Below are positions 1-64,000 of a stretch of DNA of 64,000 nt, in pieces. Under the pieces are notes generated by a model. The model did no database searches. It was not told the origin of the DNA and was given only the letters and a program-made list of their open reading frames with translations. The translations under genes and the position numbers were made by a program. The stretch spans positions 6,262,001-6,326,000 of the forward strand of contig NZ_CP102332.1 of NCBI RefSeq assembly GCF_024600715.1, written 5' to 3'. The stretch comes from Streptomyces changanensis (GTDB lineage Bacteria; Actinomycetota; Actinomycetes; Streptomycetales; Streptomycetaceae). Within the stretch, counting starts at the first letter, position 1. The number at the start of each line of letters is the position of its first letter.

Positions 1-1339
1 GCGCGCCGTACTCGACGGGCTCCAGTCCGGCGAAGAACATCGCGTTGAAGACGGTGGTGGCCACGGTGGAGACGCCGCCCCCGGCCGCCTTCGCGTACTT
101 GTCGTCGAGGATGATGACGCCCTCCGTGAACCCGTTGGCCTCGGTGCGCTCGCCGACGGTCCGGTTGAGGCTCCAGGTCTCGCCCGGCAGCACCACCGAG
201 CCGTCGATGAGTTCCGCTGCCCGGCCGATGTTCTTCGTGCGGTACTCGGCCCGCTCGAAGCCCACGGTGAAGGACGACATCTCCTCCTTCAGGCCCAGTT
301 CGGAGGCGTTCTCCCGGGTCACGGCCGGCCGCGTGACCCGCGCGGGCAGCTCACCGGTACGGGCGTCGGCGCCCGACCGGGTCAGCAGGGGCAGGACCGC
401 TCCGCTCAGCGCCCCGGGCGTCACCCGCCGGCCGACCTTGCCGTCGGCGGCCACGACGACCCGCTCGCCGTCGAGCCGCAGGACGGCGTTCTCGGGAGGG
501 CCGGTGAGGGCGGAGACCGGGCGGGCCACCTCGGGGGCGGCCAGCAGGCCCTTGCCGTCGAGCCGGGGAACCAGCCGGCCGGCGGCGTCCGGCCGCATCT
601 CCAGGTGCGCGCCGACGACGGCCGGGGTGATCGTCACACGCTCGCCGGCCAGGGTGAGGGTGACCGGCGCCGACATGGCCGGGCGGGCGAACTCGCCCAT
701 CGCCCGCCGCGTCTCCTGCGCGGTCACCTTCGGGTCGGTCCGCCGGCTCGGCAGCACCGTCACCGGCCCGGCCTTCTCCGCGGGGAACGCGTCCGTCAGC
801 GGGGCGACCGCCGCGTCGACGTCCAGGGCATACCCGGTGCGGGCGGGGACCTCCCGGGCCCTGCCCCCGTCGAAGACCACCGCGCCGTCGCGTACCGTCC
901 GGTCCAGCGACCCCGCCAGGGCGGTCAGGGCGTCGCGGGCCTCGTCCTCGTCGACCCGCACCACCGGCTCGACCCGCCGACCCGAGCGGAAGAGCCCGCC
1001 GATCACCGCGACCGGATCGGCGCCGGAGCGCGCGACCTGATCGACGGAGCGGGGGACGTCGAAGGAGAGCCCTGCCCGGCGGGGGTCCACCATGGCGTCG
1101 CGGTCACCGACCCGCACGACGAGGGGGCGCGAGGCGGGTGCCGACAGCTGCTGCTCCACCGTGCGGACGGCCTCCGCCCGGGTCAGCCCCCCGACCTCCA
1201 CCCCTCCGATCGTGGTACCCGCGTCGATCTCACCGCCGCCGAAGAACAGCCCGGCGGCGTACAGCCCGCCGACGCCGACGGCGAGCGCGCCGCCCGTCCA
1301 GGCGGCGGGCCGTGCGGGAAGTATCGGGCGGCGGCGCAT
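1..1339 (-). CDS. VanW family protein, 3' end beyond the window
   Basis: This is an exported or membrane-anchored cell-wall protein of the VanW/YoaR type. The ATG at 1339 follows an AGGGAG ribosome site, and the first residues give a short basic N-terminus and one hydrophobic helix at about 14-32. The middle has two repeated alpha/beta units of the peptidoglycan-binding (YoaR N-terminal) kind. The VanW domain begins near residue 370, with motifs such as FTEGVIILDD and AGGGVSTVATTVFNAMFF. The frame is open to base 1, so the C-terminus lies outside the window. VanW was named from vancomycin-resistance clusters, but its biochemical role is unsettled; cell-envelope binding is the safest inference. 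No partner gene is visible in the window. Confidence 0.9.
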   Translation of the reverse strand, partial: MRRRPILPARPAAWTGGALAVGVGGLYAAGLFFGGGEIDAGTTIGGVEVGGLTRAEAVRTVEQQLSAPASRPLVVRVGDRDAMVDPRRAGLSFDVPRSVDQVARSGADPVAVIGGLFRSGRRVEPVVRVDEDEARDALTALAGSLDRTVRDGAVVFDGGRAREVPARTGYALDVDAAVAPLTDAFPAEKAGPVTVLPSRRTDPKVTAQETRRAMGEFARPAMSAPVTLTLAGERVTITPAVVGAHLEMRPDAAGRLVPRLDGKGLLAAPEVARPVSALTGPPENAVLRLDGERVVVAADGKVGRRVTPGALSGAVLPLLTRSGADARTGELPARVTRPAVTRENASELGLKEEMSSFTVGFERAEYRTKNIGRAAELIDGSVVLPGETWSLNRTVGERTEANGFTEGVIILDDKYAKAAGGGVSTVATTVFNAMFFAGLEPVEYGA

Positions 1340-1550
1340 GGGTCTCCCTGGGGGGTCGGTGGCGGCGCACGTGCGGTGACACGGGAGGGGCGAGGGGGAG
1401 AGCGAGAGGGGACGAGAGGCGAGGGGAGAGGTGGCGGGCGGGCCCCGTCAGGCAAGTCGCCCAAAGTAGCAACAACCGGGTCCGCGCGGTATGCCCTGGA
1501 TCACGCCGATCCGGCTGGAAACCGACGCCTCTGCGCGTCGTCCGCCCCGA

Positions 1551-1604
1551 CCGGGCAGCCCGCCCCGGCCGGGCAGCCCGCCCCGGCCGGGCAGCCCGCT
1601 CCGG
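1551..1604. repeat. 18-bp tandem repeat, three copies, in a gene-free stretch
   Basis: The unit ccgggcagcccgccccgg occurs three times head to tail. It lies in a 550-base gap (1340-1890) between a minus-strand and a plus-strand gene. In the same gap a block reading ctcacgtcgtgcccgccg recurs about 68 bases apart (near 1613 and 1682). The several reading frames here have low-complexity R/P/A/G translations and no credible start, so I see no gene. The stretch presumably holds the divergent promoters, but none is clear. Confidence 0.7.
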
Positions 1605-1890
1605 CCGCGCCCGCTCACGTCGTGCCCGCCGCCGTACCCGCCCAGGCCGCGCCCGCCGCCGCGCCAGCCCCAGGCCGCCCGCTCACGTCGTGCCCGCCGC
1701 CCTACCCGCCACGTCGCGCCCGCCGCCGTACCCGCTCGCACCGTGCACCGCGGGCGGGGAGTCGCCCCCACCCGCGGCCCACCCACGCGGGCGCGAGTAC
1801 GGAGCCGGGGCGACGCCCCCCGGGCGAGGCGGGCGCCGGCCGTCCCGGTAGGGTCCCGCCGGGACGGGGGCGACGACTGCGGGAGGACCC

Positions 1891-2613
1891 ATGGTGGACG
1901 GCGCGCCGACCGGTGACGGCGACGACGGGCGGCTCGTGGTCCGGCGCGCGCCGGGGGAAGCGGCCGCGGCGGTGCTGTTCCTGCACGGCGGGCGGGCCGA
2001 CGCGCTCGACGCCCCGCGCCCGCTCGACCTCCCCGCCCTGCGCCTGCGCCCCTTCGCCTCCGCCGTCCTGCGCGCCACGCGCGGGGACGCCGTCGCCGTC
2101 GCCGGCGTGCGCTACCGCCACCGCGGCTGGAACGGCTCCCGCGAGGACGCCCTCCAGGACGCGCGCCGCGCCCTGGAGGAGCTGCACCGGCGCGCCGGGC
2201 CGGTACCCGTCGTGCTCGTCGGGCACTCCATGGGCGGCCGGGCCGCCCTGCGCCTGGCGGGTGACCGGTACGTGCGCGGCGTCGTCGCCCTCGCGCCCTG
2301 GTGTCCGCCCGGCGAGCCGGTGGCGCACCTGCGCGGTCGGCACGTCGTCGCCCTCCACGACGAGCGGGACCGCGTCACCGCCGCCCGCGGCTCCTGGGAG
2401 CTGGTGCGCCGGTCGCGGCAGGCGGGCGCCGGCGCGGTCGGCGTCTCCATGCCGCGGGGCGGGCACGCCATGCTGCGCGACGCCGGAGCCTGGCACCGGC
2501 TCACCACCGAGGCGGCGCTCGGCATGCTCGGCCTGGGCCCCTGCCCCGACGGCCTCCTCCGACCGGACCCCGCCGCGGACGTGCCCGTCCCGGCCGACCG
2601 GTTCGCGCGCTGA
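1891..2613 (+). CDS. alpha/beta hydrolase
   Basis: This 240-residue cytoplasmic hydrolase is about the size of a minimal alpha/beta-fold esterase. The oxyanion strand reads VLFLHGG (residues 28-34). The nucleophile elbow is GHSMGG with Ser113. A likely acid is in HDERD (Asp157 or Asp160), and the catalytic His is His192 in GGHAML. The ATG follows a GGGAGG ribosome site. No lid domain is evident, so the substrate cannot be predicted. It is monocistronic: the next gene downstream is convergent, with a short hairpin between them. Confidence 0.85.
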   Translation: MVDGAPTGDGDDGRLVVRRAPGEAAAAVLFLHGGRADALDAPRPLDLPALRLRPFASAVLRATRGDAVAVAGVRYRHRGWNGSREDALQDARRALEELHRRAGPVPVVLVGHSMGGRAALRLAGDRYVRGVVALAPWCPPGEPVAHLRGRHVVALHDERDRVTAARGSWELVRRSRQAGAGAVGVSMPRGGHAMLRDAGAWHRLTTEAALGMLGLGPCPDGLLRPDPAADVPVPADRFAR

Positions 2614-2633
2614 GCGCACCGCACGCGCCACGG

Positions 2634-2668
2634 CCCGGCCCGGACCGTGTCGGGCGGCCCGGGCCGGG
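2634..2668. terminator. hairpin between convergent genes
   Basis: A 9-bp perfect stem (cccggcccg at 2634-2642, cgggccggg at 2660-2668) encloses a 17-base loop. It sits between the hydrolase stop and the stop of the small minus-strand gene. There is no T-tract, which is usual in Streptomyces. The short stem in such G+C-rich DNA makes this a moderate call. Confidence 0.4.
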
Positions 2669-2690
2669 TGGGGGCGGGTGTGTGGTCGGG

Positions 2691-2882
2691 TCACGCCGAG
2701 GGGCCCACGTTCAGGTCCTCCGGGGTGCCCCCGGTCGGGGCGTCGGCGTCCCGGGCCGCGCTCGCCTTCCGCTCCCGGGCGGGCTCCCCGCGCCGCTCCT
2801 CCTCCGGGGTGACGCCCTCCTCACCGGGGACGCGCTCCCGGGGCGACGCCTTCTCGTCCCGCGACTTCTCAGGCTGGTTCAC
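2691..2882 (-). CDS. small hydrophilic protein of unknown function
   Basis: This 63-residue protein starts at a GTG (2882) preceded by AGAGGAG at good spacing. It is rich in Glu, Arg, Lys and Pro (for example PEKSRDEKASPRE), has no hydrophobic segment or Cys, and looks intrinsically disordered. It lies 41 bases downstream of the alcohol dehydrogenase stop on the same strand, so it is probably the last gene of that operon. No family was recognised. The clean ribosome site and codon bias support its being real. Confidence 0.6.
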   Translation of the reverse strand: MNQPEKSRDEKASPRERVPGEEGVTPEEERRGEPARERKASAARDADAPTGGTPEDLNVGPSA

Positions 2883-2923
2883 GACGGACTCCTCTGGTCT
2901 GACGGGCGTCTTCCGGCGACGCC

Positions 2924-4093
2924 TCACGGGCGGATGACGGCACGGACGCAGCCGTCGGTCTTCTTCTTGAACAGGTCGTAGGCCATCGGCGCCTCGTCGA
3001 GGGACACGGTGTGCGTGGCCAGGTGGGCCGTGTCCAGCTCGCCGGCCGCCAGGCGGTCCAGGAGCATCGGGATGTACCGCTGGCCGTGCATCTGCGCGCC
3101 CCGCACGGTGAGTCCCTTGTTGACGACCGCGCCGAGCGGAAACTTGTCGACCGCGCCCGCGAACACACCGAGGATGAAGACGGTTCCCCCCTTCCGGCAG
3201 GCGTGGATGGCCTCCCGGACGGCGGTCGGCCGGTCGGTCTGGAGCCGAAGCTGCTGCTTGACCTGGTCGTACACGTGCAGGGGTCCGGTGCTGTGGGCCT
3301 CCATGCCGACCGCCTCGATGCACACGTCGGGCCCGCGACCACCGGTGCGCTCGCGCAACTCGGCGGCGACGTCGGTGGTGGAGTAGTCGATCGTCTCCGC
3401 GCCGGCGTACCGCTCCGCCATGGCCAGCCGCTCGGGGATCCGGTCGATCGAGATGACGCGTTCGGCGCCCAGCAAGGCCGCAGCCCTGGCCGCCATCTGC
3501 CCGACCGCGCCGCACCCCCACACCGCCACCACGTCGCCCGGCTTCACCCCGCCGAGGTGGGCGCCCATCCATCCCGTGGGCGCGGAGTCCGACACGAACA
3601 GGGCGCTGACGTCGTCGATCGCGTCGGGCACGGGGAACGCCCCGTAGTCGGCGAACGGGACGCGCACGTACTCGGCGTGGCTGCCGCGCAGTCCGCCCAT
3701 GGCGTGCGAGTAGCCGAAGATGCCGGCCGACTCGTAGCCGAACATGGCCTGCCCGACACCGGGGTTGGTGTTGGTGTTGTCGCACAGGGACCACAGGTCG
3801 TTGGCGCAGTACCAGCACCGGCCGCAGCCGACGAACGAGCAGACGACGACCCGGTCGCCCACCTTGTGCCGCCGCACCCCGGGCCCCGTCTCCAGGACCT
3901 CGCCGACGAACTCGTGGCCGATGACGTCCCCGGCCCGCATCGCCGGGATGTACCCGCCGATCAAGTGCAGGTCCGACCCGCACGTCGTCCCGGCGACGAG
4001 CCGGACGATCATGTCCTGGTCGTTGCGCAGTTCCGGGTCGGGAACCCGCTCCACCGACAGCTTGTTCACGCCTTCCCAGCACAGCGCCTTCAC
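2924..4093 (-). CDS. zinc-dependent alcohol dehydrogenase, formaldehyde-dehydrogenase-like
   Basis: This 389-residue protein is a medium-chain dehydrogenase/reductase. Catalytic-zinc ligands are expected from Cys38 (TTCGSD) and GHEFVGEV. The structural-zinc lobe reads VGCGRCWYCANDLWSLC. The NAD-binding Rossmann turn is WGCGAVGQMA near residue 195. Its length and the CSFVGCGRC region match the glutathione-independent formaldehyde dehydrogenase/threonine dehydrogenase-like branch rather than simple ethanol dehydrogenases, so it probably oxidises a small alcohol or aldehyde adduct. The GTG start overlaps the previous gene's stop (GTGA), so the two are translationally coupled. Confidence 0.9.
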   Translation of the reverse strand: MKALCWEGVNKLSVERVPDPELRNDQDMIVRLVAGTTCGSDLHLIGGYIPAMRAGDVIGHEFVGEVLETGPGVRRHKVGDRVVVCSFVGCGRCWYCANDLWSLCDNTNTNPGVGQAMFGYESAGIFGYSHAMGGLRGSHAEYVRVPFADYGAFPVPDAIDDVSALFVSDSAPTGWMGAHLGGVKPGDVVAVWGCGAVGQMAARAAALLGAERVISIDRIPERLAMAERYAGAETIDYSTTDVAAELRERTGGRGPDVCIEAVGMEAHSTGPLHVYDQVKQQLRLQTDRPTAVREAIHACRKGGTVFILGVFAGAVDKFPLGAVVNKGLTVRGAQMHGQRYIPMLLDRLAAGELDTAHLATHTVSLDEAPMAYDLFKKKTDGCVRAVIRP

Positions 4094-4581
4094 AGCACTC
4101 CCTCCCCGCCCGACCTGCGCGTCACCAGCCCGACGAGGCGTCCGCCCGGTGTGTCCCGCGTGGTGGGCGGCGCGTCGGGCTCCAGCACCTCGCCCGCCTC
4201 CAGCAGGGCCTTCGCGTCGCGCAGCGCCCGGCGCACGTCCTGGCGCGGGTCCTCGCCCGCGAGCCTCGCCACGGGGGACGTGGCCACGGGCGGCGTGCCC
4301 CCGCGCAGGCGCGCGGCCAGCTCCGTGCCCCGCCCGCCGGGGGCCGGGCGGGTGCGCACCTCGATCCGGTCCGCGTACTTCCGCAGGGGCTCCGGCGGGT
4401 CACCCGGGTCGATCTCCTCGGGCGGCCGGTTGACGGTGACCGTCAGCCACCGGTCGCCGCCTTCCGTCCGGTCCGCCGACCGGGCGGCCACCCGGCGCCA
4501 CAGCGCCACCGAGGCCGCGCCGACGGCCGTGGCGGCCGTGGCGGCCGTGGCGGTCAGGAGCCGGTGCCTGGTACTGCTCAT
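4090..4581 (-). CDS. small membrane-anchored protein, weakly SRPBCC-like
   Basis: The 163-residue product starts at ATG 4581 behind GGAGG. It has a single N-terminal hydrophobic segment (about residues 8-28, very Ala/Thr-rich) and then a soluble part. The part beginning LTVTVNRPPEEIDP resembles the first strand of the SRPBCC/cyclase-like fold. It then diverges into a charged helix (EDPRQDVRRALRDAKALLE). Its stop overlaps the alcohol dehydrogenase start by four bases, implying a two-gene operon and stoichiometric expression. The function is unknown; a membrane tether or accessory role for the dehydrogenase is only inferred from coupling. Confidence 0.7.
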   Translation of the reverse strand: MSSTRHRLLTATAATAATAVGAASVALWRRVAARSADRTEGGDRWLTVTVNRPPEEIDPGDPPEPLRKYADRIEVRTRPAPGGRGTELAARLRGGTPPVATSPVARLAGEDPRQDVRRALRDAKALLEAGEVLEPDAPPTTRDTPGGRLVGLVTRRSGGEGVL

Positions 4582-4906
4582 GCGTTGCCTCCAGGGGGGC
4601 GGGAGCCGGGGGACGCGCGGGCCGCGGGCCCGGCAGCCGGATCGCCGGCGGGGCCGTGACCGCGCGCGGCGGGTCGTTTCCGGCGTCGGGTACCCCGGTT
4701 CACCGGAGCGCAACGACCGCTCCCGGCCCGGTTCCGACGACACCGCGACGGCGTCCGCCGCTGCGGGGAACGGTCCGCGCGGCTCGCTGCGGTCCGTGGT
4801 GCCCGTCCGTAGGCCGTCCGAGGGCGGACGGCCCCGGCAGGCCGGGTCCCCGTGACCTGCGTGGCAGACCTGCGTGGCGTGAGTGGCGCCGGGGAAAACG
4901 GCACCC
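4582..4906. other. intergenic region between divergent genes
   Basis: About 325 bases separate the minus-strand operon starting at 4581 from the plus-strand permease at 4907. No ribosome-site-backed start, hairpin or recognisable operator was seen. It presumably carries both promoters. Confidence 0.5.
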
Positions 4907-6262
4907 ATGTCCACCACCAATGATCACGGGCAGCCGCTCGAACGCGCCCTGACCACCCCCCTGCTCTACTTCTTCATCCTGGGTGACGTTCTCGGCGCCG
5001 GGGTCTACGTCCTGATCGGCCAGGTCGCCGCCGACTCGGGCGGCGCCGTCTGGGTGCCGCTCGCCGTCGCCCTGGGCCTCGCCCTGCTCACCGCCGCCTC
5101 GTACGCCGAGCTCGCGACGAAGTACCCGCGGGCCGGCGGGGCGTCGCACTACGTCACCCGCGCCTACGGGCCCTTCGCCGGTTTCGTCGCCGGGTTCTGC
5201 ATGCTGGCCGCGGGGATCGTCTCCGTCGCGGCGCTCGCCCGGGGCTTCGCCGGCGACTACCTCTCGGCCTTCGCCACCGTGCCGGTCGCGGTCGTCGCCG
5301 TGCTGTTCCTGGCGGCCCTCGCCCTGCTCAACGCCCGCGGCATCCGCGAGTCCACCCGCGCCAACGTCGTCGCCACGCTCATCGAGGTGGGCGGCCTGGC
5401 GATCGTCATCGCCCTCGGCGCCTGGCTCCTGCTGCGCGGCGACGGCGATCCGGGCCGCCTCACCCGGCTCGGTACGGACGGGCAGGGCGCGGTGGCGTCC
5501 GTGCTGAGCGGCGCGGTCCTCGCCTACTACTCCTTCGCCGGTTTCGAGACGTCCGTCAACGTCGCCGAGGAGACCCGGGACCCGCGCCGCTCCTACCCGC
5601 GCGCCCTGTTCGGCGCACTCGCCACGGCCGGCGCCGTCTACGTACTGGTCGGCATCGCCGCGTCCGCCGCCGTACCGACCGACACGCTGGCGACGTCCAG
5701 CGGCCCCCTGCTCGAAGTGGTCAAGGCGGCGGGCGGCGTGCCGGTGTGGCTGTTCAGCGCCATCGCGCTGGTCGCCGTCGCCAACGGCGCGCTGCTCACC
5801 GGCATCATGTCCTCGCGCCTCGCGTACGGCATGGCCCGCGACGGCCTGCTGCCCTCCCCGCTCGGCAGGGTCCTGCCCCGCCGGCGCACACCGTGGGTGG
5901 CCATCACCGTCACCACCGTCCTGTCGATGCTGCTGGCGCTCACGGGCGGCGTCGCCACCCTCGCCTCCACCCTGGTGCTGCTCCTGCTGGTGGTCTTCTT
6001 CCTGGTGAACACCGCCGCCCTGGTCCTGCGGCGCGATCCCGGCACGCCGGGCCACTTCCGCGCACCGGTCGTCCTCCCGGTGCTCGGCGCCCTCTCGTGC
6101 GTCGTGCTCGCCACCCGCATCGAGGGGGAGGTGTGGGCCCGGGGTCTGCTCGTGCTGGCCGTCGGCGTCGTCCTCGGCGTGTCCGCCGCCCGCCGGCGCG
6201 CCTCGCGCCCGGGTGGGCCGGTCCACGACACCACCGCGGACGACGTGACGCGGACCGGGTGA
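4907..6262 (+). CDS. APC family amino-acid/polyamine permease
   Basis: This integral membrane transporter of about 451 residues has around 12 hydrophobic segments. TM1 carries the broken-helix glycine motif GDVLGAGVYVLIG typical of the amino acid-polyamine-organocation superfamily. The following helices carry SYAELATKYPRAGG and the substrate-site loop SFAGFETSVNVAEE (TM6 region). It should be a proton-coupled importer or exchanger of amino acids or polyamines, but the substrate cannot be read. ATG 4907 is chosen over an upstream ATG at 4883 because conserved sequence begins just after it. Two strong hairpins follow the gene. Confidence 0.85.
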   Translation: MSTTNDHGQPLERALTTPLLYFFILGDVLGAGVYVLIGQVAADSGGAVWVPLAVALGLALLTAASYAELATKYPRAGGASHYVTRAYGPFAGFVAGFCMLAAGIVSVAALARGFAGDYLSAFATVPVAVVAVLFLAALALLNARGIRESTRANVVATLIEVGGLAIVIALGAWLLLRGDGDPGRLTRLGTDGQGAVASVLSGAVLAYYSFAGFETSVNVAEETRDPRRSYPRALFGALATAGAVYVLVGIAASAAVPTDTLATSSGPLLEVVKAAGGVPVWLFSAIALVAVANGALLTGIMSSRLAYGMARDGLLPSPLGRVLPRRRTPWVAITVTTVLSMLLALTGGVATLASTLVLLLLVVFFLVNTAALVLRRDPGTPGHFRAPVVLPVLGALSCVVLATRIEGEVWARGLLVLAVGVVLGVSAARRRASRPGGPVHDTTADDVTRTG

Positions 6263-6290
6263 CCTCGATCCACGCGGCGTGACCCGGCCG

Positions 6291-6500
6291 GGGAGCGCGG
6301 CCCCGGCCCGGGGGGCGTGGCCTCTCGGGGAGCGCGGCCCCGGCTCGGGGAGCGCGGCCCCGGCTCGGGGGGTGCGGCCCCGGATCGATGGTGCGCCCCG
6401 GCCGGGGAGGCGTGGCCCCGGGCCGGGAGGCGTGGCCCCGGGCCGGGGCGCCGCGGGCAGGGGGCCTGGGCCGGGGTGCGCCCCCGCCTTGTGCGACGTG
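6291..6500. repeat. degenerate 20-bp tandem repeats
   Basis: Downstream of the permease, a unit close to agcgcggccccggctcgggg recurs at least four times with decay (6294-6375), continuing as looser cgtggccccgggccgggg copies to about 6450. The 410 bases from 6263 to 6672 hold no gene. The open frames here are pure R/G/P low complexity. Confidence 0.6.
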
Positions 6501-6553
6501 GCCCCGGCCCGGGCAGCGTCCCCCCGGTCCGGACGGCGGTCCGGCGGGCCGGA

Positions 6554-6589
6554 GGGTCCCCGTCCCGGACGGGCCCGGGACGGGGACCC
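6554..6589. terminator. strong bidirectional terminator hairpin
   Basis: There are perfect 15-bp arms (6554-6568 and 6575-6589) with a six-base loop. The hairpin stands between the convergent permease and DUF3618 operons and can serve both. Confidence 0.8.
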
Positions 6590-6598
6590 ACACAGAGA

Positions 6599-6633
6599 GT
6601 GCGGTGCCGGGCGTCCATCCGCCGGCACCGCAC
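6599..6633. terminator. second hairpin of a tandem terminator pair
   Basis: Perfect 12-bp arms (6599-6610 and 6622-6633, gtgcggtgccgg and its complement) flank an 11-base loop. It lies ten bases from the previous hairpin and 40 bases from the stop of the DUF3618 gene. Confidence 0.7.
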
Positions 6634-6672
6634 CCCTTCCCGCAACGCGGGCGCTTTTCCCGTGTGGCGCGA

Positions 6673-7347
6673 TCAGCGCCCCGACTGGTCGCGTACCTCG
6701 GCGACCGTGTCCTGACCCGCCCGGCGCAGCCCCTGGGCGGTGTCCTGCCCGGCCGTCTGCGCCTGCTCCTTGGTCGTCCCCACGGCGTCCTGCGCCGTCG
6801 ACTTCACGGACTCCACGGCCTGCGTGACGGGCTCGCGCAGTTCCTCCTTGACCTCCTGCGCGACCTGGGTGGCCTGCTGCTTCACCGGCCCCAGCAGCTC
6901 GTCGGAGTGTTCCCGCAGCTGCTGTCCGACGCGCTCCTCGGCGCTGGTGGCCGGCAGCAGCGCCGCGGCGAGCATGCCGGCGCCGAAGGCGATGAGGCCC
7001 GCGGCGAGCGGGCTGCCCTGCGTCTGCCGCCTGGCCTGCTCGGGAGCCTGCTGGAGGGCTTCGCCCGCCCGGCTCGTGGTCTCCTGCACGGACCGCGCGA
7101 CGCTTCCGGCCGTCTGGCCCGCGCTGTCGGCGATCCCGTGTGCGGACTCCGCCATGCCGCCGGCGGTGTCGCGGGTCGTGCCCATCACACGCTCCTTCAC
7201 TCCGGTGAACCGGTCGCGGGCCGAGCCCGCCTTGCGCCGTACGACCCTGCCCGGGGTCACCTTGTCGGCCAGCAGGTCCACGCTGCGGGCCAGGTGGGCC
7301 CGGCGGTACTCGACGTCGGTCCTCAGTTCCTGGGGTGTCGCGCCCAT
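6673..7347 (-). CDS. DUF3618 domain protein
   Basis: This 224-residue protein starts at ATG 7347 after AGGAGG. The N-terminal part (about residues 5-40, ELRTDVEYRRAHLARSVDLL) is the DUF3618 helix. It is followed by long amphipathic segments rich in Ala, Gln, Thr and Glu. One hydrophobic stretch lies at about 120-138 (GLIAFGAGMLAAALLP), and a second run of LEA-like repeats (KQQATQVAQEVKEE) follows. It is probably a membrane-associated stress or envelope protein. It overlaps the end of the DUF1469 gene by 25 bases, making it the third gene of a coupled operon. Confidence 0.8.
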   Translation of the reverse strand: MGATPQELRTDVEYRRAHLARSVDLLADKVTPGRVVRRKAGSARDRFTGVKERVMGTTRDTAGGMAESAHGIADSAGQTAGSVARSVQETTSRAGEALQQAPEQARRQTQGSPLAAGLIAFGAGMLAAALLPATSAEERVGQQLREHSDELLGPVKQQATQVAQEVKEELREPVTQAVESVKSTAQDAVGTTKEQAQTAGQDTAQGLRRAGQDTVAEVRDQSGR

Positions 7348-7769
7348 CGGGCGTCCTCCTTCAGGCTCTCCATGGTCTGCTCGGGCTTGAGGTTGACGGT
7401 GCGCATCCGCTTGCGGCCGGTCGTGTAGAGCACGGCGCCCACCACGGCCCACAGGGCGGTGACGATCAGCGCGGCCCACGCCAGGTCCATCACGTTGCCC
7501 AGCGCGAAGATCAGCGTGAGGCTGCCCAGGAGGAGCACCAGGTGGCCCGCGTATCCGGCGCCACCGAGCATGCCCATGGCCTTGCCGGCCTTGGTGGACT
7601 CCTCCTTGATCTCCGCCTTCGCCAGCTCGATCTCGTCACGGACGAGCTGCGACACGTCCGCGCTGATGTCGCTGATCAGATCACCGATCGAGGTGTCGCT
7701 CGCGGTGGCGGGCGGCGGCTGGAGGTCGCGGACGCGCAACCGGTCGTCGTGCTCGTACAGTGCGGTCAT
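7323..7769 (-). CDS. phage holin family (DUF1469) membrane protein
   Basis: This 148-residue protein has an amphipathic N-terminal helix (residues about 30-62, SADVSQLVRDEIELAKAEI). Two transmembrane helices follow (about 68-90 and 96-116) with a short loop, then a basic C-terminus. This is the Phage_holin_3_6/DUF1469 pattern, which in actinobacteria accompanies DUF3618 proteins and is not evidence of a prophage. It overlaps the upstream gene by four bases (ATGA) and the downstream DUF3618 gene by 25, so expression is coupled. Confidence 0.85.
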   Translation of the reverse strand: MTALYEHDDRLRVRDLQPPPATASDTSIGDLISDISADVSQLVRDEIELAKAEIKEESTKAGKAMGMLGGAGYAGHLVLLLGSLTLIFALGNVMDLAWAALIVTALWAVVGAVLYTTGRKRMRTVNLKPEQTMESLKEDARWARHPRN

Positions 7770-8521
7770 CGCAGGCCCCCCTCACCCGGGTAGGGGGTGT
7801 TCGGGGAGGACGGCGGGACCGGGGGCACGACCGGCGGTGCCACGGGCGGAGGGGCGGGTGTGGTCGGCGTCGTCGGTGTCACCGGCGGCGATCCGGTCGG
7901 CGTCCCGAGGCCACTGGGCGGCGGCGGGTACGGGGCCGGCGTCTCCTGGAGGGCCCCCGAGGATCCGGTGGTCCCCGTCGGACCGGCCGTCCCCGACGGT
8001 CCACCGGAGGCCGACGAGCCGGCGGCGCTGACGCCCTTGCCGGCGCGGGCGACGACGAAGCCGGCCAGCGCGGCCCCGGCGAGGAACACCCCCGGCCGAC
8101 GCCGGGCGAAGTCCCGCAGGTCGTCGACGAGCCCGTCGGGCCCGCGCTCCTCAAGACGGGAGGCGACCTGGTGACCGCCGTCGGATATCTGCCGCACCAC
8201 GCCGCCGACGCCCGAGTCCGGCTTGCCGTGGTCGCTCATCTCACGCAGCTCGTCAGCGAGCCGACGCACGTTGTCGGCGAGCCGTCGGGTCTGGGTGTGC
8301 GCCTGCTCCTGGAGCTGGCCCCGCAGTTCTCCGACGACGTCGCGCGCCTGCGTCGTGGCCTCGTGAGCGACACCGGCAGCCTGCTCCTTCGCGGTACCGG
8401 CCACCTCTGCGGCCTTGTCGCCGACCAACCCGGCGCTTTCGACCGCCTTGTCCTGCGCCGTACGCGCTGCCGCGCGGGGCGCGCTGTCCTCGCGGCGCCC
8501 TGGCTCTTCGAAGCCGCTCAT
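7766..8521 (-). CDS. coiled-coil, single-pass membrane protein with Pro/Thr-rich tail
   Basis: The 251-residue product starts at ATG 8521 after GGGAGGATTC. Residues about 15-115 form amphipathic LEA/apolipoprotein-like helices (DKAAEVAGTAKEQAAGVAHE, then RRLADNVRRLADELREM). A hydrophobic segment at about 143-160 (PGVFLAGAALAGFVVARA) follows. The last 80 residues are a Gly/Ser then Pro/Thr-rich tail likely to be disordered. No enzymatic motif is present. It is first in a three-gene coupled operon with DUF1469 and DUF3618, which points to an envelope or stress role. GGGTAC lies upstream on this strand, but no matching -35 was found. Confidence 0.75.
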   Translation of the reverse strand: MSGFEEPGRREDSAPRAAARTAQDKAVESAGLVGDKAAEVAGTAKEQAAGVAHEATTQARDVVGELRGQLQEQAHTQTRRLADNVRRLADELREMSDHGKPDSGVGGVVRQISDGGHQVASRLEERGPDGLVDDLRDFARRRPGVFLAGAALAGFVVARAGKGVSAAGSSASGGPSGTAGPTGTTGSSGALQETPAPYPPPPSGLGTPTGSPPVTPTTPTTPAPPPVAPPVVPPVPPSSPNTPYPGEGGLR

Positions 8522-8864
8522 GAATCCTCCCGAAATGGAATGGATTGGGTTGCGTTCCACCTCCGCGTACCCGGATCCGGGCGAGCCATCGGTATGAACT
8601 GCCACCGGTTCTTCGCACCGGACCGGAACCGGGGATAAACGGGGCCCAAACCGGACCGGGGCCGGCCGGGGCCCGGCAAAACCCGCTCGGCGGAAGGGTC
8701 GGCGGACCGCGGGAGAGCAGGCCGGCGAGGTCTTCGGGGGCGGAAGCGGAATCCGATCCCGGGCAGGCGGCCTAGCCGTGTCCGTGGGGGGTAATCGGCG
8801 AGGTGACCTGAACGCCGGGCGGCGCCGCGCCCCTGCGGAGTCCCGGCAGAGAGGCGGTTCGATC
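8522..8864. other. intergenic region between divergent stress-type genes
   Basis: About 340 bases separate the minus-strand DUF1469/DUF3618 operon from the plus-strand DUF4383 gene. I see no additional gene. ACCGGA/GGACCG-rich repeats occur near 8600-8670, but no clear operator. Confidence 0.4.
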
Positions 8865-9317
8865 ATGATGGCTACGCACCGTGCGCCGATGACGGCTCGC
8901 TCCCGTGTCCAGCAGGCCGCGCTTCTGATGGGGGCGGTGTTCCTGCTGGTGGGCATCCTGGGGTTCATCCCCGGCGTCACCACGGACTACGACTCGCTCA
9001 AGTTCGCCGAGCACGACTCCACCGCGAAGCTGCTGGGCGTCTTCCAGGTGTCGGTCCTGCACAACATCGTGCACCTGCTGTTCGGCGTCGCGGGCGTCCT
9101 CATGTCCCGCGCCGCCTCCACCGCCCGCACGTACCTGATCGGCGGAGGGGTGATCTACCTGGTGCTGTGGCTGTACGGGCTGATCATCGACCACGACAGC
9201 AGCGCGAACTTCGTGCCGGTCAACAACGCCGACAACTGGCTGCACCTGGTACTCGGCCTCGTCATGATCGCCCTGGGCGTCGCCCTGACCCGCCGTTCCC
9301 GGACCGACACACGATGA
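8865..9317 (+). CDS. DUF4383 four-helix membrane protein
   Basis: This 150-residue protein has four hydrophobic helices (about residues 18-36, 62-82, 90-110 and 124-143). It carries the family motifs GFIPGVTTDYDSL, VSVLHNIVHLLFGVAG and NFVPVNNADNWLHLVLG. These place it firmly in DUF4383, a small actinobacterial membrane family of unknown function. The conserved His residues in LHNIVHLLF and NWLHL could bind metal or haem, though that is conjecture. A paralogue is at 53780-54265. The hemerythrin gene starts 19 bases downstream, so the two probably share an mRNA. Confidence 0.9.
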   Translation: MMATHRAPMTARSRVQQAALLMGAVFLLVGILGFIPGVTTDYDSLKFAEHDSTAKLLGVFQVSVLHNIVHLLFGVAGVLMSRAASTARTYLIGGGVIYLVLWLYGLIIDHDSSANFVPVNNADNWLHLVLGLVMIALGVALTRRSRTDTR

Positions 9318-9336
9318 CGACCGAGGTGACCCGTAC

Positions 9337-10356
9337 ATGACCCTGTCGATCGCGGAGCAGAGCGTCGAGCAGCTCGGCGGCGAGGCGAGCGTCCTGGCGC
9401 GTCAGCGCCGGGACCACGCCGAACTGGAACGCCTGATGCGACGGTACGAATCGGGCGGCGGATCGTCCGACGAGCGGCAGCGCGTCCTCCGCGACCTCGT
9501 CCAGCTCACCTTCAGCCACGCCTTCGCCGAGGAGACCGTGCTGTGGCCCGCGCTGCGCCGCCTCGCACCCGACGGCGAGGCGCTGACGGCGCGGGTCGAG
9601 GACGAGCACCAACGGATCAACGACCTCGTCACCGAGATGGAGCGGGTCGGCGCGGACGACCCGCTCCACGACGAACTCGCCGCCGAGGCGTTCGCCCTGA
9701 TCCGGCAGGACATCCGCGACGAGGAGGACCTCCTCCTGCCCCGCTTGCAGGAACTCCTCGACCGGGCCAGGCTGCGCCGGCTCGGCTCGGCGTGGGAGAC
9801 CGTGCGCCGCACCGCTCCCACCCGGCCGCACCCCGCCGTGCCGCGCCGACCCCCGGGCAACGCCCTCCTCGGCGTACCGCTGAGCGCCTTGGACCGGGCA
9901 CGCGACCTGCTGCCCGCCGGTGTCGGCTCCCTGGCCGGCAGGAGGTTCGCCGTGGCGGCGGCCTGCCTGGGCGCCGCCTGGGCCCTCACCCGCGCCGTCC
10001 GGCGGCGCCACCGCCGACCGCGCCGCCCGTCCGCCGTGACCCGCCTGACCCGGCTCGCGCGGCACGTACGTGGCGCGTACCCGTACGGCAGACGCACGTG
10101 CACGACGGGCCTCACCGCACCCCCACCACCACCACGCCGGGCATCACCGCACTCGGCGGGACGCCAGACGCCCGGGGCCGCCGCGCACTCCCTGTGCGTG
10201 GCGGCCCCGGGCGTCAGGCGTACGGGCCGATGTGGCCGGCGGGTCAGCGGGCGCGGTCGTCGTCCGGCTCCACGGCGGGGCCGTCCTCCACGATGTGCAT
10301 CGCGGCCTCCTCGGCGCCGGCGGCTCCCGCGTCGATGCCCTGGTCCTCGGCGATGA
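9337..10356 (+). CDS. hemerythrin HHE-domain protein with suspicious C-terminal extension
   Basis: The first 140 residues form an HHE cation-binding four-helix bundle with His27 (RRDHAEL), His61/Glu65 (HAFAEETVLWP), His91 (DEHQRI) and Glu129 (DEEDLLLP). This suggests a di-iron O2/NO-sensing or storage protein. The position that is normally His before the last Glu is Asp125. Residues about 200-235 are hydrophobic then basic. From roughly residue 250 the translation turns into low-complexity R/P/S. The frame reads through a 22-bp terminator hairpin and runs 113 bases into the convergent DUF5709 gene. The natural stop has probably been lost or shifted, so the true end may be near 10040-10165. 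Confidence 0.75.
   Translation: MTLSIAEQSVEQLGGEASVLARQRRDHAELERLMRRYESGGGSSDERQRVLRDLVQLTFSHAFAEETVLWPALRRLAPDGEALTARVEDEHQRINDLVTEMERVGADDPLHDELAAEAFALIRQDIRDEEDLLLPRLQELLDRARLRRLGSAWETVRRTAPTRPHPAVPRRPPGNALLGVPLSALDRARDLLPAGVGSLAGRRFAVAAACLGAAWALTRAVRRRHRRPRRPSAVTRLTRLARHVRGAYPYGRRTCTTGLTAPPPPPRRASPHSAGRQTPGAAAHSLCVAAPGVRRTGRCGRRVSGRGRRPAPRRGRPPRCASRPPRRRRLPRRCPGPRR
10167..10215. terminator. strong bidirectional terminator hairpin
   Basis: There are 22-bp arms (10167-10188 and 10194-10215), complementary except for one G-T wobble, with a five-base loop. It is placed just beyond the DUF5709 stop (10244) and inside the apparent 3' extension of the hemerythrin frame. Confidence 0.85.
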
Positions 10357-10735
10357 GCTCCTTGGTGGTGTCCGGGCGCGCGCCCTCGTCGGGCGCGGTC
10401 AGCCGCCCGGCGCGCGCACCGCCCGCCTCGGGGTCCACCAGCTCCCCGTCGCCCCCCGGCAGGTCCCCCAGACCGTCGCCCGGCTGCGGCGCCACGTCGG
10501 GGACCTCCTGCTCCAGGCGCTGGTCCAGCGTCTCGCCCTCGCGCTGCTCGGCCGCCGTCGTCCCGTGCTTGGTGACGCCGAGCGGTCGCTCGGGGGGCGA
10601 GTACCCCTCGTCCAGCATGTCGTCGTACGTCCGCTCGTCCACAGCATCCTGGAGGTCGAGCGGCGCACCGTCCTCCTGCTCCTCGTTGGTACCGGTGGGC
10701 TGGTAGACGTCGTCCGCCATCCGGTCGTCACCCAT
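10244..10735 (-). CDS. DUF5709 acidic protein
   Basis: The 163-residue, strongly acidic protein starts at ATG 10735 behind AGGAGGAGG. It contains the DUF5709 signature DDMLDEGYSPPERPLG and EQREGETLDQRLEQEVPD. There is no membrane segment, so it is probably soluble and partly disordered. The family is restricted to actinobacteria and has no known function. It is an isolated gene ended by the hairpin at 10167-10215. Confidence 0.85.
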   Translation of the reverse strand: MGDDRMADDVYQPTGTNEEQEDGAPLDLQDAVDERTYDDMLDEGYSPPERPLGVTKHGTTAAEQREGETLDQRLEQEVPDVAPQPGDGLGDLPGGDGELVDPEAGGARAGRLTAPDEGARPDTTKELIAEDQGIDAGAAGAEEAAMHIVEDGPAVEPDDDRAR

Positions 10736-10904
10736 GTCGCCTCCTCCTTGCTCGGGTCGGGCAGCGGTGTGCCCGTCACCCGGGTTTCCTCGAAAGGCCA
10801 GATCAACCCCGTTCCGGGAGGGGCGCCCGGGGCCGTAGGGCATCCGGGTGGCGGAGGTCGCTGTCGGGAGCGCCGTTTGAGGGTGACGGCTGTCTGGTCG
10901 ACGG

Positions 10905-12260
10905 TCAGCGGTGTTCGTAGGACGTGAAGGGCTTGTTCCGTGACCCGTACGACTTGTAGCGGGCGCCGATGAGCCGACCCTCGTGCACGAAGAGCGCGTC
11001 CACCGGATCGTCCCCCTCGGGGAAGCTGTGGACTTCGCGCTGCTCGCCCGTGGCGCCGTCGAGGACCCGCAGGCTGTTCGTGGAACTGGGGTCGCCGAAG
11101 AAGGACGTTTCGTGACGCGAGGTGAGGACGGTGATTTTCCCGTCCTGGGGAATGATGTGGTAGCCGGTGTCGCCGTCGAGGCGGTCGTCGTCCACGCTGC
11201 CGCCCCAGACCGGGTCCCCGGTGGCCAGGTCGAACGCGGTGAGGCGGTGGGGGTCGACACGGCTGTTCCTCACTCGGTGGAGGGGCAAGGCGTAGAGCCT
11301 GCTGTCGTCCGCCGCCGCCGTGAGTCGTCTGGAGCGCTCGATCTCGCCGTAGGGACCGCTGAAATCGATCGGCGGGTTCGGGCGGCCGTTCTTGCCGAAG
11401 GAGAAGTAGGCTCCGGAGTCGGAGTCGCCCGATGCCGAGGCGGCTACGACCACCGGGTCGGCCGAGACGAAGTCCGCACGAGCGTCCCAGGGGACAGTGC
11501 TCCGGTTCCCGAGGGGGGCGGACCACAGGAGCGCGCCGGTGGCGGGAGCGAAGGTGGCGACGAAGAGTTCGGCGTCGCTCGGGACCTTGTCGCCCAAGAG
11601 GTACTCGGTGCCGCCGCACGCAAGGAGGGCGGCGACCTGGCGCTCGGCCACCGCGGTCGTACCCGGTACGCAGCCCTTGGGCAGGGCCGCCTTCCAGCGG
11701 GCCTTCCCCGTGCGCACGTCCACGGCCTGCAGGTCGTCCCCCCGAAGGAGCACGGCGATGCCGCCGCCGGCGGACACCGTGTAGGGCTGTAGGCGGGTCG
11801 CCCAGGGATCGAGGGCGGGAAGAGGGGTGTGCCAGATCTCGCGGCCGTTGTTCATGTCGATCGCGACGACGTCGGCGCATCGCTTGCCCTTGGCCGCGGC
11901 GGAAGTGCCGTCCCCGTCGCGGGTGAGGACCAGGACCGAGCTGTCGGTGTCGTCGGCGACGTGGCAGACCGCCGAGCGGCCGGGTGGCACGTACTTCCAA
12001 CTCTGCCTGCCGGTACGGGCGTCGTACCCGCGCACCGTGTCGAAGCGGCTGTGGACCAGCGTATCGCCGGACAGCCAGGCCCCGTTGCCCTGCTCTTCGG
12101 CCTTGCGGTCCGCAGGGGTGTCCCAGGCGACGCCCAATTCCTCGGCCTCGGAGGAGCATCCGGTGGTGAGTGCGCAGAGGGCGACCAGGACCGCCACCGT
12201 CGTGGACAGGGTGTGCCTGGTCCGTCTGCCGTACGGCACGTCGTTCACCCGCGCAGTCAT
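10905..12260 (-). CDS. PQQ-binding-like beta-propeller lipoprotein
   Basis: This 451-residue protein has a basic N-terminus, a hydrophobic core (VAVLVALCAL) and a lipobox ending LTTGC, giving a lipidated Cys near residue 35. The mature part repeats a blade motif (YDARTGRQSWK, AIDMNNGREIW, AVDVRTGKARWK, TFAPATGALLWS, AFDLATGDPVWG, VLDGATGEQREV). This is the PQQ-like/BamB-type propeller with about seven blades. It is probably an extracytoplasmic scaffold or sensor; catalytic PQQ ligands are not evident. Codon use is somewhat less extreme than in its neighbours. It appears monocistronic. Confidence 0.85.
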   Translation of the reverse strand: MTARVNDVPYGRRTRHTLSTTVAVLVALCALTTGCSSEAEELGVAWDTPADRKAEEQGNGAWLSGDTLVHSRFDTVRGYDARTGRQSWKYVPPGRSAVCHVADDTDSSVLVLTRDGDGTSAAAKGKRCADVVAIDMNNGREIWHTPLPALDPWATRLQPYTVSAGGGIAVLLRGDDLQAVDVRTGKARWKAALPKGCVPGTTAVAERQVAALLACGGTEYLLGDKVPSDAELFVATFAPATGALLWSAPLGNRSTVPWDARADFVSADPVVVAASASGDSDSGAYFSFGKNGRPNPPIDFSGPYGEIERSRRLTAAADDSRLYALPLHRVRNSRVDPHRLTAFDLATGDPVWGGSVDDDRLDGDTGYHIIPQDGKITVLTSRHETSFFGDPSSTNSLRVLDGATGEQREVHSFPEGDDPVDALFVHEGRLIGARYKSYGSRNKPFTSYEHR

Positions 12261-12333
12261 GTCTGCTTCCCCCGTGTGTGTCGCCGTCGACGGTCCTCAG
12301 GACCTCCGCGTTCCTCGGCGGTGATCATCCTAG

Positions 12334-12636
12334 GGGGCCGGTTCGTCCGGACGGAAGGCGCTTCCCTGTCGGTCGAGGGTCCGGGACCGGGACCGGGACC
12401 GAGCCCGGGGTCGGGACCGCATCCGGAATCGAGGGGGGATCGACGGCGAGGCCCTGGTGCTGCCCTCCCCGGTGCGCTGCCGGACCGCGCCCGGCGTGCT
12501 GCGGGTCCGCGTACCGCGCCACCGGCCCGGCGTCCCCGAGGCACAGCCCCCGCTCGACTGGCGCCGCCTGCGCAAGCTCGCCGCCGCGGTGGGCCGCACC
12601 GCGGCGGGACGCCCCGGACCCGTCCCGCCGCGGTGA
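12334..12636 (+). pseudogene. 3' remnant of a diacylglycerol/lipid kinase gene
   Basis: From 12436 the frame reads a 66-residue segment including GEALVLPSPVRCRTAPGVLR and DWRRLRKLAAAVGRTAAG. As I recall, this is characteristic of the C-terminus of Streptomyces diacylglycerol-kinase-family lipid kinases. The catalytic domain is absent: 100 bases upstream the frame meets TAG (12331-12333). The bases between are a gggacc-rich simple repeat translating to R/D/G low complexity, with no start codon or ribosome site. I read this as a 5'-deleted pseudogene. The alternative is chance similarity in a gene-free gap. Confidence 0.55.
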
Positions 12637-12752
12637 GGTGCCCGCCCCGGCCCGCGCCCGTCCGAGGTGCGGACGCCGGGGGAGCGGCGGAAGCTGGGGG
12701 ACGCGGACCCGGCGCGGGCCCGCGCCGAGCGCACCCCGCGGAAGGAAGGCCC

Positions 12753-12980
12753 ATGGCGAGGGACGACGGCCTGAGCAAGGGCGACGAGGTCACCTGGCGC
12801 AGCCACGGACAGACCGTCCCCGGCAAGGTCAAAAAGAAGATCACGAAGCGGACGGAGGCGTCGGGCCGCACCGTCGACGCCTCGAAGGACGACCCGCAGT
12901 ACGAGGTGGAGAGCGAGAAGTCCGGCCGCACCGCGGTGCACCGCCCCGACGCCCTGCACAAGAAGCGCCGCAGGTCCTGA
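12753..12980 (+). CDS. DUF2945 small basic protein (Tudor-like)
   Basis: This 75-residue protein starts at ATG 12753 after GGAAGGAAGG. It matches the DUF2945/hypervirulence-associated Tudor-like family: GDEVTWRSHGQTVPGKV, then a basic KKKITKRTEA loop, then PQYEVESEKSGRTAVHRP and a Lys/Arg tail. It should fold as a small beta-barrel, perhaps binding nucleic acid or protein. Its biological role is unknown. It is a single gene, convergent with lepB. Confidence 0.85.
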   Translation: MARDDGLSKGDEVTWRSHGQTVPGKVKKKITKRTEASGRTVDASKDDPQYEVESEKSGRTAVHRPDALHKKRRRS

Positions 12981-13061
12981 CCCACCCGGTACACCGCCCG
13001 GAACCGGCCCGGGGTCCGGCCCCCGCCGGCCGGCCCCGACCCGGGCACCCGAGACGACCGG

Positions 13062-13940
13062 TCAGCCGCGCGGTGCGCCAGGCGCCGTGAACGTGTCGGG
13101 TACCGGAAGGGGGGACCAGCGGGAGACGGGCCAGGCGACGGCGAAGGCCCGGCCCACCACGTTCGCCACGGGGACGAAACCGCCGCCCGGCCCGTGGACG
13201 TGGGCGCGCGAGTCCCGGGAGTCGTCGCGGTGGTCGCCCATCACCCACAGGTGCCCGGCGGGCACGGTGACCGTGCCCACGGGGGCGTCGTCACACGGCG
13301 TGGCACCCGGATGGAGGTACGGCTCGTCGAGGGCGGCACCGTTGACCCGCAGCGGTCGGCCGCGCTCGCACGTCACGGTGTCACCCGCCACGGCGATCAC
13401 CCGCTTGATCAGGTTCCGTTCGTCCGGCGGGGCCGTCAGCCCCACGAAGCCCAGGGCCGTCCGTACCCCGTGCACCAGGGCGCCGTCCGTCTCGCGCGGC
13501 TCCTCGGGGAGCCAGCCGCCGGGATCGCGGAAGACCACGACCTGCCCCCGCTGCGGGGTCCAGCCGAACCACGGGGTGAACTTGTCCACCAGGACCCGGT
13601 CGTCCTCCCGCAGGGTGTTCTCCATCGACCCCGAGGGGATGGAGAAGGGCTGCACCCCGAACGTCTTGATCCCGAGCGACAGGAGGAGGGCGACACCGAT
13701 CAGGACCGGTAACTCCTTCCACCACGGCCGCCGCGCCCCGCCCCCGCGCCGACGCCGGGCGCCCGGGACGCCCCCGGCCACCGCGCCGGCTCCGCCGCCG
13801 GTACCGCCCTCCCCGCCGCCGACGCCGCTTCCCTCACCATCGGCGCCGCCTGCCGCACCACCGGTACCACTCTCGCCGTCCTGGGCGTGCGTGCCGCCGC
13901 TCCCGTGGTCCGCTGCCTTCTCGTGCTCGGCGGTGGTCAT
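13062..13940 (-). CDS. lepB: type I signal peptidase
   Basis: This membrane serine peptidase of about 292 residues removes Sec/Tat signal peptides on the outer face. A Gly/Glu-rich cytoplasmic N-terminus (about 65 residues, low complexity) precedes one TM helix (ELPVLIGVALLLSLGIKTFG). The catalytic Ser lies in PSGSMENTL and the general-base Lys in NLIKRVIAVAGDTV. Box E reads MGDHRDDSRDSR. ATG 13940 is preferred because upstream codons give low-complexity Arg-rich sequence. It is shorter at the C-terminus than two-TM lep proteins. It is probably one of several signal peptidases in the genome, as is normal in Streptomyces. Confidence 0.92.
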   Translation of the reverse strand: MTTAEHEKAADHGSGGTHAQDGESGTGGAAGGADGEGSGVGGGEGGTGGGAGAVAGGVPGARRRRGGGARRPWWKELPVLIGVALLLSLGIKTFGVQPFSIPSGSMENTLREDDRVLVDKFTPWFGWTPQRGQVVVFRDPGGWLPEEPRETDGALVHGVRTALGFVGLTAPPDERNLIKRVIAVAGDTVTCERGRPLRVNGAALDEPYLHPGATPCDDAPVGTVTVPAGHLWVMGDHRDDSRDSRAHVHGPGGGFVPVANVVGRAFAVAWPVSRWSPLPVPDTFTAPGAPRG

Positions 13941-14068
13941 CGCCGGCCCCCCGTCTGGTCGCCTCCGGGGGCCGTGACCAGCACCCCGTTCTCTACACGT
14001 CCCGGGGCGAACGGGAGTTCCCCGCCGGGCCGTCGACCACTCCCCGGGGTGGCGGGAGGTGTTCCTCA

Positions 14069-14111
14069 CGGTCGTGACCGCCCCCGGGGAGGGAGGGCGC
14101 GGTCACGACCG
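14069..14111 (-). terminator. terminator of asnB
   Basis: Perfect 13-bp arms (cggtcgtgaccgc at 14069-14081 and its complement at 14099-14111) with a 17-base loop lie just past the asparagine synthetase stop at 14128. Confidence 0.75.
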
Positions 14112-14127
14112 GAGACCGGGGAACCCG

Positions 14128-15954
14128 TCAGAGGGCGAGTTCCGGCTTGTAGTGGTCCAGCCACAGGGCGAGGTCCACGACCCGCTCCAGGCGCAGGCGG
14201 TGGCCCCACTCCAGCTGCTCGGCCGGGGTGTCGAGGCACGGCTTGACGAGCCGCTCGTCGGCCAGCATGCGGACCTGCTCCAGGGACATGGCGTCGCGGG
14301 CCATCGCCTGCAGGCCGCGGTTGTAGTCGGGGTGGTGGGTGGCCGGGTAGTGGTTCTTCGGCCGGTACAGCACCGAGTCCGGCGCGTACCCGGCGCCCGC
14401 CGCCCTCAGCAGGCTCTTCTCCCGGCCGTCGAAGCTCTTCAGCGACCAGGGGGTGGTGAACGCGTACTCCACCAGGCGGTGGTCGCAGTACGGGACGCGC
14501 ACCTCCAGGCCCTGCGCCATGCTCAGCCGGTCCTTGCGGTGCAGGAGCTGGCGCAGCCACCGCGTGAGCGACACGTGCTGCATCACGCGCTGGCGGTGCT
14601 CGGCCGGCGTCTCGTCGTCGAGGTGCGGGACGGCGTCGAGGGCGGCGCGGTAGGTGTTCTCGCGGAACTCGGTGAGGCCCAGGCGCAGGTCCGGGTTCAT
14701 CGGCATCGCGGCCTCGTCCCCGGTGACGAGCAGCCAGGGGAAGGTCTCGGCGGCGAGCGCCTTCGGGTTGTGGAACCACGGGTAGCCGCCGAAGACCTCG
14801 TCGGCCGCCTCACCGGAGAGGGCCACGGTCGAGTGCTTGCGGATCTCGCCGAAGAGCAGGTACAGCGAGGTGTCCATGTCGCCCACGCCGATCGGCGAGT
14901 CCCGGGCGACGACGACGGCCTTGCGGTGCTCGGGGTCGAGGAGCGCCCGCGGGTCGAGGATCACGGTGCTGTGGTCGGTCCCGATGAACGCGCCCGCCTC
15001 GTTGGCGAACGGCGTGTCGTGCCCGGTGCGCAGCACGTCGCCGGTGAACTCCTCCGCCTGGTCGCTGTAGTCGACCGCGTACGAGCGGATGCGGGCGTCC
15101 TCGCCCTCGCGCCGGCGCAGCTCGTCGGCGAGGAGGCCGGTGAGGACGGTGGAGTCCAGACCGCCGGACATCAGGCTGCACAGGGGGACGTCGGCCTCCA
15201 GCTGGCTGCGGGCGGCCGCGCCGACCAGCTCGCGCACGCGCTCGACGGTGGCGTCCTGGTCGTCGCCGTGCGGGTGGGCCCGCAGTTCCCAGTAGCGGCG
15301 CTCGCGGACGCCGCCCCGGTCCAGGACGAGGATCCCGCCCGGCTCGACCTCCCGGACGCCGGACCACACGGTGGGGCCGGTGTTGAACAGCAGGCTGTAC
15401 GCCTCCCGCAGGCCGTCGGCGTCGACGCGGGGCCGGATCTCGGGGTGGGCGAAGAGGGCCTTGGGCTCGGACCCGAAGGCCAGGCCCCCGTCGACGGCGG
15501 CCCAGAACAGCGGCTTGACGCCGAGCCGGTCACGCACCAGGACCAGCCGCTGCTCGCGCTCGTCCCAGATGCCGAAGGCGAACATGCCCTCCAGGTGGTC
15601 GGCCATCCCCTCGCCCCACTGGGCGTAGGCGCGGAGCACGACCTCGGTGTCGCTGCGGGTGTGGAAGGTGTGGCCGAGGCCGCGCAGCTCCGCCCGGAGC
15701 TCGTGGTGGTTGTAGACCTCGCCGCTGTAGGTGAGGACGGTGGTCGGGTCCTGCGGCCGGTCCAGCATCGGCTGGACGCCGCCGGCGATGTCGATGACGG
15801 CCAGGCGCCGGTGTCCGATGGCGGCGTGCTCGCCGGTCCAGACACCTCCCGCGTCGGGCCCGCGGGGAGTGAGGGTGGCGGTCATGGCCTCGATGACGGG
15901 CCTCTCACGCCGGGCGTCGCGATGGAAGGAGACGTAGCCGGTGATTCCACACAT
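14128..15954 (-). CDS. asnB: asparagine synthase (glutamine-hydrolysing)
   Basis: The 608-residue enzyme converts aspartate, ATP and glutamine to asparagine in the cytoplasm. The N-terminal glutaminase domain has catalytic Cys2 (MCGITGY), RGPDAGG and GHRRLAVID. The synthetase domain has the ATP PP-loop SGGLDSTVLTGLLADEL near residue 262 and ALSGEAADEVFGGYPWF. It is full length for the family. It follows an MFS transporter on the same strand after 122 bases, so it may be co-transcribed. A hairpin terminates it. Nothing ties it to a specific peptide pathway, so primary metabolism is the default reading. Confidence 0.95.
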   Translation of the reverse strand: MCGITGYVSFHRDARRERPVIEAMTATLTPRGPDAGGVWTGEHAAIGHRRLAVIDIAGGVQPMLDRPQDPTTVLTYSGEVYNHHELRAELRGLGHTFHTRSDTEVVLRAYAQWGEGMADHLEGMFAFGIWDEREQRLVLVRDRLGVKPLFWAAVDGGLAFGSEPKALFAHPEIRPRVDADGLREAYSLLFNTGPTVWSGVREVEPGGILVLDRGGVRERRYWELRAHPHGDDQDATVERVRELVGAAARSQLEADVPLCSLMSGGLDSTVLTGLLADELRRREGEDARIRSYAVDYSDQAEEFTGDVLRTGHDTPFANEAGAFIGTDHSTVILDPRALLDPEHRKAVVVARDSPIGVGDMDTSLYLLFGEIRKHSTVALSGEAADEVFGGYPWFHNPKALAAETFPWLLVTGDEAAMPMNPDLRLGLTEFRENTYRAALDAVPHLDDETPAEHRQRVMQHVSLTRWLRQLLHRKDRLSMAQGLEVRVPYCDHRLVEYAFTTPWSLKSFDGREKSLLRAAGAGYAPDSVLYRPKNHYPATHHPDYNRGLQAMARDAMSLEQVRMLADERLVKPCLDTPAEQLEWGHRLRLERVVDLALWLDHYKPELAL

Positions 15955-16076
15955 GGGGGGTGACTCCTGGTTCTGGGGCGTTCAGGGGTACTCGTGGGAT
16001 CGGAACATCGGGGATCGTGGGGCGGAGGCGGCCGGGCAGCAGGGGCCGGGACACCGGGGGGTGGGGGACCGGGTGT

Positions 16077-17534
16077 TCAGGGGCGCGCGGCGGGCGCCGC
16101 GCCGGACGCCGGGTCGGCCTGCGAACCGCCCTCGGGGCCGGCCTTGGGACCGGCCTCGGAATCGGGTGCGGAGGTGGATCGGCCTCCCCGTACGGAGATG
16201 AGGGGGACGGCGGCGCAGGCGGCGACGGCGGCCAGGACGAGCCCGGCGCGGACGCCGCCGTCGGCGCCGGCCAGGCCCCAGGCCGCGGTGGCCAGGGCCG
16301 GGCCCACGGTGAAGCCCGCGCTGCGCGACAGCTGCATGGTCGACGCGATGGTGGCGGTCCGCTCCCGGGGGGCGGAGCTCATGACGAGCGCCTGCGTCGG
16401 GCCGCCGTTGAGCCCCATGCCGACGCCCGCCAGCGCCAGCCGCCACGCCATGTCCGGCAGGGTCCAGCCGTCGCCCAGGGGAACGAGGAGGAGCAGCCCG
16501 GCGGCGGTGAGGCAGGCGCCGACGACCGCCACGGGCCGGGCGCCGTAGCGGTCGGCGAGGCGTCCGCCGACGGGCCCGGCCACGCCCATGCCGAGCGGGA
16601 ACGCCAGCAGGGCCAGTCCCGTCGCGGTGGCGCTGAAGCCGCTGTCCCGTTGGAGGTGCAGGGCGGTGACGTAGTGCATGGCGGCGAAGGCCGCCGCGAG
16701 CGCCAGGACGGCGCCGTGCGCCGGGTAGGAGCGGGACGCGCTGATCGCGGCGGTCACGGGGCGGCCGCTCGGGCCACGTGCCCACCACCACAGCGGCGGC
16801 AACGCGGCGAGGGCGAGCAGCAGCCACGCTCGGTCGTCGTAGGCGAGGGTCAGCGACAGCAGGAGGAACGTCACGCCGGAGGCGACCAGTACCGTGTCGG
16901 CGAGCGCCCTGCGGTCGAGCGCGCGCAGCCGCCCGTCCTTCGGCATGGCCCGCCACGCCACGAAGAGCGCGAGCAGACAGAACGGGATCTTGACCAGGAA
17001 CACGGCCCGCCAGCCCAGGTGGTCCAGGAGCAGTCCGCCCACCGCCGGGCCGGTCACCGCGCCGAGCGGGCCGAGGGTCGCCGGGACGCTCATGGCCCGA
17101 CCGCGCGCCTCGGGCCGTACGGAGCGGATCGCCAGGACCGGCATGAGCACGAACAGCACGGCGCCGAACGCCCCCTGGGCGATGCGCGCCGCGATCAGCC
17201 AGGACGCCCAGGGGGCGAGGGCGGCCAGCGCGCTGCAGAGGGCGAAGCCACCGGCCGACACGAGCAGCGCGGACCGCGTGCCCACGCCGTCGAGCCACCG
17301 CCCGACGGGCAGCAGCAGCGCCACCACCGGTAGTTGGTAACCGAGGACGGCCCACTGCGCCGTCGCGGCCGACACGTCCAGGCTCTCGGATATCGCCGCC
17401 AGGGCGATGTTGACGATGTTCATGTCGAGCATCGCCACGAACGACAGCATGCCCGCCACGGCCACCAGGAGCCAGCGATCGCCGGGTTCCGGTATGTGAC
17501 CGGGCGCTTCCGAACCCGCACGGTGCTCTGACAC
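16077..17534 (-). CDS. MFS transporter, DHA2-like drug exporter
   Basis: This 485-residue membrane protein has about 14 hydrophobic helices. TM1 carries the DHA2-type motif AMLDMNIVNIALAAI, followed by TAQWAVLGYQL and GRWLDGVGTRSAL (motif A position). The motif C-like helix reads LGPLGAVTGPAVGGLLLD. It probably exports small hydrophobic compounds by proton antiport. GTG 17534 follows a GGGAGGG ribosome site. It may form a unit with asnB downstream. No regulator is adjacent, which is unusual for a drug exporter in Streptomyces. Confidence 0.85.
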   Translation of the reverse strand: MSEHRAGSEAPGHIPEPGDRWLLVAVAGMLSFVAMLDMNIVNIALAAISESLDVSAATAQWAVLGYQLPVVALLLPVGRWLDGVGTRSALLVSAGGFALCSALAALAPWASWLIAARIAQGAFGAVLFVLMPVLAIRSVRPEARGRAMSVPATLGPLGAVTGPAVGGLLLDHLGWRAVFLVKIPFCLLALFVAWRAMPKDGRLRALDRRALADTVLVASGVTFLLLSLTLAYDDRAWLLLALAALPPLWWWARGPSGRPVTAAISASRSYPAHGAVLALAAAFAAMHYVTALHLQRDSGFSATATGLALLAFPLGMGVAGPVGGRLADRYGARPVAVVGACLTAAGLLLLVPLGDGWTLPDMAWRLALAGVGMGLNGGPTQALVMSSAPRERTATIASTMQLSRSAGFTVGPALATAAWGLAGADGGVRAGLVLAAVAACAAVPLISVRGGRSTSAPDSEAGPKAGPEGGSQADPASGAAPAARP

Positions 17535-17706
17535 CCTCGGCCCTCCCCCATCTGTCGGGGCCGCCGGACGACGGCCCCATCTCAGGAGTCGGGGGAGAAC
17601 CGGAGGGAGTTCCCGACGCTCCGCGGAAATTCCCTGACGTCCGAAAACCGTGGGTCGGGCGGCTCAACTCGAAGGCGAGCCGGGTTGGTTGCCTTCGGTA
17701 CGGGGG

Positions 17707-17901
17707 TCAGCAGCGGCGCAGGCCGTGCGCGGACGGGTCGGCGTCGAGTGAGGGCGGCGTGTGCACCGCCGAGGCGGGAACGAAACCGGAGGCTCCGCGG
17801 TCGTCACCGGTGGTCCCGTACCAGGTGTGGTCGCCGCCCGCGTGCAGGGAGCCCCGCGTCCAGCAGTCGAACCAGCTGGAGGTGGTGCGCAGCGTGTCCA
17901 C
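17707..17901 (-). pseudogene. remnant of a small secreted (SH3-like) protein
   Basis: The last 64 codons before the stop at 17707 include VDTLRTTSSWFDCW, TRGSLHAGGDHTWYGTTGDD and GFVPASAVHT. As I recall, this matches the C-terminal domain of a common family of small secreted Streptomyces proteins (pattern W-x-C-W...R...HAGG..WY...GD...G.VPA). Upstream the frame becomes Arg-rich and low complexity. There is no signal peptide, no ribosome site and no credible start. I therefore call it 5'-truncated. A short leaderless product from GTG 17901 is possible but less likely. Confidence 0.45.
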
Positions 17902-18217
17902 CTGCCGGCTGTCCGCCCGGTCCGGGTGGCCGCGGTCCGGTGCCGAGGACGCGACGGGGCCGCGGCCGGTTCCATGGCAGGATGATCGCCGCCGCCCGGC
18001 CCGCACCCACGCGGGAACGCGCCACCGGCCGCACCACCGGCCCGCACGCCGGCCTGCACGCCGGTCTGCACCGCCCCGCACCGCCGGGTATCGCCGGCGT
18101 CCGTCGACGCGGGCGGTGGCACGCGTGGACGGTGGCACCCGAGCAGTGGCGCGCCGGACGGTGGCACGCATGGTGAACGGACGCGGGCGCCGGCTCGGGG
18201 AAAGGACGCGCGGGGAC

Positions 18218-19039
18218 ATGGACGACGGCGGCGACGCGTACCGGAAGGCCGGCTACGACCTGAGCCACGGCATGTGGCTGGAGAAGGACGGGGACGTCGC
18301 GGGCGCCCGGGCCGCCTACCAGCGGGCCGTCGACTCCGGGTGTCCCGGGCCCGCGGCGATGGCCGCGACCAACCTCGGTGCCCTGCTGGCCACCCACGGC
18401 GACCCCGACGGCGCGGTCACCGCCTACCGCGCCGCCGTCGACTCCGGCCATCCGGACGCCGGCCCGCTGGCCGCCACCAACCTCGGCTCCCTCCTGCACC
18501 GGCTCGGGGACACCGACGGCGCACGGGCCGCCTACCGCGCGGCCCTCGACTCCGGCCACCCCGACGCCGCTCCCCGGGCCGCCGCCCTGCTGGGCAACCT
18601 GCTGGCCGACCTGGGCGACGTGGGCGGCGCCCGTGAGGCGCTGCGCGCGGCGATGGACTCCGGCCACCCCGAGGAGGCTCCGGGCGCCGCCTTCACGCTC
18701 GGCTACGTCCTCAAGCGGCAGGGGCACCCGGAGGAGGCACGGGCGGCGTACCAGTGGGCGATCGACTCCGGCCACCCCGAGGTGCGCTCCATGTCCGCCG
18801 CGAACCTCGGCTTCCTGCTGAAGGAGCAGGGCGACGTCGAGGGCGCCCGGGCCGCCTACCAGCGGGCCGTCGACTTCGGCCACCGGGACTTCGCCCCGCG
18901 TGCCGCCCTCGACCTCGGTCTCCTGCTGACCGCGCACGGCGACGTCGAGGGGGCCCGGGCGGCGCTCGGTACGGCCGTCGACTCCGGGCACCCGTACGCC
19001 GCCGGGCAGGCGCGCCGGCTCCTCGCGGACCTCGGCTGA
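18218..19039 (+). CDS. tetratricopeptide-repeat protein with regular 36-residue repeats
   Basis: The 273-residue protein is almost entirely seven tandem 36-residue units. Their consensus is G-D-x-x-G-A-R-A-A-Y-x-x-A-V-D-S-G-H-P, followed by AAxNLGxLLxxxGD. This is a TPR/Sel1-like alpha-solenoid for protein binding, with no signal peptide and no second domain. The GHP/GCP turn in each unit is distinctive. ATG 18218 is used: GGAAAGGA lies upstream and the repeat array begins soon after. An in-frame ATG at 18172 would add a basic leader. The role is unknown. It stands alone between a pseudogene and a convergent small gene. Confidence 0.8.
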   Translation: MDDGGDAYRKAGYDLSHGMWLEKDGDVAGARAAYQRAVDSGCPGPAAMAATNLGALLATHGDPDGAVTAYRAAVDSGHPDAGPLAATNLGSLLHRLGDTDGARAAYRAALDSGHPDAAPRAAALLGNLLADLGDVGGAREALRAAMDSGHPEEAPGAAFTLGYVLKRQGHPEEARAAYQWAIDSGHPEVRSMSAANLGFLLKEQGDVEGARAAYQRAVDFGHRDFAPRAALDLGLLLTAHGDVEGARAALGTAVDSGHPYAAGQARRLLADLG

Positions 19040-19112
19040 CGGGCCGCCGTCCGGCCGCCTGACGGACCGCCAAGCAGTCGGCCGCCCGAGGCCCGTGACC
19101 GACGCCGGTCCG

Positions 19113-19343
19113 TCAGGCGCTCCCGCCACCCGGCGGGGTGAGGGTGGTGAGGTCCTCCGCCGTGCCCACGGCTGCGGACACCGGCTCGGTGAGGCGGTCG
19201 GCGGTGGTGGTGCGTGCCGACAGTCCCAGCCCGTCGGGCGAGTCCGGCTGGACCGGGACCACCGGTCCGAGCATGAGCCCGCCGCCCATGGCCAGGACGG
19301 CCGCGACCCGCCGTCCACCGACCCGCATACTGCTGCCTGTCAC
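19113..19343 (-). CDS. small exported protein of unknown function
   Basis: The product is 76 residues. GTG 19343 is chosen because an excellent GGAGAGGAG lies eight bases upstream; an internal ATG at 19328 lacks one. The N-terminus MTGSSMRVGGRR leads into a hydrophobic stretch (VAAVLAMGGGLMLGPVVP), a signal peptide or anchor. A polar tail rich in Thr, Asp and Pro ends PPGGGSA. No Cys, domain or family was recognised. It is convergent with the TPR gene. Confidence 0.6.
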   Translation of the reverse strand: MTGSSMRVGGRRVAAVLAMGGGLMLGPVVPVQPDSPDGLGLSARTTTADRLTEPVSAAVGTAEDLTTLTPPGGGSA

Positions 19344-19934
19344 CTGGGGAACTCCTCTCCGGACGCCGCCCGCACGGCGGCTGGTCAGTCGGTGAGGCTC
19401 CCACCCGCGGCCCGCCGGCGTCCGCGTTTTCGCACCACCGTCGCCCGGATGGATGTACGGACACCGGTACGTGCCCTGCCGCGCGCTCCTCGCACGCGCC
19501 AGTGTCGCCCCGGCGCACGCGCCGGGGCGCGGTCCGCGCGCCCCGGGCTGCTCGAACGGGTCCGCGGCACCCGCCCGGTACTCGGCGCCCCGGAGCGGTG
19601 GGTGTCGGGGGCGGCGCCGTCCTCCCGCCGACACGGGTGCCGCAAGAACCCCCCGACGACACGGGGTGCCGCACGGACCGTCGGCACCGGCCGCCGTACG
19701 CGCCCCACGGCACACCCCGCCGTACAGGCCCGCACGGGTGCCGTACAGGCCGCCCGCCCGGGCCCGTCCGGGGCCGCGCCCGCACGAGGCGCCATGCACG
19801 GTGCGCGGTGCCCGGCCGTGCGCGGACGGGGTGCCGTCCGGGTGGCGGTTCGGGTGGCGGTTCGGTGATCCACCGGGCCGCCGCGTCCGGCGCGCACCCG
19901 CTCCGGCGAGCCGGAAGACCCGGTTGTCCGGGTG
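19344..19934. other. gene-free stretch with loose cgggtgccg repeats
   Basis: About 590 bases contain no supportable gene. All long open frames translate to Arg/Pro/Ala/Gly low complexity. The sequence c-gggtgccg-(c/t)a-c recurs irregularly at about 19628, 19661, 19735 and 19828, suggesting decayed tandem repeats. Confidence 0.5.
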
Positions 19935-20747
19935 TCAGGGGGCGGTGGGTGGTTCGGAGGCGTACGCGCGGTGGAGCAGGTCCACGAAGGACGGGGCCGC
20001 CGGCAGTTCCGCGGCGCCGATCCGGTGGACCGGGACGCCCGGCGTCCACGAGTTCATGACGACGGCCCCGGCCAGCGCGGGCAGGTCGGCGGCGGTGACC
20101 TCCTGCCGGCGCTGCGGGACGCCGAGCCGGCGCAGGGCGCGCCGCAGCACGCCCATCGTCGTGCCGTGGAGCATGTCGGCCACCGGCCACACCACCGACG
20201 TGCCGTCCCAGAACGCCAGGTTCCAGATCGTCGCCTCGCTGAGCCGGCCCCGCCGGTCGAGGAACACGGCGTCGTCGAAGCCCTGTGCGGCGGCCCGACG
20301 GAGCAGGTGCGTCTTGGCCGGTTCGCCCACGTGCTTGACCGTCGGCAGGAAGCGCTCGTGCGTCACCGGCTCCAGCGACAGCGGGCCGGCGGGTCCGTGC
20401 GCCGGCGGCCCGGTACGGACCAGCAGCGCGGGTGTCTCGTCCGGGTCGGCCACGGTGAACTCGCCCGCCGGGGAGTGGACCGTGGCGGTCAGCGAGACGT
20501 CCGCGGGCCCCGCCTCCAGGGCGGTCCGCAGGTGGGACCGGACCGTCGCGTCGGGCAGCGCCCGGCCGAACAGCTCAAGGGAAGCCGACCGCAGCCGTTC
20601 CAGATGGAGGTCGAGGCCGCGGATCCGACCGCCGCGCACTTGGGCGGCGGTGAAGTGGGCGTACCCGGCGAAGGCGAGCGGCGCCAGCTCCGCTGCGGTC
20701 GAGGCCCGGCCGTCGCGGTGCACGGCGAACGAGGTCGTGGACGTCAT
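19935..20747 (-). CDS. class IV PLP-dependent aminotransferase
   Basis: The 270-residue protein has the fold-type IV pattern seen in branched-chain aminotransferases and 4-amino-4-deoxychorismate lyase. LDLHLERLRSAS is near the N-terminus. A Lys-containing segment, TVKHVGEPAKTHLLRRAA, is the likely PLP-lysine region. GFDDAVFLDRRGRLSEATIWN and GTTMGVLRR complete the pattern. The substrate is not predictable. It is divergently transcribed from a MerR regulator, and a MerR-type operator sits inside its promoter spacer. It is therefore probably an inducible, single-gene transcription unit. Confidence 0.85.
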   Translation of the reverse strand: MTSTTSFAVHRDGRASTAAELAPLAFAGYAHFTAAQVRGGRIRGLDLHLERLRSASLELFGRALPDATVRSHLRTALEAGPADVSLTATVHSPAGEFTVADPDETPALLVRTGPPAHGPAGPLSLEPVTHERFLPTVKHVGEPAKTHLLRRAAAQGFDDAVFLDRRGRLSEATIWNLAFWDGTSVVWPVADMLHGTTMGVLRRALRRLGVPQRRQEVTAADLPALAGAVVMNSWTPGVPVHRIGAAELPAAPSFVDLLHRAYASEPPTAP

Positions 20748-20853
20748 GGATCACTCCTGGTGCGTGAGGGGTGTGAGGTGGGGGAGAGGGGCCGGTGGCG
20801 GTGGAGGTGGCGCGGGCGCGGGACCGGCGGTGGAATTCCCGCGCCCCGAACCG

Positions 20854-20885
20854 ACGTTAGGGCTTCACACTGGTGCGAAGGTCAA
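20854..20885 (-). promoter_or_regulatory. MerR-type operator/promoter of the aminotransferase gene
   Basis: Read on the minus strand, TTGACC (20880-20885) and TAACGT (20854-20859) form -35 and -10 elements with an over-long 20-base spacer. The spacer and edge contain the near-perfect inverted repeat CTTCGCAC-CA-GTGTGAAG (20863-20880, one mismatch). A dyad within a 19-20 base spacer is the hallmark of MerR-activated promoters, where the bound regulator untwists the DNA. Confidence 0.75.
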
Positions 20886-20905
20886 GGCGGGGAAGGCAGG
20901 GGGCC

Positions 20906-21256
20906 ATGCTGATCGGGGAGTTGTCCCGGCGTACCGGCGTCGCCACGCGGCTGCTGCGCTACTACGAGGCGCAGGGGCTGCTCACCTCGGTCCGGCGCGG
21001 CAACGGGTACCGCGACTACGACGAGGGCGCCGTGCCCACCGTCCGGCAGGTGCGCGCGCTGCTCGCCGCCGGGCTCTCCACGGACGTGATCCGCACGGTC
21101 CTGCCCTGCGCCCGGGGTGAGGGGCCGGGCCTGGGCTTCGACTGGTGCGCCGAGATCCGGGACGTCCTGCACGGCGAGCTGGCGGCCGCGGACGCACGCA
21201 TCGACGCCCTCCGCCGCAGCCGCGGCACACTCGCCCGCTACCTGGAGCACCCCTGA
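20906..21256 (+). CDS. MerR family transcriptional regulator
   Basis: The 116-residue protein has the N-terminal winged helix MLIGELSRRTGVATRLLRYY with EAQGLL and RGNGYRDYDE. A short dimerisation helix follows (ELAAADARIDALRRS), and no large effector domain. A small central Cys (LPCARGEG) and another in FDWCAEIRD are present, but no clear metal site. By position it controls the divergent class IV aminotransferase, and perhaps itself, through the operator at 20854-20885. Confidence 0.9.
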   Translation: MLIGELSRRTGVATRLLRYYEAQGLLTSVRRGNGYRDYDEGAVPTVRQVRALLAAGLSTDVIRTVLPCARGEGPGLGFDWCAEIRDVLHGELAAADARIDALRRSRGTLARYLEHP

Positions 21257-21320
21257 CGCACCGGCGCGGCGTAGCCTGGAGGAGGACTCGGGGACCGACC
21301 CTCTCCCGGGGAGGCGCACC

Positions 21321-21692
21321 ATGACAGCCATCGTCTGCAGGAACTTCGACGCCGCCGACGAGACCCGTCCCTTCGAGGACGGCAAGGGCAGGCTGGACCT
21401 GATCACGACGGGGCAGGGTCCCGTCGGGCGTGCCGTCTTCGAACCCGGCTGGCGGTGGACCGAGCACGTCAGGCCGCTCGCCGGTACCGACAGCTGCCAG
21501 GCGGCGCACACCGGCTACGTGGTCAGCGGCCGGATGCGGATCGTCATGGACGGCGGCGGTGAGAGCGCCGAGGTGGGGCCCGGCGACTTCTTCACCGTCG
21601 AGCCCGGCCACGACGCCTGGGTGCTGGGGGACGAGCCCTGCGTCGCCCTGGACTGGACGGGCTTCGGCGACTACGCCCGGTCCGCCGGCTGA
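21321..21692 (+). CDS. small cupin-domain protein
   Basis: The 123-residue single-domain cupin starts at ATG 21321 after GGGAGG. Cupin motif 1 is partly present (GWRWTEHVRP, then AAHTGYVVSGRMRIVMDGG). Motif 2 reads GPGDFFTVEPGHDAWVLGDE. His residues in HTGYVVSG and GHDAW could hold a metal. A binding protein or simple dioxygenase/isomerase is possible; the substrate is unknown. It lies 64 bases after merR on the same strand, so co-transcription is likely. Confidence 0.85.
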   Translation: MTAIVCRNFDAADETRPFEDGKGRLDLITTGQGPVGRAVFEPGWRWTEHVRPLAGTDSCQAAHTGYVVSGRMRIVMDGGGESAEVGPGDFFTVEPGHDAWVLGDEPCVALDWTGFGDYARSAG

Positions 21693-21712
21693 TCCCGCCC
21701 GCCGGCGCGCGG

Positions 21713-21784
21713 CCCGCTGACACCTGCCGTAGGCATCCGACCCGCTGACACCTGCCGTAGGCATCCGACCCGCTGACACCTGCC
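21713..21784. repeat. 28-bp direct repeats, 2.6 copies
   Basis: A 28-base unit starting cccgctgacacctgccg is repeated exactly at 21713-21740 and 21741-21768, then partially (16 bases) to 21784, with a decayed further copy. It lies immediately after the cupin gene. There are no unique spacers between copies, so this is not a CRISPR. The following 200 bases to the riboswitch promoter are low-complexity cgcc-rich sequence. Confidence 0.8.
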
Positions 21785-22003
21785 TGCCGGTGTCCGGCTC
21801 GCTGAGCCCCCGCCCGCCAACGCCCGCCGCGCCCGGATCGCCGATCCCGCCCACGCCCGCCCGCCGGCGCCCGCGGGGGCCCGCCCGCCCCCGCCGACGC
21901 CGGCCGCCGGCGCCCGCCTCCCACCGGGTCCCGCCGACGCACGCCGACGCACGCCGACCGACGCCCGTCGACACCCCGCCCGGCCGCGGGCCCGCCCGGC
22001 CGG

Positions 22004-22031
22004 TTGCGGCCTGCGACCACCGTGTTACCTT
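22004..22031 (+). promoter_or_regulatory. promoter of the corrinoid transporter operon
   Basis: TTGCGG (22004-22009) and TACCTT (22026-22031), 16 bases apart, fit a Streptomyces housekeeping promoter. They lie just ahead of the cobalamin riboswitch, which would then be transcribed in the leader. Confidence 0.5.
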
Positions 22032-22044
22032 GCCGTGGCCAGTC

Positions 22045-22210
22045 GAACTCAGTACCCGCGGTACCTGGGTCAGGGAATCCGGTGCGAATCCGGAACTGAC
22101 GCGCAGCGGTGAGGGTGACGGGCGCGGCAGCACGAGCCACTGGGCACTGACCGGCCCGGGAAGGCGCCGCGTCCGGTCGATCCCGAGTCCGAAGACCTGC
22201 TGGCGCCCGT
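22045..22210 (+). promoter_or_regulatory. cobalamin riboswitch
   Basis: The leader contains the conserved core pieces of the B12 aptamer in order. These are GGGAATCCGGTGCGAATCCG with AACTGACGCGCAGCGGTGA, the B12 box GCCACTGGG (22136-22144), GGGAAGGCGCC, and CCGAGTCCGAAGACCTGC. The aptamer ends about 45 bases before the GTG start of the solute-binding gene. This allows control by sequestering the ribosome site when adenosylcobalamin or another corrinoid is bound. Confidence 0.95.
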
Positions 22211-22252
22211 TACGGACGGCCCCGCGCATGGGCCACGAACCGAGGACGCCCC

Positions 22253-23287
22253 GTGCCCCTGCCGCCACGCCAGCACCGCCTGCCCGCCGCCCTGCTCTGC
22301 GGCGCCCTGTTGCTCACCGGATGCGCCGGTGGTGCCTCCGGCCCGTCCGCGTCCGCCTCCGGCGCGGCCCGCACCCTCGACAACTGCGGGCGCGAGGTGG
22401 AGGTCCGCGGCGACGGTCCCCGCCGGGCCGTGTCCCTGAACCAGGGCACCACGGAGACGCTGCTCTCCCTCGGCCTCGCCGACCGCATGGCCGGCACCGC
22501 CACCTGGACCGACCCGGTGATGAAGGGGCTGGAGAAGGAGAACGCCCGCGTCCGGCGGCTGGCGGAGAACAACCCCTCGTTCGAGCGGGTCCTCGACACC
22601 GAACCGGACTTCGTCGCCGCCTCCTTCGCCTCCACCCTCGGCAATGGTGGCGTCGCCACCCGCGACCAGTTCGAGAAGCTGGGCGTGCCGACGTACCTCT
22701 CCCCGTCGGACTGCGCGGGCAAGGACAACACCGGCGGCGGTGACGGCGTGCGCACCGCTCCGCTCACCATGGAGACGATCCACCGGGAGGTGCGCGACCT
22801 CGCCCGCGTCTTCGGCGTCGAGGAACGCGGCGAGGAGCTCGTCGAGCGGCTCGACGCCCGCACCGCCGCGGCGAAGAAGGGCCTCGACGCGTCGGACGTC
22901 ACCCTCATGTACTGGTTCGCCAACGCCGAGTCCCCGTACATGGCTGGCTGTTGCGGTGCGCCCGGCGTCATCACCCGCACGCTCGGCGCGAGGAACGTCC
23001 TCGACGACACCACGGAGGAGTGGCCGCAGGTCAGTTGGGAGACCGTGGCCGATCGCGACCCCGACGTGCTCGTCATCGGCGACCTCACCCGCCGGTCGCA
23101 GACCGCGGAGAGCGCCACCAAGAAGATCGCGTTCCTGGAGTCGAACCCGGTCACCAGGAACATGGACGCCGTCAGGCACAAGCGGTACGTGCTGCTCAGC
23201 GGCCAGGCCATGAACCCGACGATCCGCACCGTGGAGGGGATCGAGCAGGTCGCCGCCGCGATCCGCAGGTTCGGGCTGTCCCGGTGA
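22253..23287 (+). CDS. corrinoid (or related) ABC transporter solute-binding lipoprotein
   Basis: This 344-residue lipoprotein starts at GTG 22253. Its signal sequence ends in the lipobox LLTGC. The mature part has the FecB/BtuF (TroA-like) two-lobe pattern: ISLNQ-type strand AVSLNQGTTETLLSLGLADRM, EPDFVAASFAS, WPQVSWETVADRDPDVLVI, and a long linker helix. From memory, homologues are often labelled F420-0 transporters, but the B12 riboswitch in front argues for cobalamin or cobinamide uptake. Its stop overlaps the permease start by four bases. Confidence 0.85.
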   Translation: MPLPPRQHRLPAALLCGALLLTGCAGGASGPSASASGAARTLDNCGREVEVRGDGPRRAVSLNQGTTETLLSLGLADRMAGTATWTDPVMKGLEKENARVRRLAENNPSFERVLDTEPDFVAASFASTLGNGGVATRDQFEKLGVPTYLSPSDCAGKDNTGGGDGVRTAPLTMETIHREVRDLARVFGVEERGEELVERLDARTAAAKKGLDASDVTLMYWFANAESPYMAGCCGAPGVITRTLGARNVLDDTTEEWPQVSWETVADRDPDVLVIGDLTRRSQTAESATKKIAFLESNPVTRNMDAVRHKRYVLLSGQAMNPTIRTVEGIEQVAAAIRRFGLSR

Positions 23288-24297
23288 CCGCCGCCCTGCT
23301 GCGCTCGGCGGCGGGGTTCGCGGTGCTCGCCGTCTCCGTCGCCCTCACCATCACCGTCGGCCCCGCCGACCTCGGCGTCGCCGACGTGTGGTCCGTCGTC
23401 GCCTCGCACCTCGGCGGCGCCCCCTCCGGGCTGTCCCCGATCCGCGACGGCATCGTGTGGAACCTGCGGCTGCCCCGCACCCTGCTGGCCGCGGTGTGCG
23501 GGGCCGGGCTCGCCGTGTGCGGCGCCGTCATGCAGTCGCTGCTGCGCAACCCGCTCGCCGACCCCTTCGTCCTCGGCGTCTCCTCCGGCGCCTCCACCGG
23601 CGCCGTGCTCGTCGTGGTCCTCGGCGCGGGCGGCGGCGCGCTGTCGCTCTCCGCGGGTGCCTTCGCCGGCGCGGTCTGCTCCTTCGCCCTGATGTTGCTG
23701 CTGAGCCATGTCCTGGGCGGCACCACCGACCGGGTCGTCCTCTCCGGTGTCGCCGCGATGCAGCTCTTCTCCGCGCTGACCTCCTTCGTCGTCGTCACCT
23801 CCGCCGACGCCGAGACCACCCGCGGCGTGCTGTTCTGGCTGCTCGGCTCGCTCGGCGGCGCCGGCTGGGACGACGTGTGGCTGTGCGCGGCCGTCCTCGC
23901 CGTGTGCCTCGCCGTCTGTCTGGCCCACGGCAGGACCCTCGACGCGTTCGCCTTCGGGCAGGACGCCGCGGCGTCCCTCGGCGTGCACGTCGGCCGCACC
24001 CGCCTCGTCCTGCTGTGCGCCACCGCGCTCCTCACCGCCGCCCTGGTCAGCTCGGCCGGCGCCATCGGCTTCGTCGGCCTGGTGCTGCCCCACGCCGCCC
24101 GCGCCCTCGTCGGCCCCGGGCACGCCCGGCTGCTGCCCGCCACCGCCCTGGGCGGGGCCGTCTTCCTGGTGTGGATCGACACCCTCGCCCGCACCGTCCT
24201 CGAACCCCAGGAGGTGCCGGTGGGCGTCATGACGTCCCTGCTGGGCGTACCGGCCTTCGTCCTCGTGCTGTACCGGACCCGGAGGGCCGCCCGGTGA
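23284..24297 (+). CDS. FecCD/BtuC family ABC transporter permease
   Basis: The 337-residue permease has about ten hydrophobic helices. It carries the family motifs RLPRTLLAAVCGAGLAVCGAV, QSLLRNPLADPFVLGVSSGA and GAIGFVGLVLPHAARALVG (the cytoplasmic coupling-helix region). It forms the membrane channel for the solute delivered by the preceding lipoprotein. GTG 23284 overlaps the upstream stop (GTGA) and its own end overlaps the ATPase start in the same way. All three subunits are therefore translationally coupled under the riboswitch. Confidence 0.93.
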   Translation: MTAALLRSAAGFAVLAVSVALTITVGPADLGVADVWSVVASHLGGAPSGLSPIRDGIVWNLRLPRTLLAAVCGAGLAVCGAVMQSLLRNPLADPFVLGVSSGASTGAVLVVVLGAGGGALSLSAGAFAGAVCSFALMLLLSHVLGGTTDRVVLSGVAAMQLFSALTSFVVVTSADAETTRGVLFWLLGSLGGAGWDDVWLCAAVLAVCLAVCLAHGRTLDAFAFGQDAAASLGVHVGRTRLVLLCATALLTAALVSSAGAIGFVGLVLPHAARALVGPGHARLLPATALGGAVFLVWIDTLARTVLEPQEVPVGVMTSLLGVPAFVLVLYRTRRAAR

Positions 24298-25073
24298 CCC
24301 TCGCCGCCGACCGCGTCACCCGCACCGCCGGGGGCCGGCTGATCCTCGACGGCGTCAGCCTCGGCCCCGAGCCCGGCGGCGTCACCGGGCTCCTCGGGCC
24401 CAACGGCTCCGGCAAGTCCACGCTGCTGCGGCTGCTCGCCGGGGTCCTCGCACCCGCCTCGGGCGTCGTCACCCTCGACGGGCTGCCGCTGCCCGCCCTG
24501 CGCCGCAGGGACGTCGCCCGGCGCGTCGCCGTCGTGGAGCAGCAGTCGGACACCCTCGTCGAGCTGACCGTCGCGGACGTCGTCCGCCTCGGCCGCATCC
24601 CGCACCGCCGCGCCTGGACGCCGCCCGTGCCCGCCGACGAGGAGGCCGTGCGGACGGCTCTGGAACGCACCGGCCTCACCGACCGGGCGCACCAGTCGTG
24701 GCACACCCTGTCCGGCGGGGAGAGGCAGCGCGTCCAGATCGCCCGGGCCCTCGCGCAGGAACCGAGGGAGCTCCTCCTCGACGAGCCGACCAACCACCTC
24801 GACATCCAGCACCAGCTCGACCTGCTGGACCTCGTCGCCGCACTGCCCGTCACCAGCGTCGTCGCCCTGCACGACCTCAACCTCGCGGCGATGTACTGCG
24901 ACCGGGTCGCCGTCCTCGCCCACGGCCGGGTCGTGGCCGCCGGCACGCCCGCCGAGGTGCTGACCGAGGCGCTCGTCGCCGACGTCTACGGGGTGCGCGC
25001 CGAGATCACCGTCCCGGCGGACGGCGACCGCCCCCACGTCCGCGTCCTCGGCACCCTCACGCGCGGCCGCTGA
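24294..25073 (+). CDS. FecE/BtuD family ABC transporter ATPase
   Basis: The 259-residue ATPase powers the importer. It has Walker A GPNGSGKST, Q-loop VVEQQSD, ABC signature LSGGERQR, Walker B LLLDEPT with D-loop NHLD, and switch His in VVALHDLN. It starts at GTG 24294, overlapping the permease by four bases. The C-terminal segment ends ADGDRPHVRVLG as in siderophore/B12 ATPases. A repeat-rich gap follows; no clear terminator hairpin was found. Confidence 0.95.
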   Translation: MTLAADRVTRTAGGRLILDGVSLGPEPGGVTGLLGPNGSGKSTLLRLLAGVLAPASGVVTLDGLPLPALRRRDVARRVAVVEQQSDTLVELTVADVVRLGRIPHRRAWTPPVPADEEAVRTALERTGLTDRAHQSWHTLSGGERQRVQIARALAQEPRELLLDEPTNHLDIQHQLDLLDLVAALPVTSVVALHDLNLAAMYCDRVAVLAHGRVVAAGTPAEVLTEALVADVYGVRAEITVPADGDRPHVRVLGTLTRGR

Positions 25074-25147
25074 GCGGCCCACCGGTCGCGAGCCACCGGT
25101 CGCGAGCCGCCGTTCATGGGCGGTCGATCACGAGCCGCCGGTCAGAG

Positions 25148-25213
25148 GCACCGGTCGGGAAGCGCGCGCCGGCCAGGAGGGCACCGGTCGGGAAGCGCGC
25201 GCCGGTCAGGAGG
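25148..25213. repeat. 33-bp tandem duplication
   Basis: Two adjacent 33-base copies (25148-25180 and 25181-25213), beginning gcaccggtcgggaagc, differ at one base. Shorter caccggtcgcgagc copies precede them (25080-25110). They fill the 190-base gap between the convergent ATPase and MpaB-type genes. Confidence 0.75.
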
Positions 25214-25263
25214 GCGCCGCTCGGAAAGCGCCGGTCGCGGAGCCGCAGGTCACGAGCGGTGGG

Positions 25264-26145
25264 TCAGGCGACGTCGGCGGCGGGTGGACGCGGGGGCAGC
25301 GCCCAGCGGATCGTCCCGACCACGGCCCGGCCCGAGGCGCGCACGGCGGTCCGCTCCAGCAGCGGCAGGGACGGCAGGCCGAGCGGTGCGCGCGCCCATG
25401 GCGGCAGGAGCGACACGGCGTTCACCGCCAGCAGCGCGTACGGCGCCCGGGCGGCCCACGGCAGCGGCGGGTGCAGGAGCAGGAACCGGGCCGCCTCCCG
25501 CGCCTCCTCCGAAGCGGTCAGCTCCGGCCGGTACGCGGCCATCCGCTCGGCCAGCGCCGCCCGACTCCGCGGCGGGTCCGGCACGCCCAGCGCGGCCGCC
25601 ACGCGCGCCGTGTCGGCGACGTACGCGTCACAGCCGTCCGGGTCCAGCGGGTGGGCGCCGTAGCACTGGTGCGCGGTGAGGAAGCTGTCCACCTCGGCGA
25701 CGTGGACCCACTCCAGCAGGTGCGGGTCCGCGGCGTGGTAGGCGGCGCCCCCGGCGGTCCGCCCGCGTACCGCCTCGTGCACCGCCCGCACCCGGTCGAC
25801 CGCCCGCTGCGCGTCCCGCGCCGTGCCGTACGTCGTGACCGCGAGGAAGGTGCTGGTGCGCTGGAGCCGCCCCCACGGGTCGCCCCGGTAGCCGGAGTGG
25901 GCCGCCACCGCCGCCATGGCGAGCGGGTGCAGGGACTGGAGCAGCAGCGCCCGCAGTCCGCCGACGAACATCGCGGCGTCGCCGTGGACGGTCCGCACCG
26001 GGCGGTCCGGACCGAACCAGCGCGGCCCCGGCGTGCCGTGGATCCGTGCGCGGTTGGCCTCGCCCTCGGGTCCCGCGACGCGGGTGAAGAGCGCGCGGCC
26101 GAGTCTCTCCCGCCCGCCCGCGAGCCCGGGCACGCAGACGTCCAT
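25264..26145 (-). CDS. MpaB-type oxygenase (DUF2236)
   Basis: The 293-residue protein shows the ER/MpaB/rubber-oxygenase family pattern: [36 protein letters not shown], then [15 protein letters not shown] and VHVAEVDSF. The invariant His in LHPLA is the putative b-type haem ligand region. It probably performs an oxygen-dependent cleavage or oxidation; the substrate is unknown. No signal peptide is present, but C-terminal hydrophobic patches ([15 protein letters not shown]) suggest membrane association. It is transcribed alone. Confidence 0.85.
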
Positions 26146-26264
26146 GCTTCAAGTGTCCACCTTTCCGCCCCACCTGAGGCGTAGCAGGGGCTCACCCGGC
26201 AGGCGGAGGGAGCTCGTTCCAGCAGTCGACGTCGCGCGGCCGTGGTCAATGCGACGGTCGATGC

Positions 26265-27320
26265 ATGATCAGTGGGACAGGGACGACGAGGGCGCCGCGG
26301 CGCACGCGGGGGCCGCGCTGGGTGGGCCGGGCCACGATGGTGTGGGCGGTGGTGTACGCCGGCTTCGGCCTGGCCTGCGCGGTGAGCGGGACGCCGCCGC
26401 TCTACCTGGGCAGCGCCCCGGGACCCTCGGCGCTGGGCTGGGGGGTCGCGGGGGTGGGGGCGCTGTCGGCCCTGACCTGTGGTGCGGTGGCGCGGTACGG
26501 ACTGCGGCCTGCGTGGCGGGTGCTGCTGTGGGTGCTCTGCGTGCCGGCCGGGATGGCCGCGTTCGGTCTGCTGATGGACGTCATCACCCTGGTGTTCGGT
26601 CAGGGGGTGGACAACGGCGTGGCCGCGGCGAACCACGCGCTGGCGGCGGCCGGGGCCCTGCTGCTCGCGGCCACTGCCCGTGCCCGGTCCGTCCGCCGCA
26701 CGCCCGACGCGGCCGTCGTACGGGCCCCTTCCGCCGCCTCCGGGCCGGTCCAGCTCGCCGCCTGCGCCGGGACGGCGGCCTTTCTCCCCTACGCGGCGAT
26801 GAAGCTCGTCTGGGCGTCCGGCGGCACCTTCGCCGGGATGACCTGCGAGGAAATGCTCGCCGTCTCCAAGCGCAACGGCGCGTCGGGACCATGGCTCGCC
26901 CTGGAGTCCTGGGGCCTGGACGCCACCGTGCTGCTGGCCGCGCTCGGCACCTTCCTGCTGTGGGGCCTGGTCCGTCCGTGGGGCCAGGTCTTCCCGCGCT
27001 GGACGCTGTGGTTGCGCGGCCGCCGCGTCCCCCGCTGGCTTCCTCTGGCCCCGGCCTTGACAGGCGCCGCCACCTTGGTTCCGTACGGGGTATTCGGTGT
27101 CGGCTACGCGGCCCTGGCGACGGCCGGCGTGGTGACGATGCGGCGAGGCGACTTCCACTCCTCGAGCGACGCGCTGCTGGTCGCCTGGATCGGCATGACC
27201 GCGTTCGCCGTCTACGGAGCCGCGCTGGCTGTCGCCGCCCGCTCGTACTGGCTCCGGACCCCTTCTCGTCCGACATGGTCCACGGCGGCGGCTCACGCTT
27301 CCCCACGACCCGACCGATGA
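26265..27320 (+). CDS. polytopic membrane protein of unknown function
   Basis: The 351-residue protein has about eight hydrophobic segments beginning [16 protein letters not shown], with short basic loops. A notable luminal or external loop reads [17 protein letters not shown]. No transporter or enzyme signature was found. The ATG at 26265 has only a weak ribosome site. Codon choice is slightly less G+C-biased than in its neighbours. It is divergent from the MpaB gene and followed by a small acidic gene. Confidence 0.7.
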
Positions 27321-27413
27321 GTACGCAGGCCGACGGCCACCTGGTCGACGACTTCCGTCAGGGTCTCCAAGCGGGGCGGATTGGGCCGGCGCACCGCGAG
27401 GAACACGAACCCC

Positions 27414-27617
27414 ATGGAATCCACGGACAAGCACGAGCACCAGCCGCGAACCGCCACCGACGAGGTCCTGCACGAGTTCGAGGAGGCGGAACTCCGTCTC
27501 GACGACGGGCAGGCGGACGAGGACGACGGCGAGGCCGCCGACTCCCTCACCCCCAGCCCGACCGCCCAGGAGTCGGTCCGCCCGGACCGCGGGGACCGCC
27601 CCGGCGCGGGCTCCTGA
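27414..27617 (+). CDS. small acidic protein of unknown function
   Basis: This 67-residue, hydrophilic, strongly acidic protein has the segment [20 protein letters not shown] predicted as one helix. Pro/Ser-rich ends flank it. There is no Cys or membrane segment. The ATG at 27414 follows GAGGA with a long spacer. An upstream in-frame start would add [11 protein letters not shown]. The family was not recognised. Confidence 0.5.
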
Positions 27618-27775
27618 CCACGCCCGGGCAGGCACCGGGCGCGGTGCCCCGCCGGGCGCCGGTCGGGCGCGCCTCGGACGGGCGGGGGCCGCAGGGCGGA
27701 GAGTGGTGGACGACGCCGGGCGACGGCCCCGGCACCCGCTCTCACGCCGCTCCCGACCCCGTGGAGGCCCACCCG

Positions 27776-28735
27776 ATGACACCCCGATCCCGCCCGCGCC
27801 CGGGCGCCGCCCGGGCGGCCGGCGTCCTCGCCCTCGCCGTCCTCCTCCCGGCGTGCGGACCGGGCGCGGCGGGCGATCACGCCCCCGCCGCCACACCCGC
27901 CCCCGCCCGCACGTCCGCGGCCCCCGGATCACCGGGCGCCGCCGCGGCCACCGCCGACCGTGCGTTCCGCGACCTCCAGCGCCGGTTCGACGCGCGCCTC
28001 GGCGTCCACGCGGTCGACACCGGCACCGGGCGCGAGGTCGCCTTCCGGGCCGACGACCGGTTCGCGTACGCCTCGACGTTCAAGGCGCTGGCCGTCGGCG
28101 TCCTCCTGCGCGAACGGGGACTCGACGGCCTCGACGAGGTGATCCGCTACTCGCGGGACGACCTGGTCGGCCACTCGCCCGTCACCGAGGGCGCCACCGG
28201 GACCGGGATGAGCCTGCGGGACCTGTGCGCCGCCGCCCTGCGGTACAGCGACAACACGGCGGCCAACCTCCTCTTCGACGCCCTCGGCGGCCCCGACGGC
28301 CTGGAGCGGAAGCTGGAGGCCCTGGGGGACGACGTGATCGAGATGGACCGTCGCGAGACCGACCTCAGCGAAGGCAGGCCGGGCGACGTCCGCGACACCA
28401 GTACCCCGCGCGCCATGGCCCGCGACCTGCGGGCCTTCCTGCTCGGCGACGCGCTGGAGCCCGCCGAGCGCGCGCAGCTGCGGACGTGGATGGCGACCAA
28501 CACCACCGGCGCCACCCTCGTGCGCGCCGGGGTGCCCGCCGGCTGGGCCGTCGCCGACAAGAGCGGCACCGCCGGGTACGGCGGGCGCAACGACATCGCG
28601 GTGGTGTGGCCGGCCGGCGGCCGCGCCCCCCTGGTCATCGCCGTCATGTCCAGCCGCGACCGGAAGGGCGCGGAACGCCGCGACGAGCTCGTCGCCCAGG
28701 CGGCGGCCGCGGCCGTGCGGGCCCTCGGGCGCTGA
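27776..28735 (+). CDS. bla: class A beta-lactamase, lipoprotein
   Basis: The 319-residue serine hydrolase hydrolyses the beta-lactam ring. The signal ends in lipobox LLPAC (Cys27), so it is membrane-tethered outside, followed by a Pro/Ala-rich spacer. Catalytic motifs are S100-T-F-K103, SDN (158-160), an omega-loop ETDLS (Glu194, equivalent to Glu166) and KSG (262-264). The position equivalent to Asn170, which helps hold the deacylation water, is Ser198. This could slow turnover or alter substrate range. No blaR or blaI regulator is nearby. A 14-bp hairpin terminates the gene. Confidence 0.93.
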
Positions 28736-28772
28736 CCGGGGCGAGCCCGGCCCCGCGCCGACGACCGCCGCG

Positions 28773-28807
28773 GGGAGTGGTCCCGGCCGCATGCCGGGAC
28801 CACTCCC
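28773..28807 (+). terminator. terminator of the beta-lactamase gene
   Basis: Perfect 14-bp arms (gggagtggtcccgg, 28773-28786, with 28794-28807) and a seven-base loop begin 37 bases after the bla stop. Confidence 0.8.
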
Positions 28808-29119
28808 TCACAGGGGGCGCCGGGCCGGCCACCCCGGGCTGGTCACCCCGGACCGGCGGGGCCCGGCCCGGGCGGCGTACGCACCGGTGTGGGTACGCCG
28901 CCCGCTCCCACCCCCGCCGCGTCGGTACCCGCCGTGCCGGTATCCCGCCCGACCCGGTCCCCGGGGCCCCGTACCCACGACCCCGGCTACCCCGCCGACC
29001 CGGTGGGTCGGCGGCGCGGTGGGTTTGATCACCCGCCTTCCGGGACACCCGGGGTGCGTCCGTTTCGACGCTCGGTCACCCGGCCCCGCGCGGGTGACCA
29101 CCGCCCGGAGGAGCCAGGC
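28808..29119. other. intergenic region
   Basis: About 310 bases between bla and the SRPBCC gene contain repeated cgggtac/ggtaccc-like words (28850-28985), but no supportable gene. The promoter of the SRPBCC/FAD operon presumably lies in the less G+C-rich part (29020-29090). Confidence 0.4.
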
Positions 29120-29566
29120 ATGGCCGTACGGCAGCACGTGATCAAGCGCCCGCCGGCAGCGGTGTGGGACGTGCTCAGCGACCGGGACAGGTACTGCGAG
29201 TGGGTCGTCGGGACGCACGACACGGAGCCGCTGGAGGGCGACTGGCCCGAGGTCGGCTCCTCCCTGCGGTACACCGTCGCCCTCGGCCCCGCTCGGTTCG
29301 CGGGCTCCACGGTCGTCCGCAGGATGGAACCGCCGCACCGGCTGGAGCTGGAGGTGAAGAGCGAACCCACCGGCACCGCCCGCGTCGCCATCGAGATCGC
29401 CCCCTGGGGCGACGAGACCCTGGTCGTCATCGACGAGCACCCCCTGCGGGGACCCGGCGCGCGCCTCCACAACGCCGTCTTCGACGCGCTCCTCCAGCTC
29501 CGCCACCGCCGCATGCTCCGCCGCCTCGCCGAGGTCGTCGAGGGGACCCGCCCCGCACCGGCCTGA
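29120..29566 (+). CDS. SRPBCC family protein (polyketide-cyclase/START-like)
   Basis: The 148-residue protein starts at ATG 29120 behind GGAGGAG. The first strand (RQHVIKRPPAAVWDVLSD), DRYCEWVVGTHDTE, and the Trp/Asp pattern towards LRRLAEVVE fit the helix-grip SRPBCC fold. That fold binds a hydrophobic ligand in a cavity. The next gene, an FAD oxidoreductase, begins 66 bases downstream on the same strand. The pair may act on one lipid or isoprenoid substrate, but that is inferred from adjacency only. Confidence 0.8.
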   Translation: MAVRQHVIKRPPAAVWDVLSDRDRYCEWVVGTHDTEPLEGDWPEVGSSLRYTVALGPARFAGSTVVRRMEPPHRLELEVKSEPTGTARVAIEIAPWGDETLVVIDEHPLRGPGARLHNAVFDALLQLRHRRMLRRLAEVVEGTRPAPA

Positions 29567-29632
29567 CCGCACCGGCCTGACCGCCCCCGCCCCGCCCCCG
29601 AATCGCCGGACCACCGCGCGGAAGGACCCCCC

Positions 29633-31273
29633 ATGCCCGACGCCGTCGTCATCGGAGCCGGGCCCAACGGGCTTGTCGCCGCCAACCTCCTGGCCGACCG
29701 GGGCTGGACGGTCGACGTCCTGGAAGCCCAGGACGCGCCCGGCGGCGCCGTCCGCAGCGACCGCGGCGTCCACCCCGACCACGTCAACGACCTGTTCAGC
29801 TCCTTCTACCCGCTCGCCGCCGCCTCCCCGGTCATCCGGGGCCTGCGGCTGCACGAGTACGGGCTGACCTGGAGCCACGCACCGGCCGTCGTCGCCCACC
29901 CGCTCACGGACGGGCGCTGCGCCGTGCTGGAACGCGACCCGGACCGCACCGCCGAGGACTTGGAGCGCTTCGCCCCCGGTGACGGCGACGCCTGGCGGGA
30001 GCTGTGCGCGCTGTGGGACCGGGTGGGCGGCGACGCGCTGGACGCCCTGTTCACCCCCTTCCCGCCCGTGCGGTCCGGACTGCGCCTCGCCGCCCGGCTG
30101 CGCGGTCCTGACGGGCTGCGCCTGCTGCGCACCGCCCTGCTGCCCGCGCGGCGCATGGGCGAGGAGACGTTCGCCGGGGACGGCGGGCGGCTGCTGCTCG
30201 CGGGGAACGCCCTGCACGCCGACCTGTCCCCGGAGACGGCGCTCGGCGGCGGCTTCGGCTGGCTCATGTGCATGCTCGGCCAGACGGTGGGCTTCCCCGT
30301 CCCCACCGGCGGCGCGGGCGCCCTCACCGACGCCCTGGTCCGCCGCCTGGCCGACCGCGGCGTGACCGTGCGGTGCGGACGGCACGTCACCGAAGTCGTC
30401 GTCCGCGACGGGCGGGCCCACGGCGTGCGCACCGCCGACGGCGAGACCGTCACGGCACGCCGGGCCGTCCTCGCCGACGTGCCCGCGCCCGCCCTCTACG
30501 GCGAGCTCGTCGCCTGGGAGCACCTGCCGGACCGCGTCCGCGACGACATGCGCCGCTTCCAGTGGGACTTCGCGACGGTGAAGGTCGACTGGGCCCTGGA
30601 CCGGCCCGTGCCCTGGGCCACCGAAGGGCCCGGACGCGCCGGGACGGTCCACCTCGCCGACGGCGTCGACGAACTGACCCGCTTCGCCGCGCAGATCGCC
30701 ATGGGCCTCGTCCCCGACCGGCCGTTCCTCATCTTCGGCCAGATGACCACGGCCGACCCCTCCCGCTCGCCCGCCGGTACCGAGTCGGCCTGGGCGTACA
30801 CCCACGTGCCCCGCACCATCACCGGCGACGCGGGGCCCGACGGGATCACCGGCGCCTGGACACCCGACGACGGACAGCGCATGGCGGACCGGATCGAGGC
30901 GGTCGTGGAGCGGTTCGCGCCCGGCTTCCGCGGCACGGTACGGGCCCGCCGGGTGCTCACCCCGCTCACCCTGGAGGCCCTGGACGCCAACCTGCGCGGG
31001 GGCGCCGTCAACGGTGGCACGACCGCGCTCCACCAGCAGCTGGTGTTCCGCCCTGTCCCCGGCACCGGCCGTCCCGAGACCCCCGTGCGGGGCCTGTACC
31101 TCGCCTCCGCCTCCGCCCACCCGGGCGGAGGCGTGCACGGCGCGCCGGGCGCGAACGCGGCGCGGGCCGCCTTGCACGCGAGCGGCGCGCCGTTCGCGAC
31201 CCTGCTGTCGGCGGGACAACGCCTCCTGACGGGCCGCGGCGGAACACCTGACGGGCCGCGGCCCAACGCCTGA
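29633..31273 (+). CDS. FAD-dependent phytoene-desaturase-like oxidoreductase
   Basis: The 546-residue flavoprotein has the N-terminal dinucleotide fold VVIGAGPNGLVAANLLADRG with E50-type acid in VLEAQDAPGGAV. The C-terminal FAD motif is GLYLASASAHPGGGVHGAPG. This is the CrtI/retinol-saturase-like group (NAD(P)/FAD-dependent oxidoreductases of about 520-550 residues). It would desaturate, saturate or isomerise a lipid-like substrate. No carotenoid genes are adjacent, so a carotenoid role is not supported. It is probably co-transcribed with the SRPBCC gene. Confidence 0.88.
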   Translation: MPDAVVIGAGPNGLVAANLLADRGWTVDVLEAQDAPGGAVRSDRGVHPDHVNDLFSSFYPLAAASPVIRGLRLHEYGLTWSHAPAVVAHPLTDGRCAVLERDPDRTAEDLERFAPGDGDAWRELCALWDRVGGDALDALFTPFPPVRSGLRLAARLRGPDGLRLLRTALLPARRMGEETFAGDGGRLLLAGNALHADLSPETALGGGFGWLMCMLGQTVGFPVPTGGAGALTDALVRRLADRGVTVRCGRHVTEVVVRDGRAHGVRTADGETVTARRAVLADVPAPALYGELVAWEHLPDRVRDDMRRFQWDFATVKVDWALDRPVPWATEGPGRAGTVHLADGVDELTRFAAQIAMGLVPDRPFLIFGQMTTADPSRSPAGTESAWAYTHVPRTITGDAGPDGITGAWTPDDGQRMADRIEAVVERFAPGFRGTVRARRVLTPLTLEALDANLRGGAVNGGTTALHQQLVFRPVPGTGRPETPVRGLYLASASAHPGGGVHGAPGANAARAALHASGAPFATLLSAGQRLLTGRGGTPDGPRPNA

Positions 31274-31416
31274 CCGGCCGCGGCGGACGCCGCACGCGGG
31301 CCGCGGCCCCGGCCGTGGGGCGCCCGTGAACGACCCGCCCGAGGACGGACCGCGCCTCCCGCCGGCCCGTCCGCGCCTGCGGCGGTGGGCCGCGCGCCCA
31401 CCGCCGTGGACCGCGC

Positions 31417-32394
31417 CTACCGCCGCCGCGTCCGGCGGACGGCCCCGGCGGTCGCCGCGGCCAGTGCGGTCACCCCGGTGAGCCGCCGCCCCGCGGTGCG
31501 TCCCGCGCCGTGCCAGCCGTCCCGCGTGGAGCCGGGCCCGGGCGGCGGCGCGTACAGGGTGCCCGCGCTCTGCGGGGCGCTCCCACCGCGTACGAAGTGG
31601 GTCCGGTCCACCTTGACGGCGAGGGCCCGCCCCAGCGGGCCGGGCGCGACCGCGGCGGCCAGCCGCACCGCGTGTCCCGCCGAGCCCACGACCACCTCCT
31701 CCCGTGGCCTGCGCACGGCGCCCCGGACCGCCCGGGCGACCCGTTCCGGCGTGTACACCGGCGGCATCGCGCGCACCTCGCGGCCGCTGCGGTTGGCCAC
31801 GTGCCGGAAGAACGGCGTGTCGACGGTCGGCGGCAGCACGGTGCACACGTGCACGCCCCGCACGCCCTCCAAGCGCAGTTCCTGCCGCAGGCAGGCATCG
31901 AACGCCCGCAGCGCGTGCTTCGACATCGTGTACGCGCTGTTGTACGGCGAACCCGTCAGGCCCAGTACCGACGCCACGTCGACCAGGCAGCCGGCGCCCT
32001 GCGCCCGCATGAGCGGCAGCGCGGCGCGCGCCGCGTTCACGCACCCGACGACGTTCACGTCCAGGACCCGGCGCACGTCCTCGGGCGGTACGTCCTCCAC
32101 GGCGCCGAAGACGGCGACCGCGGCGGCGCTCACCCACACGTCGACGCGCCCGAACTCGGCGACCGCGCGCCGGGCGAGCGCCGTCACGGCCGCCGCGTCG
32201 GACACGTCCGTCGGCTGGACCACCGCGCGCGTCCCCCGGTGCGTACGACACTCCCGCGCGACCGCCTGCAGCGCCTCCGTTCCCCGCGCGGCCAGCACGA
32301 GCGAGGCGCCCCGCCGGGCGAAGTCCAGGGCGACCGCGCGGCCGATGCCGCTGGACGCCCCGGTGATCACGACGACCAGTCCCTTGGTGTGCAC
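31417..32394 (-). CDS. short-chain dehydrogenase/reductase
   Basis: The 325-residue SDR starts at GTG 32394 behind GGGAGG. The cofactor motif is TGASSGIG (about residues 10-17), followed by the AARG position favouring NADP. The catalytic triad is visible as Ser (VDVASVLG), Tyr (SAYTMSKHAL) and Lys four residues on. The 70-residue C-terminal extension beyond the standard 250-residue SDR, ending Arg-rich, resembles membrane-associated SDRs. The substrate is unknown. The PBP gene on the same strand ends 68 bases upstream of its start, so read-through is possible. Confidence 0.88.
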   Translation of the reverse strand: MHTKGLVVVITGASSGIGRAVALDFARRGASLVLAARGTEALQAVARECRTHRGTRAVVQPTDVSDAAAVTALARRAVAEFGRVDVWVSAAAVAVFGAVEDVPPEDVRRVLDVNVVGCVNAARAALPLMRAQGAGCLVDVASVLGLTGSPYNSAYTMSKHALRAFDACLRQELRLEGVRGVHVCTVLPPTVDTPFFRHVANRSGREVRAMPPVYTPERVARAVRGAVRRPREEVVVGSAGHAVRLAAAVAPGPLGRALAVKVDRTHFVRGGSAPQSAGTLYAPPPGPGSTRDGWHGAGRTAGRRLTGVTALAAATAGAVRRTRRR

Positions 32395-32462
32395 GCGTAC
32401 CTCCCGTGCCGGCTCTCGACGGTCCTGGCCAGTCCCGGAGTACCCGCGCCCGTCCGCCCCAC

Positions 32463-34472
32463 TCACCCCGCGTCCCGCGCCCCGCCCCCGGCCCCGCCGG
32501 CCGACGCGCTCGCGGCCATGTACGCCGACCACACCCGCACCGCGGGCCCGCCCGCACGCCCGCCGGAACCGCCCGTCTCGGAACCGTCCGCACCCGGCCC
32601 GTCCACACGCCCGCCGGAACCGCCCGTGTCGGAAGTCTCCGTTTCCGCGCCCTCCGTACCGGTGCTCTCCAGGGACCCCGGCCCCCCGGGGCCGGAACCG
32701 TCCCCTCCGGTCAGCGGGAGCAGGCCCCCGCCGTCCGGGCGGGTGCGGAAGACGGTGACCGCCGTCGACAGCTCCTCGCCGTAACCGACGAACCACGCCG
32801 CGGGCGACCGGTCCCCGGTCCCCGTGCGGCCCGCCGCGATCGGCCCGAGGGCGCCCAGCGTGCCCGGGTCCACCGCGTCCACCGCCACGTCACGCAGTCC
32901 GCGCGCCACCTCCCGCGCGACGCCCGGGTCGAGCACCTGCCGGGCGGGCGGCCGCTCCAGACCCTCCACAGGAACGCCCCGGTACGTCGCCGCGGTCACC
33001 GAGTACGGGTCGGCGCGCCGCCCGCCGGAGGCGAACGTGGCGTACGCCCCGGCCATCCGGATCGCGCTCGGCGTGGACGTGCCGAGCGCGAACGCCGGCT
33101 CCAGCGGCGCCATGCTGCGCGGCAGCAGGCCCGCGCCGACCGCGACGTCCCGCACCCCGGCCGGCCCGACCGCCTCCCCGAGCCGCAGGAACACCTCCGG
33201 GTCACCCCGGACCAGCGCCCGGCGCAGCGCGAGGGCCCGGCGCGGCGTTTCCTCGCCCACCAGGCCCCGCTGCAGGGCGGCCGCCGCGACGAACGGCGTG
33301 AAGGCGGATCCGGCGGGGACGCCCGCCGTGTCGGCGTTGTTGGAGAAGTGCCGGGTCGCGTCCGGGCCCCCGTACAGCGCCAGCACCGCCCCGTCACCCG
33401 GTCGCACCGACGCCGCGCCGAACTGCACCACACCGTTCGCCCCCCGCGCCCCGCCGTCCGCGCCACCCGTCACCCCCGTGGCCGTGGCCGGGGCCGCGTC
33501 GTCGACGGCCCGCCGCAGCCGCTCCACCGCCGCCCGGTCGAAGGTCGTGCGGATCCGGTACCCGCCGCGCCCGAGCGCCTCGGGGGTGAGCCCCGTCCGG
33601 TTGCGCAGGTCCTTGTCGGCCGCGTCGACCAGGTAACCGACCTGGCCCGCCAGGCCGTTCGCCACCGACCTGGGCCGCGGCTCGGGGAACACGGTGTGGG
33701 CGGCCCGCTCCGCGCGCGTCATCAGCCCGAGCTCCACCTGACGGTCCAGCACGTACCGCCACCGCGCCTCCGCCCGCCGCCGGTGTGCCTCGCCCAGCGC
33801 CGGGTCGTACAGGTCACCGCCCTTCAGCAGCGCGGCGAGCAGGGCGCCGCGGGAGGGGTCGAGGTTCCGCGCGTCGGTGCCGTAGTAGGCCACGGCGGCG
33901 GCCTGCACGCCGTACGCGCCGCGCCCGAACCAGCTGGTGTTGAGGTACCCCTGGAGGATCTCGTCCTTGGACAGGGTCCGCGACAGCTTCACCGACAGGC
34001 ACAGTTCGCGCAGCTTCCGGGACGCCGTCCGCTCCTGCGTGAGGTACGTGTTCTTCACGTACTGCTGGGTGATCGTCGACCCGCCCTGCAGTTCGCCGCC
34101 CCCGGCCGTGGCGACGACGGCGCGGGCCAGGCCGCGCACGGAGAAGCCGGGGTCGCTGTAGAAGGTCGCGTTCTCCGTGGCGATGACGGCGTCGCGCAGC
34201 GGTCGCGGGACGTCGGACAGCGGGACGTTCTGCCGGTTGACCGGCCCGACGCTCACCATCTGAGTGCCGTCCGCCCAGTAGTAGACGGTGGCCTCGGACC
34301 GCGCCTCGGCGTTGACGTCGGGGATCGGGGTCGTCGCGTACACCCACCCGGCCAGCCCGGCTACCGCCGTCAGGCCCAGCAGCACGAGGCCCAGCCACTG
34401 CCGCCACGACGGCACGAACCGTGAAGGGCCGCGGCGCCCCCGGCGCGGGTAGTCGAGACGGACGCGTGTCAC
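32463..34472 (-). CDS. PBP1-type glycosyltransferase with degenerate transpeptidase domain
   Basis: The 669-residue protein has a basic N-terminus and one TM helix (about 27-47). The GT51 peptidoglycan glycosyltransferase domain follows with catalytic Glu100 (IATENATFYSDPGF), QGGSTITQQYVKN, ERTASRKLREL and KDEILQGYLN. This domain looks intact and should polymerise lipid II outside the cell. The transpeptidase half keeps its fold landmarks (FALGTSTPSA, AWFVGYGEE) but has lost all three active-site motifs. SxxK reads S389-A-F-T392, the SxN position reads R-G-D near 422-424, and KTG reads R549-T-G. The tail is Gly/Ser/Glu low complexity. GTG 34472 follows GAGGAGG. Confidence 0.88.
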   Translation of the reverse strand: MTRVRLDYPRRGRRGPSRFVPSWRQWLGLVLLGLTAVAGLAGWVYATTPIPDVNAEARSEATVYYWADGTQMVSVGPVNRQNVPLSDVPRPLRDAVIATENATFYSDPGFSVRGLARAVVATAGGGELQGGSTITQQYVKNTYLTQERTASRKLRELCLSVKLSRTLSKDEILQGYLNTSWFGRGAYGVQAAAVAYYGTDARNLDPSRGALLAALLKGGDLYDPALGEAHRRRAEARWRYVLDRQVELGLMTRAERAAHTVFPEPRPRSVANGLAGQVGYLVDAADKDLRNRTGLTPEALGRGGYRIRTTFDRAAVERLRRAVDDAAPATATGVTGGADGGARGANGVVQFGAASVRPGDGAVLALYGGPDATRHFSNNADTAGVPAGSAFTPFVAAAALQRGLVGEETPRRALALRRALVRGDPEVFLRLGEAVGPAGVRDVAVGAGLLPRSMAPLEPAFALGTSTPSAIRMAGAYATFASGGRRADPYSVTAATYRGVPVEGLERPPARQVLDPGVAREVARGLRDVAVDAVDPGTLGALGPIAAGRTGTGDRSPAAWFVGYGEELSTAVTVFRTRPDGGGLLPLTGGDGSGPGGPGSLESTGTEGAETETSDTGGSGGRVDGPGADGSETGGSGGRAGGPAVRVWSAYMAASASAGGAGGGARDAG

Positions 34473-34706
34473 GGTGGGGGCCTCCTCGGTGCGGTGGAGC
34501 GGCTGCGTCCTCTCCTACGGGGTGCGCCGGCCGCCCGTTCACCGGCGCCCGCCGATCCGAGCCGCCCGCCCGTTCACCGGCGCCCGCCGACCCCGGCCGG
34601 CCGCCGGCAGTCCCCGCACCGGCCCCCACATCGGCCGGCCGGCCGCCCGTCCTCCGCGCCGGTGCCGACCCCGCGCGAGGCGGCCGGCCGCCCGTACGGG
34701 CGCGGT

Positions 34707-35639
34707 TCACGCCGAGTCCAGGCCGGCCAGCCACGACGCGACGGTCCGTGCCAGGGGCAGTCCCGTCTCCAGCTCCACGAAGCCGAACTGGCCACCCTGA
34801 TTGCACTCCAGGAACCACCACACGCCGTCCTCGTCCTCGGCGAAGTCGAAGGCCCCGTAGGCGAGCCGGGCCGTCGCCGTGTACGCGCGCACGGCGCCCG
34901 CGATGCGCTCCGGCACCGCCACGGGCTCCCAGCCGTGGCCGCTGTCGCCGTACCGCCCGTCCACCTGGCCGGGCGCCGACCGCTTGCGCGCGGCGAACAG
35001 CCGCCCGCCCACCGCGGTCAGCCGCACGTCGGCCCGCCGGGGGACGTACCGCTGGAGCAGGGTCGGCGCGGCGGCGACGGCGGCGAAGTCCGCGTCCGGC
35101 CCCACCAGCGCGGTCGGCACGAGCAGTCCCGGCTCCTCGCGCGGCGGCCCGGACAGGGTCTTCACCACCACCCGCCGGTGACGGGCGGCGAACTGCTCGG
35201 CCGCCCGGGGGAACGTCGTCACCACGGTCGGGGGCACGGCGAAACCGCTCCCGTGCGCCACCCGCAGCTGCCACGGCTTGATCCGGGCCCGCTCGGCCGC
35301 GGCCGGGTGGTTCATCCAGCGGGCGGCCGTGGACGACAGCATCCCGTACAGGGCCTGGCCGGCCTCGGCGGTGAGCCAGGCGGACGCCCCCGGCGCCCGC
35401 GCGGCGGGCGTGCCCGGTCTGCGCACCCACACGCCGCGCACCCCCGCCGTGCCGACCAGGCGCCCGTCCACCGACAGGTGGCCGCGGAAGTCGCCGCGCG
35501 CGTACTCGGCGCAGAGCGCGACCCGGCCCGGCAGGTCGGCGGGGTCGAACCGCACCAAGGGGACGCCCAGAGCGCCCAGTTCGGCGACCACGAGGTCCGC
35601 CGTGACGTCCTCCTCGCACGTCAGCACCAGTACCGTCAT
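34707..35639 (-). CDS. ATP-grasp graspetide (omega-ester RiPP) maturase
   Basis: The 310-residue ATP-grasp ligase resembles the MvdD/SAV_5884-type ribosomal-peptide maturases. An N-terminal pre-ATP-grasp domain begins VLVLTCEEDVTADLVVAELG. The ATP-binding Lys lies in RVVVKTLSG. The C-terminal metal/ATP site reads DFAEDEDGVWWFLECNQGGQ with Glu and Asn ligands. The enzyme should activate Asp or Glu side chains of the precursor as acyl phosphates and join them to Thr/Ser hydroxyls as macrocyclic esters. It starts 16 bases after the precursor stop without a strong ribosome site of its own, implying coupling. A 234-base gap precedes the PBP gene. Confidence 0.88.
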   Translation of the reverse strand: MTVLVLTCEEDVTADLVVAELGALGVPLVRFDPADLPGRVALCAEYARGDFRGHLSVDGRLVGTAGVRGVWVRRPGTPAARAPGASAWLTAEAGQALYGMLSSTAARWMNHPAAAERARIKPWQLRVAHGSGFAVPPTVVTTFPRAAEQFAARHRRVVVKTLSGPPREEPGLLVPTALVGPDADFAAVAAAPTLLQRYVPRRADVRLTAVGGRLFAARKRSAPGQVDGRYGDSGHGWEPVAVPERIAGAVRAYTATARLAYGAFDFAEDEDGVWWFLECNQGGQFGFVELETGLPLARTVASWLAGLDSA

Positions 35640-35655
35640 CGCGGACGCCGGCCGG

Positions 35656-35853
35656 TCAGTCGTCGAAGTGCGTCTGGGAGCCGGCCGTCGACGTCGTCGT
35701 GCCGGCAGCCCGCAGCACCTCCGGGTCGGCCACGGCGGGCCGTCCGTCGGGCAGGACGTTCAGTTGGAGCGCGGCGTCGTACGCGTACGGCGGGGCGGTG
35801 CCGGCCCCGGCTCCGGCCGGCACGGCGTACCGCAGGGCGAACGGTCGTCCCAT
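35656..35853 (-). CDS. graspetide precursor peptide (ATP-grasp-modified RiPP)
   Basis: The 65-residue precursor starts at ATG 35853 behind GGGAAGAAG. The leader has the family motifs RPFALRYA and PPYAYDAALQLNVLPDGRPA. The C-terminal core, G51 to D65, reads GTTTSTAGSQTHFDD. It contains seven Thr/Ser donors but only two acidic acceptors (Asp64, Asp65), so at most two ester links would use the core acids. I recognise this as the putative ATP-grasp-target RiPP family of actinobacteria (TIGR04186-like). The usual companion methyltransferase was not found next to it. Product and activity are unknown. Confidence 0.9.
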   Translation of the reverse strand: MGRPFALRYAVPAGAGAGTAPPYAYDAALQLNVLPDGRPAVADPEVLRAAGTTTSTAGSQTHFDD

Positions 35854-35932
35854 GGCTTCTTCCCGATCCCTTCGTCGACCACCGGTGGGTACCGGTGAGT
35901 ACGGGCCGGGGGCGTGGGAAGCTCACCACGAT

Positions 35933-35976
35933 CCGTGACACCGGCCCCGCCGGATGCGGCGGGGCCGGTGTCACGG
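35933..35976 (-). terminator. terminator of the subtilase gene
   Basis: Perfect 19-bp arms (35933-35951 and 35958-35976) and a six-base loop, 18 bases beyond the protease stop, make one of the strongest hairpins here. It should insulate the graspetide operon from protease transcription. Confidence 0.9.
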
Positions 35977-35993
35977 GCGTTGCGCGGAACCGG

Positions 35994-37784
35994 TCAGAAC
36001 GTGAGGTTCCAGGCGTCGATCCGGCCGGAGTCCTGCGTGGCGACGTCGCGCACGCGCAGCTTCCACGTACCGGCGGCGACCTCCGCCGAGGCGTTCACGG
36101 TGTACGTCTTGACGACGTCGTCGCCGCTGTCGCCGTTCGCGAAGTCCTCCAGCGGGTACACCGTGCCGTCCGGGGCGACCAGCGACAGGACGAGGTCGCC
36201 GCGGTAGGTGTGCTTGACGTCCACGCCGACCTTGAGGGCGGCCGGGGCGTTGCCGCTCACGCCGGTGACGGTGATCGGGCTCTCCACCGTGCCGTTGTCG
36301 GTGATCGCGACGTCGGCGGTGTTCTCGAAGTACGTGCCCGGTGTCGGCGTCGAACCGCCGACGGCCTTCAGCGCGTCGGTCTGGCCCTCGCCGAAGAAGC
36401 CGTTCTTCGCGGTCGTGCCCGTGCACCGGCTGTCGGACGGGCAGGCGGTGTCGGTCGCCTGCGAGGCGAGGCGGGCCCGGAGGTCGGCCGGGGTGAACGA
36501 CGGGTTCACGCTGGCCAGCAGCGCGGCGACGCCGGCCACGTGCGGGGAGGCCATCGACGTGCCGTTCATGTTGCCGTACTTGCCGCCGGGCAGCGTGGAG
36601 TAGACGCCGCTGGAGCCGTCGCCGCCCGGCGCGGCGATGTCGATGACGTCACGGCCGAAGTTCGAGTACGAGGCCTTCACGTTGCCGCGGCCCATGGCGG
36701 CGACGGTCACGACGCCCGGCAGTTCGGTGGGGATGTCGACGCAGGCGTTGGTGATCCTGCGGCTCACCGGGGTCGAGTCGTTGGGGCTCGACGTGTCGGT
36801 GGTCTTGTTGGCGAGGTCGTAGTTCGAGTTGCCCGCCGCGGCGACCTGGAGGGAGCCCTTGCCCTCGGCGTACGCCTGTGCGCGCCGGACGCCCTCGATG
36901 ATGGCGGCCTGGTCGGCGTCGTCCGGGCAGTTGAACATCCACGGGTCGGTGTAGTAGCTGTTGTTCGTGACCCGGAAGCCGTGGTCGCCCGCCCACATGA
37001 AGCCGCAGATGGTGTTCTCGGCGAAGAACATCGACGTCGTGGGCTCCGCGATGCGGACGGAGGAGATCCGCACACCCGGCGCGACGCCGATGACGCCCTT
37101 GCCGTTCTTCGCGGCGGCGATGGTGCCCGCCACGTGCGTGCCGTGGGTGCCGACGTCGCGCCACGCGCCGGCCCGCGTGTCCGCCCGGCCGTAGGCGCAG
37201 GAGACCGAGTCGGCGGCGTTGAAGTTCGGGGCGATGTCCTGGTGCAGGTCGTCGACGCCGGTGTCCAGGACGCCGACCTTCACGGTGGCGGAGCCGGTGG
37301 TGACGGCCCACGCCTGGTCGGCCCTGATCTGGGTCATGTCCCAGCGGTCCGACTCGGTGAGCGTCGTCGCGCTCTGCGTGGGGGTGGGCGGCAGGGCCGG
37401 CGCGTACGCGTCGGCGGGCACGTCCGACGTGCGGGTCGCGCCGACCTGCTGGACGCCGCTGACGCCGCGCATCGTCGTGGCGAACGTCGCGGAGGCGGAG
37501 TGCGCGACGACGACGCCGATGGCGTCGTAGTGCGCGAAGACCGTGCCGCCGTTGCCGGCGACGGCGGCGCGCACCGCGGAGGTGTCGCCGGGCGTGGTGA
37601 TCACCAGGTAGGCGCGGGTTCCCGCGGCCCAGGCGCCGGTGGGCGCCGTCGCGGCGGTCGGCGTGGCCGCCGCGGCCTGCGGAGCGGCGGCGGCGGGGGC
37701 CGCGGGTGCCGCGAGGGCGACGGCCGCGCCGAGGGCGACGGCGGCGGCCGAGCGTCTGAGCCCGGCGGATATGTGGGGAAGCAT
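35994..37784 (-). CDS. secreted S8 subtilisin-like protease with P-domain
   Basis: The 596-residue exported serine protease starts at ATG 37784 behind CGGAGG. It has a signal peptide (cleavage after APAAAA, about residue 34), then an inhibitor-I9-type propeptide (about 55-120). The catalytic domain has Asp174 (VGVLDTGVDD), His214 (VGTHGTHVAG), oxyanion Asn (AAAGNSNYD) and Ser410 (NGTSMASPHVAG). A C-terminal proprotein-convertase P-domain (about 485-596) ends RIDAWNLTF. The likely promoter region upstream is unusually A+T-rich (37850-37960). It is separated from the graspetide genes by a strong terminator, so a maturation role is only speculative. Confidence 0.93.
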   Translation of the reverse strand: MLPHISAGLRRSAAAVALGAAVALAAPAAPAAAAPQAAAATPTAATAPTGAWAAGTRAYLVITTPGDTSAVRAAVAGNGGTVFAHYDAIGVVVAHSASATFATTMRGVSGVQQVGATRTSDVPADAYAPALPPTPTQSATTLTESDRWDMTQIRADQAWAVTTGSATVKVGVLDTGVDDLHQDIAPNFNAADSVSCAYGRADTRAGAWRDVGTHGTHVAGTIAAAKNGKGVIGVAPGVRISSVRIAEPTTSMFFAENTICGFMWAGDHGFRVTNNSYYTDPWMFNCPDDADQAAIIEGVRRAQAYAEGKGSLQVAAAGNSNYDLANKTTDTSSPNDSTPVSRRITNACVDIPTELPGVVTVAAMGRGNVKASYSNFGRDVIDIAAPGGDGSSGVYSTLPGGKYGNMNGTSMASPHVAGVAALLASVNPSFTPADLRARLASQATDTACPSDSRCTGTTAKNGFFGEGQTDALKAVGGSTPTPGTYFENTADVAITDNGTVESPITVTGVSGNAPAALKVGVDVKHTYRGDLVLSLVAPDGTVYPLEDFANGDSGDDVVKTYTVNASAEVAAGTWKLRVRDVATQDSGRIDAWNLTF

Positions 37785-38145
37785 GTGTCCTCCGAAGGCC
37801 CGGCGACACGGGAGGCGTCGGGCGGGCCGGGATGAAGAAGTGGTCGAGCCGCAAGATCTCAGATGTGAGCACGTCAAGGGAAGTACCGTTTCGCCACCGG
37901 TTGTTCGCCCTCCGGACGGACATAGGCGGCCCAAGTGCGGCAAAGAGGGGCCGAATCGGCACGCGGTCTCACCACACGGCACCCCCACCGCGGCGGCGGC
38001 AGCCCCCGTCGAGGGGTACGGGCACGTCCTCGCCGGCTCCCCGCCGCCCCGTCGGCCCCACCGCGCCTCACGGACCGCCCGCCCCCGCCGGCCACCCGCC
38101 CCGCCGCTCGCCCCCGCCGACGACCTGCCGTCGGGCCGGGCCGCC
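37785..38145. other. intergenic region upstream of the subtilase
   Basis: About 360 bases lie between the MerR stop and the protease start. The part nearest the protease (37830-37960) has lower G+C and includes TTGACG on the minus strand (37872-37877), a candidate -35. No convincing -10 was found. The remainder (37980-38140) is low-complexity ccgccc-rich DNA without a gene. Confidence 0.4.
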
Positions 38146-39063
38146 TCAGCCGGCCGCCGTCACCTCGGCCGCCAGCGCCGCCCGCAGCCAGTCGTCGGTG
38201 GCGCCGAACGTCGGCTCGGGCGACGCGGCCAGCTCCGCGGTCAGCCGCCAGAAGCGGTCGACGCCCGGGTGCGCGAGCTCGTCGAGGTAGACGGTGAGGC
38301 GCCGCCGGAACGCGGGCGTGTCACGGAGGCCGCGCGCCCCGGCGTGGGCCGCCACGAAGGCGTCGACCGCCCCGCCGGACGGCTGCCGCGCCGCCCGCAG
38401 TTCGGGCGCCGCCGCCGCGTACACCTCGGCGAGGGCCTCGTACAGCACGGCGGGCCGGCAGGCGCCGCCGGGATCACCCGGCACCGTCCGGCAGACGGTG
38501 ACCGCGCCCGTCCCGTCCGCCGCGAGGGCGTTGAGCCGCGCGAGGGCCAGTACCTGGGCGGGCGTCGGTTCCGCGGGCGGCTGCGGGACCGCCGCGTCGG
38601 AGATGGCCGAGAACAGTCGCGCGGGCAGCCGCGGCGGGAGGACCCGTCGGAGGAATCGCGCCACCGGTGCCGTGCTGGGCGGGGTGCCCAACGAACCCAC
38701 CAGGCACAGCCGTTCGGCCCGTTCCTCGGCCGGGCTCTCCTGGAGCAGCCGCAGCGCCGCCTCCCGCCAGCGCAGCGCCACCATGCGGGAGCCCACGTCC
38801 CGCAGGTGCCCCGCGATGACGTCGTCCAGCGCGCCCTCCCGCTCCAGGACCCGGCCGACGTCCGCGACCGGCACGTCGAGACCGCGCAGCGAGCGGATCA
38901 GACGCAGCCTGTCGAGGGCCCCGGGCCCGTACCGCCGGTGGCCGCCCGCGCTGCGACCGTCCTCCGGCAGCAGGCCGAGGTCCGAGTAGTAGCGCACGGT
39001 CTTCACGGTGACGCCCGCCCGCTCGGCGAGCTCGCCGATGCTCCACGTCTCCTCGACGGACAT
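38146..39063 (-). CDS. MerR family regulator with large C-terminal domain
   Basis: The 305-residue regulator starts at ATG 39063 behind AGGAGG. The N-terminal winged helix reads WSIGELAERAGVTVKTVRYY, SDLGLLPEDGRSAGGHRRYG and ALDRLRLIRSLRGL. After the dimerisation helix comes a domain of about 200 residues rich in Ala, Leu and Arg with no Cys cluster, as in multidrug-sensing or TipAL-like regulators. Its target is unknown; both flanking genes are candidates. I saw no clear MerR operator in the 39064-39300 gap. Confidence 0.88.
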   Translation of the reverse strand: MSVEETWSIGELAERAGVTVKTVRYYSDLGLLPEDGRSAGGHRRYGPGALDRLRLIRSLRGLDVPVADVGRVLEREGALDDVIAGHLRDVGSRMVALRWREAALRLLQESPAEERAERLCLVGSLGTPPSTAPVARFLRRVLPPRLPARLFSAISDAAVPQPPAEPTPAQVLALARLNALAADGTGAVTVCRTVPGDPGGACRPAVLYEALAEVYAAAAPELRAARQPSGGAVDAFVAAHAGARGLRDTPAFRRRLTVYLDELAHPGVDRFWRLTAELAASPEPTFGATDDWLRAALAAEVTAAG

Positions 39064-39313
39064 CTGCGGACCTCCTGACCCGGGGCGCCGGTGGTCCCTC
39101 ACCGTACCGGGGCGGGTCGTCACGCCACCGGCGTACCGGGGCGCCCCCCCGGCGGCCGGGCCGCGGGCCGCGCCGGGTGTGCCGGGCGCCGGGCCGGTCC
39201 CCGCACCCCTGGAATCGCCACCGAACGGTCGAAATATCGCGCCTGCATATGCCTTTCCGATTACGCGCCCCGCATTTGCTCATAGCACACTTCGGGCCCC
39301 GGGTGGGATTATA

Positions 39314-39343
39314 TTGACAGTGCAGTTAGCGGTACGGGTTAAT
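39314..39343 (+). promoter_or_regulatory. promoter of the terpene synthase/P450 operon
   Basis: TTGACA (39314-39319) and GTTAAT (39338-39343) with an 18-base spacer sit in an A+T-rich island (39220-39345) that is rare in this window. This gives an untranslated leader of roughly 180 bases before the terpene synthase ATG. The consensus -35 suggests vigorous or tightly repressed transcription. Confidence 0.6.
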
Positions 39344-39530
39344 GGAGGCGAATGGCTTCAAAGCGCGGCTCGTCGTTCTCGCGCGAGGGGGAATCGAGCC
39401 GCTCCACTACCGGAGTCGGCGAGGTTGCCACGGTGTTGTGACAGCCCGGCCGCGAGCTCGAATCCGGTCGCGGGCCGCACGGCACGTGCGCGGAGAATGG
39501 TGGACCGGGATTTCCTTCGGAGGGACATCG

Positions 39531-40571
39531 ATGCCCCATCTCGACTCTTTCACGATTCCGGAATTTCATCTTCCATTTGAAAACTCGAAGGACCCGGCGG
39601 CAGACCGCGCCAACGCAGAGGCTACCGCCTGGGCCGTGGACCGGGGGCTGATCGACGGTGCCTGGGAACAGTTCGCCGGCATCGGCTTCGGGCACCTGAC
39701 GGCGCGGGTCGACCGCGGCGCGCCGTACGAGCGCATCGTGCTGCTCTCCGAGTGGATGGCCTGGTCGTTCGTCCTCGACGACCAGCACGACCTGCTCATC
39801 AGGGAGGGTCGCCTCGACGCCTGGCAGCCGGTCTCCGACGCGATCGCCCGCCATGTGCGGGGCGAGCGTTCGGGCCGGCCGGGCGCGGCCCCGCACAGCG
39901 CGCTGCTCGACACCTTCGTCGAGCTCTGCGACCGGATCCTGGCCGGTATGCCCCCCTCGATCCAGGACCGCTACCGGGTCCACGTGCCGCGCATGCTGCG
40001 CTCCCTGGACGAGGAGGCGGCCAACCGGCGCCCCGGCCACCGGCCCACCGTCGAGGAGTACGTCCTCACCCGCCGGCACAGCTCCCAACTCCTGCCGATG
40101 ATGGACATGGTCGAGGCCGACCAGGGCATCGAGGTCCCCGCCGAGATCCGCCGGAGCCCCGCCTTCCAGGAGCTCGCCTGGAGCGCCATCGACGTCATCT
40201 CCTGGGGCAACGACGTGTTCTCGCTGCCCAAGGAGTACTCCTGCGGGGACACCAACAACCTCGCCGCCCTGCTGGCCGCCTGGCACGACCTGACCCTCAC
40301 CGACGCCGTACGGGCCGTGGAGGAGCGCGTCCACGCCCGTGTCGAGGACTTCCTCGCCGCCGCCCGGCGCCTGCCCGGCGCGCTGGAGGGGTTCGGCGTG
40401 ACCGACGCCGCCGCGCGCACGGCCACCGACCGCTGCGTCCGCAGCTACGAGGACTGGATGGTCGGCGCCGACCTCTGGCAGCGTTACGACTGCACGCGCT
40501 ACCGGGACGAGCGGTTCGCCGCCGGGCTCGAAGCCGCGTACACCCGACCGGACCTGCTCTCCGCGGCATGA
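39531..40571 (+). CDS. class I terpene synthase
   Basis: The 346-residue cyclase has the size of bacterial mono- or sesquiterpene synthases and ionises a prenyl diphosphate in the cytoplasm. The metal-binding aspartate motif is D83-D-Q-H-D87 (SFVLDDQHD). The NSE triad is N227-D-V-F-S231-L-P-K-E235. The C-terminal RY pair is R323-Y324. ATG 39531 follows CGGAGGG and the conserved IPEFHLPF begins ten residues in. The product is not predictable; sesquiterpene is the best guess from length. Its stop overlaps the P450 start (ATGA), so the pair makes an oxidised terpenoid. Confidence 0.93.
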   Translation: MPHLDSFTIPEFHLPFENSKDPAADRANAEATAWAVDRGLIDGAWEQFAGIGFGHLTARVDRGAPYERIVLLSEWMAWSFVLDDQHDLLIREGRLDAWQPVSDAIARHVRGERSGRPGAAPHSALLDTFVELCDRILAGMPPSIQDRYRVHVPRMLRSLDEEAANRRPGHRPTVEEYVLTRRHSSQLLPMMDMVEADQGIEVPAEIRRSPAFQELAWSAIDVISWGNDVFSLPKEYSCGDTNNLAALLAAWHDLTLTDAVRAVEERVHARVEDFLAAARRLPGALEGFGVTDAAARTATDRCVRSYEDWMVGADLWQRYDCTRYRDERFAAGLEAAYTRPDLLSAA

Positions 40572-42013
40572 GGGGAAAGCCCGTGGCCCGTACCAGCCAC
40601 CGCACGTCCAGCGACGGACCCGAGCGGTCCGACGGCCCGGCCCGACCCGGCCCCGACGGGCCGGGGCCCGCCCGGCCGGGCGCCACCGCCGTCGCCCCCA
40701 TGGCGCCCGGACGGCTGCCCGTCCTCGGCCACGCCCTCCAACTGTGGCGCGGCCCCATCGCCTTCCTCGAATCGCTGCGCCCCGCCGGGGCCGTCGTCCG
40801 CGTCGACCTCGGCGGCTGGCCCCTGCACGTCCTCACGGACCCCGACCTCATCCACACCGTCCTCGTCGGCGAGGCGCAGGACTACGGGCGCGGCCGGATC
40901 TTCGAGAAGCTCCGCCCCCTCTTCGGCAACGGCATCGCCACCACCGACGGGGCGTTCCACCGCAAGCAACGCCGGCTCATGCAGCCGGCGTTCCAACGCA
41001 ACCGCATCAGCCGGTACGCGGAGCTGATGTGCCGCGAGGCGGACGCCATGGCCTCCTCCTGGTCCGCGGGCACGGAGGTCCGCGTCGACCGCGAGATGCG
41101 CCGGTTCGCGCTCTCCGCCGTCGCCGGCATGATCTTCTCCGGGGACGTCGACCAGCCCGCCGTGCGGGAGGTGCACCGGTCGTTCCCGATCATCCTGGAG
41201 GGCATGCTCGTCCGCACGGTCATGCCCAAGGCGTTCGACCGGCTCCCCATCCCCCTCAACCGGCGCTTCGACGGGGCCGCCACCCGCCTGCGCGCCATCA
41301 TCGACGAGGTCGTCGCCGAGTACGGTCCCGAGGACCGCGGCCAAGACGACCTCATCTCGCTGCTGCTCTCCAGCACCGACGCCGAGACGGGCGAGACGAT
41401 GAGCGCCGAGCAGGTGCGCGACGAACTCATCACCATCCTGTTCGGCGGCACCGAGACGGCCTCCACCACCCTGTCGTGGATCTTCCACGAACTGGCCCGC
41501 CACCCCGACGTGGAGAAGCGCGTCCACGCCGAGGTCGACGCCGTCGTCGGTGACCGCCCCGTGCGCCCCGACGACCTCGCCGCCCTGACGTACACCCGGA
41601 GCGTCTTCGAGGAGTCGCTGCGGCTCCACTCGCCGCTGCTCTTCACCCGCCGCACGCTCACCCCGGTCACCCTCGGCGGCGTGGCCATCCCCGCCGGGGC
41701 CGAGATCGCGTACAGCCCCTACGCGCTCCACCGCGACCCCGCGCTGTTCCGCGACCCGACCACGTTCGACGCCGACCGCTGGAGCGACGCCGACCCCTCG
41801 CGGCTGCCGCGCCTCAACAGCTTCATCCCCTTCGGCGCGGGCCAGCACAAGTGCATCGGCGACGCCTTCGCCGTCGCGGAGATCCTCAGCGCGGTCGCGA
41901 GCGTGGCCTCGCGGTGGCGTCTGGCCCCGGTCCCCGGCAGCGTCGTGAAGGAGGTCCCCGCCGGCATCCCCCTGCCCGACGCGCTCCCCATGGTGCCCGT
42001 ACCGCGGCGCTGA
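40568..42013 (+). CDS. cytochrome P450
   Basis: The 481-residue P450 has all hallmarks. These are the I-helix oxygen-binding segment FGGTETAST (G293-T297), the ExxR pair E349/R352 (EESLRLHS), and the haem loop FGAGQHKCIGD with Cys429 as thiolate ligand. A Pro/Gly/Ala-rich N-terminal 45 residues contains no membrane anchor. ATG 40568 overlaps the terpene synthase stop; GTG 40583 is an alternative start. It is most likely the tailoring oxygenase for the terpene made by the preceding enzyme. Ferredoxin partners must come from elsewhere. Confidence 0.93.
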   Translation: MRGKPVARTSHRTSSDGPERSDGPARPGPDGPGPARPGATAVAPMAPGRLPVLGHALQLWRGPIAFLESLRPAGAVVRVDLGGWPLHVLTDPDLIHTVLVGEAQDYGRGRIFEKLRPLFGNGIATTDGAFHRKQRRLMQPAFQRNRISRYAELMCREADAMASSWSAGTEVRVDREMRRFALSAVAGMIFSGDVDQPAVREVHRSFPIILEGMLVRTVMPKAFDRLPIPLNRRFDGAATRLRAIIDEVVAEYGPEDRGQDDLISLLLSSTDAETGETMSAEQVRDELITILFGGTETASTTLSWIFHELARHPDVEKRVHAEVDAVVGDRPVRPDDLAALTYTRSVFEESLRLHSPLLFTRRTLTPVTLGGVAIPAGAEIAYSPYALHRDPALFRDPTTFDADRWSDADPSRLPRLNSFIPFGAGQHKCIGDAFAVAEILSAVASVASRWRLAPVPGSVVKEVPAGIPLPDALPMVPVPRR

Positions 42014-42156
42014 CGCGCCCTCCCTGAGCAAGGGTCAGCGGAGAATACACCGCCGACCCCGATCGAGTGGCGATGTTCCGGAAAGAAGGGCCATCGGCCG
42101 TAACAACCCGTCGCCTTGCCCTTACACTCGGCCGCACGTGCTGGAGGGGGCAAGTG

Positions 42157-45072
42157 ATGACAACGGCCGGAGAACAGCAGGAACGGGACACCGCGCCGCT
42201 CCTGGAAGCGCCACTGCTGGAGCGGGATTCGGAGCTCCGCGCGATCCGGCGTGCGCTGGACGGTCTGTGCGGCACGTCGGCCGCCGGGGCGCACACCACG
42301 CGGCAGGGCGGCGTCCTCGCGTTCGCCGGGCCGGCGGGACTCGGGAAGACCACGCTCCTCACCCAGCTCCGCCACCTCGCCGCCGAACGCGGCTGCACGG
42401 TGCTGTCGGCGCGCGGCGGCGAGCAGGAGCGGCAGGTGCCGTTCCACGTGATGCGCCAGCTGATCCAGCCGGTCTTCGCCGCCATGGCGGAGGAGGAGCG
42501 GCGCCAGATCCTCGGCGACTGGTACGACATCGTGGCGCCCGCCACCGGTCTGTCCGCGCCGAAGGCCGGCGCCAACCCCGACCCGCAGGGCGTCCGCGAC
42601 GGACTGGACTGGGTGATCACCAACCTCTCCGTCCGCAGCGGCCCCGTCGTCCTCGTCCTCGACGACGCGCACTGGGCCGACTCCGAGTCGCTGGCCTGGC
42701 TCACCGCCTTCGCCGTCCGCGCGGAGGAGCTGGGCATGCTCATCGTCGTCGCCTGCCGCCCCGACGAGCTGCCGCCCGACGCCGTCCCCCTGCACACCCT
42801 CGCCCAGCGCCACGGCTCCCGCTCGCACGAACTGGCCCCGCTCACCTCCGGCGCGGTGGCGCGGATCGTCCGCTCCGCCCTCGGGGAGGGCGCGGACGAG
42901 CTGTTCTGCCGCGAGTGCTGGGCGATCACCGGCGGGAACCCCTTCGAGGTCGTCGAGCTCGCCGCGAAGGGCCGCGACCGCGGCCTCGCGCCGCGGGAGG
43001 AGAACATCCCCCAGCTCCGCGACCTCGCCTCGGCCGTCAAGGGCAGCGGGCTCATAGAACGGCTCGAACAGCTCGGCCCGTCCGCCGTCCGGCTCGCCTG
43101 GGCCGCCGCGGTCGTCGGCACCGGCGTGCCGACCACCGTCGTCGGTACCGTCGCCGCGCTCGGCACGGCCCAGCTGGACGACGCCGTCGAGCAGCTCCAG
43201 GCGGCCCGCATCCTGACCGTGCTGCCGAGCCTGCGCCACGAGCGGGTCGTGGAGTTCTACCACCCGCTCATCGCCACCGCCGTGTACCGGTCGATTCCGC
43301 CGGGCGTCCGCGTCGGCATGCACGGCGTCGCCGCACAGGCCCTCGTCGACGAGGGGCTCGGCGCCGCGGCAGCCGCCCGCCACATGCTGGAGATGCACCC
43401 CGAGGGTGACCCGTGGGTGGTCCAGCAGCTGCGCCACGCCGCCCGCGACAGCTTCTCCGCCGGCGCGCCCGACGCCGCACGCCGCTACCTCGCCCGCGCG
43501 CTGCGCGAACCGCCGGACGTCGAGGACCGCGCCCTGGTCCTGTTCGAGCTCGGCTCCGCCAACCTCCCGCACGAGCCGGCCACCACCGTCAACCAGCTGC
43601 GCGCCGCGCTGGAGGAACCCAAGATCGAGCAGGAGCTGCGCGAGGCCGTCACCTACCGGCTCGCCCAGGCCCTCGCCCACACGGGTCAGATGCAGCAGGC
43701 CACCGAACTCCTCACCGAGGAGGCCCGCCGCACCACCAGCTCCCGCACCCGACTGCGCATGCAGGCCGAGCAGTTCAAGTGGAACGCCGTGCACGTCGAC
43801 GAACACGACTCGACGGGCCGCTCCCGCCTGCTGACCACGTTCGCCAAGCGCCTCACCGGACGCGACCTCGCCGAGCGGCACATCCTCGGCCTGCGCGCCT
43901 GGGACGTCGTGATGCGCGCCGAGCCCGCGGCCCATTCCCTGGACTACGCCGAGCAGGCGCTGCGCGGCGGCATGAGCTGGACCGATTAGGACTTCGGGTT
44001 CGAGGTACCGGCCGTCGTCGCGCTCACCCTGATGTACTGCGACCAGCCCGGCCGCGCCGAGGAGCTCTTCCACGACGGCATCGCCGAGTTCGAGGCGAAG
44101 GGCTGGCGCGGCGCCCACCTCTCCTTCGCCTACACCCTGCTCGGCTACATCCGCTTCCGGCGCGGCCGGCTCGCGGAGGCCGAGGACTTCGTCCGCAGCG
44201 GTCTGCAGATCGCCGACCGCGTCGGGCACGGCATCCCCGCGCAGTGGTACGCCGTCGGCATCCTCATCGAGACGCTCCTCGCCCGGGGCCGCGCCGACGA
44301 GGCCCAGCGGGTCGCCGCCCGGTACCGCTTCGGCGCCGACTTCCCCAAGGTCGTGGTCTATCCCGATCCGCAGGCCGTCTGGGGCAAGCTGCTGCTGGCC
44401 CGCGGCAGGACCGACGAGGCCGTCCAGCAACTCACCGCAGCCGGCCGGCGACTGGAGCGGCGAGGCACCCGCAACCCCGCGTGGAGCCCCTGGCAGCTCG
44501 ACCTGGCCCTCGCCCTCGCCGACCGCCACCCGGAGGAGGCCCGGAAGAACGCCGACGCGGCGGTGGCCCGCGCCCGCGCGTTCGGCACGGCCAGCGCCGT
44601 CGGTCAGGCCCTGCGCGTCGCCGCGGCGATCAGCGAGCCGATCAACGGCGTCGCCCTCCTGGGCGAGGCCGTCGACCACCTCGAACAGTCGCCGGCGGCG
44701 TACGAGCTGGCGCACGCCCTCATCGACCACGGCACCGCGCTGCGCGCCCTCGGCAGCCTCGACCTCGCCGCCCAGCAGCTCTACCGCGGCATGGAGACCG
44801 CCGTCGCCTGCGGCGCGGACTCGCTCGCCGCCCGGGCCCGCGGCCAGCTCGCCGCGGCCGGACTGAGGCCCCGGCGTCCGCTCCCCGCCGAACGCGACAC
44901 CCTCACGATCCTGGAGGAGGCCGCCGCCCGGCACGCCGCCGAGGGTCTGGACAACACCGCCATAGCCGACCGGATGGGCAGCGACGAACAGTCCGTCTCG
45001 GAGCTGCTGTCGGCCGTGTTCACCAAGCTCGGCACCGACCGGCTCGGCCTGTGCCGCGCCCTCGGCCACTGA
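42157..45072 (+). pseudogene. LuxR/LAL-family regulator gene interrupted by an in-frame TAG
   Basis: One continuous frame encodes a LAL regulator of about 970 residues but has TAG at 43987-43989. The first part (610 residues) has Walker A GPAGLGKTT, Walker B VLVLDDAHWADSESLAWL and helical repeats. The second part continues the same TPR-like helices (VALTLMYCDQPGRAEELF) and ends in a LuxR-type helix-turn-helix (EGLDNTAIADRM, AVFTKLGTDR). Without read-through the DNA-binding domain is lost. The stop could be a single change from GAG, CAG, AAG or TGG, or a sequencing error. ATG 42157 (or GTG 42154) follows GGAGGGG. By position it would regulate the terpene/P450 operon. Confidence 0.8.
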
Positions 45073-45093
45073 CCCCACCCGCCAGGTGGCGGA

Positions 45094-45126
45094 CCGGCCG
45101 CCCGGGGCGACACCCCGGGCGGCCGG
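45094..45126. terminator. bidirectional terminator
   Basis: Perfect 14-bp arms (45094-45107 and 45113-45126) with a five-base loop lie between the convergent LAL and methyltransferase genes. Confidence 0.8.
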
Positions 45127-45131
45127 GCCCG

Positions 45132-45941
45132 TCAGGGGACGGCCGGATCCGGCTCCGGGCCCGTGACGCGCAGCTTCGACTGGCCGTGCGGCAGGAGCTC
45201 CCAGTCGTCCATGAACCGCGCCCGCAGACCGTGCTTGCGGGCCAGGCCCACCAGTGTCTCGGTCCGGTAGTAGAAGTCCTCCCGCAGCACCTGGTGTTCC
45301 CTGCCCTCGGTCCGGTCGAAGGTGAAGTCGAAGAAGCCGCCCGGCGCCAGCACCCGCCCCACGTGCGCCAGGCACTCGTCGATGACCTCCAGCGGCGAGT
45401 GCGAGAACACGCTGTGCGCGTGCACCACCGTGAAGTGGGCGTCCGGCAGGAAGTCCAGCGTCAGGTCGTCGACCGGCGTCAGGTACGGCATCCGGTCCTG
45501 CAGCCCGTACCGCACCAGCGTCCGCTTCGCCTCGATCAGGATGTCCGGGGAGATGTCGATGCCGTAGTAGTGGCCCGGCTCCAGGTGCCGGATGAAGCGC
45601 CAGCCCGCCCGGAGGTTGCCGCACCCGATCTCCAGCATCCGGTCCTCGGGCCGCAGTCCGTGCCCGACCAGGTAGTCGAACTGCATCCGGCCGATCGCCA
45701 GCCACCGTTCGCGCGACGGCGCCCCGCCCACGGCCGCCTCCGGGCTGCGGGCCGTGTCGCTCGCCATCACCCCCCGGTAGTAGGCGACGTGATCGCCGCG
45801 GCTGCGCAGCCGCAGCCACAGGTCACGCCCGGCGCGCCGCACGTATGGGACGACCCGCTCCGGGTGCCGCACCGCGTAGCGCACCTTGTACCCGGGCCTC
45901 GACCGGTCCGTCCACGACCGCGAGAACGGACTTGGCGGCAT
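45132..45941 (-). CDS. class I SAM-dependent methyltransferase
   Basis: The 269-residue enzyme starts at ATG 45941 behind AGGAGGG. The N-terminal 70 residues are basic (YKVRYAVRHPERVVPYVRR). The SAM-binding Rossmann domain has motif I MLEIGCGNLRAGWRF, acidic residue after strand 2 (YYGIDISPDIL), and motif IV VVHAHSVFSHSPLEVID. The FSH and FDFTFDRTEGRE segments resemble glycosyltransferase-associated or surface-polysaccharide methyltransferases. The substrate is unknown. It is not of the PIMT/isoaspartyl type, so it is not a graspetide partner. Confidence 0.88.
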   Translation of the reverse strand: MPPSPFSRSWTDRSRPGYKVRYAVRHPERVVPYVRRAGRDLWLRLRSRGDHVAYYRGVMASDTARSPEAAVGGAPSRERWLAIGRMQFDYLVGHGLRPEDRMLEIGCGNLRAGWRFIRHLEPGHYYGIDISPDILIEAKRTLVRYGLQDRMPYLTPVDDLTLDFLPDAHFTVVHAHSVFSHSPLEVIDECLAHVGRVLAPGGFFDFTFDRTEGREHQVLREDFYYRTETLVGLARKHGLRARFMDDWELLPHGQSKLRVTGPEPDPAVP

Positions 45942-46074
45942 GGCGCCCTCCTGATGTGTGCACGTGTGGATGGTTGCCGGTCCACCGTGCACCCGGTGCG
46001 GGCGGGGCGCCCGGCGCACCACCCGTCCGGGCGCGACGGCACCCGCACGGGGGGCGTCGACTACTCCGTCCGTG

Positions 46075-46926
46075 TCACCGGCGGGCGGCGCGCCCCGGCC
46101 GGGCCGTCCAGTGCGCCGGGCGGGTCAGCGCGTCGGGGATCCTCGTCGCCCCGTCGCCCCGGGCGGCGTTCAGCTGCGCCTGGGTGAGGAACAGGGCGCC
46201 CGTCAGGTCCGCGCCCGACAGATCGGCGTCGCGCAGGTCGGCGCCGATGAAGTCCGCCCGGCGCAGGTCGGCGCCCGTGAGGTCGGCGGCGATCAGGTAG
46301 GCGCCGCGCAGGCTCGCACCGCGCAACCGGGCGCCCCGCAAGCGGGCGCCCATCAGGTCCGCGCCCCGGTGGTCCCTGCGCCGCCCCGGCACCTCCGCGC
46401 GGGCGAGCTCGCCGGCACGCAGCAGCAGCACGTTGACCTCGGCGCGCAGCGCCCCCACGTCGAGGGCCGACAGCTCGTCGGCGCCGCCGCGGCTCAGCGC
46501 GTCGATCCGGTCGTGCAGCCGGCTCAGCTCCGGGTGGACGGGCCGGGCGGCCGGCAGGTCCAGCGCCTCCGCCGCGTACCGCAGCAGCTCGTGCAGCTGC
46601 CGCACCACCGGGAACACCGCGAACATCGTGCGGGCCGTGTCCGGTTCGGCCCGCCAGTCGCGGCCGCCGAACGTCACCTGCGACACCTTCTGCCCGGCCC
46701 CCAGGCAGTCGAAGACGGTGCAGCCGGTGTACCCGCTCTCCCGCAGCCGGGTGTGGATGCCGCAGCGGAAGTCGTCCCGGAGGTTGCCGCAGGGCGTGCC
46801 GGCGGGCTTGTCGGCGGCGAAGTCGGCGGAGCGGGCGAAGGGCAGGGCCACGCAGCAGAGCCCGAAGCAGTTCGCGCAGTCGGCCTTCAGGTCGGGGCGG
46901 TCGGTGTGCGGGATGTGCGACGGCAC
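46075..46926 (-). CDS. Cys-cluster plus pentapeptide-repeat protein
   Basis: The 283-residue protein (GTG 46926) joins two modules. Residues 15-75 carry a YkgJ-like cysteine cluster (CANCFGLCCVALPF, then GTPCGNL, FRCGIH, GCTVFDCLG), probably a zinc or iron-sulfur site. A helical middle (about 95-180) includes LDVGALRAEVNVLLLRAGE. Residues 188-250 form pentapeptide repeats (GADLMGARLRGARLRGASLR, DLTGADLRRADF) that fold as a right-handed beta-helix. Such repeats can mimic DNA or mediate binding. No partner is obvious; the start lies next to an octanucleotide repeat. Confidence 0.85.
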   Translation of the reverse strand: MPSHIPHTDRPDLKADCANCFGLCCVALPFARSADFAADKPAGTPCGNLRDDFRCGIHTRLRESGYTGCTVFDCLGAGQKVSQVTFGGRDWRAEPDTARTMFAVFPVVRQLHELLRYAAEALDLPAARPVHPELSRLHDRIDALSRGGADELSALDVGALRAEVNVLLLRAGELARAEVPGRRRDHRGADLMGARLRGARLRGASLRGAYLIAADLTGADLRRADFIGADLRDADLSGADLTGALFLTQAQLNAARGDGATRIPDALTRPAHWTARPGRAARR

Positions 46927-46942
46927 GACGGTGGTTCTCCAA

Positions 46943-46990
46943 CGGGTGTGCGGGTGTGCGGGCGTGCGGGTGTGCGGGTGTGCGGGTGCG
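46943..46990. repeat. octanucleotide tandem repeat, six copies
   Basis: The unit cgggtgtg is repeated six times with two single-base variants. It begins 16 bases upstream of the GTG start of the pentapeptide-repeat gene, where its promoter or leader should be. An 8-bp array at this position can change promoter spacing by slippage. Confidence 0.85.
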
Positions 46991-47123
46991 GGGCCGAGCC
47001 GTGGCCCCGGGTGCGGGCCGCGGTCGGCGCGGTGGGCGGACGTACGTGCTCATTGTCCCTCCTCTGAGCAGGGGCCCGTTCGGTAACGTAGAGCCATGCC
47101 ACGGTTACACGGGGGTGAGTGAC

Positions 47124-48002
47124 GTGGGCGTGATCGCCGGCGAGGAGCGCCACCCCGGGACACTGCCCGTCCAGCACATGGGAGCCGGGGACCACGCGTT
47201 CCTCTGCTACGACCGGGAGACCCCCGGCTGGGACGTCCTCACGGCCTTCGTGTGGGCGGGACTGGCGCGGGGGGAGAAGGTCATCGTGTTCGGACCCCCG
47301 CACCTGAGCGAGACGCAGCTGCGGACGCGGCTGCGCGACGCGCCCGGCCCGCTCGTCGCCACCGGCTTCGAGAGCGCGCAGCTGGAGATGAGCAGCATGC
47401 GCGAACTGATCCTGCCCGCACCGAGGTTCACCGCCGATCGCCAGTGGCAGCGGATCACCGAGGAGGTCGGCGCCGCCCGCGCCGAGGGGTACCGCGGACT
47501 GCGCACGTACATCGACATGGGCTGGGTCGCGGACCTCGGGGCGGACCTCGACCTGATGGTGGACCGCGAGCGCCGGGCCGGCCACCTCTTCGCCGACGGG
47601 TTCTACAGCGAGGTCTGCGCCTACGAACGCGACCGCTTCCCCGCGCCGGTCCTGGAGGCGATGTGCCGGGCCCACCCCCGCAACCTCCTCCCGGCGCTGG
47701 GCCGGTTGCGCTGCCCGTACGGCGAGGGCGTCCTGCGCGTCATCGGCGACGCGGACAGCGCCACGTACGACTGCTTCCGGCGGGCCGTGGACGGCGCCCT
47801 GCGGGGCCTCCCGCGGGGCCGGCCCGCCACGGTCGACCTGCGGCGCACCGGCTACCTCGGCCCCGAGTGCGCGGCCGAGCTCGTCCGCGCCCTCACCGGC
47901 CCGCCGGCGCTCCGGTCCGTCCGGGTCCGCTGCTCGCCGGGGCACGCCCTGCTGCTGCGGCGTCTGGGCGCGGACCCGGCAGTCCTGGACACGACGGGAT
48001 AG
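47124..48002 (+). CDS. MEDS-domain sensor protein with STAS-like tail
   Basis: The 292-residue protein has an N-terminal MEDS (DcmR-type sensory) domain: HMGAGDHAFLCYD, VLTAFVWAGLARGEKVIVFG and YIDMGWVADL. A C-terminal segment of about 80 residues (GRPATVDLRRTGYLGPECAA) resembles a STAS anti-anti-sigma domain. GTG 47124 is chosen because GGGGGTGA lies five bases upstream; GTG 47115 is the alternative. An anti-sigma-type ATPase follows four bases downstream, which fits a partner-switching pair. The signal sensed is unknown. From memory, MEDS domains are proposed to bind small hydrocarbon-derived ligands. Confidence 0.85.
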   Translation: MGVIAGEERHPGTLPVQHMGAGDHAFLCYDRETPGWDVLTAFVWAGLARGEKVIVFGPPHLSETQLRTRLRDAPGPLVATGFESAQLEMSSMRELILPAPRFTADRQWQRITEEVGAARAEGYRGLRTYIDMGWVADLGADLDLMVDRERRAGHLFADGFYSEVCAYERDRFPAPVLEAMCRAHPRNLLPALGRLRCPYGEGVLRVIGDADSATYDCFRRAVDGALRGLPRGRPATVDLRRTGYLGPECAAELVRALTGPPALRSVRVRCSPGHALLLRRLGADPAVLDTTG

Positions 48003-48006
48003 GCAG

Positions 48007-48450
48007 ATGGCGCTGGAAACGGCCGGGACGGTGCCCGGCAACGGAGAGGGAGCGGACATCCTGCTGCGGTGTCCGTTCGGCGGCTCGGACATCCCCCGGC
48101 TGCGGGTGCTCGTGGAGAGCCACGCGGCGCAGGCGGGCCTGCCGGAGCCGCGGCGTGGCGACTTCGTGGTGGCGGTGGACGCCGTCGTGGTCAACGCCGT
48201 GCGGCACGCGGGCGGTTCCGGGGTCCTGGTGCTCGCGCGGACCGCGCGGGAGCTGGAATGCCGGGTCTCGGACCGGGGGCCGGGGTTCACCGAGGACGTC
48301 ATCCCCGAGCTCGCTCCGGGGATCGGCGGCGCCTGCCCGGGCCGCGGGCTGTGGCTGACCCGGCTGATCACCGACCGGCTGACCGTCACCCCCGGCCCGG
48401 CCGGCGGCAGCACCGTCACCTTCGCGATGCGCCTGGGGGACGGCCGCTGA
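48007..48450 (+). CDS. RsbW-like anti-sigma regulatory ATPase
   Basis: The 147-residue GHKL-fold protein has the N-box VDAVVVNAVRHAGG and G1 box VSDRGPGF, with the G2-like GGACPGRGLWLTRLITDRL. This is the HATPase_c_2 group, anti-sigma/SpoIIAB-like serine kinases common in Streptomyces. It starts four bases after the MEDS/STAS gene and probably forms a switch with it, sequestering a sigma factor or phosphorylating a STAS partner. No sigma factor gene is adjacent. Confidence 0.88.
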   Translation: MALETAGTVPGNGEGADILLRCPFGGSDIPRLRVLVESHAAQAGLPEPRRGDFVVAVDAVVVNAVRHAGGSGVLVLARTARELECRVSDRGPGFTEDVIPELAPGIGGACPGRGLWLTRLITDRLTVTPGPAGGSTVTFAMRLGDGR

Positions 48451-48504
48451 CGGCCTCCCGGCCGGGGGCCGGGAGGCCGGGAGGCCGGGGGCCGGCCCCC
48501 GGCC
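48451..48504. terminator. pair of overlapping terminator hairpins
   Basis: A 13-bp stem with a 3-base loop (48451-48479) directly abuts the ATPase stop. It is followed by a perfect 22-base palindrome (48483-48504). Both lie between the convergent ATPase gene and the conservon. Confidence 0.75.
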
Positions 48505-48562
48505 GGGGCCAGGGGCTGGGCCCCCGGGAGACGGAGGATCAGGGGAGCGGGGGAGCGGACGG

Positions 48563-49159
48563 TCAGGAGGGCGCGGCGGACCGGGCCCGGTCGATCACCG
48601 TGTCGAGGAGGGACAGCAGCGTCGCGCGCACCTCGTCCCGGACGCGCGCGTCCAGCAGCAGGACGGGCGTCTCGGGGTCGCGCAGGCGCAGCGCCGCCCT
48701 GATCTCCCCGGCGGTGTACGGCTGCCGGCCGTGGAAGCAGTTCGCGCCGACGACGAACGGCAGACCGCGGCTCTCGAAGAAGTCGACCGCGGGGAAGCCC
48801 CGGTCGAGCCGCCGGGTGTCCACGAGGACGATCGCGCCGAGCGCCCCGTGCAGCAGGTCGTCCCACAGGAACCAGAAGCGCTCCTGGCCCGGCGTGCCGA
48901 ACAGGTACAGGACGACGCCCGCGTCGTCGAGCGTGATGCGGCCGAAGTCCATCGCCACGGTCGTCGCGGACTTGGCCTCGATGCCGTCGAGGTCGTCGAC
49001 GCCCACGCCGGCGGCGGTGAGGCGCTCCTCCGTGCGCAGCGGCTCGATCTCGGAGACCGCCTCGACCAGGGTGGTCTTGCCGACCCCGAAGCCGCCGGCG
49101 ACGAGGATCTTGACGGGGGCCGGCTCCTGGCCGCCGGGGGCGGTGTCACATCCGGGCAA
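48563..49159 (-). CDS. cvnD: conservon GTPase CvnD
   Basis: The 198-residue Ras-like GTPase is the output component of a conservon. The P-loop is GGFGVGKTT (about 22-30), the switch II region is LFGTPGQERFWFLWDDLL, and VLVDTRRLD and VVGANCFHG hold the later G-motif positions. It starts at TTG 49159 behind AGGGA, inside the end of cvnC (14-base overlap). CvnD is thought to work at the membrane with CvnA-C in a signalling complex analogous to eukaryotic G-protein systems. Confidence 0.93.
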   Translation of the reverse strand: MPGCDTAPGGQEPAPVKILVAGGFGVGKTTLVEAVSEIEPLRTEERLTAAGVGVDDLDGIEAKSATTVAMDFGRITLDDAGVVLYLFGTPGQERFWFLWDDLLHGALGAIVLVDTRRLDRGFPAVDFFESRGLPFVVGANCFHGRQPYTAGEIRAALRLRDPETPVLLLDARVRDEVRATLLSLLDTVIDRARSAAPS

Positions 49160-49511
49160 GGTTGTCCCTGATTCTCATGAGCAGGTGGACGTCGGTGGTC
49201 GCGGCCGCCTCCAGGGGCGGCCGGTGGTGGACGAGCCCGCGGTCCGCGAGCTCGCCGAGGAGCAGCGTCATCGGCGTCAGCCGCATCCCCATCCGGGCGG
49301 CGATCTCGGCGACCGCCCGCCCGGTCGGTGCCGGGCACAGGGCGAGGACGTGCCGCCACTCCGTGGGCAGCCCGTCGGGGGCGTCGCCGCCGACCGCCGC
49401 CGTGATGGTGGTGTCCATCGTCAGGGCGGTCCGCGGCGCGGCCGTACGGCCGTCGGTGACGGCGTACAGCCGCGGCCGGCGGCCGCCCCGGCGGTGCGGC
49501 TCGTCGGGCAT
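49146..49511 (-). CDS. cvnC: conservon DUF742 protein CvnC
   Basis: The 121-residue protein shows the DUF742 winged-helix pattern: RPRLYAVTDGRT at the N-terminus, RAVAEIAARMGMRLTPMTLL in the middle and a DNLARM-type end. Its ATG overlaps the cvnB stop (TAATG) by one base and its end overlaps cvnD by 14. It is a complete, tightly coupled conservon gene of standard length. Confidence 0.93.
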   Translation of the reverse strand: MPDEPHRRGGRRPRLYAVTDGRTAAPRTALTMDTTITAAVGGDAPDGLPTEWRHVLALCPAPTGRAVAEIAARMGMRLTPMTLLLGELADRGLVHHRPPLEAAATTDVHLLMRIRDNLARM

Positions 49512-49924
49512 TACGGGGCGGGCGGCGACGACGGCGGCTGCGCGCGGTCAGGCGTGCCCAGCCACTCGCCGAGCGCCTGCGCGGTCCGCACCGCCTCACC
49601 GCCGAGCTCGCCGAGGCGTGCCTTGCGGTTGGTGACGACGACGAGCGTGCTGCCCTCGCCGCACCCGACGAGGCACAGGTACCGCTCGTCCATCTCGACC
49701 AGCTGCCGGATCACCCGTCCGCCGTCGACGTCGCGGGATATCGCCCGCATCGTCGCGGCGACACCGGAGGACGCCGCCGCGATGCGTTCGGCCTGCGCGC
49801 GGTCCAGCAGGTAGGCGCTGAGCATGATCCCGTCGTTGGACAGGAGCACCGCCCCCTCGATGCCGGCGATCCTGCTCAGGTTGTTGTCCAGGACGCTGTA
49901 GATCATGTCGTTCGTCGTTGTCAT
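49511..49924 (-). CDS. cvnB: conservon roadblock/LC7 protein CvnB
   Basis: The 137-residue roadblock/LC7-domain protein is expected to act as regulator of the GTPase. Typical segments are IAGIEGAVLLSNDGIMLSAY, ERIAAASSGVAATMRAIS and RYLCLVGCGEGSTLVVVTN. The C-terminal Pro/Ser tail is unusual but short. It overlaps cvnA by four bases (ATGA). Confidence 0.93.
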   Translation of the reverse strand: MTTTNDMIYSVLDNNLSRIAGIEGAVLLSNDGIMLSAYLLDRAQAERIAAASSGVAATMRAISRDVDGGRVIRQLVEMDERYLCLVGCGEGSTLVVVTNRKARLGELGGEAVRTAQALGEWLGTPDRAQPPSSPPAP

Positions 49925-52332
49925 GGCTGATCCTGTCGGAGCTCTTCTTCCACTTTCCGGGTCCCGTCCTCGTACTCCGCCCAGGCGTCGGCCACTTCCT
50001 CGGGGCTCGCCCCGTCGTGGCCGGTGCCCGGGCCCGTCCCGGTCTCCTGGGCGGCCGCGCCGCCGTCCCCGGGGGGCGGCGTGCGCAACTGCTCGACCAG
50101 GTGCGTCTGCGGTACGCGCTCCGGCAGGGGCGGGCGGGCGGCGCCGTCCCCGTCCCCGCCGGGAGGCGGTGCGTCCTTGCGCCGCCGCACGGGCAGCGCC
50201 GCGCCCTGCCGCGACGCCGGCCGCGACGTCTCGCCGCGGTCGTCCGGCCGCCGCTCGGTCGTAGCCGGCGCCGGGGCCGGTCCGCGCGCCGGGGGACGGG
50301 CCTGGGCCGGCAGTCGGGCGGGGGCCGCGGTCGGATCCGCCGTCCCGTCCACCGTCCCGTCCACCGCCCCGTCCGCCGTCTCGGGGCCGGTCGGGACGAG
50401 CAGCTCTCGCGGGACGAGCACCACGGCCGCCGTGCCGCCGTACACCGAGCGACGCAGCGTCACCGTCGCGCCCAGCTGGTGGGCGAGGTGGCCCACCACG
50501 AACAGGCCCAGCCGGTGCGCGTTTCGCGCGAGCACGGCGTACGGCGGGGCCGAGTGGAGGCGGGCGTTCATCTCCGCGTACCGCTCGGCGCTCACGCGCG
50601 GGCCGCGGTCCTCGATCTCCACCGACAGACCGTCGGCGACCACCTCCGCCCGGATCACCACCCGGGAGCGAGGCGGGGAGAAGCGGGTGGCGTTGTCCAG
50701 CAGCTCCGCCAGCAGATGGCTGACCTGGCTGATGACGCGAGCCTCCACGCTGATCTCGTCGAGTGCCTGACGGTCGATCCGCCGGAAGTCCTCGACCTCC
50801 GCCGCGGCCTCGCGCAGCAGGTCGGCGACGCGCATCGGCTCGGTATGGGGGTCGGGGACCTCACCGCCCGCGAGGATCAGCAAATTCTCGACCTGCCGCC
50901 GCATGCCCACCGTCAGCTGGTCGGCGCGCATCAATCCGCCCAGCAGCGCCTGGTCCCCGCCGAACGCGTCCTGCAGCTCCTCCGTCAGGGCCAGCTGGCG
51001 ACTGACCAGGTTCCCGGTACGCGAGGCGATGCCCGCGGCGAAGCTGCCGAAGCCGTCGCGTTCCGCGGCGAGCTGACGCTGCCCGTCGACGGAGACCGCG
51101 ACGACCCGGGCGAACGCGTCGCTGACCCGCCCGACCTCGTCCCGCTCGCCGCGCACCCGGGGCAGCGCGTCCTCGTCGACCGGTCTGCCCTGCCGCAGCC
51201 GCTCCACGACGTCCGGGAGGGTCCGTTCGGCGACGGTCACCGTGCGGTCGTGCAGCAGCCGCAGCCGCCGCAGCACGGAGCGGGTGGTGACCGTGACGAC
51301 GGTGACGACCGCGATCAGCGCCCCGCCGGTGACGGCGACGAGCCGGGTGACCTCACGCTCCAGGTCCGTCGCCTTGGCGTCGCCGTGGGCCAGCAGGCCG
51401 CGCAGGCGGGCGGCGTCGAGGGCCGTCAGGTCGTCGGACCACCGGGCGTGGGCGGCCGTCCAGTCCTTCGCCTCCCGCGGCAGCCGCACGCCGAACGGCA
51501 GGTCCTCGTGGCCGGCGAGGACACGGTTCTCCACACGGGTCTTGGCCTGCCACGCCTCCGAGCCGACGAGCCGGGCGTAGCGGTCGCTCTCCGCGGGCGG
51601 CAGGTGGGGGACCACCCACCGGTCGTACAGGTACCGGTGCGCGCCGACCGCGTTGACGAATTCCGCGAAGCGCGTCGTCTCCAACTCCCGCGACGGGCCC
51701 GCCAGCGCCAGGAGGGTGTCCTCCCGCGCCAGCATCTCGGAGGCGGAGAACATCGTGACGAGGACCTGGCTCTCCTTGGTGAGCTCGCCGTCCTCGGTGT
51801 GGCCGAACGCGTCCTGGTAGAAGCGGATCATCTGGCCGATCACGCCGTCGTAGTACGCGACCGTGCTGTCGGGGCCGCCGGTGCGCGAGTCCGCGCGCTC
51901 GCGCTGGGCGCCCAGTGCGTCGAGGCCGTCGAGTACCTCCCGGAGTCGGCGATCGGCCTCCTCGGAACCCCCTCCGGCGGACGCGGCGGCGCTGCGGAAC
52001 CGGGCCGCGGCGCGGTCCGTGGCCGCCCGGTGGGCGCGCAGTCCGGCGGCGGGCGCGGACGGATCGGTCCAACGGGCGGCGGCGGCCGTGCGCTCCGCCT
52101 GCATGCCCGTCATCAGCGCGTGCAGCGGCAACCCGAGCCGCTCACCGGCCAGCACGTCGGACCGCAGGTGGGCGGACTGCTCCAACAGCCGGTCGGCGGT
52201 CACGGTGACCAGGGTGGCCATCGCGGCGGTGGGCACGACGGCGAGCAGGACGAGCAGGGTGCGCAGGCGCACGGTGCGCCGTCGACGACGGGTCGACGGG
52301 CCTCGCGCGCCCTCGGGTCGGGTGGGAGACAT
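49921..52332 (-). CDS. cvnA: conservon sensor kinase CvnA
   Basis: This 803-residue sensor starts at ATG 52332 after GAGGG; an ATG at 52443 has no ribosome site. It has TM1 (LLVLLAVVPTAAMATLVTVT), an extracellular nitrate/nitrite-sensing-like helical domain (about 40-340), TM2 (VTGGALIAVVTVVTVTT), a HAMP-like linker and a GHKL ATPase domain with N-box LAELLDNATRFSPP and HRLGLFVVGHLAHQLGA. The tail is disordered and Pro/Ala-rich. Where such kinases commonly have DHLATR, this one reads ADQLTVGMRR, so the usual His is Gln. It may therefore signal without autophosphorylation. Confidence 0.92.
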   Translation of the reverse strand: MSPTRPEGARGPSTRRRRRTVRLRTLLVLLAVVPTAAMATLVTVTADRLLEQSAHLRSDVLAGERLGLPLHALMTGMQAERTAAAARWTDPSAPAAGLRAHRAATDRAAARFRSAAASAGGGSEEADRRLREVLDGLDALGAQRERADSRTGGPDSTVAYYDGVIGQMIRFYQDAFGHTEDGELTKESQVLVTMFSASEMLAREDTLLALAGPSRELETTRFAEFVNAVGAHRYLYDRWVVPHLPPAESDRYARLVGSEAWQAKTRVENRVLAGHEDLPFGVRLPREAKDWTAAHARWSDDLTALDAARLRGLLAHGDAKATDLEREVTRLVAVTGGALIAVVTVVTVTTRSVLRRLRLLHDRTVTVAERTLPDVVERLRQGRPVDEDALPRVRGERDEVGRVSDAFARVVAVSVDGQRQLAAERDGFGSFAAGIASRTGNLVSRQLALTEELQDAFGGDQALLGGLMRADQLTVGMRRQVENLLILAGGEVPDPHTEPMRVADLLREAAAEVEDFRRIDRQALDEISVEARVISQVSHLLAELLDNATRFSPPRSRVVIRAEVVADGLSVEIEDRGPRVSAERYAEMNARLHSAPPYAVLARNAHRLGLFVVGHLAHQLGATVTLRRSVYGGTAAVVLVPRELLVPTGPETADGAVDGTVDGTADPTAAPARLPAQARPPARGPAPAPATTERRPDDRGETSRPASRQGAALPVRRRKDAPPPGGDGDGAARPPLPERVPQTHLVEQLRTPPPGDGGAAAQETGTGPGTGHDGASPEEVADAWAEYEDGTRKVEEELRQDQP

Positions 52333-52755
52333 CAGCCCTCGGGAGCGGCAGCGGGGACGTTCGGCCGCCGCACCGGTGCGGCCCGCGGAGGGGCTGCGGG
52401 ACCCACCGGTGCGGCTGCGATGAAGCGTGGGGGTGCCGATCATAACCAGCCAGGACCCGTTCAGGTCAGGTTGTCCCCATGATCGGAAAGTGGTAACCCG
52501 CGTGCGCAGTGTGGCGGGAAGTGGCCGTCATGTGGCCATCATGTGGCCGATCCGACCCCGATCCGACCCCGATCGGGCCCCGATCGGCGCCCGATCCGAC
52601 GTGCGGCGGTCCGGTGCTGCCCCGGCGCGGTCCGTGGCGGTGCCGCCGCGTCCGCCCGTCCGGGTGCTGCCCGTTCGGCGTGGCCCGCGCCCACCGGCGA
52701 AGCTTCGGCGCGAAATGTGCACATGAGCGCGGGGAGGACACCACCGGAGGTTCCC

Positions 52756-52884
52756 TTGCAGTACGGGCGCAGGCTGGCCGACGCCGTCTCGGCACCGGGG
52801 ACGACACCGCTCATCGGTGTCTACGACACGCAGTCGGCCTCCCCCGCGGCGCTCGACTACGACGGGCTGTTCGCCTCGGCGGGC
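52756..52884 (+). pseudogene. N-terminal remnant of a PEP-mutase/isocitrate-lyase-like gene
   Basis: A TTG at 52756 behind CCGGAGG begins 43 codons, including YGRRLADAVSAPGTTPLIGV, YDTQSAS and LDYDGLFASAG. This is the first beta-strand and helix of the phosphoenolpyruvate-mutase/isocitrate-lyase family as I know it from Streptomyces phosphonate-type genes. The similarity then stops; the rest of the barrel and its catalytic residues are missing. The frame continues without a stop into the gene at 53008, so a fusion product is formally possible. I read it as a truncated leftover retaining its ribosome site. Confidence 0.5.
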
Positions 52885-53007
52885 CACCGGTCCGCCGGTC
52901 CGAAGTGCCGGGTGGCGCGTGCCGGGGGCCCCGTGGGAGGCCGGGTGGTGGGGCGGCATACTGGCCCGCGGCGCGGCGCGACCCTTTCCAGCCAGAGGAG
53001 CAGCCAC

Positions 53008-53748
53008 ATGGCCGACCAACCCACCGTCGAGGAGACCGCCGGGGAGACCACGGGGAAGACCGCCGCGCGGACCACGGACGTGGCCGTGGCGGAGGGTCCC
53101 GAGGTGGCCGTGGCGGAGTCCGGCGCCGCCGGGCAGGCGGCCTTCCTACCCGTCTTCGAGGTCGGTCCCTCCCACATCGCGCAGGCGGAGGCCCTGGCGG
53201 GCCTCTTCCGGCAGGCGGTCGCCGGTCACCCGGCCGGCACCGACACCGGCACCGACACGGACGACGGCACCGACGACGGTGTCGACTTCGGCCGGATCAG
53301 CCGCGCGGCGGCCGCCGTCCCGCACGGCGGGGCCGTGCGGACCGTGCGTGGCTGGGGGCTGCGGGAGACCGCTCCGGTCGGTGTCATGGTCCTGTCTCTG
53401 ACGGAGGTCGTACGGCAGGCCCTGCCCGCGCCGTCTACCAACCCGGAGTTCTGGCGGAAGGTCGAGCGGGCGCTCACCGGAGCTTTCGTCGGCCCGGGCG
53501 GGCAGCGCGGCGCCCACCTGTCCTTCTCCGGCGGGACGGAGGACGGCACCGGCTACACCTGCCACCTGCTGTTCGTGCTGCAGGACGAGGAGACCGGCGA
53601 CGCCGTCCACGCCGTCGCCCTCCGCCTCGACGCGACGGTCGGCCTCCACGGGGCGGCGGCGCGCGCCCTGGCGGTGGACGACGTCGTGCCGTTCGCCCTG
53701 CGGGTCGACGCCGTCGCCGTACGGCAGCAGTTGCCCGCCGCCGTCTGA
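53008..53748 (+). CDS. hypothetical protein of about 246 residues
   Basis: ATG 53008 follows CCAGAGGAG. The first 60 residues are acidic, Thr/Glu/Ala-rich and probably disordered. From about residue 48 a folded domain follows: AAFLPVFEVGPSHIAQAEAL, TVRGWGLRETAPVGVMVLSL, NPEFWRKVERALTGAF, and a DGTGYTCHLLFVLQDEET beta-rich part. An internal Asp/Thr/Gly repeat (GTDTGTDTDDGTDDG) looks like simple-sequence expansion. No family was recognised. It lies divergent from the conservon and convergent with the DUF4383 gene. Confidence 0.7.
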   Translation: MADQPTVEETAGETTGKTAARTTDVAVAEGPEVAVAESGAAGQAAFLPVFEVGPSHIAQAEALAGLFRQAVAGHPAGTDTGTDTDDGTDDGVDFGRISRAAAAVPHGGAVRTVRGWGLRETAPVGVMVLSLTEVVRQALPAPSTNPEFWRKVERALTGAFVGPGGQRGAHLSFSGGTEDGTGYTCHLLFVLQDEETGDAVHAVALRLDATVGLHGAAARALAVDDVVPFALRVDAVAVRQQLPAAV

Positions 53749-53779
53749 CGCCCGGACGACACCGGACCGGGGCCGGCGC

Positions 53780-54265
53780 TCAGACACCGGTCCCGGTCCC
53801 GGGCCCGGGCCCGGGACCTCCCTCGCTCTCGGTGGGGCGGGGGAGCAGCAGCCCGAGGGCGACCATCGTGGCGCCGAACGCGAAGTGCAGCCAGGTGTCG
53901 GGGGTGTTGACGGGCACGACGCCGCTCTCGCTGTCCAGGTCGATGATCACCCCGTACACCGACAGCGCGAGGTAGACCAGGCCGCCGACGAGGAGGAACG
54001 GACGGGCGTTGCCGGGTGTCCGCGCCGTGACGAGCGCCACGGCGCCGAACACCAGGTGGACGACGTTGTGCAGGATCGACACGTGGAGCAGGCCGAGGAG
54101 CCGGGCGTCCGACTCGTGGTCGGCGAAGGCCAGCGTGTCGTAGCCGCTGGTGACGCCGGGGACGAAGCCCAGGCCGCCGATGAGCAGGAAGACCACCCCC
54201 ACCCACAGCGCGGCGAGTCGGACGGGGGTGCGGGACGAGGACGCCCCACGGTGTGCGCTGGTCAT
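53780..54265 (-). CDS. DUF4383 four-helix membrane protein (paralogue)
   Basis: The 161-residue protein has the same four-helix layout as the gene at 8865-9317, with GFVPGVTSGYDTL, VSILHNVVHLVFGAVAL and VVPVNTPDTWLHFAFGATM. The two His-containing helices are conserved between the paralogues. The C-terminus ends in a Gly/Pro repeat. ATG 54265 follows GGAAGG. Function is unknown, and it is a single gene here. Confidence 0.9.
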   Translation of the reverse strand: MTSAHRGASSSRTPVRLAALWVGVVFLLIGGLGFVPGVTSGYDTLAFADHESDARLLGLLHVSILHNVVHLVFGAVALVTARTPGNARPFLLVGGLVYLALSVYGVIIDLDSESGVVPVNTPDTWLHFAFGATMVALGLLLPRPTESEGGPGPGPGTGTGV

Positions 54266-54601
54266 TGACTGGCCCTTCCCACCGGACGGCCGGCGCGGTC
54301 GGGCCGCGTCGCGCGGCGGCCGACGAGTACCTCGCCCCCGTCTCCGGTCACCCCGGCAGCCTATCCAGCGCCCGCCGCCGCCCCCAGGGGGTGTCCTGCC
54401 GGCCAGGTCGGGCTCGCGGCGCCCGGTGCGCGACCACGCCGCGCTGTCGTCGGTCGCCGACGCTCCGCGCCGACTCCCTCCTCCGCCGTGCGAGCGCACG
54501 CACCGGACACCGCTCCCTGATCCGACCTGTACGACAAGACACCCCCAGGCATCCCACCCGCCGCGGCCCGGCCCGGCCCCGCCCCCACCACCAGGCCCGC
54601 G
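54266..54601. other. intergenic region
   Basis: About 335 bases separate the esterase stop (54602) from the DUF4383 start on the same strand. No ribosome-site-backed start, strong hairpin or operator was recognised. It presumably holds the DUF4383 promoter. Confidence 0.4.
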
Positions 54602-55573
54602 TCAGGCCGCCAGCCGGGCCGGCAGCCAGCGCAGTCGGGCGGCCTGCTGGTAGGACTCACCGCCCTCGTGGTCGTTGAAGGCGTACACCTCGATCTTCTT
54701 GTCGGCGTGCGCGTACGCGTTGAACGCGGCGAACACCGTCGACGGCGGGCAGGTCAGGTCCTCCAGCGCGGCCGAGAACAGCGCGGGCGCCGTGGCCCGC
54801 GCGGCGAAGTGCACGCCGTCGAAGTACGCGAGCGTGCGCGCCACCTGCTCGACCCTGCCCCGGTACGTCTTCAGGTACACGCCTATCTCCCGGTACGGGT
54901 TCCGGTCGGTGATCGTCGTCGCCCGAGGGAAGTCGCAGAGGAACGGCACGTCGGGCGCGACCGCCGCCAGGTCCGGCACGAGCCCGGCCACGGCCAGCGC
55001 GATGCCGCCGCCCTGGCTCGCGCCGGCGACGGCCGTGCGCGTCGCGTCCACCCCCGGGTGCGACCGGGCGGCCGCCACGGCCCGCACCGCGTCCGTGTAC
55101 AACCGTCGGTAGTAGTACGTCGACGGGTCCTCGACGCCCCGCGTCATGAAGCCGGGCGCGGCCGGGGCGCTGCCCACCGGGTCCGGGGTGTCCCCGCCCG
55201 CCCAGGTGCCGCCCTGCCCGCGGGTGTCCATGACGAAGTGCGCGAATCCGGCGGACGCCCACAGCAGATGGGTGTGGGGCAGGCCGCGCCCACCGCCGTA
55301 GCCGATGAACTCCACCACCACCGGCAGCGGTCCGGTGGCCGCGGCGGGGAGGACGAGCCAGCCCTTGACGGGGTGTCCGCCGAAGCCGGCGAACGTGACG
55401 TCGTGCACCTCCACGGTGGTCAGACCGGTGGCGACCGGCTCGAACCGGGCGTCGAGCGGGTGACTGCCCGCCTCCGCCAGCGTCTCCGCCCAGAAGGCGT
55501 CGAAGTCGGTGGGCTCCTGGGACGAACTCCGGTACGCGCGCAGCTCGTCGAGGGGCAGGTCGAAATGGGCCAT
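54602..55573 (-). CDS. acetyl-xylan esterase/cephalosporin-C deacetylase family (AXE1, CE7)
   Basis: The 323-residue alpha/beta hydrolase is the expected length for carbohydrate esterase family 7. It has DLPLDELRAY at the N-terminus, the RGQGG motif (VMDTRGQGGTWAGGD), nucleophile elbow GASQGGG and late HxE-type HEGGE (FNDHEGGESYQQ) with the catalytic His. Family members remove acetyl groups from xylooligosaccharides or cephalosporin C, as hexamers in the cytoplasm. ATG 55573 follows AAGGAGG. It is divergent from a GH5 cellulase, which suggests plant polysaccharide breakdown. Confidence 0.92.
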   Translation of the reverse strand: MAHFDLPLDELRAYRSSSQEPTDFDAFWAETLAEAGSHPLDARFEPVATGLTTVEVHDVTFAGFGGHPVKGWLVLPAAATGPLPVVVEFIGYGGGRGLPHTHLLWASAGFAHFVMDTRGQGGTWAGGDTPDPVGSAPAAPGFMTRGVEDPSTYYYRRLYTDAVRAVAAARSHPGVDATRTAVAGASQGGGIALAVAGLVPDLAAVAPDVPFLCDFPRATTITDRNPYREIGVYLKTYRGRVEQVARTLAYFDGVHFAARATAPALFSAALEDLTCPPSTVFAAFNAYAHADKKIEVYAFNDHEGGESYQQAARLRWLPARLAA

Positions 55574-55684
55574 GATCGGGCGACCTCCTTGATCATCGGA
55601 TCGGGACGACGCCACCGTACGTGCTGCGGCCACCTGTCCGGCAGGGCCTTGCGGCCCCCTCGCGGGAGCTGCTACCCATTGGTT

Positions 55685-55697
55685 AGGAAAGTTTCCT
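55685..55697. promoter_or_regulatory. palindromic operator candidate upstream of the cellulase
   Basis: AGGAAAGTTTCCT is a perfect 13-base palindrome around a central G, 41 bases before the GH5 start and within the shared esterase/cellulase intergenic region. It stands out from the G+C-rich surroundings and could bind a carbon-source repressor. The regulator is not identifiable from sequence. Confidence 0.55.
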
Positions 55698-55737
55698 TCC
55701 AGTCCTCGCTCCCCGCCCCGTCCACATCGGAGATCCC

Positions 55738-56874
55738 ATGAGATCGGCACGGACCTGGACCCGTGGCATCGGCGCCGCAGCCGGCGCCCTCGCCACCACC
55801 CTCCTCCTCGGACTCACCACGGCGCCGACCGCACCCGCCGCCCCCGCCGCCCGGCCGGCACCGGCCGGCGCGACCGTCGCAGCCACCGAGTCCGCCGCCA
55901 CCGCCCCCGCCGCGGACGGCGCCGCGGCGGCCACGACCCCCGCCGCGATCAACGGCCGACTCGCGGTCTGCGGCACGAAGCTGTGCAACCGGTACGGCAG
56001 GCCGGTGCAGTTGCGCGGCATGTCCACGCACGGCCTGCAGTGGTACCGCCAGTGCGTCACGTCCGGCTCGCTGAACGCCCTCGCCACCGACTGGAAGGCG
56101 GACGTCCTGCGGGTCTCCATGTACGTGCAGGAGGGCGGGTACGAGACCGACCCGCGCAAGTACACCGACCTCGTCCACTCCGTCATCGAACAGGCCACCG
56201 CGCGCGGCATGTACGCCATCGTCGACTGGCACATGCTCGACCCGGGCGACCCGCACCATAACCTCAGCCGCGCCAAGACCTTCTTCACGGAGATCGCCCA
56301 GCGCCACCGCGGCAAGACCAACCTGCTGTACGAGATCGCCAACGAGCCCAGCGGCGTCAGCTGGTCCCGGATCAAGAGCTACGCCGAGCAGCTGATCCCG
56401 GTCATCCGCGCGCAGGACCCGAACACGCCCGTCCTCGTCGGCACCCGCGCCTGGTCGTCGTTCGGCGTCTCGGAGGGCGCGGACGAGTCGGAGGTCGTGG
56501 CCGCCCCGGTGAACGCCTCCAACATCATGTACACCTTCCACTTCTACGCGACGTCGCACCGCGACGCGTACCTTGCCACCCTGTCCCGGGCCGCCGACCG
56601 GCTGCCGGTCTTCGTCACCGAGTTCGGCACCCAGAACTACGCCGGCGAGGGCGACAACGACTTCGCGATGACCCAGCGCTACCTGGACCTGATGGCCACC
56701 AAGAAGATCAGCTGGGTGAACTGGAACTTCTCCGACGACCACCGCACCGGAGCCGTCTTCAAGCCCGGCACCTGCGGCGCCGGCGGCCCCTGGACCGGCA
56801 CGGACTCCCTCAAGCCCGCGGGCGTCTGGATCCGTGACCGGATCCGGACCCCGGACGACTTCCCCACCGGCTGA
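55738..56874 (+). CDS. secreted GH5 endo-beta-1,4-glucanase
   Basis: The 378-residue exported glycoside hydrolase has a twin-Arg-free basic N-terminus, a hydrophobic signal and an Ala/Thr/Pro-rich linker to about residue 70. One GH5 (subfamily 2-like) TIM barrel follows: RYGRPVQLRGMSTHGLQWY, VDWHMLDPGDP, acid/base Glu203 (IANEPSG), HFYATSH and nucleophile Glu295 (FVTEFGTQN). There is no carbohydrate-binding module, which is uncommon for Streptomyces cellulases and suggests soluble glucan substrates. The CCGCCCC-rich run after the stop is simple repeat. Confidence 0.93.
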   Translation: MRSARTWTRGIGAAAGALATTLLLGLTTAPTAPAAPAARPAPAGATVAATESAATAPAADGAAAATTPAAINGRLAVCGTKLCNRYGRPVQLRGMSTHGLQWYRQCVTSGSLNALATDWKADVLRVSMYVQEGGYETDPRKYTDLVHSVIEQATARGMYAIVDWHMLDPGDPHHNLSRAKTFFTEIAQRHRGKTNLLYEIANEPSGVSWSRIKSYAEQLIPVIRAQDPNTPVLVGTRAWSSFGVSEGADESEVVAAPVNASNIMYTFHFYATSHRDAYLATLSRAADRLPVFVTEFGTQNYAGEGDNDFAMTQRYLDLMATKKISWVNWNFSDDHRTGAVFKPGTCGAGGPWTGTDSLKPAGVWIRDRIRTPDDFPTG

Positions 56875-57004
56875 TCCGCCCCGCCCCGCCCCGCCCCGCC
56901 CCCGGCCGCCGGGGACCCCTGTGGTCCACTGTGCGGGCGGGGGCGCGCCGCGCCCGCGGCCCGCGACCGGCCGACCGGTGACCGACCGCCTGCCAGGAGG
57001 AGCA

Positions 57005-58306
57005 TTGATTACGTACCGCCAGCCCGGTGTCGTCCTCACCGACCACCGCTTCACCGTCCCCCTCGACCACGCCGAACCGGACGGCGAGCGGATCGAGCTG
57101 TACGGGCGTGAGGTCGTCGCGGCCGGGCGGCAGGGCGTCGACGACCTGCCGTGGCTGGTGTACCTGGAGGGCGGCCCGGGCTGCGCGGTCCGGCGCTTCA
57201 GCGGCGCCCCGGCCTGGCTGGGCCGCGCCGTCCGCGAGTACCGCGTCCTCCTCCTCGACCAGCGCGGCACCGGCCGCTCCACGCCAGCCGACCGCAGGAC
57301 CCTCCCGCTGCGCGGCGGCCCGCGCGAACAGGCCGCCTACCTCGCCCACTTCCGTGCCGACGCGATCGTCCGCGACTGCGAACTGGTCCGCCGCCGACTG
57401 ACCGGCGGCGCCCCGTGGACCGTGCTCGGCCAGAGCTACGGCGGCTTCTGCGCCACCCACTACCTCTCCACCGCCCCCGAGGGGCTGGCGGCGGTGCTCG
57501 TCACCGGCGGCCTGCCCTCCCTGCACGCCACCGCCGACGAGGTCTACCGCGCCGCCTACCCGCGCATGCGGCGCAAGGTCCTCGCCCACTACGAGCGCTA
57601 CCCGCAGGACGTCGAGGCGGCCCGGCGGATCGCCGCCCACCTCGTCGAGCACCCCACGGCGCTGCCCGGCGGGCACCGGCTCACCGTCGAGGCGTTCCAG
57701 TCGCTCGGCGCCCTCCTCGGCGTGGGCGACGGCGGCGACCAGCTCCACTACCTGCTGGAGGACGCCTTCGTCCGCACCCCCGCCGGGCACGAGCTGTCCG
57801 ACCCCTTCCTGGAGGCCGTGCGGGGCCACCTCTCCTTCGCGTCCCGGCCCCTCTACGCCGTGCTCCACGAGTCCATCTACGCCGACGGCCGGGCCCCGAC
57901 CGACTGGGCCGCCGAGCGGGTGCGCGCCGAATTCCCCGACTTCGACGCCGCGGCGGCGCTCGCCGGCGACGCGCCGCTGCTCCTCACCGGTGAGACGATC
58001 CACCCCTGGCACTTCACCACCGACCCCGCCCTGATCCCGCTGCGCGAGACGGCGGAGCTGCTCGCCGCCCGCACCGACTGGCCCGCCCTCTACGACGCGC
58101 GGCGCCTGGCCGCCAACACCGTCCCGACCGCCGCGGCCGTCTACCACGACGACCTGTACGTCGACACGGCCCACTCCCTGGAGACCGCCCGCACCATCCG
58201 CGGCCTGCGCACCTGGGTGACCGACGAGTACGAGCACGACGGCGTGCGGGCCGGCGGCGCCCGGGTCCTGGACCGGCTGCTGGCCCTGGTCCGCGGCGAG
58301 GTCTGA
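57005..58306 (+). CDS. alpha/beta hydrolase, proline-iminopeptidase-like
   Basis: The 433-residue protein starts at TTG 57005, four bases after a perfect AGGAGG. The GTG at 56979 has no such site. The oxyanion motif is VYLEGGPGCA, followed by LLLDQRGTGRSTP, the nucleophile elbow GQSYGGF and a late His in DTAHSLETART. These are the signatures of peptidase family S33 (prolyl aminopeptidase), with the extended cap domain. It likely cleaves N-terminal proline or similar peptides in the cytoplasm. It is a single gene. Confidence 0.88.
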   Translation: MITYRQPGVVLTDHRFTVPLDHAEPDGERIELYGREVVAAGRQGVDDLPWLVYLEGGPGCAVRRFSGAPAWLGRAVREYRVLLLDQRGTGRSTPADRRTLPLRGGPREQAAYLAHFRADAIVRDCELVRRRLTGGAPWTVLGQSYGGFCATHYLSTAPEGLAAVLVTGGLPSLHATADEVYRAAYPRMRRKVLAHYERYPQDVEAARRIAAHLVEHPTALPGGHRLTVEAFQSLGALLGVGDGGDQLHYLLEDAFVRTPAGHELSDPFLEAVRGHLSFASRPLYAVLHESIYADGRAPTDWAAERVRAEFPDFDAAAALAGDAPLLLTGETIHPWHFTTDPALIPLRETAELLAARTDWPALYDARRLAANTVPTAAAVYHDDLYVDTAHSLETARTIRGLRTWVTDEYEHDGVRAGGARVLDRLLALVRGEV

Positions 58307-58671
58307 CGGTGACTCACGGCGCCGCGCCCGCGGACGGCCGGCCCCGGCCCGGGCGGGACGACGCGAGGACGCCCGGTACCGGCCCGGGAGCCGGACGGCG
58401 CGCCCCGGGGTGATACGGGCGCCGTCCGCGGCGCGTCCGCGCGGGTGGACGGCGCCGCTCGTCGCGGCCGACGGGCGGCGGGCCGGGGCCGAGGACCCGT
58501 CCGCCCGGCGGGACCGACGACGCGTCCGCGCGTGCGGGGCGTGCGGTGGGTGGGGGAGGGGTGGCCGGTGTGTGACGCGCCCGGCCGCCCATGGGGCGCC
58601 GCGCTTTCGGCAGGGCGCCGTCACGGGCCCGTGCCGCCTCCGCCGTCACCGCCCGGCCCTATCCTGCGCCC
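58307..58671. other. intergenic region with leaderless promoter
   Basis: About 365 bases hold no gene. The last part contains TATCCT (58660-58665), a -10 element placed six bases before the ATG of the PIG-L gene. This is the spacing expected of a leaderless mRNA. No ribosome site is present there. Confidence 0.5.
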
Positions 58672-59439
58672 ATGAGTGATCAGGAGAGCGGGCCGACGGC
58701 CCGTCAGGAAGCGGGGCCGCTGCGGCCGATGCCCGAGGACTGGCGGCGCGCCCTCGTCGCCGTCGCCCACCCGGACGACCTGGAGTACGGCGGCTCCGCG
58801 GCCGTCGCCGCCTGGACCGACGCGGGCCGGGAGGTGGTGTACGTCCTCGCGACGCGCGGCGAGGCGGGGATCGCCACGCTCGCCCCGGACGTCTGCGCGC
58901 CACTGCGCGAGGCCGAGCAGCGCGCGAGCGCGCGGGTCGTCGGCGTCTCGCAGGTCGAGTTCCTCGACCACCGCGACGGCGTGGTCGAGTACGGCACCAC
59001 GCTGCGCCGGGACATCGCGGCCGCGATCCGCCGCCACCGGCCCGAGCTGGTCGTCACCCTCAACCACCGCGACACCTGGGGCGGCGTCGCCTGGAACACC
59101 CCCGACCACGTCGCGGTGGGCCGCGCCACCCTGGACGCGGCGGCCGACGCGGGCAACCGCTGGATCTTCCCCGAACTCGTCGAGCAGGGCCTGGAACCAT
59201 GGGACGGGGTGCGCTGGGTGGCCGTGGCGGGCTCCCCGGAGCCGACCCACGCGGTCGACGCGACCCCGGGCATGGAACGCGCGGTCCGCTCCCTCCTGGA
59301 GCACCGCACGTACATCGAGGCGCTGACGGACGAGGATCCGGAGGTGTACTGCCGCGCCTTCCTCACGGGCCACGCGCGGGCCGCGTCCGAGCGGTTCGGC
59401 GGCGTCCCGGCCGTCACCTTCGAGCTCTTCCCGCGCTGA
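58672..59439 (+). CDS. PIG-L family N-deacetylase
   Basis: The 255-residue zinc hydrolase has the family motif AHPDDLE (zinc His/Asp and catalytic Asp) near residue 34 and the second zinc His in NTPDHVAVG. The intermediate TRGEAGI and LDHRDGV match the GlcNAc-PI/mycothiol-type deacetylases (MshB/Mca relatives). It should remove an acetyl group from an amino-sugar derivative; the substrate is unknown. There is no Shine-Dalgarno sequence, so translation is probably leaderless. Confidence 0.9.
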   Translation: MSDQESGPTARQEAGPLRPMPEDWRRALVAVAHPDDLEYGGSAAVAAWTDAGREVVYVLATRGEAGIATLAPDVCAPLREAEQRASARVVGVSQVEFLDHRDGVVEYGTTLRRDIAAAIRRHRPELVVTLNHRDTWGGVAWNTPDHVAVGRATLDAAADAGNRWIFPELVEQGLEPWDGVRWVAVAGSPEPTHAVDATPGMERAVRSLLEHRTYIEALTDEDPEVYCRAFLTGHARAASERFGGVPAVTFELFPR

Positions 59440-59667
59440 GGTGCGGGTGGCCGTCCCCCGGACGGCCACGCGGGGTCCGGCCGTCCCGTCCGGCCTCGAC
59501 CGTCCCCCGGCCGGCCGTCCGGGCCTCGGGGTGTCCCCCTCGGCTCCCGGCCGCCCGTCGGGGCCTCGGCCGGCCCCTCTCGTGTCCCGTCCGTCCCCCC
59601 GCGGCTCCCGGGGATCCGGTCCCGGGCGGGTGGCCGGAAATCCGCGGCTCCCTGTTCCCCCGCGGGC

Positions 59668-59684
59668 AAGCGACCGCTTAGTAT
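59668..59684 (+). promoter_or_regulatory. TetR-like operator and -10 of the acyl-CoA dehydrogenase operon
   Basis: The dyad AAGCG-AC-CGCTT (59668-59679) directly abuts TAGTAT (59679-59684), a good -10, about 45 bases upstream of the first gene. A short dyad of this AAGC..GCTT type next to fatty-acid or acyl-CoA genes is commonly a TetR-family repressor site. No regulator gene is in the window. Confidence 0.5.
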
Positions 59685-59726
59685 GCGAGCCACTGCGGTA
59701 CTGCCCGACTCTTTGTGGAGGCCCCC

Positions 59727-60695
59727 ATGCAGGCATGGCGCGTGCACCGGAACGGCGAGCCGAGCGAGGTGATGCGACGCGAGGAGACCGACCGGCCCAC
59801 GCCCGGCCCCGGGCAGTTGCTCCTGAGGGTGCGGGCCGCGAACACCAACTTCCCCGACGCGCTCCTGTGCCGCGGCCAGTACCAGGTCCGCCCGCCGCTG
59901 CCCTTCACCCCCGGCGTGGAGGTCTGCGCCGACACCGAGGACGGCCGGCGCGTGATCGCCACGGCGGCGCTGCCCCACGGCGGCTTCGCCGAGTACGCCG
60001 TCGCCGACGCGTCCGCGGTCCTCCCCGCGCCCGAGGCGCTCGACGACGCCGAGGCCGCCGCGCTGCACATCGGCTACCAGACCGGCTGGTTCGGGCTGCA
60101 CCGCCGCGCCGGGCTGCGCGAGGGGGAGACGCTCCTCGTCCACGCCGCCGCGGGCGGTGTCGGCAGTGCCGCCGTCCAGCTCGGCAAGGCGGCCGGCGCG
60201 CGCGTCATCGGCGTCGTGGGCGGCGCCGAGAAGGCCGCCGTCGCCCGCGAGCTCGGCTGCGACGCCGTCGTCGACCGGCGCGGCGAGGACGTCGTCGCGG
60301 CGGTCAAGGACGCCACCGGCGGCCGCGGCGCCGACGTGGTCTACGACCCGGTCGGCGGCGACGCGTACACCGCCTCCGCCCGGTGTGTGGCCTTCGAGGG
60401 CCGGATCGTGGTCGTCGGCTTCGCCAGCGGCGACATCCCCGCCCCCGCCCTCAACCACGCCCTGGTCAAGAACTACTCGATCATGGGCCTGCACTGGGGG
60501 CTGTACAACCAGAAGGACCCCGAAGCCGTCCGCCGCTGCCACGACACGCTCACCACCCTCGCGGCCAAGGGCCTGATCAAGCCGCTGGTCAGCGACCGGG
60601 TTGCCTTCGCCGACGCGCCCGCCGCCGTGCAGCGCGTCGCCGACGGCACGACCACGGGCCGCGTCGTGGTGCTCCCGGAAGGAGCCGACAGGTGA
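59727..60695 (+). CDS. quinone oxidoreductase (zinc-independent MDR)
   Basis: The 322-residue NADPH:quinone-oxidoreductase-like protein has ANTNFPDALLCRGQYQ in place of zinc ligands. The cofactor motif is HAAAGGVGSAAVQLGKAAGA, and LHWGLYNQKDPE is in the C-terminal catalytic fold. It reduces quinones or enoyl-type substrates with NADPH. ATG 59727 follows GGAGG. It is the first gene of a three-gene operon; its stop overlaps the next start by four bases (GTGA). Confidence 0.92.
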   Translation: MQAWRVHRNGEPSEVMRREETDRPTPGPGQLLLRVRAANTNFPDALLCRGQYQVRPPLPFTPGVEVCADTEDGRRVIATAALPHGGFAEYAVADASAVLPAPEALDDAEAAALHIGYQTGWFGLHRRAGLREGETLLVHAAAGGVGSAAVQLGKAAGARVIGVVGGAEKAAVARELGCDAVVDRRGEDVVAAVKDATGGRGADVVYDPVGGDAYTASARCVAFEGRIVVVGFASGDIPAPALNHALVKNYSIMGLHWGLYNQKDPEAVRRCHDTLTTLAAKGLIKPLVSDRVAFADAPAAVQRVADGTTTGRVVVLPEGADR

Positions 60696-61873
60696 CCGAC
60701 GCCACCGCCCTGCGCGACCGGACGCGCGCGCTGCTCGCCGCGCACCCGCCCGCCACGACCGAGCGCACCGCCTTCCTCCGTGCCCGCTTCGACGCCGGCC
60801 TCGCCTGGGTCCACTACCCGGAGGGGCTCGGCGGCCTGGGCGCGCCCCGCTCCCTCCAGGCCGTGGTGGACGCCGAGCTCGCGGCCGCCGGCGCCCCCGA
60901 CAACGACCCGCGGCGCATCGGCATCGGCCTCGGCATGGCCGCGCCGACGATCCTCGCCTACGGCACCGAGGAGCAGAAGCGCCGCTTCCTGCGCCCCCTG
61001 TGGGTGGGGGAGGAGGTCTGGTGCCAGCTCTTCAGCGAACCCGGTGCCGGCTCGGACCTCGCCGCCCTCGGCACGCGGGCCGTCCGCGACGGCGACACGT
61101 GGGTCGTCGACGGCCAGAAGGTGTGGACGTCCAGCGCCCACGTCGCGCGCTGGGCCATCCTCATCGCCCGCACCGACCCGGACGCGCCCAAGCACCGGGG
61201 GATCACGTACTTCCTCTGCGACATGAGCGACCCGGGCGTCGAGGTGCGGCCGCTGCGCCAGATCACCGGCGAGGCCGAGTTCAACGAGGTCTTCCTCACC
61301 GGCGTGCGCATCCCGGACGCCCACCGTCTCGGCGGGGTCGGCGAGGGGTGGAAGGTCGCGCAGACCACCCTCATGAATGAGCGGGTCACCATCGGCGGCG
61401 CCCGGATCCCCCGCGAGGGCGGCATGATCGGCCCCGTCTCGCGCACCTGGCGCGAGCGCCCCGAACTGCGCAGCCACGACCTCCACCGGCGCCTGCTGGA
61501 CCTGTGGGTGGAGTCGGAGGTCGCCCGGCTGACCGGCGAGCGGCTGCGCCAGCAGCTCGCCCTGGGCCAGCCCGGTCCCGAGGGCAGCGCCATGAAGCTC
61601 GCCTTCGCCCGCCTCAACCAGGAGATCAGCGGCCTGGAGGTGGAGCTCCTCGGTGACGAGGGGCTGCTGTACGGGGAGTGGACGATGCGCCGCCCCGAGC
61701 GCGTCGACTTCACGGGCCGCGACGCCGGCTACCGCTACCTCCGCTCCAAGGGCAACTCCATCGAGGGCGGCACGAGCGAGGTACTGCTGAACATCGTCGC
61801 GGAACGCGTCCTCGGCCTGCCCTCCGAGCCGCGCACCGACAAGGACGTCGCCTGGAAGGACCTCGCCCGATGA
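60692..61873 (+). CDS. acyl-CoA dehydrogenase
   Basis: The 393-residue FAD enzyme has the family signatures CQLFSEPGAGSDLAALGTRA, VVDGQKVWTSSAHVARW and the C-terminal SKGNSIEGGTSEVLLNIVAE. It introduces a 2,3-double bond into an acyl-CoA. It starts at GTG 60692, overlapping the quinone oxidoreductase, and ends overlapping the second dehydrogenase (ATGA). Paired acyl-CoA dehydrogenases of this kind often form heteromeric enzymes for branched or steroid-like acyl chains, which may apply here. Confidence 0.93.
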   Translation: MTDATALRDRTRALLAAHPPATTERTAFLRARFDAGLAWVHYPEGLGGLGAPRSLQAVVDAELAAAGAPDNDPRRIGIGLGMAAPTILAYGTEEQKRRFLRPLWVGEEVWCQLFSEPGAGSDLAALGTRAVRDGDTWVVDGQKVWTSSAHVARWAILIARTDPDAPKHRGITYFLCDMSDPGVEVRPLRQITGEAEFNEVFLTGVRIPDAHRLGGVGEGWKVAQTTLMNERVTIGGARIPREGGMIGPVSRTWRERPELRSHDLHRRLLDLWVESEVARLTGERLRQQLALGQPGPEGSAMKLAFARLNQEISGLEVELLGDEGLLYGEWTMRRPERVDFTGRDAGYRYLRSKGNSIEGGTSEVLLNIVAERVLGLPSEPRTDKDVAWKDLAR

Positions 61874-63018
61874 AGGACCAGACTGACCGGACGGACCCGA
61901 CTGCCCGGACGGACGGGACCGACCGGACGGACCGGGTGGACCTGCTGTACTCCGAGACCGAGTCCGACCTCCGGGCCGCCGTCCGCGCCCTCGTGGCCGA
62001 CCGCGCCGCCCCGGCGGAGCTGCCCGGCCGCGTCGAGGACGGCGGCGGGGTCCCCGCGCTGTGGAAGGCGCTCGCCGCCGACATGGGCACCGCCGGGCTG
62101 CTCGTCCCCGAGGGGTTCGGCGGGCAGGGCGCCTCCCACCGTGAGGCCGCCGTCGTCCTGGAGGAGCTGGGCCGCGCGGTGACGCCGGTCCCGTACCTCA
62201 CCAGCGCCGTCGTCGCCACCGAGACGCTCCTCGCCGCCGCTGACGGCGACGCCACCACCGGCGCCGCCCACCTGCTCGGCGACCTGGCCGCCGGGCGCAA
62301 GGTCGCCGTGCTGGCCGTACCGCTCTCCGCCGGGCCCGACCACGTGCCGGCGGGCTCCGGTACCGTCACCGGCGTCGCGGACGCCGTCCACGCCGACGTC
62401 CTGCTCGTGGTCCGCCCCGACGGGCTGTACGCCGTCGACGCCGCGGACGCCCAGGTCACCCCGCAGACCCCGCTCGACCTGACCCGCCCGCTCGCCACCG
62501 TGAGCACCGAAACCGGCGGCACGCGCCTCGCGGACGCGGCCGGCGCGCGCGGCGCCGTGTGCCGCGGGCTGCTCGCGGGCGCCGGGCTGCTCGCCTCCGA
62601 GCAGCTGGGCGTGGCGGAATGGTGCCTGGAGGAGACGGTCCGGTACACCCGCGAGCGCCACCAGTTCAACCGGCCGGTCGGATCCTTCCAGGCGCTCAAA
62701 CACCGCATGGCCCAGCTGTGGCTGGAGGTGGTCGGCGCCCGCGCCGCCGCCCGCAACGCCGCCGACGCCCTCGCCACCGCGAGCCCCGAGGCGCCGCTCG
62801 CCGTGGCCGTCGCCCAGGCGTACTGCTCGCGCGTCGCGGTGCACGCCGCCGAGGAGTGCGTCCAGCTGCACGGCGGCATCGGGATGACCTGGGAGCACCC
62901 CGCCCACCTCTATCTGAAGCGGGCCAAGGCCGACCAGATCGCCCTCGGGTCGGCCGGCCGACACAAGGAGGAGCTGGCCCGGCTCGTGGACCTGCCCGGC
63001 CCCCCGGTCTCCACGTAA
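61870..63018 (+). CDS. acyl-CoA dehydrogenase, second subunit
   Basis: This 382-residue relative begins with a Thr/Asp/Arg repeat (MKDQTDRTDPTARTDGTDRT) not found in typical members, probably a simple-sequence expansion. The rest has GLLVPEGFGGQGASHREAAV, a weakly conserved FAD region, ERHQFNRPVGSFQALKHRMA and QLHGGIGMTWEHPAHLYLKR. The usual SEPGAGSD-type FAD segment is not recognisable. That fits the lesser subunit of a heteromeric acyl-CoA dehydrogenase made with the preceding protein. ATG 61870 overlaps that gene's stop. Confidence 0.9.
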   Translation: MKDQTDRTDPTARTDGTDRTDRVDLLYSETESDLRAAVRALVADRAAPAELPGRVEDGGGVPALWKALAADMGTAGLLVPEGFGGQGASHREAAVVLEELGRAVTPVPYLTSAVVATETLLAAADGDATTGAAHLLGDLAAGRKVAVLAVPLSAGPDHVPAGSGTVTGVADAVHADVLLVVRPDGLYAVDAADAQVTPQTPLDLTRPLATVSTETGGTRLADAAGARGAVCRGLLAGAGLLASEQLGVAEWCLEETVRYTRERHQFNRPVGSFQALKHRMAQLWLEVVGARAAARNAADALATASPEAPLAVAVAQAYCSRVAVHAAEECVQLHGGIGMTWEHPAHLYLKRAKADQIALGSAGRHKEELARLVDLPGPPVST

Positions 63019-63057
63019 GGACCACAAGAGGAACCCACCCCTCTACGTACTGTTTAA

Positions 63058-63074
63058 TTGCGAGTCGTTCGCAA
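63058..63074 (+). promoter_or_regulatory. candidate Nur box (nickel-responsive Fur-family operator)
   Basis: TTGCGA-N5-TCGCAA is a perfect 6-5-6 dyad matching the published S. coelicolor Nur-box pattern tTGCaa-N5-ttGCAA except at one base in each arm. It overlaps TTTAAT (63053-63058), a likely -10, 40 bases before the solute-binding protein start. Binding there would repress the transporter when nickel is plentiful. Confidence 0.65.
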
Positions 63075-63113
63075 CAACAGTCGACTCCACGAGAGCACGA
63101 GGGGTGTGGAACC

Positions 63114-64000
63114 ATGACCGCCCGATCCATACGCGGCATGGCCGCCGCCACGCTGGCCGGAACCCTGGCCATCACCGCGGCGGCCTGCTCGAACCCCGGC
63201 GCCGGGGCTTCCGGCCCCGCGGCGAAGGACAGCGCGGTCGTCGGCATCGCCTACGAGCCCGAGACGCTCAGCCCGCTCCTCGGCTACGGCAAGGACGGCA
63301 ACTCCAAGATCTTCGACGGGCTCCTCGCCTTCGACCGTGACATGAAGCTCAGGCCGGCCCTGGCGGTCGCCCTGCCCACGGTCAGCGCGGACGGCCTGAC
63401 GTACACGTACAAGCTCCGCACCGGGGTGAAGTTCAGCGACGGCACGCCCTTCACGGCCAAGGACGTCGTCTTCACCTACCGCACGATCCTCGACGAGAAG
63501 ACGAACAACGCCTCCAAGACCGAGCTGGCCGCCCTGAAGGACGTCAGGGCCGTCGGCGACGACACCGTCGTCTTCACCCTCGACCACCCCTACGCGCCCT
63601 TCGCCGAGCGGACCGTCCTCGGCATCGCCCCCGAGCACGTCGCCGGCAAGCAGGACGTCAACAGCGGCCCCTTCACCACCAAGCCGATCGGCACCGGCCC
63701 CTACGTCCTCGCCGACTGGTCCAAGGGCGAGAAGATCACCTTCAAGGCCAACCCCGCCTACTGGGGCGGCGCGCCGAAGGTGAAGAAGTTCACCATGGCG
63801 ATCATCAAGGACGACGACGTCCGCGCCACCCGGCTGCGCTCCGGCGACCTCGACGGGGCGATCCTCCCCCCGAACCTCGCCAAGGGCTTCAAGGGCGACG
63901 GAGCCAGGAAGACGTACGAGGCCACCACCTACGACTACCGCCTGGTGACCCTGCCCACGCACAACGAGGTCACCGGGGACCTCGCCGTCCGCCGCGCCCT
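63114..64000 (+). CDS. family 5 solute-binding lipoprotein, probably nickel/peptide (3' end outside window)
   Basis: The first 295 residues are present. The signal ends in lipobox ITAAAC (Cys25). The SBP_bac_5 (DppA/NikA) pattern follows: YEPETLSPLLGYGKDGNSKI, LTYTYKLRTGVKFSDGTPFT, AKDVVFTYRTILD, PIGTGPYVLADW and ANPAYWGG. Family members deliver oligopeptides or nickel to an ABC importer, whose permease and ATPase genes should lie to the right of the window. The Nur box in its promoter makes nickel the favoured substrate (a NikA), though the family alone cannot decide. Confidence 0.9.
   Translation, partial: MTARSIRGMAAATLAGTLAITAAACSNPGAGASGPAAKDSAVVGIAYEPETLSPLLGYGKDGNSKIFDGLLAFDRDMKLRPALAVALPTVSADGLTYTYKLRTGVKFSDGTPFTAKDVVFTYRTILDEKTNNASKTELAALKDVRAVGDDTVVFTLDHPYAPFAERTVLGIAPEHVAGKQDVNSGPFTTKPIGTGPYVLADWSKGEKITFKANPAYWGGAPKVKKFTMAIIKDDDVRATRLRSGDLDGAILPPNLAKGFKGDGARKTYEATTYDYRLVTLPTHNEVTGDLAVRRA

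Follow-up and report, generated by a model that had tools for sequence, protein, structure and literature searches.

What does the small precursor and ligase gene pair in this stretch of Streptomyces changanensis DNA make, and does it belong to a kind of locus that already has a name? The window, that is, the whole stretch of 64,000 nucleotides that was analysed, had been taken in a sequence-only reading to hold a graspetide locus, with a 65-residue precursor frame ending in Asp-Asp lying 16 bases ahead of an ATP-grasp ligase. Both frames are found as described, with the ligase downstream of the precursor and positions 35640-35655 lying between the stop of the one and the start of the other. 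The features of the pair are as follows.

35656-35853, minus strand: 65-aa graspetide precursor, an ATG frame with a TGA stop, of the Strep_pep family and prunipeptin-type by its ligase
34707-35639, minus strand: ATP-grasp graspetide synthetase, PruB-type, an ATG frame of 310 aa
35659-35703, minus strand: conserved core GTTTSTAGSQTHFDD, precursor residues 51-65, with positions invariant in relatives
35818-35847, minus strand: leader motif RPFALRYAVP, precursor residues 3-12, by which the ligase probably recognises its substrate

Comparison with the family models is positive for both proteins and supports the graspetide reading. The precursor, the C-terminus of which is GTTTSTAGSQTHFDD followed by TGA, scores 49.4 bits against NCBIfam TIGR04186 and 106.6 bits against Pfam PF14404 (Strep_pep), the cut-off being 25 in each case. 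The ligase scores 356.6 bits against TIGR04187, for which the cut-off is 350 and the margin only 6.6 bits; this score stands well above those from the MvdC, MvdD and RimK models, and the MvdD-like pre-ATP-grasp domain is recognised by PF21068 (32 bits, cut-off 27). In other words, the locus has the two marks of a graspetide system, namely an ATP-grasp peptide macrocyclase with an MvdD-like pre-ATP-grasp domain and an adjacent precursor in which a leader motif is followed by a core with Thr/Ser/Lys donors and Asp/Glu acceptors. The ligase is the single above-cut-off TIGR04187 match in a host genome of 6.9 Mb, and the precursor has 270 homologues at E<=1e-3 (best 120 listed).

Membership of a non-peptide-ligase family, which would have spoken against this reading, was also considered, and the ligase instead groups with the peptide macrocyclases PruB, MdnC, MdnB and CdnC. 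Its nearest solved structure is PDB 9BOU, titled PruB of S. coelicolor (60-64% identity, 402 bits), with MdnC, MdnB and CdnC as further solved relatives; the precursor has only one chance match in the PDB (E 0.74). By the presence of a PruB-like ligase, taken as 62% identity to 9BOU, the locus is very likely of the prunipeptin type. PruB is presumably named after prunipeptin, a bicyclic peptide of S. prunicolor, reportedly described by Unno and Kodani in 2021. A presumed match of the core to that of prunipeptin is drawn from the PruB name together with the counts. The count of acceptors is as the sequence-only reading had it, since D64 and D65 are the only acidic residues of the core, and two such residues would fit a bicyclic product. 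Taken as a whole, the best explanation is that this two-gene locus is very likely of the prunipeptin type, with a predicted bicyclic product closed by two omega-esters.

The type is far from rare. In a sample of 295 Streptomyces species, 161 match a model built from 26 precursors (A1) at E<=1e-6, a number that includes one genome, G085, with a core of another type (L216); across a class-wide sample of 296 genomes, the 26-precursor model has matches in 19, all of them Streptomyces. A family-level search with TIGR04186, from which 20 chosen stretches were read, shows that further genera of the family have the same core (L199-L201 and L203-L211 among others), with other cores in L202, L212 and L213. 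The locus is not an orphan, therefore, its type being present in about half of the sampled Streptomyces species, and it is less novel than had first been judged. Conservation of the precursor beside homologous ligases, on which the earlier reading had also staked itself, holds in 80/80 loci (the best 80 of 438) and in 38/38 loci from a search that began with the ligase. These results support the view that the two genes are a genuine graspetide pair, widespread in Streptomyces.

The best 80 of the 438 loci were collected by patterns including GS[QKA]THFDD, which builds in part of their invariance; in each of them the precursor is followed by a same-strand ligase. No cluster of a third gene beyond ligase and precursor occurs in more than 16 of these 80 loci, as judged by similarity clustering of flanking frames from a home-made gene caller which small genes may escape (17 of the loci have shortened flanks), and the same flanks hold no conserved local candidate for leader removal or export. 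On gene order, then, the precursor and ligase pair appears by itself to be the conserved unit. TTA codons are found in the ligases of only 3/80 loci, and there is therefore no general TTA (bldA-type) control. In L204-L208, from other genera, the precursor stop and the ligase start (the latter taken from alignment) appear to share one base, which suggests possible translational coupling. Separately, several Streptomyces species (G218, G067, G104, G212 and others) match the THFDD-type precursor model twice, at distinct sites, and the two cores of G218 differ, that of L121 ending TAGSQTHFDD and that of L168 KAGSATHFDD.

Upstream of the precursor, the window has three further features.

35994-37988, minus strand: S8 subtilase, immediately upstream of the precursor, with a P-domain of the proprotein-convertase kind
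35933-35976, minus strand: perfect 20-bp hairpin closed by a 4-base loop, directly following the S8 peptidase gene, terminator-like and without a T run
35900-35925, minus strand: ECF-like promoter element TGAGCTT-N15-CGTA, with its -35-like box at 35919-35925 and its -10-like box at 35900-35903, 46 bases before the ATG

The position of the first of these raises the alternative that the S8 peptidase is a dedicated leader protease and that the cluster is one of three genes. Indeed, the gene adjoins the precursor on the same strand, and L041, L042 and L084 have the same S8-precursor-ligase-PBP arrangement. Those three are among the nearest relatives of the window, however, and the shared order is therefore explicable by descent; the peptidase was not found in the other 77 of the 80 loci (17 of the 80 having shortened flanks), save for a distant 30% match in L056, and in the window itself a strong hairpin and the promoter-like element stand between it and the precursor. 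A dedicated S8 protease is thus improbable, and the peptidase and the PBP, which occur together in only 3/80 loci (L041, L042, L084), were rejected as parts of the cluster. Elsewhere in the window, the plus strand at 39342-42013 carries a probable two-gene terpene locus, made up of a family 2 terpene synthase (39342-40571) and, after it, a cytochrome P450 (40589-42013 region), and a large, histidine-kinase-like protein with a nitrate/nitrite-sensing (NIT) domain is encoded at 49921-52443 on the minus strand.

The promoter-like element is one version of a shared upstream pattern, approximately (T/G)GA(A/G)N(T/C)(C/T)-N15/16-CGT(A/T). From 141 upstream regions, two window duplicates were dropped and the remainder thinned below 75% identity to 91. 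The pattern is present in 53/91 of these non-redundant regions, the window included (52/91 if a GT or CT is also required four bases ahead of it), whereas 100 dinucleotide shuffles gave 0.68 on average and never more than 3. It was written after the same regions had been viewed; its controls are these shuffles and the genomic rarity of the strict form of another clade. An unsupervised motif search arrives at the same place, with a log-likelihood of 895.5 for the real regions (25 restarts) versus 109.8 for shuffled ones (15 restarts). One clade, to which the window does not belong, has GGAAACC-N16-CGTATA (33 of the 141 upstream regions), and among ten such genomes this strict form occurs once in 9 and is absent in 1. 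The looser GAAACC-N15-17-CGTATA occurs 12 times in the ten genomes versus once for a reversed control; 10 of these 12 are the clade-type site, 9 of which are located at the graspetide locus by coordinates or reading, the remaining one being in G193.

This element resembles ECF sigma promoters, by analogy for instance with the sigma-E site ATGAACC...CGTATA that PMC6767563 lists for sco6178, and we infer that the precursor may be transcribed from an ECF-type promoter. The pattern is absent in 38/91 upstream regions, several of which are near misses, and in the other-genus loci L199, L201, L204-L206 and L208. A scan of 34450-36100 revealed no sigma-70-type promoter and no T-tailed terminator. If the assignment is right, the element offers a handle on when the peptide is made. 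Six loci with the core GTTASTAGSKTHFDD (L076, L086, L090, L093, L098, L154) are without the common pattern and seem to share a different upstream sequence. In a few others a symmetric TYAC-N5-GTRA lies directly before the -35-like box (TTAC..GTAA in L160 and L162; TCAC..GTGA in L110 and L112), which looks as a palindromic regulator site would. As to the hairpin, its predicted folding energy is -51.2 kcal/mol (z -6.64), and it is missing upstream of the precursor in the closest relative, L041 (97% identical), such that it was perhaps recently gained or lost; folding 3' of the ligase is non-significant (z -1.24).

A second alternative follows from the families themselves, which the window pair shares with the graspimiditides (TIGR04186/TIGR04187): the locus could be a graspimiditide (group 13) one, the core of which would first be esterified, a PIMT-like methyltransferase encoded in trans then bringing about its aspartimidylation. 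The genome does have PIMT-like genes, the best at 304.7 bits; the cut-off of TIGR04188 is 380, however, with no match in the genome above it, and the best match lies 3.9 Mb from the pair. Moreover, a PIMT-like gene is found in one of the best 80 of the 438 THFDD-type loci, ca 7 kb off within flanks of at most 8 kb, versus 29 of 30 graspimiditide-type controls, these being the top TIGR04187 matches. A linked PIMT was accordingly rejected as part of the cluster, the window locus having no linked PIMT-like methyltransferase (TIGR04188) of the kind that marks graspimiditides. The window core also has no loop Asp, its sole acids being the terminal DD, and the ligases of other TIGR04187 loci are only ~32-42% identical to that of the window. 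A graspimiditide product is, on this evidence, very hard to credit.

Numbered from G1 to D15, the core has positions 3, 5, 7, 8, 9, 11, 12, 13, 14 and 15 invariant in 139 sequences, a set gathered by core motif, such that the invariance is partly built in, and in which a genome may occur twice. These 139 sequences comprise 112 different versions at the DNA level and 13 at the protein level, and their pN/pS is 0.095 over the 15 core codons versus 0.47 over the 19 preceding codons (3,000 random pairs). That the pair is a decaying relic without a product, for which an abnormal ligase in 2/80 relatives might speak (L050, in which the ligase match covers 160 residues only, and L045, in which the frame runs far beyond the usual end), is scarcely believable, since both window frames are intact, the catalytic residues are retained and the core family is under this strong purifying selection.

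The search that began with the ligase gave 40 matches at E<=1e-60 in 35/150 genomes, and all 38 loci that were read have the core, with ligase identities to the window down to 46%. These 38 comprise 30 from the ligase search (the window being L228) and 8 others, with G067:C1:694816 and G218:C1:1292646 left out; a script using the leader motif only recovered the core in 36/38, and the other two, L238 and L249, show it as L218 and L217. Between THFDD-type loci with ligases 40-50% identical, core identity is ~89% (0.89, 306 pairs), the 137 loci being recognised by the AGS motif, with some places present twice and loci without a recognised precursor dropped. At the same ligase identity, graspimiditide-type cores are 48% identical (0.48, 581 pairs, 57 loci), in a comparison of cores that differ in length and complexity. 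For a large actinobacterial precursor cluster joined by its leaders, PMC8939145 describes core peptides that are highly diverse. The core here looks to have been frozen while its ligase diverged.

How the core would be closed can be proposed from relatives. The steps established for those relatives are binding of the leader, phosphorylation of Asp, attack by Thr/Ser and then loss of water (PMC12291112, PMC13003496, PMC13097080). By this scheme the PruB-like ligase would bind the precursor through its N-terminal RPF-type leader motif, phosphorylate both terminal Asp residues on their side-chain carboxylates and allow Thr/Ser hydroxyls to attack, giving two omega-esters. The resulting core would be bicyclic and would have lost 18 Da twice. 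For its completion the peptide would presumably depend on a protease and an exporter with genes elsewhere. In the leader, P4 and F5 are invariant in 26 aligned relatives, although elsewhere the Pro is replaced, by Leu in L167/L244 and by Ala in L209-L211. Fuscimiditide has RPFG as its leader recognition tetrapeptide (PMC13003496), and Phhx(1,2)h is a general leader motif of graspetides (PMC8939145).

On sequence grounds, the ring acceptors can only be core D14 and D15 and possibly the C-terminal carboxylate, the last having been proposed as an acceptor for SsfA in PMC10787088. Among the 139 sequences T2 is replaced by A/S, T4 by A/V and T6 by K in some relatives, and the donors are therefore most likely two of T3, S5, S9 and T11. 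A7, G8, H12 and F13 are likewise invariant, such that invariance does not separate ring-forming residues from others; the best guess at connectivity would be a nested hairpin, with T3 and S5 joined to D15 and D14.

A near-fixed peptide with its own ligase drifting to below 50% identity most likely implies one conserved target or receptor. It may tentatively be proposed, as a possibility short of an even chance, that the frozen core, instead of being a diversifying secondary metabolite, has a dedicated signalling or housekeeping function in Streptomyces and its family: a near-invariant bicyclic core made by one ligase, from its own ECF-type promoter, in a compact module within changing surroundings, and matured by general proteases and exporters. 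Our guess would be that the peptide has a conserved physiological part in Streptomyces and is no variable weapon. The evolutionary pattern is the most interesting feature of the locus, and a physiological role of the peptide becomes testable. No published account of the frozen core or the promoter element was found in a search that lacked Lee 2020, Ramesh 2021, Unno and Kodani 2021 and supplements, such that both may already be known.

Among the known systems compared, the most distant are the microviridin ligases MdnC and MdnB and the plesiocin ligase PsnB, which are 18-29% identical to the window ligase and act on different leaders and cores. Two ligases take part in making microviridins, which carry an added lactam. 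The graspimiditides (fuscimiditide, amycolimiditide, albusimiditide and SsfA; group 13) share with the window a pair of the same two families, a proline-hydrophobic leader motif, Thr donors and Asp acceptors, but the window has neither their adjacent PIMT nor their loop Asp site, its core is short and conserved, and its ligase differs to the extent given above. The nearest is the prunipeptin locus, of a kind for which a published count gives 3,589 members: the window ligase is PruB-type at the identity already stated, both loci are from Streptomyces, and the two acceptors of the window core are compatible with a bicyclic product. The species differ, and the window is likened to that locus by its ligase, with a predicted product. 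As a locus it is ordinary, of an already named kind.
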